Positions 1-37,795 of a stretch of DNA of 37,795 nucleotides are shown in pieces. The DNA comes from Spirochaetota bacterium (GTDB lineage Bacteria; Spirochaetota; Spirochaetia; Treponematales; UBA12059): NCBI GenBank assembly GCA_018816345.1, contig JAHIWG010000139.1, positions 79,769 through 117,563 of the forward strand, given 5' to 3'. Both the position numbers and the translations under genes were made by a program. Each line of letters begins with the position of its first letter. Positions within the stretch are counted from its first letter, which is position 1. The notes under the pieces are model-generated. The model worked only from the letters and a program-made list of their open reading frames with translations. It was not told the origin of the DNA and made no database searches.

Positions 1-174
1 CCGCTCGAGGCCCCGGCCCTCGAGCGCGGAGCGAAGGCGCGGGTCCAGGCCCGAAGGCAATTCCGCCCATACGGGATCCCTCGCGGGCATTCGCTCCACG
101 CTAGAGACGAACGGCGCGATCTCGGGGTCCGCGAGGAATTTCGATATCGAATCTCTGGCGTCTTCTTTGTCCAT
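1..174 (-). CDS. DEAD/DEAH helicase, YprA/MrfA type (N-terminal fragment)
   Basis: The first 58 codons of a gene that runs off the left edge of the window. The translation starts MDKEDARDSISKFLADP and continues through PARDPVWAELPSGLDPRL to SALEGRGLER. A pattern of an ARxxxWAxLP segment, then LDPRLxxAL, then a short RG-containing turn is typical of the region just before the Q-motif in YprA/MrfA (Hrq1-like, DUF1998-containing) repair helicases. The helicase motifs themselves lie outside the window, so the call rests on this N-terminal pattern only. The ATG has no Shine-Dalgarno. A promoter with its -10 box nine bases upstream suggests a leaderless mRNA. It is divergent from glgC. Confidence 0.6.
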   Translation of the reverse strand, partial: MDKEDARDSISKFLADPEIAPFVSSVERMPARDPVWAELPSGLDPRLRSALEGRGLER

Positions 175-183
175 GGCTATACT

Positions 184-212
184 ATGATACGGCAAAGCGA
201 GAAATTGGTAAA
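184..212 (-). promoter_or_regulatory. Promoter of the helicase gene (leaderless type)
   Basis: On the minus strand TTTACC (212-207), a 17-base spacer and TATCAT (189-184) form a good sigma70-type promoter. Only nine bases separate the -10 box from the ATG at 174, so transcription would start at or within a base or two of the start codon. There is no Shine-Dalgarno. Confidence 0.55.
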
Positions 213-234
213 TCGTCGGAGCTCGGGATTACCG

Positions 235-243
235 TGCTATACT
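235..243 (+). promoter_or_regulatory. Extended -10 promoter of glgC
   Basis: TG-C-TATACT (TG at 235-236, hexamer at 238-243) is an extended -10 element; no convincing -35 box is seen. It would give a leader of about 25 bases before the glgC ATG at 273, which has a proper GGAGG at 262-266. Confidence 0.5.
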
Positions 244-272
244 ACCGCTTTCGAATCTAGAATGGAGGGTAT

Positions 273-1544
273 ATGAACAAGGTTCTCTCTATCGTCCTCG
301 GCGGGGGCAAGGGAACGAGGCTATTTCCGTTGACGAAAGACAGGGCCAAGCCGGCGGTACCGTTCGGCGGGCGCTACCGTATAGTCGACATACCGATATC
401 AAACTGCATCAACTCCGGCTTTAAGCAGATATACGTCCTAACCCAGTTCAACTCGGCGTCGCTGCACCTGCACATCGCCAAGACCTACGTCTTCGACAAC
501 TTCTCCGACGGCTTCGCGGAAGTGCTGGCGGCGGAGCAGACGCTGACCCACTCGGGCTGGTACGAGGGTACTGCGGACGCCGTGAGGAAGAACCTCGTCC
601 ACTTCAGGACCCAGAACCCTACCCACTACCTGATAGTATCGGGCGATCAGCTCTACCGCATGGATCTGGCCGACATGTTCCGTAAGCACGTCGAATCCGG
701 CCGCGCGCTGACAATAGCCTGCACTACCGTCACGAGGGAGGACGCCAGCGACTTCGGTATCATGAAGGTCGACGCGCAGAGCAACATAGTCGAATTCCAG
801 GAGAAGCCGGGCCCCGTCAAGGACATATCAGACTTCAAGATTCCCAAGGACCTCCTGAAGGAGCGCCGCGGGTCCAAGGAGTACCTGGCCTCCATGGGCA
901 TCTATATATTCGACGCGGCGCTTATGGAGAAGGGGCTGGATAACGAATCCAACGATTTCGGGAAGGAGGTAATCCCGAATATACTCGCCGAGACCGCGGT
1001 GAACGCCTATATCTTCGACGGCTACTGGGAGGATATAGGCACAATCAAGAGCTTCTATGAGGCCAACCTGAACCTTACGGCGATCGCGCCCGAGTTCAAC
1101 TTCTACGACGAGATAAGCCCTATCTATACGCACCGGCGCAACCTTCCCTCCTCCAAGATCAATTACAGCACGCTGAACCAGGCGATAACCTCCGACGGCT
1201 GCATAATCACTAACGCCTCCATCTCCAATTCCATAGTCGGCCTACGTACCATCATCGAGACGGGGGCGAGCCTTGACGGGGTCGTCTGCATGGGCGCCGA
1301 CTACTACGAGACGGACGTCCAGAAGAGGCAGAACGCCGAGCGCAGGATACCGAATATAGGCATAGGCAGGGGCTCGATAATCAAGGGCGCCATAATCGAC
1401 AAGAACGCCAGGATAGGCGCCGACTGCAGGATAGGCATAGACCACAGGGAGCGGCCCGACGGGGAGTACGGGACCTACTACATCGTCGACGGCATCATAA
1501 TCATCCCAAAGAACGGGGTCATAATCCAGGGCACGATCATCTAA
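273..1544 (+). CDS. glgC: Glucose-1-phosphate adenylyltransferase (ADP-glucose pyrophosphorylase)
   Basis: Makes ADP-glucose from glucose-1-phosphate and ATP, the committed step of bacterial glycogen synthesis in the cytoplasm. The nucleotide-binding signature GGGKGTRLFPLT is at residues 10-21, followed by KPAVPFGG and RIVDIPISNC. The C-terminal third shows the left-handed beta-helix hexapeptide pattern of the family (IGIGRGSIIKGAIIDKNARI). Length (423 aa) is normal. A GGAGG sits seven bases before the ATG. The stop overlaps the ATG of the next gene by one base (TAATG), so the two are probably translationally coupled. No other glycogen genes are present in the window. Confidence 0.95.
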   Translation: MNKVLSIVLGGGKGTRLFPLTKDRAKPAVPFGGRYRIVDIPISNCINSGFKQIYVLTQFNSASLHLHIAKTYVFDNFSDGFAEVLAAEQTLTHSGWYEGTADAVRKNLVHFRTQNPTHYLIVSGDQLYRMDLADMFRKHVESGRALTIACTTVTREDASDFGIMKVDAQSNIVEFQEKPGPVKDISDFKIPKDLLKERRGSKEYLASMGIYIFDAALMEKGLDNESNDFGKEVIPNILAETAVNAYIFDGYWEDIGTIKSFYEANLNLTAIAPEFNFYDEISPIYTHRRNLPSSKINYSTLNQAITSDGCIITNASISNSIVGLRTIIETGASLDGVVCMGADYYETDVQKRQNAERRIPNIGIGRGSIIKGAIIDKNARIGADCRIGIDHRERPDGEYGTYYIVDGIIIIPKNGVIIQGTII

Positions 1545-2227
1545 TGAACCGCGGGATACCGGCCGCCCTCGTCGTCGTGGACCTCCAGCGCTATTACCTC
1601 GAGGCGGCCTCCCCGTTCTACTCGTTCACCGAGCTGTCCTGGCCCGGGAGCATGTCGTACATAGGGGAACGCGTCAGGAGCTCCGTGTTCCCGGCCGTCA
1701 CGAGGCTCAAGGCGGCCTTCGACGCGCTGGGCTGGCCGACAGTCTACCTCAGGCTATGCTCCGGGCGCCCGGACCGGTCGGACCTGCATCGCTTCTTCAG
1801 GACGTTCTGGTCGGCCGCGGAGGCGGCCGGGTACGCTGACGCGTACCCGCTATCCGACGACCCGTGGGCTGACGTGCCCGACGAGGTAGCGCCGGGACCG
1901 GCCGACATCGTCATCGATAAGGCGAGCTTCTCGGGCTTCTCCTCGCCCGAGCTAGAGAAGGCGCTCCGCGAGCGAGGCGTCGGCACGGTGGTGATGGCCG
2001 GGCTCGCGACGAGCCAATGCGTCGATACGACGGCCAGGGACGCGTCTGAACGAGGCTTCATCGTAGTCCACGCCGAGGACGCCCAGGCTGATTACAGCGA
2101 CGACGAGCACGAGGCGTCGCTGTTCGCGTCCCGCGGCGTCTGCGGCGGGCACGTAGTAGACTCGGAGTTCTTGGCCGCCGCGCCGGAACGCCTCATAAAG
2201 GCCTTCGCCGACTCAGAGAACCGATAG
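1544..2227 (+). CDS. Isochorismatase-like cysteine hydrolase
   Basis: Member of the isochorismatase/nicotinamidase-like hydrolase superfamily. The catalytic triad is visible: Asp13 in VVVDLQ, Lys126 in VIDKASFSGF and Cys159 in ATSQCVDTTARDA. The 227-residue length fits. The substrate cannot be told from sequence: nicotinamidase, isochorismatase or another amidase/N-carbamoyl hydrolase are all possible. The ATG overlaps the glgC stop by one base, so it is co-expressed with glgC, although no metabolic link to glycogen is obvious. It converges on the beta-helix gene with a gap of about 20 bases. Confidence 0.85.
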   Translation: MNRGIPAALVVVDLQRYYLEAASPFYSFTELSWPGSMSYIGERVRSSVFPAVTRLKAAFDALGWPTVYLRLCSGRPDRSDLHRFFRTFWSAAEAAGYADAYPLSDDPWADVPDEVAPGPADIVIDKASFSGFSSPELEKALRERGVGTVVMAGLATSQCVDTTARDASERGFIVVHAEDAQADYSDDEHEASLFASRGVCGGHVVDSEFLAAAPERLIKAFADSENR

Positions 2228-2236
2228 CCGCGTAAT

Positions 2237-2269
2237 CTCCTCAGCGCCTATAGCTCCTCAGCGCCTATA
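2237..2269. repeat. 17-bp tandem duplication at the 3' end of the beta-helix gene
   Basis: The 16-base unit CTCCTCAGCGCCTATA occurs at 2237-2252 and again at 2254-2269, separated by one G (period 17). The second copy encodes the last residues, IGAEE, of the minus-strand protein; its stop codon (2250-2248) lies in the first copy. Because 17 is not a multiple of three, the duplication sets where this protein ends. Confidence 0.85.
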
Positions 2270-5256
2270 TCGGGCGCCGAGCCGCGCCCCGCCCTCTCCG
2301 AGCCGAAAAGGTCGTACGGCGACGGCCAGGACGCCGGAAGGCCTCCGTCGACGCAGGAGGACGCCCTAGCGAGCCGCCGCAAGCCCTTTACCGACGCGTA
2401 GAACGTCCTGGCGGGTTCCTCGACGAAGTTATCGCGGACCGGCCTGGCTAGCTCGTTCAACGATCCTATCGATACGGCCTCGGTCCTCCCCTCTACGAAG
2501 CTCGAGAATCCCCAGAGGCAGTTCGCCGCTACGGATCCCGAGGTCAACGGCGCGTCGCTCCTTATGAAGACGGACGCCGGTCCGGAGAACGTAGCGATGC
2601 TATTGACGATCTCCAGGGCCGATCCCGAGCTTCCCGCGAATACTGACTTGGGCGCGTCGACGAGCGCCGTAACCTGCGCTACCCGTAACGCCGAGCCGTT
2701 CGAGGCGCTGAACGCCTCTACCGAGCCCTTCCAGGCCGCGTCTATATATACCGAGGAGACGGAGAGCCTGGCATCGCTGGCGCTGAAGACTCGGCACGAC
2801 GACGAGCCCCCCTTGATCGCGACGACGGAGCGCTCGACCGCGGCGGTGGACCTCACCGCGGTAAGCGCGGCCATGGCCTGCGTGGGCGAGGCGTCTATGC
2901 GGAGGCCGCTCAACGCCGCCTCGGAATCGCTGATCCTGACGGCCTCGAAGAACCTGATGCTCGAAGCGCATGAAATCGCCGTATCGTCCATATAAAGCCC
3001 GGCGCCGCCTACGTCGATCCCCCTACCGGTCGCGGTCGCCGCCAGCCCTATCGTCGTCGACCGTATGCGCACGGATGCCGAATTCGACTTGACGGCCGTT
3101 TTCTCGACGCCGCCTGATAGCGAGATCCTCGAGCCCTCTATAGAGACCGAGCCAGAGCGGGCGAGTAATAGGCCCCCGGAGCCTTCTCCTCCCATCGTCA
3201 CGGCGAGGGACGATAGGCCTAGATCCCCCTGGTCGACCACGAAGGCGAAAGGCGACGACGGCGAGTCTAGCGAGACGACAACGGAGGCGTATTCCTTAGC
3301 GGACTCGTTCCACTCGGCGTCGAACCCGCCCCGCACGGTAAGCTTGCCGGTCACGACGACCGTCCGCCTTAGCGGCACCGTTCCCCTCACGTAGACGAAA
3401 CGCTTGCCAGACGACATCGCGGCGTCCATGGCGTCGTCGAGGTACGGTATGGGATCGTCCGGCGAGCCGGAGGCGCCGGGCCTGCCGCGCGCGTCGGCGT
3501 ATAGCGACGAACGGTCTATCAGGATATCGAGCGCCTTCATCTCGGCGGAGCGGTTGCCGAATTCGTCCTCGGAATAGGCCCGCACGACATAGCGCTTCCG
3601 GCCGTCGTCCGAGCCGCGCAACGACAAGGGGCCTTCGAACCGGGCGAACGGCCCGCGGCCGTCCTCCGAGACCGATACGAATACCGTACCTTCCTGCTCC
3701 CTGAACGCGACGAGTGAGTCCGCCGACGAGTAGGCCCCGAGCCCTTGCGCGACGACGGGGACGGGAGGGGCCTTCCTGTCGACGCTGAAGCGGACGAATC
3801 GCTCCACGGAACCCGGGCCTACGCCCCCGACGGTCCGCGGGCTATCCGCCAGGAGGCGCAAGCGATACGCCACGACCTCGCCATCCTTACCCTCGAACCT
3901 GAGCCCTTCCTCGCCCAGGACGGGACTTCCCTCGGCGATCGGCCGCGGCTCCGCGTCCCCTTCGGCCAGCTCGTACCGCAACGACGTTCCCGGATAAGGC
4001 GTCGCGACGACCGAGGGGCCGTAACGGCCCCCGTTCGCGATCCCTAGGAGGCGCGGCGGTTCCTCGGGGCGCGCGGTGGGTAGTTCCAGCGACCTAACCG
4101 AGGACCTGGCGCCGTTCTGGCCGAGAGCGTAGTAGCGCAGGATACGCGGCGACTCGCCGAGCGCGACGCGTAGGGGCCTGCCGTACTGCTCGAAATCCCC
4201 GTCGCCGACGGCGACGAAAATAGTCCACGGGTTGGCCGGCCACTCTACGTAGGCCGTCGAGGCGTCGAGCCCTACCCGAGGGGAGACCGGGACGGAAGGC
4301 GCGCCCGATCCTTCATCGGCGGGGAAGCGAGGCCTGAACCGGAGCGGCTGGGGAGCCACGAACAGGACTCCGTCCTTGACGTACCCGTAGCTTACGAGCA
4401 AGTCCCTGTCGTAGCCCCTCGGGAACGTGACGACGCACGAGGCGGCTCCCGGGGCGCCTGAAAGCTCGACGTACGAGGAGACCGAGCCGAGGGGCTCGAT
4501 CGGGTTCACCGCGGCGCAGGGCACGGCGCCCTCCGGCGCCCGTACCGTAAGCCTTGCCGAGCCGACGAGGTCGACGATATCGGCGGCGAGGCCGGCTTGG
4601 TCTTCGGCCAGGGATATCGATATCGGCCGGGGCGGCTCGGCCGGGGCGCTCGAGGGGGCGAAGCCGTCGGGAAAAAGCCGCCAGGAGGCGAATGACGGCC
4701 TCGACGCGTTGCCGAGGCCGTCGACGACGAAGGCGGCGGCCCGGACGGTCCTCGTCGAGTCCTCGGGCGACCGTATCGTCCTGGCCTCGTCCGGGGAGAA
4801 CGGCTCGAACGGAGACCCGTCTACGCTCATGAATACGGCATCGTTACTTCGGACGCCGATACGAACGAGGCTTCCGGCGTCCCCTGAGGCGCTCGTGAAG
4901 GCCGGCGGCTCCGGGGCCCTCCGGTCTATCGTATAGGCGAGCGTGGCTTGGTCCGCGCCGTTAGCGGATCGAAGCTCTAGAGTATAGGGCCGCTCCTCCC
5001 CGGCGAACGCGGAGAGGTACAGCGGCCTATCGAACGGTATCCAGGACTCGGCGCCCGAGAAGCGGTAGAGCGGGACGGTCCCGGCGACGAGCGTAGCCGG
5101 CAACAGCACCTGAGTCTCGGCGTAGCTCCCCGCCGGCGGGCCCAGGATGCCCGGGAACGGCTCGGTGGGCAGAGCGCCGCCGCCCGGAGCCGCATGGCAA
5201 AGCGCGGCCGCCGAGAAGGCGACCGCGCACGCAAGCGAGCGCTTCGGCCCGAGCAT
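2248..5256 (-). CDS. Large exported protein with Ig-like segments and a C-terminal beta-helix
   Basis: A 1002-residue protein with a Sec signal peptide (MLGPKRSLACAVAFSAAALCHA, cut near AHA/APG), so periplasmic or surface-located. Residues 30-580 contain several Ig-like/chitobiase-C-like segments, recognised by repeated phrases such as YTIDRRAPEPP and SVDRKAPPVPV. From about residue 583 (LYADARGRPGASGSPDDPIP) the protein turns into a pectate-lyase-like right-handed beta-helix of the type in DUF1565/choice-of-anchor Q proteins, and it ends in PDIGAEEL, the usual DIGAxE ending of that group. No catalytic residues can be assigned. An adhesin or other surface role is inference. The ATG overlaps the stop of the upstream phosphoribosyltransferase gene by one base (TGATG). 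Confidence 0.75.
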   Translation of the reverse strand: MLGPKRSLACAVAFSAAALCHAAPGGGALPTEPFPGILGPPAGSYAETQVLLPATLVAGTVPLYRFSGAESWIPFDRPLYLSAFAGEERPYTLELRSANGADQATLAYTIDRRAPEPPAFTSASGDAGSLVRIGVRSNDAVFMSVDGSPFEPFSPDEARTIRSPEDSTRTVRAAAFVVDGLGNASRPSFASWRLFPDGFAPSSAPAEPPRPISISLAEDQAGLAADIVDLVGSARLTVRAPEGAVPCAAVNPIEPLGSVSSYVELSGAPGAASCVVTFPRGYDRDLLVSYGYVKDGVLFVAPQPLRFRPRFPADEGSGAPSVPVSPRVGLDASTAYVEWPANPWTIFVAVGDGDFEQYGRPLRVALGESPRILRYYALGQNGARSSVRSLELPTARPEEPPRLLGIANGGRYGPSVVATPYPGTSLRYELAEGDAEPRPIAEGSPVLGEEGLRFEGKDGEVVAYRLRLLADSPRTVGGVGPGSVERFVRFSVDRKAPPVPVVAQGLGAYSSADSLVAFREQEGTVFVSVSEDGRGPFARFEGPLSLRGSDDGRKRYVVRAYSEDEFGNRSAEMKALDILIDRSSLYADARGRPGASGSPDDPIPYLDDAMDAAMSSGKRFVYVRGTVPLRRTVVVTGKLTVRGGFDAEWNESAKEYASVVVSLDSPSSPFAFVVDQGDLGLSSLAVTMGGEGSGGLLLARSGSVSIEGSRISLSGGVEKTAVKSNSASVRIRSTTIGLAATATGRGIDVGGAGLYMDDTAISCASSIRFFEAVRISDSEAALSGLRIDASPTQAMAALTAVRSTAAVERSVVAIKGGSSSCRVFSASDARLSVSSVYIDAAWKGSVEAFSASNGSALRVAQVTALVDAPKSVFAGSSGSALEIVNSIATFSGPASVFIRSDAPLTSGSVAANCLWGFSSFVEGRTEAVSIGSLNELARPVRDNFVEEPARTFYASVKGLRRLARASSCVDGGLPASWPSPYDLFGSERAGRGSAPDIGAEEL

Positions 5257-5861
5257 CAGCCCTTCAGGACGGAGAGGATTTCCTGGAGCTCCGGATCCTC
5301 GGGATAGTAATGCTCCTTGAGCTCCTCCTCGGTAAGCCCGACGAGCTCATGACTCATGTAGTGGATCCAGCGCTCGTCCGCCTGGGTCTTGACCTCGTGG
5401 AGTCGGCACCAGTAGTCGGGCTTGATCGCCGGCTGCTCCCCGCGATAGCCTACGACCTTATAATCGTGCACCGCTATCTTCAGGTCTCGGCGGGGAACGC
5501 CCTTCTCCAGGATAACGCTAGCCAGATGGTGGATGGTGCGGCCCGTGTCGTAGATGTCGTCGACGAGGAGCACCTTGTCCCCGTTCCGGAGGTACTCCGG
5601 GCTATAGGTCCAGCCGTCCACGCGCACCTGCTCGTTCTTGCGCACGTCGGTATACGATCGGGCGACGACGGCCGCGTAGAAGACCGGCCTCTCGTCGCCC
5701 CTGACAGCCTTGAAGTACTCGGACATGACGTTGCCGAGATAGGCCCCGCCGCGCAAGGAAACGTAGATGATATCAGGCACGAACCCGTCTAGGTGTATCC
5801 TATGCGCCAGCTTCAGCGCGTTATTCCTAACCTGATTGTACGAAATGAATTCCTTGCTCAT
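5256..5861 (-). CDS. Phosphoribosyltransferase
   Basis: A type I phosphoribosyltransferase. The PRPP-binding signature VLLVDDIYDTGRT is at residues 97-109, and VSLRGGAYLG (35-43) supplies the pyrophosphate-binding loop. The likely role is purine base salvage, with hypoxanthine, guanine or xanthine as acceptor, but the acceptor is not decided by sequence. The 201-residue length is normal, with a short C-terminal extension. An AGAGAGG sits just upstream of the ATG. The neighbouring genes (htrA upstream, beta-helix gene downstream) do not help with substrate. Confidence 0.8.
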   Translation of the reverse strand: MSKEFISYNQVRNNALKLAHRIHLDGFVPDIIYVSLRGGAYLGNVMSEYFKAVRGDERPVFYAAVVARSYTDVRKNEQVRVDGWTYSPEYLRNGDKVLLVDDIYDTGRTIHHLASVILEKGVPRRDLKIAVHDYKVVGYRGEQPAIKPDYWCRLHEVKTQADERWIHYMSHELVGLTEEELKEHYYPEDPELQEILSVLKG

Positions 5862-5891
5862 AGGAACCTCTCTTTGTTCTTTACTGTAGCA

Positions 5892-7403
5892 TTACTTGCG
5901 TACGAGCGCAAGCGTCGTCATGGTTTGACCGCCGCGCAGGATAGTGAACTGGAACTTCTGGGACCTGGCGTCGTTAAGCGCCCTGTAGAAATCCGCCGGA
6001 CCGTCCACGGCGCCGTCGTTCATGCCGGTCACGACGTCCCCGAGCTGGATGCCCAGGGCGGCCGCCGGGCTCTTGGCTATGACGCTCGTGACGACTACGC
6101 CCTTCGTTCCCTTAGGCAGGCTCGCGGCCTCGGCGGCGTCCTTATCGAGGGCCGAGACCTCGAGGCCCGGCCAGAGCTTGGAGTAGTCGGCGGCGCTCGA
6201 TTCCTTCCGCTCGTCTATCGTCACCTTGAGCTCCACGGGCTTGCCGTCGCGCAGTACCTTGAAGGCCGCCTTCGAGCCGACGGCCAGATCCCCCACTATG
6301 CGGACGAGCTGGTCGAGCGACGATACCGTCTTGCCGTCGATAGCGGTCACGAAGTCGCCGGGCTTGAGACCGCCCTTAGCCGCGGGGCCGTCGCTGAACA
6401 CGTGCCCAATGAAGGCGCCGCGCTTGTCTCCGAGGCCTAGCTCTCCAAGGGTCGGCCTCGCGACGTCAGACAATAGGACGCCGAGCCAGCCGTAGCGCAC
6501 GGTCCCCTTGGAGATGATGTCGTCTATGACCTTGACCGCGTTGTTGATGGGTATCGAGAAGCCGAGGCCGACGCTGCCGCCCGTCGTCGAGGCTATCCAG
6601 GTGTTGATTCCTATGACCTGGCCGTCGATGTTCGCCAGCGCCCCGCCCGAATTGCCCCTATTGATAGACGCGTCCGTCTGTATGAAGTCGCTTATATTGC
6701 CTTCCGGGCCGCCGTCGCGGCCGATGGCGCTGACGATCCCGGCGGTGACCGACGAGAAGAGGCCGAAGGGACTGCCTATGGCTATGGCCCAATCGCCCAC
6801 CTGCAGGGCGTCCGAGTCGCCCAGGGTCGCCGGCCGGATGCTCGCGTCTCCGCTCTCGAACGACACGACGGCGAGGTCTCGCCGTATGTCGATTCCGGCG
6901 ATCGCGCCCTTGAACTCGCGCTCGTCGAAGAGCTTGACGGTTATGTCCTTCGCCCCGGCGACGACGTGGTTATTCGTCAGCACGTAGACTTTCTTGCCGT
7001 CCTTGCGGACTATGATGCCGGAACCGAGCCCGCGCTCCTCGAATTCCTTAGGCGCGCTCTTCTCTTCCGGCGCCTGGTTAGGGTCGCCGAAGAAGAAGCG
7101 CCACGGGAACTGATCGCTCTGGGGCTGCGTAGAAGTGCCTATGACGGAAAGCTCTACTACCGACGGGAGCACCAGGTTAGCGACGTTATTGAACGCCGAC
7201 TGGATAGCCTTTGCCTGCGTTATAGCCGTCGCCGCGTCGACCGACCTCGCCGGGGAGCTCTCAGCGTGGGCGATGGCGGGCCCCTCGGAAGCGGGAGCCT
7301 TGGCGAGTATCGCGAAGGCCGCGACGAAGCCTATCATGATGCCGACGAGCACGAGGTTAACGAAGAAGAATTTCCTCGAGAACAGTTTGCGCGTGAGGGA
7401 CAT
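5892..7403 (-). CDS. HtrA/DegQ-type periplasmic serine protease with two PDZ domains
   Basis: Membrane-anchored envelope protease and quality-control factor. An N-terminal membrane segment (about residues 12-34) is followed by a linker and the trypsin-like domain. The catalytic triad is complete: His146 in LTNNHVVAGA, Asp176 in IDIRRDLAVV, Ser252 in NRGNSGGAL. Two PDZ domains follow, at about 300-390 (YGWLGVLLSDV and GDFVTAIDGKTV) and 405-500 (GVVVTSVIAKSPAAALGI). Length (503 aa) is typical of DegP/DegQ. A GGAGG lies eight bases before the ATG. A TATATT at 7467-7462 is a possible -10 box, but no good -35 is seen. The upstream gap of 107 bases also holds a GGCCCG/CGGGCC hairpin. Confidence 0.93.
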   Translation of the reverse strand: MSLTRKLFSRKFFFVNLVLVGIMIGFVAAFAILAKAPASEGPAIAHAESSPARSVDAATAITQAKAIQSAFNNVANLVLPSVVELSVIGTSTQPQSDQFPWRFFFGDPNQAPEEKSAPKEFEERGLGSGIIVRKDGKKVYVLTNNHVVAGAKDITVKLFDEREFKGAIAGIDIRRDLAVVSFESGDASIRPATLGDSDALQVGDWAIAIGSPFGLFSSVTAGIVSAIGRDGGPEGNISDFIQTDASINRGNSGGALANIDGQVIGINTWIASTTGGSVGLGFSIPINNAVKVIDDIISKGTVRYGWLGVLLSDVARPTLGELGLGDKRGAFIGHVFSDGPAAKGGLKPGDFVTAIDGKTVSSLDQLVRIVGDLAVGSKAAFKVLRDGKPVELKVTIDERKESSAADYSKLWPGLEVSALDKDAAEAASLPKGTKGVVVTSVIAKSPAAALGIQLGDVVTGMNDGAVDGPADFYRALNDARSQKFQFTILRGGQTMTTLALVRK

Positions 7404-7510
7404 ATACCATACCTCCGAATAATGACGTATATACGCGGCCCGTATCCCGGGCCACGGTACTAATATAATGCCTTGGAGGCGGAACGGTTACTGAGCGGTA
7501 TGAATGCCGG

Positions 7511-8269
7511 TCACCACGCCGTGAGGACCTCGGCTCCCGTCGCCGTTACCGCAACGGAATGCTCGAAATGGGCCGACCTAGACTTATCGAGGGTAACGAC
7601 GGTCCAGCCGTCGTCGAGCTCGGCGACGCCGTCGCCGCCTTCGTTGATCATCGGCTCTATCGCGATGACCATGCCGGGCACCATCCTCGGATTAGGCCCC
7701 GAGCCGACGTAGTTAGGCACTTGCGGATCCTCGTGCTGGGAGAAGCCGACGCCGTGGCCGCAATACTGCCTGACGACGCCGTAGCCGTTGGCCCTCGCGT
7801 GCGAGAACACAGCGCGCGAGACGTCGTGGATGCGAGCCCCCGGCTTAACCGCCGCGATGGCCCTATCGAGGCATTCCCGCGTGACGCGCAGGAGCCGTTC
7901 CGACGAGGGGGCCACCGGAGGCACGGCCACGGTGAACGCGGCGTCGCTGAAATAGCCTCCGAGGTCGATGCCGCAGTCTATCCCGACGACGTCGCCGGGA
8001 AGGATCTTGCGCTTGCCCGGTATGCCGTGGATCACCTCTTCGTTTATGGAGATGCAGAGCGACGCGGGGAACGGGTTCGAAGAGTCCCCGTACTCGAGGA
8101 AGGCGGGCTTGCCGCCATGATCGACGATATAGCCTTTCGCGAAGCGATCGAGCTCGCCCGTGCTGACGCCGGCTACGATCATCGGTCGAAGCTCGGCGTA
8201 GAGGCTCGAGAGGAGCGCGCACGAACGCCTTATGCTGGCCAATTGCGCTTCATTCTTTAAGCGTATCAC
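7511..8269 (-). CDS. map: Methionine aminopeptidase, type I
   Basis: Removes the initiator methionine from nascent cytosolic proteins. All five metal ligands are visible: Asp98 and Asp109 (GIDCGIDLGGYFSDAAF), His172 (CGHGVGFSQHEDP), Glu205 (IAIEPMINEG) and Glu236 (SAHFEHSVAVT), plus the substrate-binding His81 and His179. The 252-residue length without a zinc-finger extension marks it as type Ia-like. It lies 56 bases downstream of the TPR lipoprotein gene in the minus-strand run that starts at secG. Confidence 0.96.
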   Translation of the reverse strand: MIRLKNEAQLASIRRSCALLSSLYAELRPMIVAGVSTGELDRFAKGYIVDHGGKPAFLEYGDSSNPFPASLCISINEEVIHGIPGKRKILPGDVVGIDCGIDLGGYFSDAAFTVAVPPVAPSSERLLRVTRECLDRAIAAVKPGARIHDVSRAVFSHARANGYGVVRQYCGHGVGFSQHEDPQVPNYVGSGPNPRMVPGMVIAIEPMINEGGDGVAELDDGWTVVTLDKSRSAHFEHSVAVTATGAEVLTAW

Positions 8270-8325
8270 TTGAAAAGCCTTTCCGGGCCCCCGGGGCCGC
8301 TTTTAAGGCTCGCATCGGCGAGCGT

Positions 8326-9897
8326 CTATAATGAGTCCTTAATACGCTCGAGGCGGGATCGAGCCTCCCTCGAGGCCGGGTCCGCCCCTAGCGCCGATTC
8401 ATAGGCCGCGTAGGCCTGATCGTATCGCCTTAACGAGGCTAAGGCGTCGCCGGCCCTGATAAAAGCCTCGGAACGCTCATCGGCCTCTCTAGCCAATCCC
8501 GCGGCTATCACGAAGGCGTCCGCGGCGCGATCCGGACGACGGGCGGCCATCTCGAGGATACCCAGGTCGAAGGCTCCTGGGAACCCGGCGGCCGCCGGGC
8601 CGTACCTACGGATCTCGTCGGCGGCGAGCGTCGCGTCGCCGGAGATCGCGTACGTAAGCGCTCTCCAGAACCAGGCCCTCCTGGTCGAGAGCCCGGCGCC
8701 GTCGCTCCGCATAGCGAGTTCGCCGAACCTCTCCCAGGCGCCCGCCCCCGCGAGGGCGGCCAAGGCCGAGTCTATCGCGATCGGGGAATCCGGGTATAGG
8801 GCCGCGAGCCTGAGCGCGTCGGGCACGCTCTTCTCCCGCCTGGAGAAATCCAAGGACGCTATGGCCGCCTCCTCGCCCTGCAAGCCGGAGACCAGCGATG
8901 ACGCGTCGCGAACGCGCCCCTGCGAGTATAGCCATCGGGCCCTCTCTATGGACGCCTCGCGCGAGCCGGGGAAGCGTTCCGCCATCGTCGCGTATAGGCG
9001 CCCCGCCGTATCCGGCGGCCCGGACCCGGCTTGCGCGTCCATCCTCGGCGCGTGAGGCCACTCGGGCGCGGCCGCGCTAGGGGCCGTCCCCGCGCCCAGC
9101 CTGGCGAGCGCCGCATACGGCTTCCAGGACCAGGACGGGAATCGGGCTATCAGGTACGCGTACGACGCGCACGCCGCGGCCTCGTCGCCCGAAAGGCGCT
9201 CCGCGTCGGCGATGACGGCTATCTCGAGCGGGTCTCCGGGGTCCGCCGTCCTCTCGGAGAGCGCCCCTACGGCGCCCGCGTCCCAGAGCAGCCGATACGG
9301 TAAAGCGGCTCCCTCGAACCGCTCAGCGTCGGCTAGCAGCGTCAAGGCGACCGCCCTATCGCCTTCGACCATGGCGTCGATCGCGGCGCGGGCCATGAAG
9401 CGCCAGTCTCCCGTCAGGTCCGCGGTCGCCACGAGCCTCTCGTACGGCGGCGCCGGGTTCGCTCCCGACCTCGCTGCCAGTACGAGCGACTCCGCGTATT
9501 CGGCCGATCGCGACGACGGATCGAGCGGCCCCTCGAACAGCGACAGGGCCGCTTCGTAACGGCCGCTCAGGATGTACGCGTCGAGGGCCGCGAGCGCCAC
9601 CGGCTCCGATACCGAACCGGCCTTCAGGACGGCGGCGGCTACGTCGGCGTAGCGGTCCGGCTCTAGAGCGGACGCTCGCTTGAGTAGGCGGAGCCGATCC
9701 TCGGTACCCCTCGCCAGCGAGGCCGCCCCTAGGAAGGTCGCTTCCGATGCGAGGCCCCGGGCCGCGTCTATCTTAGCCAGGAGCGCGCCGAAGGATCGCC
9801 CCGAGCCTCGGCACGAGACGGAGGCGATAATGGACGCTCCGATCGCGGCGGCTACTAGGCCCCGCCGCGTCAACTCGCGGAGCCGCGCTCTTTCCAT
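8326..9897 (-). CDS. TPR-repeat lipoprotein
   Basis: A 523-residue envelope protein. The N-terminus has a basic segment, a hydrophobic stretch and a lipobox ending IASVSC (Cys29), so it is probably lipidated. Most of the rest is Ala/Leu-rich helical repeats. A clear TPR pair is at the C-terminus (EAFIRAGDALASLRRYDQAYAAYESALGADPASREA). No catalytic domain is seen. The ATG at 9897 overlaps nusB by 28 bases. A TTG at 9873 overlapping the nusB stop (TTGA) is an alternative start that would leave a shorter, still valid signal peptide. Its function is unknown; an outer-membrane assembly or peptidoglycan role would be a guess. Confidence 0.75.
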   Translation of the reverse strand: MERARLRELTRRGLVAAAIGASIIASVSCRGSGRSFGALLAKIDAARGLASEATFLGAASLARGTEDRLRLLKRASALEPDRYADVAAAVLKAGSVSEPVALAALDAYILSGRYEAALSLFEGPLDPSSRSAEYAESLVLAARSGANPAPPYERLVATADLTGDWRFMARAAIDAMVEGDRAVALTLLADAERFEGAALPYRLLWDAGAVGALSERTADPGDPLEIAVIADAERLSGDEAAACASYAYLIARFPSWSWKPYAALARLGAGTAPSAAAPEWPHAPRMDAQAGSGPPDTAGRLYATMAERFPGSREASIERARWLYSQGRVRDASSLVSGLQGEEAAIASLDFSRREKSVPDALRLAALYPDSPIAIDSALAALAGAGAWERFGELAMRSDGAGLSTRRAWFWRALTYAISGDATLAADEIRRYGPAAAGFPGAFDLGILEMAARRPDRAADAFVIAAGLAREADERSEAFIRAGDALASLRRYDQAYAAYESALGADPASREARSRLERIKDSL

Positions 9898-10295
9898 ACG
9901 GCATCCAGAACGCCGTTGATGAACCGGTAGGAGTCTTCCGAGCCGAATTCCTTGGCTATCTCGATCGCCTCGTCTATGGTGATCTGGGCCGGTATATCGG
10001 ACTGGAACATGAGCGAGTACGCCGAGACCCGCAGGATGGCGAGGTCGACCTTCTTGAGGCGCTCGAAGGCCCAGTGCTCTAGGTGCTTCTTAATAGCGGC
10101 GTCTATGGCCGCAATATTCTCTATCGTGCCCGAGACGATGAGGCCGGCGAAGGTCTTGAGCTCCTCGTCGGCGCTAGCGGCGCTATCCTCCCCGAGCCAG
10201 GAGAACGTCAGCAGTTCCTCGAAGCTCATCTGGGAGGCGTCCCACGCGTAGAGCGCCTGGAACGCTACTATCCTCGCCTTGCGTCGTGAGGCCAT
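9870..10295 (-). CDS. nusB: Transcription antitermination factor NusB
   Basis: Small all-helical protein that binds boxA RNA together with NusE/S10 and supports rRNA antitermination. The family opening (SRRKARIVAFQALYAWD) and the C-terminal segments (KVDLAILRVSAYSLMF, ITIDEAIEIAKEFG, RFINGVLDAV) are all present at normal spacing. Length is 141 aa. Its ATG is one base after the stop of the SurA-like gene, so it is tightly coupled to it. Confidence 0.95.
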   Translation of the reverse strand: MASRRKARIVAFQALYAWDASQMSFEELLTFSWLGEDSAASADEELKTFAGLIVSGTIENIAAIDAAIKKHLEHWAFERLKKVDLAILRVSAYSLMFQSDIPAQITIDEAIEIAKEFGSEDSYRFINGVLDAVWKERGSAS

Positions 10296-10296
10296 A

Positions 10297-11331
10297 TCAG
10301 GGCTTCCCGATAATCTTGATCTCGGCCTGACCTCGTAGCTTGATGAAAAGGTCGTTGAACGACTTCTTGAGGAATTCGTTCTCTCGCTGTTTGGCCAATA
10401 GCTGCCCGATATAGTCCTGCACGGTTCCGGGCTGGCCGAGCCTGTACGGATCGGTCAGCTCGAGCTGCTTTTGCTTCATGAACTCGAGCCGCTTGACTAT
10501 CCACCAGCCGGCGTCGGTCTCGAACGCCATGGAGACGGCGCCGTCGTCCTTCAGCGAGAAGACCATGTCGTAGAAGTCCTTGCCGAACTGGGAAATGAAA
10601 ACGTCGTTCTTCTCGAAATAGACCGACTCGTTGCTCGCCGCGTATCCGCCCTCCTGAGACTTGAGGCGGAGCACGTCGAACGACTCGCCCTTGGCGAGGC
10701 GCTCGGATAGCTTCTTCATGACGTCGGCGCCCTTGTCGCGCTCGGAAGCGCTCTTATCCTTGAACTGGTAGAAGAGGAAGGCGATCTTAACCGTATCCGG
10801 CCGCACGAGCCTGGATTTGTACAGGTCGTAGGTCGTCAGCACCTCGTCGATGCTGACCGGGGGGATAGCGGCTATCTCGGCGGATTTCGCGCTCATGAGC
10901 CACCGCTGTATGAGGACCTGCTTCTTGTAATACGTGCGCAGGTCGCCGTAGGGAACGCCCTGGGTCGCGAGGAACGCGCTGAACTGCTGGTCGCTCTCGC
11001 CCGCCGGGCGCTGGGCCCGCAGCTTGGCGATATACGTATCGATCTCGCCGTCGCTCACCTTGATGCCGTCGCGCTCGCACATCTGGTAGAACAAAAGATC
11101 GTTGATGACGTCGTCGAGGTAGGCGGCCCTTTCCTGGGGGCTAAGAGTCTTGCCGAGGCTCTTCTCGAGCTTCGCGACGTCATCCTTGAATGTCCTGTCG
11201 GAGACGACCTCGGTCTTAACTAGCTTGACGGTAGCCAACGGCGCTCCGAGGCTCGTCCCTCCTAAAGGCTGGGCCGACAGGGACGCCGTTACGAGAAGAC
11301 CGGCGACAATGGCCGCAAGACGCTTTTGCAT
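10297..11331 (-). CDS. Exported SurA-like peptidyl-prolyl isomerase/chaperone
   Basis: Periplasmic folding factor. A Sec signal peptide (MQKRLAAIVAGLLVTASLSA) is followed by a SurA N-terminal-like helical chaperone region (about 30-160: LDDVINDLLFYQMCERDGI and DGEIDTYIAKL) and a parvulin-like segment at about 165-275 (VKIAFLFYQFKD and GESFDVLRLKSQEGGY). The isomerase signature is not strong, so the catalytic role is less sure than the chaperone role. I place the start at the ATG at 11331: GGAG (11341-11338) is six bases before it, while an in-frame TTG at 11343 lies over that Shine-Dalgarno. That gives 344 aa. Confidence 0.8.
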   Translation of the reverse strand: MQKRLAAIVAGLLVTASLSAQPLGGTSLGAPLATVKLVKTEVVSDRTFKDDVAKLEKSLGKTLSPQERAAYLDDVINDLLFYQMCERDGIKVSDGEIDTYIAKLRAQRPAGESDQQFSAFLATQGVPYGDLRTYYKKQVLIQRWLMSAKSAEIAAIPPVSIDEVLTTYDLYKSRLVRPDTVKIAFLFYQFKDKSASERDKGADVMKKLSERLAKGESFDVLRLKSQEGGYAASNESVYFEKNDVFISQFGKDFYDMVFSLKDDGAVSMAFETDAGWWIVKRLEFMKQKQLELTDPYRLGQPGTVQDYIGQLLAKQRENEFLKKSFNDLFIKLRGQAEIKIIGKP

Positions 11332-11434
11332 TGCATTCTCCAAGGGTAAACGAAATGATGGCCGGCCGCGAGCGCCCCGCCACTGACGATAACAATCCAG
11401 GATAGCTTAGGTTAATGGAAAAAGCCGGGCCTAT

Positions 11435-12244
11435 TCAAGACTGGGCCGACTTCGCCAAGGTATTGGCCATTTTCATCGCGAGCGTCTTTAACCCGGGCAA
11501 CCTCGGCGCTAAGGCCGACGCCCGGGCCAGCGCGGTCCTGGCCTCGGTCGCCCGGCCCAGCCTTAGGAGGATCTCCGCGCGCCGCCTCAGGAACTGCGCG
11601 TCGTTCTCCGCGGAGCTACGCAGCTCTACCGCCTCGGCCAGAGTGTCGAGCAGGGCCTCCGGCTCGAGGACCTTCGGCAAGTCCTCTAGGATTAGGCGCC
11701 GGAACCGCGAAAGCACTACGTCGTAGAAATAGCCGAATCCTGGGGACCGTTGCTCCATAGTGATGAGGCGCCTCATTACCCGGTACGCGTCGACGAAGCG
11801 GCCCCTCGCGGCGTACTCCTCGGCTATGCAGAATTCGGCGTCCATGGCTTCCGGGCGCTCGAAGAAACGCTCCAGCCTACCGTCGTCGGTATCCCTGATT
11901 CTCTCGTAGAGCGAGAGCGCCTCGTCCTCCAGGTCGTGCAGGAGGTCGTAGAAGACGAGCTTGGCTATATATTCCGGCTCGTCGAGCCGTTCCTTCAGCC
12001 ATACCCGGTAATCGAAGGCGGAACCTTCCCCGTGCGGCACGATCCTCAGCCTACCCCGGTCGTATTCCCGCCTGGACTGCGGGTCGGACAGTACGCGGTA
12101 CGCCTCGAGGACGGCGCGCATCGCCTCCTCGTCGCCGCCGCCGGTATCGGGATGGCGGACCTTCGCGCGCTTCCTGAACGCGCTCTTTATCTCTTTTTGC
12201 GAGGCCTCTTGGGGTACGCCTAGGATCGAATAGAGGTCTTTCAC
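11435..12244 (-). CDS. J-domain protein with helical C-terminal region
   Basis: Residues 1-65 are a complete J domain (KDLYSILGVPQEASQKEIKSAF), with the HPD tripeptide that stimulates the DnaK ATPase in VRHPDTGGG. There is no Gly/Phe region, zinc finger or DnaJ C-terminal domain, so this is a type III J protein rather than DnaJ. Residues about 80-269 are predicted helical and TPR-like (YDLLHDLEDEALSLYERI and RRAEILLRLGRATEARTAL). It is probably a co-chaperone with a specialised client. It begins 11 bases after the PTS EIIA gene. Confidence 0.85.
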   Translation of the reverse strand: MKDLYSILGVPQEASQKEIKSAFRKRAKVRHPDTGGGDEEAMRAVLEAYRVLSDPQSRREYDRGRLRIVPHGEGSAFDYRVWLKERLDEPEYIAKLVFYDLLHDLEDEALSLYERIRDTDDGRLERFFERPEAMDAEFCIAEEYAARGRFVDAYRVMRRLITMEQRSPGFGYFYDVVLSRFRRLILEDLPKVLEPEALLDTLAEAVELRSSAENDAQFLRRRAEILLRLGRATEARTALARASALAPRLPGLKTLAMKMANTLAKSAQS

Positions 12245-12255
12245 TGACTGCCTCT

Positions 12256-12744
12256 CTATGACGCGCTTAGGCGATCCTCGAAGTCCTGGATAGCGCGATG
12301 CGCCTCTTCCGGACCGGAGGCCGCTACGAGCGCGTCGACGAACCCGGGCATGTCGAGGATCTCGGCGAGCTGCTTGAGCGTACGCAGGTGTACGTCCGGA
12401 TCGCGCCTCGGAGAGAGGATCATGAAGGCTACCTTGACCGGCTGGCCGTCGAAAGCGTCGTAATCGATGCCTCGCCTGGAAATGCCTATGGCCCCGTGCA
12501 TCCGCGAGAGGCTATCGCTCTTGCCGTGCGGGACCGCGACGCCTTCGCGTATGCCCGTCGACATCAGGGCCTCGCGCTCCATGACGCAGGCGAGGGCCGC
12601 CGAGCGATCGAATGACGCCGAGCCCGTTTCGCCTATGAGGTCGACGAGCTCGACGAAAAGCGATTCCTTGTCTTCGCTCTCTACGTCCGTTCGTATCCTG
12701 TTCGCCGGGAACAGGTCGCGGAGCGAGAGCGGGAGCGAAGGCAC
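12256..12744 (-). CDS. PTS EIIA domain protein (fructose/nitrogen-regulatory type)
   Basis: A stand-alone 162-residue EIIA domain of the mannitol/fructose/PtsN family. His73 in GVAVPHGKSDS is the expected phosphorylation site. FMILSPRRDPDVHLRTLKQLAEIL is the typical C-terminal half. No EIIB or EIIC gene is nearby, which points to a regulatory (PtsN-like) role rather than sugar transport; that is inference. The start is a GTG seven bases after the secG stop, with only a weak AGG upstream, so translation may depend on coupling to secG. Confidence 0.88.
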   Translation of the reverse strand: MPSLPLSLRDLFPANRIRTDVESEDKESLFVELVDLIGETGSASFDRSAALACVMEREALMSTGIREGVAVPHGKSDSLSRMHGAIGISRRGIDYDAFDGQPVKVAFMILSPRRDPDVHLRTLKQLAEILDMPGFVDALVAASGPEEAHRAIQDFEDRLSAS

Positions 12745-12751
12745 GGATCGC

Positions 12752-13099
12752 CTAGTTCGAGGCGGGGGCCGTCTCGGCCGCGGGAGTCTCGGGAGCGGGT
12801 TCCTGGCTCCACCATTCCGTCGCCTGATCGCCCTGCGCCCTGACGGCCTTCTCTACGTCCCCTACCGAGCTACGGTTGAGCACGGCGAGGCCGAACGCGA
12901 TGACGAAGAACAATCCGCCGAGGATATAGGTGAAGCGGACGATTACGCTGGACGACCTCGATCCGAAAGCGGCGTTACCGGCTCCGGAGAATAATCCGCC
13001 GAGGCCTTCGCCCTCCTGGTCCTGGATTACGACCATGAAGATAAGCAAGGCGCATACGATCGAGAAGAGAACGAGCAGGACTATACCGAAAACACCCAT
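12752..13099 (-). CDS. secG: Preprotein translocase subunit SecG
   Basis: Third subunit of the SecYEG protein-export channel. The first membrane helix (GIVLLVLFSIVCALLIFMVV), the conserved QDQEGEGLGGLFSGAGNAAFG loop and a second helix (FTYILGGLFFVIAFGLAVL) are in the canonical order. The C-terminal tail is Ala/Glu/Pro-rich and variable, as usual. Length is 115 aa. It follows tpiA in the same direction as in many bacteria, but it has its own promoter at 13190-13163. Confidence 0.95.
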   Translation of the reverse strand: MGVFGIVLLVLFSIVCALLIFMVVIQDQEGEGLGGLFSGAGNAAFGSRSSSVIVRFTYILGGLFFVIAFGLAVLNRSSVGDVEKAVRAQGDQATEWWSQEPAPETPAAETAPASN

Positions 13100-13162
13100 T
13101 TGTACGACTCCGATTTATAGTGGGTCTGCGTTGCGGGCATCCGAGACGCCGCTCCGGGCGAT

Positions 13163-13190
13163 ACTATACTAAATATAAGCGGCCGCGCAA
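13163..13190 (-). promoter_or_regulatory. Promoter of the secG operon
   Basis: On the minus strand TTGCGC (13190-13185), a 16-base spacer and TATAGT (13168-13163). The start would be near 13156, giving a leader of about 57 bases before the secG ATG. It probably serves secG and the closely spaced genes below it. Confidence 0.5.
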
Positions 13191-13200
13191 GTAGCATTAC

Positions 13201-13231
13201 GCGGGCGGATGGGAACTCCCCGTCCGCCCGC
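13201..13231 (-). other. Strong hairpin downstream of tpiA, no U tract
   Basis: GCGGGCGGA (13201-13209) and TCCGCCCGC (13223-13231) form a perfect nine-pair stem, and the loop contains a further GGGAACTCCC. It lies 33 bases after the tpiA stop. There is no T run on either strand, so it may be an RNA 3'-end stabiliser or a terminator of a non-canonical kind. Confidence 0.5.
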
Positions 13232-13264
13232 GAGCGCGGTTACCGACGTCCTATTACGATCGGG

Positions 13265-14020
13265 CTACGACCTGAATTTGACGATAGGCCCGAAGGTCTC
13301 GGCCTTGAGGGCGGCGCCGCCGACGAGGGCCCCGTCGATATTGGGCTTGGCCATGAGCTCGGCGGCGTTGTCCGGCTTTACCGAGCCGCCGTATTGGATG
13401 CACATCGCCTTAGCCGCCGGCTTCCCGTATAGCGACTCGAGCACGACGCGGATATAGGCGTGCACGGCGTCCGCGTCCTCGGGCGTGGCCGTCTTGCCGG
13501 TCCCGATGGCCCAGACCGGCTCGTACGCGATAGTGACCCTGGCCAGATCGGAGGCGGCGACGCCCTTGAGCCCCTCGCGAACCTGGGTCCCGACGACGGC
13601 CTCGAGCTTGCCGGCCTCGCGTTCCTCGAGGGTCTCGCCGACGCATAGTATCGGCTCCAGGCCCTGGGCCAGCGCGAGCAGGACCTTCTTATTGATGAGG
13701 GCGTCGGTCTCCAGGTAGGAGTGGCGCCTCTCCGAATGCCCGAGTATCACCGCCACGACGCCCAGGTCCTTGAGCATCAAGGGCGACACCTCGCCGGTAT
13801 GCGCCCCCTGAAGGTCCGGGCCCATGTTCTGTGCCCCGAGCACGATATTCGTGCCCTTGAGAGCCTCGGCGACCGCGGAGAGCGCCGTGAACGCGGGAGC
13901 GACCATGACGCGCTCGCCGCACGGGCCGAGTTCCTTGGCGAGCTCCTTGGCCAGCGCGACGGACTCGGATACGGTCTTGTGCATCTTCCAATTGCCGGCG
14001 ATATAGTACTTCCTCATCAT
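13265..14020 (-). CDS. tpiA: Triosephosphate isomerase
   Basis: Interconverts dihydroxyacetone phosphate and glyceraldehyde-3-phosphate. Catalytic residues are intact: Asn10 and Lys12 (AGNWKMHK, counted without the second Met as written by the 14020 start), His95 (LGHSERR) and Glu167 (AYEPVWAIGTGKTA). The phosphate loop GGSVKPDN and C-terminal DGALVGGAAL are present. Length is 251 aa. AGGAG at 14030-14026 serves either of two adjacent ATG codons (14020 or 14017). It starts 28 bases after pgk. Confidence 0.97.
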   Translation of the reverse strand: MMRKYYIAGNWKMHKTVSESVALAKELAKELGPCGERVMVAPAFTALSAVAEALKGTNIVLGAQNMGPDLQGAHTGEVSPLMLKDLGVVAVILGHSERRHSYLETDALINKKVLLALAQGLEPILCVGETLEEREAGKLEAVVGTQVREGLKGVAASDLARVTIAYEPVWAIGTGKTATPEDADAVHAYIRVVLESLYGKPAAKAMCIQYGGSVKPDNAAELMAKPNIDGALVGGAALKAETFGPIVKFRS

Positions 14021-14048
14021 GATTTCTCCTTGAATCCTGTAAAGCGAT

Positions 14049-15308
14049 TTATCTGCAGACTTCGATCCCGGGCAGCTTCTTGCCTTCGAGCAGCTCGAGG
14101 GAGGCTCCGCCCCCGGTAGAGACGTGGCTCATCTTGGCTGCGAGCCCGAATTTGTTTACCGCGGCCACCGAGTCGCCGCCTCCGACGACCGTCACGGCGC
14201 CGCGTCCGGTAGCCTCGGCGACGAGCATTGCGACTTCTCCGGTGCCCTTGGCGAACGCCTCGAATTCGAACACGCCCACGGGACCGTTCCATACTATGCT
14301 CTTGGCGCCGGCGATGACGGACTTGTACTTGGCGAGCGTCCTAGGCCCCACGTCCAGGCCCATGAGCCCGTCCGGAACGTCCGCCCCGTCGACGGCCTCC
14401 GGAACGGCCGACGCGTCGAATTTATCGGCGCACACGTGATCGACGGGCAGGACGATCTCGACGCCGGCCTTCGCGGCGGCCGCGAGGACGCTCTTAGCCG
14501 TATCGAGCTGGTCGTCCTCGACCAGGGAGGCGCCGACCGTCCGGCCCTGCGCCTTCAGGAACGTGAAAGCCATCCCTCCGCCTATGACCAGGGCCGAAGC
14601 GTTCTTTAACAGGCTCTCGAGGACGGCGATCTTCGAGCTGACCTTGGCGCCTCCGATAATGGCGACCATGGGCTTCGGCGGGTTTGTCACCATGGGCTCG
14701 AGGTATTTGACTTCCTTGTCCATGAGGAAGCCGCCTACCGCGACCTTCATGAACCTGGCGATGGAGGCGGTGGACGCGTGGTCGCGATGGGCCGTGCCGA
14801 ACGCGTCGTTGACGAATACCTCGCCGTAGGTAGACAGTTCCTTAGCCAGCTTATCGCGCTCGGCCGGGTCGTCGCTGGTCTCTTCCTTATGGAAGCGGGT
14901 GTTCTCCAGCATCACGACCGAACCGTCGGGCTGGCCGTCTATGAAGGCTTTCTTGCCGAAGCAGCCGTCCTCGCCGGCGAACGCGACGGGTCGGCCGAGC
15001 TTCTCGGCCAGGTATTCCGCGACCGGCCTCATGCGGTGCTTTCCCGCGATATACTTACCCTCGTCCCAGGCCTTGCCTGCCTTCTCGGCCTTCTCCTTGG
15101 CCTTCTTGGAATCCTTCTTAGGGTCCCCGAGGTGGCTCATCAGCGTTACGCTCTTGGCGCCCTGGGCGAGGATATACTCAATTGACGGGACGGCGGCGCT
15201 TATCCGCGTGTCGTCCTGGACGGCCCCGTCCTTCATCGGCACATTGAAGTCAACGCGCATTATGACGCGCTTTCCCGCCAGGGATACGTCCTTAATCGTC
15301 TTGATCAT
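14049..15308 (-). CDS. pgk: Phosphoglycerate kinase
   Basis: Transfers phosphate from 1,3-bisphosphoglycerate to ADP. Family signatures are clear: RVDFNVPMKDG near the N-terminus, VFVNDAFGTAHRDHAST, IGGAKVSSKI, WNGPVGVFEFEAFAKGT, and the C-terminal GGGDSVAAVNKFG with STGGGASLELLEGK. The 419-residue length is slightly long for bacteria because of a Lys-rich insert after SHLGDPK (KDSKKAKEKAEKAGKAWDEG). TGGAGG precedes the ATG. It is separated from gap by an intrinsic terminator, and no good promoter of its own is seen in the roughly 55 bases in between, so it may depend on readthrough. Confidence 0.97.
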   Translation of the reverse strand: MIKTIKDVSLAGKRVIMRVDFNVPMKDGAVQDDTRISAAVPSIEYILAQGAKSVTLMSHLGDPKKDSKKAKEKAEKAGKAWDEGKYIAGKHRMRPVAEYLAEKLGRPVAFAGEDGCFGKKAFIDGQPDGSVVMLENTRFHKEETSDDPAERDKLAKELSTYGEVFVNDAFGTAHRDHASTASIARFMKVAVGGFLMDKEVKYLEPMVTNPPKPMVAIIGGAKVSSKIAVLESLLKNASALVIGGGMAFTFLKAQGRTVGASLVEDDQLDTAKSVLAAAAKAGVEIVLPVDHVCADKFDASAVPEAVDGADVPDGLMGLDVGPRTLAKYKSVIAGAKSIVWNGPVGVFEFEAFAKGTGEVAMLVAEATGRGAVTVVGGGDSVAAVNKFGLAAKMSHVSTGGGASLELLEGKKLPGIEVCR

Positions 15309-15363
15309 CTGATTCCTCCAGTGGGGCGGCGGCGAAGCCGGGCCGCGGCGCCGTCCGTATATT

Positions 15364-15392
15364 AAAAAGGCCCGCCGCGTGGGCGGGCCTTT
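15364..15392 (-). terminator. Intrinsic terminator after gap
   Basis: An 11-pair stem, AAAGGCCCGCC (15366-15376) with GGCGGGCCTTT (15382-15392), and a five-base loop. Read on the minus strand it is followed by a run of T (15368-15364). It lies ten bases after the gap stop and before pgk. Confidence 0.88.
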
Positions 15393-15401
15393 AGAGGCGT
15401 C

Positions 15402-16533
<1,132 letters not shown>

Positions 16534-16534
16534 A

Positions 16535-16564
16535 AGAATATCGCCAAGTAGAATCGTTCGTCAA
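16535..16564 (-). promoter_or_regulatory. Possible distal promoter of gap
   Basis: TTGACG (16564-16559), an 18-base spacer and TATTCT (16540-16535) on the minus strand. It would give a longer leader for gap. Upstream of it are two short inverted repeats, ATACG-N6-CGTAT at about 16579-16594 and TGCG-CGA-CGCA at about 16594-16604, which could be operators shared with the divergent transcript. Confidence 0.4.
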
Positions 16565-16623
16565 TGCGTTGAATAAATATACGCAATAACGTATGCGCGA
16601 CGCAAACTATTTCGATTAAAAAA

Positions 16624-16743
16624 CCTCGGGGGAGCGCCGATATTGAATATGTCAGGCGCTTCCATGACTCCCCTCCCAATTCGTCATGGCCCGCGCCTAC
16701 AGCCTGTCAGGGCGGGCCGGTCGTAGAGACCGGCCTTTTTTTT
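16624..16743 (+). ncRNA. Candidate structured RNA or attenuator leader upstream of the PBP gene
   Basis: No protein gene fits this stretch. Four stems can be drawn. A: GGGGAG (16629-16634) with CTCCCC (16668-16673), enclosing GCGCC/GGCGC and GATAT/ATGTC pairings. B: CCATGAC (16662-16668) with GTCATGG (16683-16689). C: GGCCCGC (16688-16694) with GCGGGCC (16712-16718). D: the terminator. Each neighbouring pair shares bases, so A with C excludes B with D. That is the layout of a riboswitch or attenuator, but an independent terminated small RNA is equally possible because the PBP gene has its own promoter downstream. A weak promoter TTGAAT-17-TATGCG is at 16569-16597. It matches no RNA family I know. 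Confidence 0.45.
16715..16743 (+). terminator. Intrinsic terminator ahead of the PBP gene
   Basis: A perfect eight-pair stem, GGCCGGTC (16715-16722) with GACCGGCC (16728-16735), a five-base loop GTAGA and a run of eight T. It lies 99 bases before the PBP start codon and after no protein gene. Confidence 0.9.
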
Positions 16744-16801
16744 ATGCCGTCGCCGCTATCGTCGCTACCCCTCGACCAGGGCTCCCGGCGATACTCCGCG
16801 C

Positions 16802-16831
16802 TTGACCTTTGCGAGGCCTTTCGCGTAGGCT
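16802..16831 (+). promoter_or_regulatory. Promoter of the PBP gene
   Basis: TTGACC (16802-16807), an 18-base spacer and TAGGCT (16826-16831). Ten bases separate the -10 box from the ATG at 16842, which has no Shine-Dalgarno, so the mRNA may be leaderless or nearly so. Confidence 0.5.
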
Positions 16832-16841
16832 TTCCGCCGCT

Positions 16842-19412
16842 ATGGCATCCAGAAGCCTCACCAGGATACTATTAAAGGTACTCATAGTCCTCGCGGTCCT
16901 CTTCGCGGTCGTCTTCGGGGTAGCGTTCGGCTTCGGGATCGCATCGGTACGCAACATCGTATCGGTAGAGAATTTCTCGAATTTCGATCCTCCGCTGCCT
17001 TCGCGCCTGCTCGATAGCGAAGGCAGGCTCATTACCGAGTTCGCCTCCAACGAGAAGCGCGAGATAGTCTCCATAAAGGACGTCCCCCCGCACCTCGTCG
17101 ACGCCCTCGTCACCCGGGAGGACAAGCCGTTCTGGACGCATCACGGCTTCACGATCAAGAGCTATGCGCGCGCGTTCATCGGCATCATTACCGGCAAGAA
17201 CCTGGGCGGAGGCTCCACGATCACGCTCCAGCTGGCGGGCACCCTCTACGCCGACCGCAAGGACATTAGCTTCAGGCGCAAGTTCGTCGAGCTATGGTGG
17301 GCCCTCCAGCTCGAGCGCCGCTTCTCGAAGCAAGAGATCCTCGAGATGTACATGAACAGGATGATCATGGGTCCCGGCGTGTACGGCGTGGAGGCGGCGA
17401 GCAAGTACTTCTTCGGCCATTCGGCGAGGGACGTCACCGTCGCGGAGGCCGCCATACTCGTCATCCAGCTCTCCAGCCCGACCCGTTTCAATCCTATCCG
17501 GAATCCCAATATCGCCCGCGAGCGCTCGCGCGAGGTGCTTGATAACATGGTCGAGCTGGGCTACGTCGACAAGGATACCGCGGACGACTCGTTCGCCGAG
17601 TACTGGGATAGTTACGACTATACCCGCGTCGCGAACGCCTCGTTCTATTCGAGGGACGACAAGGCCCCGTGGTTCAGCGAGTACGTCAGGCGGCAGCTCG
17701 AGGACATGCTCTACGGCTCTACCGACCTGTATAAGGACGGGCTTACCATCCACACGACGCTGAACCTCGACTATCAGGCCGTAGCGGATAAGTACATGAG
17801 CCGATACATAGCCCAGGTTAACAAGGAGTATCTGGCCTCGAGCTCCCAGCGCCTGCGCGAGGCCGAGCGCGTCTACGCCCCGATGTCGGAGATGCTGGGG
17901 CTGGCGTTCAACCTCGAGGGCATATTCTTCCAGGAAACGAAGATCCGCGGCAAATCCATGGAATACTATAGGAGGAGCCTTAATCCAACCGTCGACGCGC
18001 TGGCCCTGATGTTCGGGCTGGAGCCCCTCAAGGCCGCCACGAACGCCAGCTACGGCGCTTCGAAGACGGAGATGGAGAAGAACGTCGTCGAGGGAGCTCT
18101 CGTCACCATAGACAACGCGACCGGCCATATCAAGGCGCTCGTCGGCGGCTCTAAATTCGACCAGTCCAACCAGCTCATACGCGCGACCCAGGCCCAGCTG
18201 ATGCCCGGCTCGTGCTTCAAGCCTCTATACTATTCCGCGGCCATAGACTCCAGGCGCTTCACGCCCGGCACGCTTATCTACGACGCGCCGGTAGTCTTCT
18301 ATAACGAGGACGGGACGCCCTACATCCCCCTCAACTACAAGGGCGAGTGGAAGGGCCAGGTACTAACCTGGTACGCGCTCGCCAAGTCCATGAACGTCCC
18401 AGCGGTCAAGGTACTCGACGGCATAGGCTTCGACGCGGCGATTAACCGGGCGGCCGCCCTACTGGACATCACGTCGCCCGAGCAGATCCGCGTCGCGTTC
18501 CCGCGGGTATATCCCCTCGCCCTGGGCATCAGCCCCGTCTCCCCCTTGAAGATGGCTCGGGCCTTCTCCGTCTTCGCCAACCAGGGCCGAGAGGTGACGC
18601 CCATAGCCATCCGCTCAATAGAGGACCGATCGGGCCGGCCGCTGCTCGATCCGGAGAAGGACCTCCGGGCGGAGCAGAAGAAGAAGGGCGCGGGCATCCA
18701 GGTCGTATCACCTCAGAACGCGTACGTCATGACCGACCTCTTGAAGCGCGTCGTCAAGGAAGGCACGCTAGCGTGGCCGACCTCGTCGGGCGCCGCCTTC
18801 ACCGGCAAGGACAAGGACGGCAAGCGCTATACCATTCCCGCAGCCGGCAAGACGGGCACGACCCAGAACTGGGCGGACGCCTGGACCGTCGGGTACACCC
18901 CGTACATGACCACGGCCATTTGGTTCGGTTTCGACAGGCCGGGCAATTCGCTCGGCGTCAGCCAGTCGGGAGCCGCCATCGCCGGCATCGCCTGGGCGAA
19001 CTATATGGTCGAGATTCACCGCGGGCTACCCTTCAAGGACTTCGTACGCCCGCAGAGCGGTCTCATAGACGTGACGGTGTGCTCGGTATCGGGCCTCCTG
19101 CCTACCGAGTACTGCAACGAGGGGACGGTGACGCTCACGTATTACGAGGGCACTCAGCCGAAACGCTATTGCGACCTGCACCAGTTCAAGTCCGAGCAGG
19201 CGGAATCCACGATACGCAACCTCTCGGAGCAGCAAAGCATCCTCGGCGGCAGGCGCATCGATTCCACGCTCGATTTCGACGCGAGCGACCTGGACGCGCT
19301 CCTTAGGACGCTCGAGGCGCGGGCCGCCGAGGATAGCGCGGTGATAGACTACGGCGACTCCGAGGATCCGGCTCCCGCGCCGACCGACGCGCTCCCCGAT
19401 ATCCTTGATTAG
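16842..19412 (+). CDS. Class A penicillin-binding protein (PBP1A family)
   Basis: Bifunctional peptidoglycan synthase anchored in the inner membrane. An N-terminal membrane helix (about residues 9-33) is followed by the GT51 glycosyltransferase: catalytic Glu93 in VTREDKPFW, then GGSTITLQLA and the RKFVELWWALQLERRFSKQEILEMY segment. The transpeptidase domain has SxxK as SCFK (Ser457, Lys460), SxN as SMN (516-518) and KTGT (670-673). The C-terminal tail is acidic. I start at the ATG at 16842; an in-frame TTG at 16809 would add 11 residues but would sit within the promoter. Total 856 aa. The Cys next to the catalytic Ser, where Thr or Ser is usual, is a small oddity. Confidence 0.93.
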   Translation: MASRSLTRILLKVLIVLAVLFAVVFGVAFGFGIASVRNIVSVENFSNFDPPLPSRLLDSEGRLITEFASNEKREIVSIKDVPPHLVDALVTREDKPFWTHHGFTIKSYARAFIGIITGKNLGGGSTITLQLAGTLYADRKDISFRRKFVELWWALQLERRFSKQEILEMYMNRMIMGPGVYGVEAASKYFFGHSARDVTVAEAAILVIQLSSPTRFNPIRNPNIARERSREVLDNMVELGYVDKDTADDSFAEYWDSYDYTRVANASFYSRDDKAPWFSEYVRRQLEDMLYGSTDLYKDGLTIHTTLNLDYQAVADKYMSRYIAQVNKEYLASSSQRLREAERVYAPMSEMLGLAFNLEGIFFQETKIRGKSMEYYRRSLNPTVDALALMFGLEPLKAATNASYGASKTEMEKNVVEGALVTIDNATGHIKALVGGSKFDQSNQLIRATQAQLMPGSCFKPLYYSAAIDSRRFTPGTLIYDAPVVFYNEDGTPYIPLNYKGEWKGQVLTWYALAKSMNVPAVKVLDGIGFDAAINRAAALLDITSPEQIRVAFPRVYPLALGISPVSPLKMARAFSVFANQGREVTPIAIRSIEDRSGRPLLDPEKDLRAEQKKKGAGIQVVSPQNAYVMTDLLKRVVKEGTLAWPTSSGAAFTGKDKDGKRYTIPAAGKTGTTQNWADAWTVGYTPYMTTAIWFGFDRPGNSLGVSQSGAAIAGIAWANYMVEIHRGLPFKDFVRPQSGLIDVTVCSVSGLLPTEYCNEGTVTLTYYEGTQPKRYCDLHQFKSEQAESTIRNLSEQQSILGGRRIDSTLDFDASDLDALLRTLEARAAEDSAVIDYGDSEDPAPAPTDALPDILD

Positions 19413-19466
19413 GAGCGCGTTAGGCGATACCATTATAGCGTAGCACTATTCACCCGGAGGGCCCGC

Positions 19467-19859
19467 TTGCAAGTCGAAATAGCTTCTATCCGTATCATGA
19501 AGCGGGTTCGGAAAGAGCTGCGTGATATCGACCAGCTAGCCGAGAGCTTGAATCGATTCGGCCAACTCCATCCTATCGTCATCACGCGCCGCAAGGTGCT
19601 CATTTCCGGCAGGAGGCGCCTGGAAGCGGCCAAGACCCTCGGCTGGACTAACATCGAGGCTACGGTCCTCGGCCGCAGCGACGCGGCCCAGAGGCTGGAA
19701 CTGGAGCTCGAGGAGAACGTGCAGCGCGTGCCCCTGGGCCGGGACGAGCTGGAAGCCGCAATCGAGCGGCTCGAGCGGCTTAGGCATCCCGGGTTTTTCA
19801 TGCGGATATGGAACGCGATAGTACGATTCGTCCGGAGGGTCTTCGGCGTCGCAGACTAG
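19467..19859 (+). CDS. Small ParB/Srx-domain protein with a cationic C-terminal helix
   Basis: A 130-residue protein with an N-terminal ParB-like nuclease/CTPase-fold domain: QVEIASIRIMKRVRKELRDI, LAESLNRFGQLHPIVI, VLISGRRRLEAAKTLGW, then ELELEENVQR. The ParB box II-like GRRRLEAA and the ENVQR motif are clear. There is no helix-turn-helix or ParB dimerisation domain, so it is not a chromosome-partitioning ParB. The C-terminus (FFMRIWNAIVRFVRRVFGVAD) looks like an amphipathic, positively charged helix that could bind membrane. The start is TTG at 19467, chosen because GGAGG (19456-19460) is six bases upstream and no ATG fits. It lies 54 bases after the PBP gene. Function is unknown. Confidence 0.8.
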   Translation: MQVEIASIRIMKRVRKELRDIDQLAESLNRFGQLHPIVITRRKVLISGRRRLEAAKTLGWTNIEATVLGRSDAAQRLELELEENVQRVPLGRDELEAAIERLERLRHPGFFMRIWNAIVRFVRRVFGVAD

Positions 19860-19900
19860 GTCAGCTCGCTCCGCCGGTTCTCGATATCATGGAGGTTCCG

Positions 19901-20854
19901 ATGAAAAGAATCGCCCTGACGCTAGCTCTGGCGTCGTCGATCGCCGCGTCCGCTTTCGGGCAGCCTAGGCAAGCCGTCATGCGTATATCCCCGTTCACCG
20001 GCTCCGGGGTCGGTTCCAGCGAGGCCTCCATGCTCGAGCGGCTAGTAGCCTCCTATATAGTCGAGCTGAAGTCGTTCAAGGTCATCGACGCCCAGGGCCA
20101 GGAAATGGCCTTGAGCGAAACGGAGGCCGCGCTGAGCCTCGGATCGACGGCTAGCGCCTCGGCTCCCCTGACGGCGGACTATATAGTCGGCGGGGCCATA
20201 GGCAAGATAGGCGATATCTTCGTCCTTACCCTGGACGCTACGAAGGTGTCCAGCGGCGAGAAGATATCGGTCTCCGATACGGCTCACTCCATCAGCGACA
20301 TAGTGCTACGCGCGCGCGGGCTGACCCGTTCGCTGTTCGGGCGTCCCGACCAGCCTGCCGCGGCGGGCCTTTCCTCTCCGGGCATCGCGGCCGCGCCCGA
20401 CGCTGGCGCGACCGCGACTACCCAGGCAGGACAGGCCGCGGCTCCTAGCGATCGAGTAGCCAAGACCGCGATCGCCCTTTCGGATATCGTGGGGACGTGG
20501 CGCGGCGACAAGGGCCTGGAGACGGTCAGGATCTTCCCGAACGCCACGGGCCTGGCCGTCCTGAGCGGCGGGGGCACGCTCAAGCTACGCGTGGCTCTCG
20601 CGGGCGACTCTATAGAGATAGCGCAGGATCAGCCTAACGACATGTACATGTATCGCGCCGCGTCCGTCACCGCGGATATGGCTCGCAGGATAGCGGCCCA
20701 GGCGAGGCCCATGCGATGGATATTCGAGCTCGCCCTCGACGCGCAGACCCTCTACGGTACTAAGGAATCGATATCGATAAGCGGGAGCGGCGCGTCCATG
20801 CGCGTGGATAACGATTACGTGCGCGAGGCCTCCTGGACCAGGATCTCGCGCTGA
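19901..20854 (+). CDS. Exported protein, CsgG/LpoB-like N-terminal region
   Basis: A 317-residue protein with a Sec signal peptide (MKRIALTLALASSIAASAFG). The mature N-terminal part (MRISPFTGSGVGSSEASMLERL, IVELKSFKVIDAQG, TADYIVGGAIGKIGDIFVLTLD) resembles the CsgG/LpoB/FlgO family fold: a short strand, a long helix, then the YIVGGAI strand and a self-description strand. An Ala/Pro-rich linker (residues about 150-180) leads to a C-terminal beta-rich domain (GTWRGDKGLETVRIFPNATG). A role as a PBP activator beside the upstream PBP is tempting but only inference. The start at 19901 is set by GGAGG at 19891-19895; an upstream in-frame start would add a non-signal-like extension. The gene converges on the FtsB-like gene and overlaps it by 40 bases. 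Confidence 0.7.
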   Translation: MKRIALTLALASSIAASAFGQPRQAVMRISPFTGSGVGSSEASMLERLVASYIVELKSFKVIDAQGQEMALSETEAALSLGSTASASAPLTADYIVGGAIGKIGDIFVLTLDATKVSSGEKISVSDTAHSISDIVLRARGLTRSLFGRPDQPAAAGLSSPGIAAAPDAGATATTQAGQAAAPSDRVAKTAIALSDIVGTWRGDKGLETVRIFPNATGLAVLSGGGTLKLRVALAGDSIEIAQDQPNDMYMYRAASVTADMARRIAAQARPMRWIFELALDAQTLYGTKESISISGSGASMRVDNDYVREASWTRISR

Positions 20855-21309
20855 AACGCACGTTTCGCTCTATCGGCCCTAGGCTTAGCCGCCTTCATAG
20901 CCAGTCCTAGGATCGCCGTAAACAACGCGGCTATGCCCGCCAGCTCCTTCATCATCCGCTCCGAGAGAGCCTGCCCCGCTTCGTACGCCACCAAGGTTCC
21001 CGGCGAAGGCGGATTCGGAGCATCGGCGGCCAAGGAAAGCCGTATCGCCACCTCGTCCCGGGCTAGGTAACCCAGCGAGCGGGCCTCCAAGGCGGTCGTT
21101 AACGGAACATTCCGCAACCCGTCCCATTCCGATGCGAAGCCGGCGTTCAAGCTGCTTAGCGCCTCTACGTTATCCCTCATCGCGACGGCGGCGGACTCCG
21201 CCCTTCGCGTGGCCATAATCCCCGTAGGCCCTAGGAACAGGGATAATCCGCAATACGAGGCGAAGCCTACCCAGCACGCCGCGATTATTATTCGTTTCAT
21301 TACAGTCAT
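20815..21309 (-). CDS. FtsB/DivIC-like membrane protein
   Basis: About 164 residues. An N-terminal membrane helix (IIIAACWVGFASYCGLSLFLG) is followed by a helical stretch (RRAESAAVAMRDNVEALSSLNAGFASEWDGL), then ARSLGYLARDEVAIRL, the pattern of the septum-formation initiator (FtsB/DivIC) family. A second hydrophobic helix near the C-terminus (ELAGIAALFTAILGLAM) is not usual for FtsB. A cell-division role is inferred from this resemblance and from the PBP nearby. The start is most likely the ATG at 21309 (or 21300), with AAGGGAG at 21327-21321; a TTG at 21372 would add a non-hydrophobic leader. Confidence 0.55.
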   Translation of the reverse strand: MTVMKRIIIAACWVGFASYCGLSLFLGPTGIMATRRAESAAVAMRDNVEALSSLNAGFASEWDGLRNVPLTTALEARSLGYLARDEVAIRLSLAADAPNPPSPGTLVAYEAGQALSERMMKELAGIAALFTAILGLAMKAAKPRADRAKRAFQREILVQEASRT

Positions 21310-21365
21310 TAACGGAATTTCTCCCTTCGCGCTTGACCCTATCGTTCGATAAAATTCGCATACGG

Positions 21366-21394
21366 TTGACAATAGGAAAAAGCGCGATTAGAGT
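21366..21394 (+). promoter_or_regulatory. Promoter of the acidic protein/DUF115 operon
   Basis: TTGACA (21366-21371), exactly 17 bases, TAGAGT (21389-21394). The start would be near 21401, leaving a leader of about 78 bases before the ATG at 21479. This is the best consensus promoter in the window. Confidence 0.65.
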
Positions 21395-21478
21395 GATTGC
21401 TGTCGGTTACATTACTTTTTTCGGTGATTTCTGCCGATATTTGGATGAGATCAATCCAGTTGACGGAGTGCGTGCGCT

Positions 21479-23839
21479 ATGCAGAATAAAGCCCCGCAAG
21501 GGAAAGCAGATCCCATTCCTACGCCAGAGCAGGAGCTCGAACGCTACGGCGTTTGGGTCAAGGCGGAACCGCAGGACATCATCGATGACTCATCGATCGA
21601 TCGGGAGACGATAGACGGTTCCGACGCCGTGCTTCTTTCCGAAGAAGAAGAGGTCGTATTGGATTCATTCGATCTTCCCGAGGAAGCTTCGGATACGAAC
21701 GGGTCGTTCGACGATTCCCTGAGCGAGCTGGACGCGGAACAGGATTTCGAGGAACTCGACGCCCTCTCCCCGCTCGACGACCAAGACGCGCTCGCGATGC
21801 CTAGCGCCGACGATGAGAGCTTCGACTTCGAGGCGCTCGAGGCGCTCGAAGACGCCGACGAGCCGGTAGTATCCGAGGAGGCCGAAGCCCCGTCCCTGGA
21901 CCTCGACGATGACGTCGTCGAGGATTCGATCATAGACGTGGAGCTCGACGAGCTCGAGTACGTCGAGCCCGTCATCGCCTCGGAGCCCGCCGCGACGGAG
22001 AAACCGGCCGCGAGCGACGAGGGGTTCGCTACCACCGAGATAAATATCGAGGATTTCGGCTTCTCCGTCGAGGAGAGCTCGCCGGGCATACCGGTCCTTG
22101 ACGAGCTCGATTCCATGGACGATACGGCGAGCTCCGGCGTCATGGAAGCCGTCCCCTCGGGCGTCGGGGGAGAGGATTTCGAATCGTTGGATATAGACCT
22201 CGAATTCGACGATACAATCCCGGCGGCCGAGACGATAGATAGCTCCGACGACTTCGGCTCGCTCTCCGGCGGCTTGGACTCCTCGACCGAATTCGAGACC
22301 GTAGACATCGACTCGATAGGAGTCGACGAGCCTTCCGGGCTCCCCGAGGCCGCCGGCGCGAGCGCTCCCGCTCCGGCCGCTGCGGAAGAATTCTCGATGG
22401 AGGAAGATATCTCCCTCGACTCGTTCATCGACGACGACGACTCGGATTCCTACGGCGTCATACCGGACCTCGAGATCGAGAACGTCTCGATAAGCGACGA
22501 GCCTATTGGCTTCGATGACGTCAAAGCCGTATCCGACGAGCTCGGATCCGTAGCCTCTGGGCCTTCCTCGGACCTATTGCAGAAGATCGCCTTGGAACTC
22601 GCCTCGATAAAGGACGAGCTCGTCAGCCTGCGCGGGCAGCTAAGTAGCCTCAAGGCCTCCGAATCGGCTAAAGCGGAATCGGAAGGACCGGAAGCGGACG
22701 GCGAAATCGCGGAGGAGGCCGTAGGCGGATTCTTCGACGACGAGGACGACGACACCATTGCCCTGACCGGCGACGAGCTCGATAATATCCTCAATACCGC
22801 TGACTTCACCGAAGAGGCCGCCGAGGACGAGTTCCTCGGCGAGCCCGAGAGCCCCGAGCTTGACATAGCCGACGATATAGCTTTGCTTCCAGAGGACGGA
22901 GAATACTCGCTCTCGGAAGAACCCGGCATCGAGACCATCGAGCTGCCTACCGTCGAGCCTACCGACGAGGAAATGGAGGCTATAAGCTCGGCCGAGGCCG
23001 TTACGCCCATCACTAGCCTGCCCGACGATACGAGCTTCTTGGACGAGGCGGATGACGGCGCCGAGCTGGAAGGAATGCCGCTCGATGACGTACCGCTCGT
23101 CGAGCCCGACCCCACAGACCTAGACATAATCATCGACTCCGCCTTCGGCAGCGAGGACGACGACGAGGAACTCCCCGTTATAGAAGCCGCTTCCGACGAG
23201 CCCGAGCCAGAGATCGTCCTGGATATCGACGCCGACGATCAACCTGTCGTCTCCACCGTCGACGCGTTCCCCGAGACGATAGACGAGCTCGAAGACATCC
23301 AGGACCTCGACGACTTCACGGAGCCGGAGACCCTAGGCGGATTAGATCTGCATTCCGAGGAACCCGTAGCCCTTGAGGATTTCCAGGAGATCGAGGAAAT
23401 CGGGGAGATCGAAGAGTTGGCAGAACCGTTGGCCGATGAAGCCAGCGCTCCTACCTCCGAGGTCGAGTACCATCCCGACGAGATAGCGACGAGCCTCGAC
23501 GACTCGCTCTTCGTCGAGCCGATCCCTTCAGAGGGCGCCGAAGAAGCGTCGGAGCTAGAGACTTCGTATCTAGAATCGGAAGAAGACGCGATAGAGCCCG
23601 TCGCCGAGAGCGAGGCCGAGAGCGAGGCCGAACCGGAGCCTTCGGCGCCTAGTCCCGGGATGAGCGCCGTCGCGTCCGACGGAACGGTCCCCGACAAGCT
23701 TCAGCGCGACGTTAAATCCGTGCTCCTGTACCTGGACCAGCTACTAGCCTCGCTTCCCGAGGAGAAGATAGAGGAATTCGCCTCGAGCGAATATTACGAT
23801 ACGTACAAGCGATTATTCGACGATTTGGGGTTGCTCTGA
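21479..23839 (+). CDS. Very acidic, largely disordered protein with a conserved-looking C-terminal helix pair
   Basis: A 786-residue protein without signal peptide or membrane segment. Most of it is Asp/Glu/Ser-rich low-complexity sequence; in a sample around residues 75-165 about two residues in five are Asp or Glu. Two parts look folded: a short coiled coil near residues 360-400 (LLQKIALELASIKDELVSLRGQLSSLK) and the last 50 residues (PDKLQRDVKSVLLYLDQLLASLPEEKIEEF, then YDTYKRLFDDLGLL). It is the first gene of an operon with two DUF115 proteins; the next gene starts in the TGATG overlap. Possible roles are scaffold, chaperone or charge buffer for the downstream products, but none is established. 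I do not recognise a named family. Confidence 0.75.
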   Translation: MQNKAPQGKADPIPTPEQELERYGVWVKAEPQDIIDDSSIDRETIDGSDAVLLSEEEEVVLDSFDLPEEASDTNGSFDDSLSELDAEQDFEELDALSPLDDQDALAMPSADDESFDFEALEALEDADEPVVSEEAEAPSLDLDDDVVEDSIIDVELDELEYVEPVIASEPAATEKPAASDEGFATTEINIEDFGFSVEESSPGIPVLDELDSMDDTASSGVMEAVPSGVGGEDFESLDIDLEFDDTIPAAETIDSSDDFGSLSGGLDSSTEFETVDIDSIGVDEPSGLPEAAGASAPAPAAAEEFSMEEDISLDSFIDDDDSDSYGVIPDLEIENVSISDEPIGFDDVKAVSDELGSVASGPSSDLLQKIALELASIKDELVSLRGQLSSLKASESAKAESEGPEADGEIAEEAVGGFFDDEDDDTIALTGDELDNILNTADFTEEAAEDEFLGEPESPELDIADDIALLPEDGEYSLSEEPGIETIELPTVEPTDEEMEAISSAEAVTPITSLPDDTSFLDEADDGAELEGMPLDDVPLVEPDPTDLDIIIDSAFGSEDDDEELPVIEAASDEPEPEIVLDIDADDQPVVSTVDAFPETIDELEDIQDLDDFTEPETLGGLDLHSEEPVALEDFQEIEEIGEIEELAEPLADEASAPTSEVEYHPDEIATSLDDSLFVEPIPSEGAEEASELETSYLESEEDAIEPVAESEAESEAEPEPSAPSPGMSAVASDGTVPDKLQRDVKSVLLYLDQLLASLPEEKIEEFASSEYYDTYKRLFDDLGLL

Positions 23840-24718
23840 TGGGATTACTTGAAAAGGCCGCGAGCCGCTCGGTCGAGATCGCGGCCAAGCGCGAAGGACT
23901 CTTGGCGATTAGTCAAAAAAAAAGCACCCGTTCCGCCCGTAGCTGAGCGGAGCGTAGGCTTGGCCGATATCGAGGAATCGTTCCTCGGTACCAGGCTGGC
24001 TTTCGAAGCCGTCGGCCCGGGGCGATCGCCCTGGGCCGCGTATTTCAGATCGTTCCCCGATACTGTCCTTCTGGTTTCGCGCTTCGGGGTTCCTAGTGAC
24101 GCGGCCGTCCCTTCCGCGGCGACCTTGATCGCCGGCGCGGAGCGCGGCTTCCTCGAGTATAACTCGGCCGTCGCCTCTGTAGCGGAGCCCGCCGAGGGGC
24201 ATTACCTGGTGTTTCCGCAATCCGCCAGGCTACCCGTCCAGGATGAGGCGCAGTTCCGCAGGTTGGCTTCCGCGATCCCCGTAGCCGTTAACGGCCTGCG
24301 CCCTCCCGCCAGGTACTCCGCCTCATTCCCCCAAGAGATCGTCCATATAGGCATGTCCCGGAATTACTCGTACGCGTCGCTTTTCGTGATCGACGCCGCT
24401 CGCCTCATCGGGATATCCTCCGAGCGCTGCCCTAGCGCCGAGGCCGATTCGGTGCACGACGAGATCTTCGGGGCGTCCTCCGCGATCGTCAATCCGTCCG
24501 GCATGTCGGCGAGCCTACGGCGAGGACTATGCCTGCACGCGTTCTTCAGCCACGCCCGCGGCGACGTCGAGCTGATCGCCGCGCAGGTCCTGAGCACCCT
24601 CGCTCGCCGCTTGAGGACGAGCGAGCCGAAGACGATACTAGTCGGGGCGGTCTCGACGCTTCAGCTATCCGACCCCGGGGCCGAATCCGCCATCGGCTCG
24701 TTCGTCGATGGCCTATGA
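23839..24718 (+). CDS. Unknown protein, reading frame interrupted at an A9 run
   Basis: The stop of the acidic gene and an ATG overlap at 23839 (TGATG). From that ATG the sequence reads MGLLEKAASRSVEIAAKREG then LLAISQKK, a credible amphipathic N-terminus, but the frame closes at a TGA (23944-23946). The body of the protein, from APVPPVAERSVGLADIEESF to the end at 24718, is in the +1 frame. The two meet at nine consecutive A (23915-23923); with eight A they would join in one 292-residue protein. A TTG at 23849 opens the second frame, but it gives an Arg/Ser-rich leader typical of a shadow frame. The body contains VHIGMSRNYSYASLFVIDAARLIG and a Cys-His rich stretch (GLCLHAFFSHARGD). No family recognised. 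It overlaps the next gene by 11 bases. Confidence 0.7.
23915..23923 (+). other. A9 homopolymer at the frame junction
   Basis: Nine A in a row within codons CAA AAA AAA A. Such runs are prone to RNA polymerase slippage, ribosomal frameshifting, replication slippage and sequencing error. Loss of one A, or an equivalent +1 shift, fuses the two frames. Confidence 0.85.
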
Positions 24719-26237
24719 TCCGCCTTCATCGCTAGCCTCGTTCCATTCCCGTTACGCGCCCAGGCGGGAGGCGGAGCGCTACGTCGACGCGGCGCTCTCG
24801 GGCCGTCGACCTTCCGTCATCTTCATCGTAGGCGGAGGGCTTAACTACATAGGGGCGGCGCTAGCCGAGCGCTTCCCGAAGGCGTTGCGCGTATCCCTGC
24901 AACCGTGCTCGGATTTCCTAGGATACGAGGAGGATACGCCCGGCATAAGCTGGCACCCGTCGAGCGCATCAGGCCTCGCGGCCGCCATCGGCGCCGCGCT
25001 ATCGGGCGACAGGATCGGAGGGGGAGTCGCCGTGATCGAATGGCCTCCCGTCGCTTCGCGCTTCCCCGCCGAGACCGAGCGGATCAAGGCGGAGCTCAAG
25101 CGCGCGCTAGAGGCCGCGAGTTCCGATTCCGCGACTTCCTCGTACTGGGCGTACCGCTGGCTACGCAACTCCCTCAGGTTCGCGTCGTCCGTCTCCAGGG
25201 TCGGATCCTTGGTTCCCGGCGCCGCGCCTATCGTGATCGCCTGCGCGGGGCCCAGCCTGGACGACGAGATAAGCGGGCTCCGGCGAATCCGCGCGGGCAT
25301 ATCGCTCTGGGCGCTCGCCTCGGCCGTCCCCGCCCTCCTGAGCCGGGGGCTAGAGCCCGATATCGCCGTCTCGACGGACCCGGGATTCTGGAACGGTTAC
25401 CACGTCACGGCGGCCGTCGCACGAGCCATTCCGATAGCGATGCCTCCCAGCTCCTTCGTTCCCGCGGAGGCGTACTCTGGAACCTCGATTATCGCGCTTA
25501 ATACCGGCATGTCCTTCGAGCGGGCCGCGATAGAGGCCGCCGGAGTCTCGGCTCGCCTTGCCGACGCCGGGGGGAGCGCCGCTGGGACGGCCCTATCGCT
25601 CGCGCTAGGACTGACCACGGGCCCGGTCGCCCTGGCCGGTTACGATCTGGCCGCGAGGGGATTCGACGATCACGTGGCGCCGTACGCGTTCGACGCGCTC
25701 GACGCCGTCTCCTCCTCCAGGGCTTCGCCGTACTGCTCGTCCCGGGCGGCCCGGGTCATGGAGGGCTTTCCTACTGCAGTAGGGTCGTGGCGGACATCAC
25801 GCGCTTTCTCGGCGTACGCGTCGAGCATAGGGGCGCCCCCGGAGGATAGCCATCGAGTATTCCGCCTCGGAGGCTCGCCCATGGATACGCCGCTGCCGAG
25901 AGGCGCCCTCGACGACGTGATCCGGGGCCTAGGCCCGGAGCCGGCCGTGATCGCCGAGGCCAAGACCGGGTTCTCGGGCGGCGCCTCCCGAGGGGCGCTG
26001 GAGGAGATGCTCGCCGGCCTAGGGCGCCGGGCCTTCCTCGAAGCCGGCTCGGCAATCCGCAGGTCGGAGCCGATACCGTTCGAGGCCGCGCTCTATTATA
26101 AGGCGCTCGCCCCCCGCGATTCCGCGCGGCTCATAGCGGACGCGGCGCGCGGCGAGGCCCGCGAGGAGGATCTCCCGCCGGTAGATGAAGCCTCCCGGAT
26201 CGCCGGATCCGAGCTCGCGAGGATGGCGCAATGGTAG
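24708..26237 (+). CDS. DUF115/MptE-like (motility accessory factor type) protein, copy 1
   Basis: A 509-residue cytoplasmic protein. The N-terminal part has a Rossmann-like element (VIFIVGGGLNYIGAALAERF). The central DUF115 domain (6-hydroxymethylpterin pyrophosphokinase MptE-like fold) is marked by PIVIACAGPSLDDEISGLRR, the following LASAVPALLSRGLEPDIAVS and TDPGFWNGYH, and the later GPVALAGYDLAA. In other bacteria members of this family (Maf/PseE-type) attach nonulosonic acids to flagellins or belong to surface glycan pathways, and spirochaetes often carry them with motility genes. The exact reaction here is not known. The ATG at 24708 lies within the upstream gene (11-base overlap) and the end overlaps the next copy by seven bases. 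Confidence 0.8.
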   Translation: MAYDPPSSLASFHSRYAPRREAERYVDAALSGRRPSVIFIVGGGLNYIGAALAERFPKALRVSLQPCSDFLGYEEDTPGISWHPSSASGLAAAIGAALSGDRIGGGVAVIEWPPVASRFPAETERIKAELKRALEAASSDSATSSYWAYRWLRNSLRFASSVSRVGSLVPGAAPIVIACAGPSLDDEISGLRRIRAGISLWALASAVPALLSRGLEPDIAVSTDPGFWNGYHVTAAVARAIPIAMPPSSFVPAEAYSGTSIIALNTGMSFERAAIEAAGVSARLADAGGSAAGTALSLALGLTTGPVALAGYDLAARGFDDHVAPYAFDALDAVSSSRASPYCSSRAARVMEGFPTAVGSWRTSRAFSAYASSIGAPPEDSHRVFRLGGSPMDTPLPRGALDDVIRGLGPEPAVIAEAKTGFSGGASRGALEEMLAGLGRRAFLEAGSAIRRSEPIPFEAALYYKALAPRDSARLIADAARGEAREEDLPPVDEASRIAGSELARMAQW

Positions 26238-27913
26238 ACAATCAGGTATTCGAGCGGAACATGCTCGCCCTAGCCTCGTGGCACGGCCCGCTCTGCGCGG
26301 ATCGCGTCAGGCAGTCCAAGGCCGATACCAGGGTCGGGGTATCGCTAGCGCGGGACGGATCGCCGGTGCCGTATATCGACGCCGGGAACCGGCGGGCCTA
26401 TATGCACTCGCGATTCGATCCAGCGAGGGAGGCGGATCGTTTCACCGGGACCTTCGAGAAGACGGGCTTCTACGTATTCCTCGGCATGGGAGCCGGCTAC
26501 GAGATAGACGCTCTGCTCCAGGCCGGAAGGGTCGTCAAGGGCCTAATCGTCGAATACGGCGCCCCAACGCTACGGGCTGTACTAGAGCGTATAGACCTCA
26601 CGCACGTGCTCGGCGACCGGCGGCTCAGGCTCCTGATAGACCCGAGCGCCGAGGAGATAGACGAGGCGATAGCTTCCAGCTACGTACCCGCCGTAACGGG
26701 CGGCTTCGTCTCTGTGCCGCTACGAGGCCGGATAGACGCCGCCCCGGCGTCTTTCCAAGGAGCCGCTGATTCGATACGCGGAGCGATAGGAGCGATATCG
26801 GACGATTATTCCGTCCAATCGTTCTTCGGGAAGCGCTGGTTCTCCAACATCGTCCGTAATATAGAGCTATCGAACAAGCCTACGCCCCCCGTCGGGCCGA
26901 TACGCGTGGCCTACGTGACTGCCGCGGGCCCTTCGCTCGAGCTGTCGCTGGACGAGATCGCGTCGCGCCCCTCCGGCGCTTTCCTGATCGCTACCGATAC
27001 GAGCCTCAGGGCCCTGCTAGAGCGGGGGATAGAGCCGGACGCCGTCATAAGCATAGACTGCCAGCATATAAGCTACTATCATTTCTCTCTCGGCATGCCC
27101 GAGCGCGTACCGCTCTTCCTCGACCTCGCCTCGCCTCCTACCGTCTCGAGGCTCGCGTCGAAGCCGTATTTCTTCTCGTCGGGCCACCCCCTATCCCGTT
27201 ACGTAGCGTCCAGGTTCAGGGCGTTTCCCGTACTCGACACGTCCGGGGGCAACGTCACGCACGCGGCCGTATCCCTCGCCGACTACCTTGGCGCGTCTCT
27301 GGTAAGGATATTCGGGGCGGATTTCTCGTACCCGTACGGCAAGAGCTATTCTCGGGGAACGTATATCTATCCGTATTTCGACGTTAGGCAATCACGGCTT
27401 CGGCCGTTCGAGTCGCTATTCTCCGAGTTCCTCTATAGGAACCAGTCGATAGAACGCGAGGAAGACGGCGACGGGAGCTTCAGGTACGTCACGAAGCCCC
27501 TCGTCGCCTATAAGGAACGCCTCGAGAGGCTCTCGTCGTCGCTGCATTGCAGGCTCGACAGGGTACGCGGCCACGGAGTCAGGGCCGGGACCGATTCCGG
27601 CGGCCGAGACAGGCGAGTCCTCGAAGGCAGGGTATTCGCCGCTGGGAGGCCGTATCTCAAGCCGAGGGAGTTCCTCGAATCGTACGCGAAGGATATCGGC
27701 TCCTTGCCCGCTCCGTACGGGCAGGCGGCGTCGTACCTCGACGGCCTCGGAGCGCACGAGAAGGACGTATGGATGACGATGCTCCCGTCCGCCGCCGCGT
27801 TCAGGCGGGAAGCGGGCGACGAGCCGCCGGATCCCTGCGAGCTCCTCGCCTTGACTCGCTCATGGTGCGCTACGGTCGTATCGGACGAGCTGGCCAGGTC
27901 GAAGGACTGCTAG
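26231..27913 (+). CDS. DUF115/MptE-like protein, copy 2
   Basis: A 560-residue paralogue of the preceding gene. An N-terminal module is marked by GFYVFLGMGAGYEIDALLQ and VVKGLIVEYGAPTLRAVLER. The DUF115 core has VAYVTAAGPSLELSLDEI, FLIATDTSLRALLERGIEPD, AVISIDCQHISYYH and VRIFGADFSYPYGKSY. This copy keeps the core motifs (AAGPSL, ATDTSLRAL, GADFSYP) more canonically than copy 1, so it is the better candidate for an active enzyme; that is inference. It is the last gene of the operon. Its stop shares the palindrome CTAG with the stop of the convergent minus-strand gene. Confidence 0.82.
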   Translation: MVDNQVFERNMLALASWHGPLCADRVRQSKADTRVGVSLARDGSPVPYIDAGNRRAYMHSRFDPAREADRFTGTFEKTGFYVFLGMGAGYEIDALLQAGRVVKGLIVEYGAPTLRAVLERIDLTHVLGDRRLRLLIDPSAEEIDEAIASSYVPAVTGGFVSVPLRGRIDAAPASFQGAADSIRGAIGAISDDYSVQSFFGKRWFSNIVRNIELSNKPTPPVGPIRVAYVTAAGPSLELSLDEIASRPSGAFLIATDTSLRALLERGIEPDAVISIDCQHISYYHFSLGMPERVPLFLDLASPPTVSRLASKPYFFSSGHPLSRYVASRFRAFPVLDTSGGNVTHAAVSLADYLGASLVRIFGADFSYPYGKSYSRGTYIYPYFDVRQSRLRPFESLFSEFLYRNQSIEREEDGDGSFRYVTKPLVAYKERLERLSSSLHCRLDRVRGHGVRAGTDSGGRDRRVLEGRVFAAGRPYLKPREFLESYAKDIGSLPAPYGQAASYLDGLGAHEKDVWMTMLPSAAAFRREAGDEPPDPCELLALTRSWCATVVSDELARSKDC

Positions 27914-29112
27914 AGCCCTCTCGCGCGCCCGAACCGCCCCGCCGACAGTCCGTAGCGACCGCGCAGGTACTCGTCGAGCGTCGCCGCGTCCCTGACCGCC
28001 GCCTCTATAGCGAACGGCGCGTCCGCCTCTATCCTGTGACTCTCGGAGCCGAAGGCCTCCCCGAGCCTCTCGGCCAGGGCCTCGTAGTACGCCCGCGTCG
28101 ACCCGGCCGGCTGCTGGACCAGGTAGGCCTGGTACTCGTTGATGCACAGGTACTCGTCACGCGTATCGTACTTTCTCCAGCCCAGGTGCGCTATCCAGAA
28201 GCGCTTCGACTCGGCGCCCAGGCCGGACCAGAGCCTCGACGAGAGGAGGCGGTACTCGGGGTCCTGGAAGAACAGCGCGTGGGACGCTTCGTGGTCAAGG
28301 AACGTCCTCCGGAGCGACGGCGACGACTCCCGGGATATAGAGATGACGGCGCCGGAGCCCTCGGTTATCGCGCCTCGCGCATCCCTTATAAGCGCCCCTC
28401 GCGAAACCAGCAACTCGAGGAAACGGAGCTCCGCGGCGTTCAGGGCGAGGCCGGAGCCGCGGGCCGTATTGAAAAAGGCCGCCAGGGTGGCCGCGGGGTA
28501 ATCATGGGCGTTCCAGCCGTGCAACCCCGCTATCTCGACGTCGGAGGCGACGCGACCCCGGAACCCCGTCTTCTCCGCGAAGAAAGCCAGCCTCTTTAGG
28601 TACTCGTCCTGGATCCCGTAATCGGCGAAGTCGAGGACGAGCGTTCCGGGAAGCAGGTCCCATCGATACAGCGCGAAATCGCCTTCGACGGGCGCGGGTA
28701 CGGCGAGTATAGCATGGAGATCGGCGAGCGGAGCGCCCTCTCCGGGAAGGAAGGCAGCCGTGCGGACGCCCTGGGCCGACTCTACGACGACGCGCGACGC
28801 GGATGGATCTGCGAGGGCCGGGTACGGCACGGCGAGCGCCCGACCGCCGCGTACTTCCGCCTGGAACCGCCACAGGACGTCGCCGCCCGGGGAGGCGACG
28901 CCGACTCTCGCGGTCCCGTCCGAAGCCAGCTCTAAGGACAAGGACGAATCGGCGCTCGCCGGCAGCGCCAGGGAGACGGAACGCGCGTCGCGGCCGCCGG
29001 ACGCTATGGTGGAGGCGTCTATGGAGTAGGAGCCTGGATCGCTCCTGTAGCCGTAGGAACGAACCCCCGTCGATAGGCTCGATACCGTAGCGGCGCCCCC
29101 CGGAGCTGGCAC
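27910..29112 (-). CDS. C-terminal part of an envelope lipoprotein with an HExxH metallopeptidase-like motif
   Basis: A frame of 400 residues opened only by a GTG at 29112 that lies inside the preceding lipoprotein reading frame. The first 130 residues are beta-rich (SIDASTIASGGRDARSVSLAL, SLSLELASDGTARVGVA) and resemble the C-terminal half of the upstream ORF. The region 255-345 has FLDHEASHALFFQDPEYR, with His274, Glu275 and His278 forming HExxH, and Glu326 in CINEYQAY about 48 residues later as a possible third zinc ligand. This suggests a gluzincin-like metallopeptidase or a relic of one. It probably forms one 510-residue protein with 29441-29019. It shares a CTAG stop overlap with the convergent DUF115 gene. 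Confidence 0.6.
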   Translation of the reverse strand: MPAPGGAATVSSLSTGVRSYGYRSDPGSYSIDASTIASGGRDARSVSLALPASADSSLSLELASDGTARVGVASPGGDVLWRFQAEVRGGRALAVPYPALADPSASRVVVESAQGVRTAAFLPGEGAPLADLHAILAVPAPVEGDFALYRWDLLPGTLVLDFADYGIQDEYLKRLAFFAEKTGFRGRVASDVEIAGLHGWNAHDYPAATLAAFFNTARGSGLALNAAELRFLELLVSRGALIRDARGAITEGSGAVISISRESSPSLRRTFLDHEASHALFFQDPEYRLLSSRLWSGLGAESKRFWIAHLGWRKYDTRDEYLCINEYQAYLVQQPAGSTRAYYEALAERLGEAFGSESHRIEADAPFAIEAAVRDAATLDEYLRGRYGLSAGRFGRARGL

Positions 29113-29441
29113 GCTAGTCCCCGGAACAGCTCTATCGATCCCGACGCGAGGGGCTCCCCGCCCTTTCCCGCCGCTAGGAGCCTCACGGAAAGCGAGCCGT
29201 TACCGATAAGCTCTACGGCGACGTCGCGTTCGCCGGATAGCGTGACGGGACGCTCGAGTATGAAGCGCGCCGGCTCGGCCGGGGTAACGTCCAGGGGCCT
29301 ATCGCCCCTGGTCCGGGCTACCCGGATCGAGTCTCCCTCTAGAGTCGAGAGGTACAGGCCCGAGACGTATGGCGCGGGGCAAGCCGTCGCGAGGCCGAGC
29401 GCGACGACTGATACGAGGAGGCCGAGGACGCGCCTAGTCAA
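29019..29441 (-). CDS. N-terminal part of the same lipoprotein (probable frameshift)
   Basis: Starts with a lipoprotein signal peptide (MTRRVLGLLVSVVALGLATAC, Cys21) and continues with a beta-rich domain (ARFILERPVTLSGERDVAVE, LIGNGSLSVRLLAAGKGGE). After about residue 110 the sequence becomes Arg-rich (CQLRGAPLRYRAYRRGFVP), as expected for a wrong frame, while the -1 frame carries the plausible continuation PGTSVPAPGGAATVSSLSTG. Adding one base near 29120-29160 joins both parts into 511 codons. It overlaps the upstream nucleotidyltransferase-like gene by eight bases. Confidence 0.55.
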   Translation of the reverse strand: MTRRVLGLLVSVVALGLATACPAPYVSGLYLSTLEGDSIRVARTRGDRPLDVTPAEPARFILERPVTLSGERDVAVELIGNGSLSVRLLAAGKGGEPLASGSIELFRGLACQLRGAPLRYRAYRRGFVPTATGAIQAPTP

Positions 29442-30204
29442 GCGAGAAAATGCCGCGAGCTATCAACTGAGCTATCTGGTACCGCTTCTCGGGATCCACC
29501 GACCCGTCGGTGCGAATCAGCGTGGACCAGCGCCCCTGGAAATCATCGGGGAGCACGGGCAGGGCCATGAGGGCCGCGGTCATGTGCCGCTCGGAAGGTT
29601 CCCATTGCCTGTTGATGGCGAATAGAGCGGAGCCGCACGCGCGCATGAAGCCGGCGAGCGATACGAAATAGAAGAAGTTATCGTCCTTGAGCGCCGCTCC
29701 GCCCAGGTCGCTCAAGGAATGCTCGATCTTCTGCTGATACGTCTCTAGCAGCCGATCCCAGAATTCCTTGGGGCTCTCGGCGAGCGACTCCCGCATTCTA
29801 CGGATCCAATCGGACTTCGAGAAAAGAACCTTGCCTTCTACCAGGCGATAGATGAAGTAGGTGCTCGAGGAGCCGAGCATCCACATGGAATCGAGGCTCT
29901 TTACCATGAATTCCTCGACGACTCTCGTCTTCTTATACTCGACATGGATCGGCAGCTCCTCTATGAAGAAGCGATCCTTCTGACCGCTCCTCGACGTCTC
30001 GAAGGCTCCCGGGTTTTCGAACAGCGCCTGCCTCTCCTCGCCCGTCGGTATGGCCCCGTAGCAATAGACGTCTATGACCAGGGCGAAGTACGGATCGAGC
30101 ACGTCGGTCTCGGAGGCCTTCCCGGATACGACGCATTCGACTCCCGGCCAAGAGGAGACGATAGAAGTCAACGTGGCCGATAGGCGCTCTGCTTTATGCA
30201 TCAT
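29434..30204 (-). CDS. Nucleotidyltransferase-like protein (DUF4037 type), uncertain
   Basis: A 256-residue cytoplasmic protein. The N-terminal part (LTSIVSSWPGVECVVSGKAS, DPYFALVIDVYCYGAIP) looks like a diverged nucleotidyltransferase fold, with an acidic pair in the second strand, followed by a helical region (RRMRESLAESPKEFWDRLLE, FFYFVSLAGFMRACGSALFA) like that of DUF4037-type proteins. The canonical GSxxxxxSDxD motif is not present, so activity is doubtful. The start is the first of two adjacent ATG codons, with AAAGGAAAG upstream. It leads a minus-strand pair with the lipoprotein. Confidence 0.55.
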   Translation of the reverse strand: MMHKAERLSATLTSIVSSWPGVECVVSGKASETDVLDPYFALVIDVYCYGAIPTGEERQALFENPGAFETSRSGQKDRFFIEELPIHVEYKKTRVVEEFMVKSLDSMWMLGSSSTYFIYRLVEGKVLFSKSDWIRRMRESLAESPKEFWDRLLETYQQKIEHSLSDLGGAALKDDNFFYFVSLAGFMRACGSALFAINRQWEPSERHMTAALMALPVLPDDFQGRWSTLIRTDGSVDPEKRYQIAQLIARGIFSLD

Positions 30205-30238
30205 GCTGTATCTTTCCTTTACAGGAGGATTAACCGAG

Positions 30239-30244
30239 TATACT
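30239..30244 (+). promoter_or_regulatory. -10 box of the 30253 gene (leaderless type)
   Basis: TATACT eight bases before the ATG, with no Shine-Dalgarno at a usable distance. The -35 is weak: TTTACA at 30218-30223 is only 15 bases away. Confidence 0.4.
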
Positions 30245-30252
30245 ATGCCTTC

Positions 30253-30813
30253 ATGGGTTTGGGAACAATAGATACTGTCTCATCTATAGCCCTCGCGATG
30301 GTGCCGCCCGGCAACGTCGCGCGTTCCATATCCGAGATCCGCAAGTCTATCTGGAAGGAATACGGCGAACCGAGCGCTCGGGCCTATTTCGATTATCCCG
30401 TGCTCGCGTGGCTAGGGTCGCCGCTAGACGGGGCCTACCTGGCCGGGATCTCGTCGAGGCTGGATCTTCCATTCGAGCTATCGGGGCTCGGCCTGACCGG
30501 CGCCGACGCCTTCCTCTGCTTCTCCGAAGACGGCGCAGGCGCGCGCGCCCGGGTCAGGGAGGGAATGCCGCTGGCCACCGACGCGTCCGAGTTCGCGCCC
30601 GGCCCCTTCCCGGCGGACGTCGGCTGCTTCTGCGCCAGGTTCGGAGGAGGCGCGGCGCCGTCGTCCCTCGTCGGGATCGAGGTCCCGCCCGTCCGCGCGA
30701 AGACGTACCTACTTGCGCAGATCGAGCTCCGATGGGTACGGGATCCGAGCCTCGCCTCGTCGTGGGCGACTCTTTCCTCGGCCCGTTGCGGGAAAACGCG
30801 CGCCGGCGCGTAA
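30253..30813 (+). CDS. Hypothetical protein, possibly 2H-phosphoesterase-like
   Basis: A 186-residue protein starting MGLGTIDTVSSIALAMVPPG. The opening and the spacing to SARAYFDYPVLAWLGSPLD recall the first half of LigT/2H phosphoesterases, but the two HxT/S motifs of that family are absent (FDYPVLAWLG stands where the first would be). It is therefore either a diverged, inactive relative or unrelated. I start at the ATG at 30253 because the -10 box is eight bases upstream; a further ATG at 30196 would overlap the divergent gene and adds 19 unlike residues. Confidence 0.55.
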   Translation: MGLGTIDTVSSIALAMVPPGNVARSISEIRKSIWKEYGEPSARAYFDYPVLAWLGSPLDGAYLAGISSRLDLPFELSGLGLTGADAFLCFSEDGAGARARVREGMPLATDASEFAPGPFPADVGCFCARFGGGAAPSSLVGIEVPPVRAKTYLLAQIELRWVRDPSLASSWATLSSARCGKTRAGA

Positions 30814-30854
30814 CCGTAGGAAGGTCTCGCTCCTTTTCAGAGGCGTGCGGGGCG

Positions 30855-30863
30855 TGGTATATT
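30855..30863 (+). promoter_or_regulatory. Extended -10 promoter of the OMP-like gene
   Basis: TG-G-TATATT (30855-30863). Start near 30870, leaving about 30 bases with ATCGGAGGA before the ATG at 30901. Confidence 0.5.
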
Positions 30864-30900
30864 CGGCCCGACGATCCATTAGAAACCTATCGGAGGAACG

Positions 30901-31539
30901 ATGCGCTCCCTTCCCTTGACAGTACTCATGGCCGCGCTGGCGCTCGGCGCCCAGGCGACCGCACAGGAAGACTCTTCCGCGGCGCCGCCGGCCGATCAGG
31001 CGGCCCAGCCTTCGGGCATAGCCTCGATGCAGTTCAGCGGCTTCGAACGCGGCGACGGCATACTCTCGCTATCGCTCGGCGCCGTATTCCCGCTGGGCTT
31101 CTACAATCCGACCACGGCGGCGTTCCAGGTCGCCAACTCGTATCCCGGATTCTCGTTCGCCCTCTCGTACGCGGGCTTCCTGAGCGATAAATGGGCCCTG
31201 GCCGGAGACCTGGCCGGCGGTTTCATAGGGACGATAAACGGGGACAGGCTATTCGTAGCCCCGCTTGCGCTTCGGGCCATCAGGGCCTTCACCCTCGGTT
31301 CGTTCGTCATCGCGCCTACCGCGGGCCTCGGCGTCTCCATCAGCTCGCTCGGTACCGATAAGAAGGTAGACCCGCTATTGAAGCTAGGCTCGTCCTTCCT
31401 TTGGAAGGCGTCCAGCGACATGAGCTACGGGCTCAATCTATACGGCAACATCATACCCCAGCTGTATACGACCTATCCTGAGAACAACCGGGTAGCCTTC
31501 TTCCTGGACGCGACGCTGTCCGTCGCGTATCACCTATGA
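30901..31539 (+). CDS. Exported protein, probable small outer-membrane beta-barrel
   Basis: A Sec signal peptide (MRSLPLTVLMAALALGAQATA) is followed by about 190 residues with alternating hydrophobic strands and Gly/Asn turns: ILSLSLGAVFPLGFYN, PGFSFALSYAGFLSDKWALA, GDLAGGFIGTINGDRLFVAP, SYGLNLYGNIIPQL and the final VAFFLDATLSVAYHL. This is the look of an eight-stranded outer-membrane barrel. The last residue is Leu rather than Phe or Tyr, which is less typical. GGAGG is five bases before the ATG. Its stop overlaps an alternative start of the next gene (ATGA). Function is unknown. Confidence 0.65.
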   Translation: MRSLPLTVLMAALALGAQATAQEDSSAAPPADQAAQPSGIASMQFSGFERGDGILSLSLGAVFPLGFYNPTTAAFQVANSYPGFSFALSYAGFLSDKWALAGDLAGGFIGTINGDRLFVAPLALRAIRAFTLGSFVIAPTAGLGVSISSLGTDKKVDPLLKLGSSFLWKASSDMSYGLNLYGNIIPQLYTTYPENNRVAFFLDATLSVAYHL

Positions 31540-31556
31540 CGATCGAGGATAGCCGC

Positions 31557-32759
31557 ATGAAATCCATAGCCTCGCCCAGACTAGCCGCGCTCGCCATTGC
31601 GGTCGCGATGCTGACCGCCTCGTGCACCGAGGGGCCCGCCGGTATTTTCTCCCGGGTCGCCGACGAGAAACCCACCAACGCTAACATGACCGAGGAAATC
31701 AAATACGCCACGCCGTCTTTCGTCGCCCGCCTCGGCACGACTTACTACGCCGGCATAGGGACGCTCTGGACTAAGGCCGCCGGCGCGAACGCGTGGACTA
31801 ACTCCGCGATAGTGCCGGGCGTCTCCGCCTCGTCCGTCCTCGCCGGATCCGGTTGCGTCGCCGGTTCTAGGCTGTACGTGCTCTTCTCCGACGCCGCTAC
31901 CGGCTCGGGCCTGGGCGTGTGGTCGACGGCCGACGGCTCCACCTGGACTCAGGTCGCCGCAGGCCTGCCTAGCGGCCAATACGTCAGAGCCGTCCTCGCG
32001 GCTAACGACCAGCTGTTCGCCGTTACCGTAGCGACCGCCGCCGACCTTACCGAGTCGTACTCGCTGTATCACTATAACGGCGCCGCCTTCGAGTCTGCCG
32101 GCATAAGCGCTAATTCCGATATAGGCATACCGGACTCCGCCGCGTACGCCGGTTCGGCCTACTGGTTCACCGCGGGCGGCTACCTGCTATCCGGCTCCAC
32201 CCCGACGACTATCGCCAAGGTGACGGGCCCTAACGACTGGGCGACCGGTAGCACCGTAGGCGCCACGCTAAGCCCGACCTACGGCGGCGTCTGCGCCGTA
32301 GGCGCGACGGGCATCCTGCTCTCGGGCACCGACGGCAAGCTCTACTACTCGACCGACGGATCCGCATGGAGCGGCTCTACCGCGGCTTACGTCAACGCCA
32401 GCTCCAAGGTATTCTCGTTCTCCGCGCCCACCTACGTCGACGACGGTACCAGCAGGATCCTGGTCGTCGGTACCTATAGGCAACCTCGGGCGTCAGGCGA
32501 CACCCCGCCCATCGACGGCTATCTCGAGTTCGACCTCACGACTACGGGTTTCAGCCCGACTATGGCGGCCGGCGTGTCGCACGGCATCACCGCGGACGCC
32601 GTTAACTTCTCGGCGAGCCTCTCGGCCAAGTCGGTCTCGGGCATGCCTCTTGTCGATCTCGGCTCGGGCGAGTACAGGCTCTTCGCGATGACCGACGGGC
32701 AGGGCCTCTGGTCGGACAGCTTCGCCGGCGGCGCCTGGAGCGGCTGGGTCAGGGAATAG
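31557..32759 (+). CDS. Lipoprotein with beta-propeller-like repeats
   Basis: A 400-residue lipoprotein. Signal peptide MKSIASPRLAALAIAVAML ends in LTASC (Cys23). The mature part has recurring segments of the kind GVWSTADGSTWTQVA, GKLYYSTDGSAWSGS and GLWSDSFAGGAWSGWV, which resemble BNR/Kelch-type propeller blades with a W near each turn. No catalytic motif is visible. The start is the ATG at 31557 with GAGGA at 31545-31549; the ATG at 31536 overlaps the previous stop and would place seven polar residues before the signal peptide. It is likely co-transcribed with the barrel gene. Confidence 0.7.
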   Translation: MKSIASPRLAALAIAVAMLTASCTEGPAGIFSRVADEKPTNANMTEEIKYATPSFVARLGTTYYAGIGTLWTKAAGANAWTNSAIVPGVSASSVLAGSGCVAGSRLYVLFSDAATGSGLGVWSTADGSTWTQVAAGLPSGQYVRAVLAANDQLFAVTVATAADLTESYSLYHYNGAAFESAGISANSDIGIPDSAAYAGSAYWFTAGGYLLSGSTPTTIAKVTGPNDWATGSTVGATLSPTYGGVCAVGATGILLSGTDGKLYYSTDGSAWSGSTAAYVNASSKVFSFSAPTYVDDGTSRILVVGTYRQPRASGDTPPIDGYLEFDLTTTGFSPTMAAGVSHGITADAVNFSASLSAKSVSGMPLVDLGSGEYRLFAMTDGQGLWSDSFAGGAWSGWVRE

Positions 32760-32768
32760 GCCTAGCTC

Positions 32769-35066
32769 GTGAGCGACGACCTGTTCGCCGGCGCCGCTCC
32801 CAAGGAGAGCGCGGGCCCCCTCGCCGACAGGATGAGGCCCCGGGCCCTCGACGAGTTCATAGGCCAGGACCATATAGTAGGTCCCGGCCGGCTCCTCAGG
32901 AGGGCCATCCAACGCGACAGGCTCTCGTCCATAATCCTTTCCGGGCCTCCAGGCACGGGCAAGACGACCCTGGCCAGGGTCATAGCCAATACTACCAGCT
33001 CCCGCTTCATATCGATAAACGCCGTGCTCTCGGGCGTGCAGGCCATACGCGACGCCGTCGACTCGGCCAAGCGGGAGCGCGACCTGTACGACCGCAAGAC
33101 GATCCTATTCGTCGACGAGGTGCATCGCTGGAACAAGGCCCAGCAGGACGCCCTGCTGCCGTACGTAGAGAACGGCACCATAATCCTGATAGGCGCCACT
33201 ACGGAGAACCCCTTCTTCGAGGTTAACAAGGCCCTCGTCTCGCGCTCCAGGGTCTTCCAGCTACGCCCGCTCGGGGACGACGACCTCCTCGAGGCGGCGC
33301 GGGCCGCGCTAGCCGACGAGGCCCGCGGCTACGGCCGCTGGAAGGTCGGCTTCGAGGAAGGCGCGCTCGAGCACCTGGTCAAGATAGCCGACGGCGACGC
33401 GCGCAGCCTCCTTAACGCCCTGGAACTGGCGGTAGAGACGAGCGCGGAGCCCTGGCCGCCGGCGGCCGGCGCGAGCGTGCTCGTGACCATGGAGGCGGCC
33501 GAGGAGAGCATCCAGAGGCGGGCCGTGCTCTACGACCGCGACGGCGACTACCATTACGACGCCGCGAGCGCCTTCATAAAGAGCGTGCGCGGCTCGGATC
33601 CCGACGCGACGCTCTACTGGCTGGCGCGGATGGTATACGCGGGCGAGGAGCCGCGCTTCATCTTCAGGCGCCTCCTCATCTCCGCTTCGGAGGACGTAGG
33701 GCTCGCCGACCCCGGAGCCATGGGCGTCGTGGAGTCATGCGCCGCCGCCTACGAGCGGATCGGCCTGCCGGAAGGCCAGTTCCACCTGGCCGAGGCCGCG
33801 CTCTACCTCGCCACCGCGCCCAAATCCAATTCCTGCATGGCGTACTTCGACGCGCTGGCCTCCGTAGAGGAGGAACGCGCGGACGTGCCCGACCACCTGA
33901 GGGACGCCAACCGCGACGCCGACGGGCTCGGCCATGGCGTGGGATACCTCTATCCCCACGCGTTCCGCAGCCATTGGACGGCCCAGCAGTACCTCCCCGA
34001 GACCCTCAAGGGCGCCCTGTTCTATCAGCCCGGCTCCCTTGGCTACGAGGCGAAGGTCCGCGACGAGGTGTTGAGGCGCAGGGACGCCCAGCTCGCCGCG
34101 TGGCTCTCCGGCGAGCTCGAGGCGCGGGTCGGATCGGCGGCGCAGGCCGCGGCGGCCGGGGCCCGAGCGCCCGGGGCCCCGACGAGCCATAGGGCGGCGG
34201 CGGCCTGGACCGACAGGGCCGAGGCCGGAGTAGCCGGAGGCCTGGCCGGTCTCAGGGACGCCGTCTACAAGCTTGCCTTCCCGCCTCGGCACGCCAACGT
34301 GCTCGTGCTCTGCGCCGATGACGGGCTATTGCTGCGGGAGGCCGTCCGACTCTGCCCCGAGGGCTCGGCATACGGTATATGCCGTACCGCGGAGGCCATG
34401 GAGCGGCTGTCGTACGCCTTCTCGGACGTAGAGGAGCTCAATAAGCCTGTGATAGCTCACTGCCCGGAACCCGGCTCGGTAGCTGAGGCCGCCGTACGGG
34501 CCGCGGGGCACGCGAGGTTCGACCTCGTCGTCGCCGTAGGGTTCCTGAGCGCCTTCGGGGACAGGGCAGACTCGATCCGGGGCGTCCGCGCCTGCGTCGA
34601 GCGCTTCGCGAAGGAGCCCCGTACCGGCTCCTCGGAGGCCGCGGGCGGGCCCTCGTACCTGTTCGCCGAGCGCTCTCCCCTGCCCGGCATAGCGCCGGCC
34701 CTGGCGAAGGCGTTCCTGAGCGAAGGGCTTGCCTCGTCGTTCACGGAGGCCGACGCCGCTTTTTTCTCGTCGGGCTCCGCGCCTGGATTCTCCCAGGAAG
34801 CGCTATCCCAGGCCGCGATCGAGGCGGGACTGCGACCCGGGGCGGCGACCGTTTACCGTACCGAGGCCAGGCGGTCCCTGGGCGACAGGGAGGCCGACGC
34901 CTGGCTCGCCCCCGATTCGGCCTACGGCGAGGCTGTCGTCTTCGCCCTGGGAGAATCGGCTGCAGGCGACGTCAGGGACGCCCTCAAGAAGGCCTTCTCC
35001 TCGGGCCCCGTCCCGTGGCCGAACGCCTGGTCGATAGTCCTGGCCGCTCGCGCCTCCGACTCGTAA
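32769..35066 (+). CDS. rarA: RarA/MgsA AAA+ ATPase fused to a Rossmann-like C-terminal domain
   Basis: Residues 1-430 are a full RarA (replication-associated recombination protein, clamp-loader-like AAA+): Walker A GPPGTGKT at 59-66, Walker B with DEVH at 116-119, TTENPFFEVN, then the C-terminal tetramerisation region (FIFRRLLISASEDVGLADPG and PHAFRSHWTAQQYLPE). RarA normally ends near 430-450 residues; here about 300 more follow an Ala/Gly-rich linker. The extra part has HANVLVLCADDGLLLREAVR (about 508-527) and FDLVVAVGFLSAFGDR, a Rossmann methyltransferase-like layout with a degenerate motif I. Cyanobacteria also have RarA fused to an extra C-terminal domain. The start is a GTG nine bases after the lipoprotein stop, with a weak ribosome site. 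Confidence 0.9.
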   Translation: MSDDLFAGAAPKESAGPLADRMRPRALDEFIGQDHIVGPGRLLRRAIQRDRLSSIILSGPPGTGKTTLARVIANTTSSRFISINAVLSGVQAIRDAVDSAKRERDLYDRKTILFVDEVHRWNKAQQDALLPYVENGTIILIGATTENPFFEVNKALVSRSRVFQLRPLGDDDLLEAARAALADEARGYGRWKVGFEEGALEHLVKIADGDARSLLNALELAVETSAEPWPPAAGASVLVTMEAAEESIQRRAVLYDRDGDYHYDAASAFIKSVRGSDPDATLYWLARMVYAGEEPRFIFRRLLISASEDVGLADPGAMGVVESCAAAYERIGLPEGQFHLAEAALYLATAPKSNSCMAYFDALASVEEERADVPDHLRDANRDADGLGHGVGYLYPHAFRSHWTAQQYLPETLKGALFYQPGSLGYEAKVRDEVLRRRDAQLAAWLSGELEARVGSAAQAAAAGARAPGAPTSHRAAAAWTDRAEAGVAGGLAGLRDAVYKLAFPPRHANVLVLCADDGLLLREAVRLCPEGSAYGICRTAEAMERLSYAFSDVEELNKPVIAHCPEPGSVAEAAVRAAGHARFDLVVAVGFLSAFGDRADSIRGVRACVERFAKEPRTGSSEAAGGPSYLFAERSPLPGIAPALAKAFLSEGLASSFTEADAAFFSSGSAPGFSQEALSQAAIEAGLRPGAATVYRTEARRSLGDREADAWLAPDSAYGEAVVFALGESAAGDVRDALKKAFSSGPVPWPNAWSIVLAARASDS

Positions 35067-35068
35067 GC

Positions 35069-35097
35069 TTGCCCGACGTCGCCGCCGTCGATATACT
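35069..35097 (+). promoter_or_regulatory. Promoter of the ATP-grasp/folC pair (leaderless type)
   Basis: TTGCCC (35069-35074), exactly 17 bases, TATACT (35092-35097), then eight bases to the ATG at 35106. There is no Shine-Dalgarno. Confidence 0.55.
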
Positions 35098-35105
35098 CCC
35101 GCGCT

Positions 35106-35957
35106 ATGGGCATACGGCTCGTCTACGGGCTCAAGACTAGCGACGTCTCATACCTGGAGGAGTTCTACCCGTCCAGGCGGCTCGCCGAGGCCGCGCGGGC
35201 GCTAGGCCTTGACTACGCCGCGACGGTATTCCCGCCTGGCGCAGGACCCGCGCGGATAGAGGCTTTCTGCCGCGGGCACGTTGCGCTATTACGCGGGGAG
35301 CTGCCCCTGACGCTCTACGAGGGCCTGGAGGCCGCCGGCGCGCGGGTGGTCAATAGCGCCTCCTCGACGGCCCTGGCCGCGGACAAGCTGCTAGCGGCGA
35401 GGCGCTTCGCCGAGATAGGCGCCGACCATCCCCGGACCGTCGCGATCGACCCCGCCGGGACGGCGCCTCCGCTCGCGTATCCCTTCGTCGCCAAGCCGCG
35501 CTTCGGCAAGATGGGCCGCGGCGTGGCGCTTATCGATAGCGACATGGCGTGGGCGGCCTTCCTCCGGGAACGCGGCGCAGTCGAGTTCATAGCCCAGGAC
35601 TATATCGCCCCGAGCCGAGGCCGAGACGTGCGCTTCTTCTTCGCGGACTTCGGCGAGGACACGGTAGCCGTCGTGGAGCGCCGGAGCGCCGTCCTCGCGT
35701 CCAACGCCCACGCGGGAGGGGCCATGGAGCCGTTCGTACCGCCCGCCGGACTGCGGCTCGAGGCCGAGCGGATCTTCCGACAGAGCGGCCTCGATTACGG
35801 AACTGTCGATTTCCTGTTCGCGGACGATGCCGGCGCGTCGTTCGCAGTCTGCGAGACTAACGCCTGCCCGGGCTTCGAGGCGCTCGAGCTATCGAGCGGA
35901 CTGGACGCGGCTAAGGCGATACTGCGCGCCGCCCTCGGCGCGGGAGGAGCATCATGA
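35106..35957 (+). CDS. RimK-like ATP-grasp ligase
   Basis: A 283-residue ATP-grasp protein. VNSASSTALAADKLLAARRF is the typical entry to the domain (the NS...DK.....L pattern). YPFVAKPRFGKMGRGVALID holds the ATP-binding lysine and glycine-rich loop, FIAQDYIAPSRGRDVRFFF is the central strand, and VCETNACPGFEALE carries the metal-binding Glu and Asn. The fold forms amide bonds, often adding amino acids such as glutamate to a protein, peptide or cofactor. The substrate is unknown. The stop overlaps the folC ATG by four bases (ATGA), so the two are translationally coupled. Confidence 0.85.
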   Translation: MGIRLVYGLKTSDVSYLEEFYPSRRLAEAARALGLDYAATVFPPGAGPARIEAFCRGHVALLRGELPLTLYEGLEAAGARVVNSASSTALAADKLLAARRFAEIGADHPRTVAIDPAGTAPPLAYPFVAKPRFGKMGRGVALIDSDMAWAAFLRERGAVEFIAQDYIAPSRGRDVRFFFADFGEDTVAVVERRSAVLASNAHAGGAMEPFVPPAGLRLEAERIFRQSGLDYGTVDFLFADDAGASFAVCETNACPGFEALELSSGLDAAKAILRAALGAGGAS

Positions 35958-37276
35958 TATTCAGCGACCCCGGCGAGGTGTACGGCTACCTGGACCGTTT
36001 CCTCAACTTCGAGCGCCGCCTGGAACCCCGGGAGTATAGGCTCGATAGGATGTCAGCCCTCAAGGAGATGTTCGGAAGCCCCGACGAGGCCTACCGCGTA
36101 GTCCACGTCGCGGGCTCGAAGGGCAAGGGCTCTACCGCCACGATGATAGCGTCTATCATCACCGAGGCGGGCGGCAGGACCGGGCTCTATACCTCGCCGC
36201 ACCTCCTGTCGTTCACCGAGCGCATCGCCGTGGGCGGCGCTCCCGTCGACGACGAGACGCTGTGCGCCTGCGCGCGGGAGCTGTCGGAGCGCATGGAACG
36301 CGAGGCCCCCGAGGACTTCCCCGGAGGAGAGGCGCCTACGTACTTCGAGCTGCTGACCATGTTGGGGTTCCTGTGCTTCCGGGCGGCCGGATGCACCGAC
36401 GCCGTCATCGAGGTCGGCCTCGGCGGGCGGCTGGACTCGACTAACGTCGTCTCGCCGGCGGCCTGCGTCATCACGCCCATAGAGCTGGAGCACACGGAGC
36501 TGCTCGGCGACACCATAGCTAAGATAGCCTTCGAGAAGGCCGGCATCATTAAGCCTGGCGTCCCGGTCTTCACCAGCGCCTCGCGCCCCGAGGCGCTCGC
36601 GGTGATCGGGGCGAAGGCCGCGGAATGCGGCTCCGCCATCACGGCGCTCGACGACGCGGTCGAGCTGGCCGACTGCCAGATCAGCGCGTCGGGTACCCGC
36701 GCGACCGCCCTATGGCGCGACGCCAGCCTGTTCGACGCGCCCTTGGAGATCCGCACGCCGATGATAGGCCGGGTCCAGGCCCGCAACGCCGCCCTGGCCG
36801 CCGTCGTAGCCAGGTCGCTAGGCTACTCGAGGGAGGCGATACTAGGCGGGATAGCCAAAGCCTCGCTCCGGGCGCGCTTCGAGATAATCCCCGGCGACCC
36901 GGTCGTCATCCTGGACGGGGCGCATACCGCCGATTCGGTCCGATCCTGCGTCGACGATTTCTCGAGCCTGTTCCCCGGCGGAGGAGTGCTGCTATTCGGG
37001 TGCGCCAAGGGAAAGCCGCCGCGCCCCATGGCGGCCGCCCTGCGTTCCGCCTTCTCGGAGGCCATCGTGACGAGGCCCGGCACGTTCAAGGAGAGCGACC
37101 CGGAGGAGACCGCCGGAGCGTTCGAGGCGGAGGGCCTCGGGGTACGGCGCATCGACGATACGGGCGAGGCGATACGCGCGGCTATCGAGCGCGCCTCGAG
37201 GGAGCGGCTCCCGCTCCTCGTCACGGGATCGTTCTACCTGTGCGCCGCGGCGGCGGCCGTCGTCGACGCGCGCTAG
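35954..37276 (+). CDS. folC: Folylpolyglutamate synthase/dihydrofolate synthase
   Basis: Mur-ligase-family enzyme that adds glutamate to dihydropteroate and/or folate. The P-loop GSKGKGST is at residues 54-61, followed by TGLYTSPHLLSFTERI, AVIEVGLGGRLDSTNVV, the ITPIELEHTELLGDTIAKIAFEKAGIIK segment and RARFEIIPGDPVVILDGAHT near the start of the C-terminal domain. Length, 440 aa, is normal. Its coupling to an ATP-grasp ligase is unusual and may point to a joint role in glutamate tailing, which is inference. It ends four bases before the convergent GGDEF gene. Confidence 0.94.
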   Translation: MIFSDPGEVYGYLDRFLNFERRLEPREYRLDRMSALKEMFGSPDEAYRVVHVAGSKGKGSTATMIASIITEAGGRTGLYTSPHLLSFTERIAVGGAPVDDETLCACARELSERMEREAPEDFPGGEAPTYFELLTMLGFLCFRAAGCTDAVIEVGLGGRLDSTNVVSPAACVITPIELEHTELLGDTIAKIAFEKAGIIKPGVPVFTSASRPEALAVIGAKAAECGSAITALDDAVELADCQISASGTRATALWRDASLFDAPLEIRTPMIGRVQARNAALAAVVARSLGYSREAILGGIAKASLRARFEIIPGDPVVILDGAHTADSVRSCVDDFSSLFPGGGVLLFGCAKGKPPRPMAAALRSAFSEAIVTRPGTFKESDPEETAGAFEAEGLGVRRIDDTGEAIRAAIERASRERLPLLVTGSFYLCAAAAAVVDAR

Positions 37277-37280
37277 GGCC

Positions 37281-37795
37281 TCAGACCTCGACGCGATCCC
37301 TGCCTAGCTGCTTGGCGCGGTACATGGCCGTATCCGCGCGCCCGACCCAGTCGGCCAGGTTATCGCCCTTCTCGAACTGAGCCACCCCGATGGAGGCTGT
37401 AGCGGATATCCTCGCGCCTGCGACCGCCACGTCGGTGTCGCCTATAGCCGTCCTGATGCGTCCCGCGATGGCCAGGGCCGCCTCGACGCCGCTACCCGGC
37501 AGGATGACGAAGAACTCGTCGCCGCCGTAGCGTCCTGCGAAGTCCTCGCGCCGTAGGCAGGCGCGCAGCGCGTCCCCCACCGCCCTGAGCACGTCGTCGC
37601 CGACGAGGTGCCCGAAGGAATCGTTGATGGACTTGAACCTATCTATGTCGATCATCATCCCGGAGAGAGGCAGGTCCTCCTCCTCGGCCCGGCGCAGCTC
37701 GAGCTCGAGGCGGGCGTTGAGGCTATGCCTATTAAGGAGTCCCGTCAGCACGTCGAAGCGAGCGGCCGCGGCGAGCTTCGTGTTCTCCCGCTCCA
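37281..37795 (-). CDS. Diguanylate cyclase GGDEF domain (5' end outside the window)
   Basis: Makes cyclic di-GMP. The window holds the last 171 codons. The reading frame stays open to the right edge (ERENTKLAAAARFDVLTGLL), so the GTG at 37751 is not the true start. The domain is complete: LTGLLNRHSL, IDIDRFKSINDSFGHLVGDD, then the active-site GGDEF in GRYGGDEFFVILPG. An RxxD product-inhibition site (RRED) sits five residues before GGDEF. Near the C-terminus are ASIGVA and ADTAMYRAKQLGRDRV. The ERENTKLAAAARFD segment looks like the helical linker to an upstream sensor domain that lies outside the window. Confidence 0.93.
   Translation of the reverse strand, partial: ERENTKLAAAARFDVLTGLLNRHSLNARLELELRRAEEEDLPLSGMMIDIDRFKSINDSFGHLVGDDVLRAVGDALRACLRREDFAGRYGGDEFFVILPGSGVEAALAIAGRIRTAIGDTDVAVAGARISATASIGVAQFEKGDNLADWVGRADTAMYRAKQLGRDRVEV

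Follow-up and report, generated by a model that had tools for sequence, protein, structure and literature searches.

A conserved A run between two frames of a spirochaete gene is a probable site of programmed slippage

The window (G000:C131 in our numbering), the whole stretch of 37,795 nucleotides analysed here, comes from a Spirochaetota bacterium whose 3.8 Mb draft genome consists of 175 contigs, and the features of the window are collected in Table 1. Sequence reading showed that the stop codon of the upstream gene (TGA, 23837-23839) overlaps the start codon of a split gene (ATG, 23839-23841) in a TGATG at 23837-23841. The 0-frame of the split gene encodes MGLLEKAASRSVEIAAKREGLLAISQKKSTRSARS and closes after 35 codons at the stop 23944-23946, and the frame of the protein body runs over 23924-24715 with its stop at 24716-24718. 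An mRNA of the window with A8 or A11 at the tract would join the body to the frame of the start codon, and eight A give a product of 25 + 3 + 264 = 292 amino acids. The first-pass annotation had placed the ATG in the TGATG overlap, closed its ORF at 35 codons, put the rest of the protein in the +1 frame with the two frames joined at the nine A, and expected a 292-residue protein with eight A; the coordinates were re-read and the length recomputed, and all of them were right. The two DUF115 genes that it had named directly downstream were recognized by Pfam, and in the window the first of them shares its opening 11 bases with the end of the body ORF. Across the class, the upstream protein is almost invariant over its last 35 residues (LDQLLASLPEEKIEEFA..., 23732-23836 of the window), and despite this near-invariant C-terminus the protein was recognized by neither Pfam nor NCBIfam.

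Table 1. Coordinates of the split gene, its parts and the neighbouring genes in the window.
Feature	Coordinates	Strand	Basis
TP0183-family gene (context)	19808..20854	+	NCBIfam NF049867, 151 bits against a cut-off of 140
Upstream gene, 786 aa, C-terminus LDQLLASLPEEKIEEFASSEYYDTYKRLFDDLGLL	21479..23839	+	ORF call, alignments
0-frame ORF, N-terminal MGLLEKAA module, predicted 35-aa product of unslipped mRNA	23839..23946	+	Sequence reading, comparison with homologues
Putative slippery A9 tract (nearly always A10 in relatives)	23915..23923	+	Sequence, locus survey
Protein body, 264 aa, in the +1 frame with respect to the ATG	23924..24718	+	ORF translation, homologues, AlphaFold2
GAF-like domain, approximately body residues 17-120	23972..24283	+	Model, VIA structure comparison
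GGDEF-fold domain without the GGDEF motif, residues 124-264	24293..24715	+	VIA structure comparison
DUF115/MptE-like gene	24708..26237	+	Pfam PF01973, 61 bits
Second DUF115/MptE-like gene	26231..27913	+	Pfam PF01973, 90.5 bits

Pfam, NCBIfam and PDB sequence searches with the body gave nothing, and the body was placed by structure comparison only, using an AlphaFold2 model built with 24 aligned sequences (pLDDT 90.6). The VIA comparison matched the N-terminal domain to 3ci6 (Z 8.2, rmsd 5.2, 119 residues aligned), which is borderline for GAF, and to 3rfb (Z 8.0, rmsd 3.4, 118 residues aligned). Residues 124-264 matched 4zmu (Z 11.3, rmsd 3.5, 135 residues aligned), placing this domain in the GGDEF fold, and none of the 24 aligned sequences has the GG(D/E)EF active-site motif at the hairpin. 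From the model, the body looks like a GAF-like domain, borderline in its assignment, followed by a degenerate GGDEF-fold domain. Among the structure matches listed for the N-terminal domain was 4etz (PelD). PelD has the same layout of GAF and degenerate GGDEF domains and binds c-di-GMP.

An initial protein search with the body as query against 59 relatives gave homologues of 28-36% identity, mostly from the same genus, and in every good one ten consecutive A occupied the corresponding position, preceded by MGLLxKA...GLLxxS-QKKK or a similar sequence. The locus survey was anchored on the C-terminal end of the upstream gene, which is near-invariant, so that loci were sampled without bias towards the tract. 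The anchor was scanned across named genomes, the window's own family and the class, 80 further regions were fetched, and tract and frames were read by script. The upstream gene was found in 227 of the 395 genomes of the class. Loci L135, L063, L181, L047, L240 and L083 were removed from the final count by hand because of a wrong start, a different gene beside the anchor, a second break in the frame, or an AT-rich sequence that was in frame; L143 stops short of the tract, and L219 lacks the tract and has its body in frame.

The survey found a run of at least nine A (A9 to A13) at this site in 63 loci, belonging to 35 genera from 18 numbered families and one named record. Its length was A10 in 52 loci, A11 in five, A9 in three, A12 in two and A13 in one. 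In the window's own family, the run is present in each of the 19 loci parsed (17 A10 and two A9), 18 of them out of frame, and the tract is complete in families f43 (6/6), f45 (5/5) and f44 (4/4). It was absent in the class survey from many families, among them the Treponema-type f3 and f5 as well as f30, f35 and f38, where MGLLxKA is fused in frame to the body or the gene is missing. This in-frame fusion in families without the tract indicates that the fusion is a functional form, of which the N-terminal module is part. The first-pass annotation had proposed aligning homologues to see whether the run is conserved, which it is, and had named homologues without an MGLLEKAA-like segment as evidence to the contrary; none were found, since homologues carry the segment with and without the tract. 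One point needs correction: the usual state in relatives is A10 and not A8, the usual requirement among relatives is a -1 relation (one extra A in the mRNA), and the A9 of the window is a variant shorter by one base.

To the background of 12 runs of at least nine A per 489,291 coding-strand bases outside the target in the same loci, we compared the target segment, which contains 71 such runs in 45,240 bases against 1.1 expected. In the phase-1 A10 loci, the three synonymous positions inside the run are always A. The joint probability of an uninterrupted A10 in 19 genera, computed from the protein and local codon use, is about 1e-20 for this set, which was picked for having the tract; beside this value stand f43, f44, f45 and the own family, which have no exceptions to the tract. 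Across loci, the run was found in all three phases. The A run at this site is not due to chance. The other 22 sites with at least nine A in the window's own genome yielded no second convincing frame-split gene.

Two further features of the surveyed loci were recorded. Genome G003 has two copies of the locus, on C27 and C64 (L005 and L011), both with A10 and both near contig ends, which may reflect a duplication or an assembly split. The N-terminal modules (e.g., L123, L126, and L107) often contain GLLx(K/R)A two or three times, also in species without the tract, and this repetition looks like that of a short binding motif.

Of the 63 loci, 49 have the body in the -1 frame and 12 have it in frame; the +1 relation is confined to two, namely the window and genome G022 (L043/L123), both with A9. 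Counted by genus, the relation is -1 in 26 of 35 and in frame in nine, with +1 the majority in none (-1 versus +1, binomial p 3e-8, phylogeny ignored). The two-ORF organisation with a -1 relation is conserved in 26 genera of non-identical homologues, and the tract is retained also where the body is in frame (G300 and G325, both with A10, G012, and others). Since a purely DNA-structural role of the run would be indifferent to frame, the constancy of the frame relation argues against such a role.

These data bear directly on phase variation, in which a change of DNA length at a contingency tract would switch the gene ON or OFF. The homopolymer is near a gene start and upstream of DUF115 genes of the surface or flagellar glycan type, and both A9 and A10 occur within genera g1 and g9, as phase variation would lead one to expect. 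However, the length is exactly A10 in most loci, the out-of-frame relation is nearly always -1 instead of a mixture of three states, and all but one of the own-family loci are out of frame. With lengths nearly fixed and no genus having a +1 majority, phase variation was rejected as the main explanation, and we consider it highly unlikely. An assembly error or a pseudogene is, in our judgement, very improbable. The window belongs to a draft genome in many contigs, in which assembly could have shortened an A10 run to A9, and L083 (Brucepastera parasyntrophica, NZ_CP084606) has, about 5-330 nt past the anchor stop, an A9 that needs -1 and then a second frame break; this locus of a complete genome may be a decaying copy or a real pseudogene. 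Against error or decay as the main explanation, the split recurs in dozens of independent assemblies, and the body ORFs are intact with a confident predicted fold; assembly error is possible only for the A9-versus-A10 difference in the draft genome. Thus, among the three options that the first-pass annotation had listed, programmed slippage or frameshifting is strongly supported, whereas phase variation and assembly error did not stand as main explanations.

The body might also be a separate gene with its own start, and in the window a TTG at 23960, 36 nt past the tract, has a 4-base SD match. Yet only 4 of the 51 out-of-frame loci offer an SD and a start codon that look plausible for the body frame, many of the 51 have no start codon within 150 nt of the tract, and relatives without the tract have MGLLxKA fused in frame. 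With so few plausible starts and with the in-frame fusions, separate initiation was rejected as the main explanation and is scarcely credible. The lack of a plausible start suggests that, in most out-of-frame loci, expression of the body would depend on a shift.

We propose that the conserved A run functions as a site of programmed slippage, most likely for RNA polymerase (probability roughly 0.7); that it serves programmed slippage of one sort or the other, by polymerase or ribosome, appears very likely. The cell very probably relies on slippage of RNA polymerase or the ribosome at the run, by which one gene would yield two products, a short peptide and a long protein that resembles a sensor. 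Unslipped mRNA would give the short MGLLxKA peptide, of 35 amino acids here and roughly 15-80 in relatives. Slipping on the run, the polymerase would add A, turning A10 into A11 in most relatives, and in the window a change from A9 to A8 or A11 would restore the frame. The restored frame would then encode the full protein, composed of the N-terminal module and the body with its GAF-like and GGDEF-fold domains, and translation of the body may feed the overlapping DUF115 gene. Slippage itself, the preference for polymerase over ribosome, and the existence of both products are what we infer from sequence comparison.

The preference for the polymerase comes in part from the run itself, a homopolymer A/T run of at least nine at the frame junction in the window and in all 63 loci. 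A ribosomal heptamer needs only A_AAA_AAG; the run is longer than this, and its surplus A's favour RNA polymerase, as do its presence in all three phases and its retention in genomes where the body is in frame. RNA polymerase slips efficiently at nine A or T, producing mRNAs with one or more extra A (PMC5009743). The window's own genome encodes tRNA-Lys CUU and UUU, and in the review of Atkins et al. the presence of two tRNA-Lys species is tied to polymerase, not ribosome, slippage in T. thermophilus (PMC5009743). In one reporter study, E. coli RNA polymerase did not delete bases on the poly(A) runs that were assayed (PMC6260861), which makes a change from A9 to A8 less likely in the window than a change to A11 with two extra A, unless the true DNA run is A10.

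A possible alternative of rather low probability is of the E. coli dnaX type, in which ribosomes would shift by -1 in a programmed way, or slide, at the run's lysine codons. The shift direction in relatives is -1, as this alternative expects; 37 of the 45 A10/-1 loci have nAA AAA AAA AAn as their zero-frame reading, the A_AAA_AAG heptamer stands in the zero frame in most -1 loci, and the base 3' of the run is G in 33 of them. Sliding of ribosomes on iterated AAA is a known phenomenon (PMC4363877). RNA structure near the tract is mildly enriched (mean z -0.55 downstream and -0.78 upstream, about 0 in controls), and genera g8 and g9 have lineage-specific hairpins downstream of the run. The strong hairpins lie directly 3' of it in L125, L127, L123 and neighbours; a stimulatory hairpin common to all loci was not found, strong ones being confined to a few genera. 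The zero-frame heptamer and the mild structure keep ribosomal shifting among the candidates, but a -1 ribosomal shift does not reach the body in the A9/+1 genomes (the window and G022), ten uninterrupted A's exceed what a heptamer needs, and the two tRNA-Lys species likewise speak against it.

Slippage, which we attribute primarily to RNA polymerase, may reach beyond the split gene. A DUF115 gene overlaps the body or lies within 60 nt downstream of it in 40 of 62 loci, and from this spacing it is possible that the gene is translationally coupled to the body ORF, so that slippage may set its translation. It is a rather doubtful extension of this proposal that the run is an ancient dial for RNA polymerase slippage kept across the spirochaete class, possibly sensitive to nucleotide pools, which would set how much GLLxKA microprotein is made relative to a GAF/degenerate-GGDEF sensor and to the coupled DUF115 glycan-type enzymes.

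To our knowledge, few cases of programmed transcriptional slippage are known in cellular genes (dnaX, Shigella secretion genes, and IS elements). In the open-access literature, we found no slippage report for this split gene or for spirochaetes; the mechanism is already known, and the split gene and its class-wide conservation appear to be new. If the proposal is true, a chromosomal A10 site with the same -1 frame in about 26 genera would be among the more widely conserved examples of slippage, and it would account for the gene being missed or annotated as a pseudogene.

In a survey of A9/T9 runs across bacterial genomes, Baranov et al. saw functional use chiefly in IS elements (PMC1088944). 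In Shigella spa13/mxiE, slippage gives an extended product and affects the adjacent downstream gene, and the first ORF of spa13 has 58 codons (PMC5009743). The short first ORF, the extension by slippage and the downstream-gene effects are similar to what we propose here, but those genes serve type III secretion and are carried on a plasmid by a single pathogen, and no sequence relation is claimed. The dnaX gene of T. thermophilus has a run of nine at which polymerase slippage produces heterogeneous mRNAs (PMC5009743), and it shares with the window both the run of nine and the two tRNA-Lys species. However, in that gene the long product is read in frame and slippage gives a truncated one, so that the gene resembles only the in-frame relatives (f12 g90, f27, f16, and others). 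The closest parallel comes from nine species whose dnaX genes consist of two ORFs and contain ten A in a row, and for which transcriptional realignment was proposed (Antonov et al. 2013, PMC3711429). As in most relatives of the split gene, A10 stands between the two ORFs, the second ORF is in the -1 frame, and the longer product needs a shift; unlike the split gene, dnaX is a clamp-loader gene whose first ORF already encodes a large subunit (gamma), whereas here the first ORF encodes a short peptide only.
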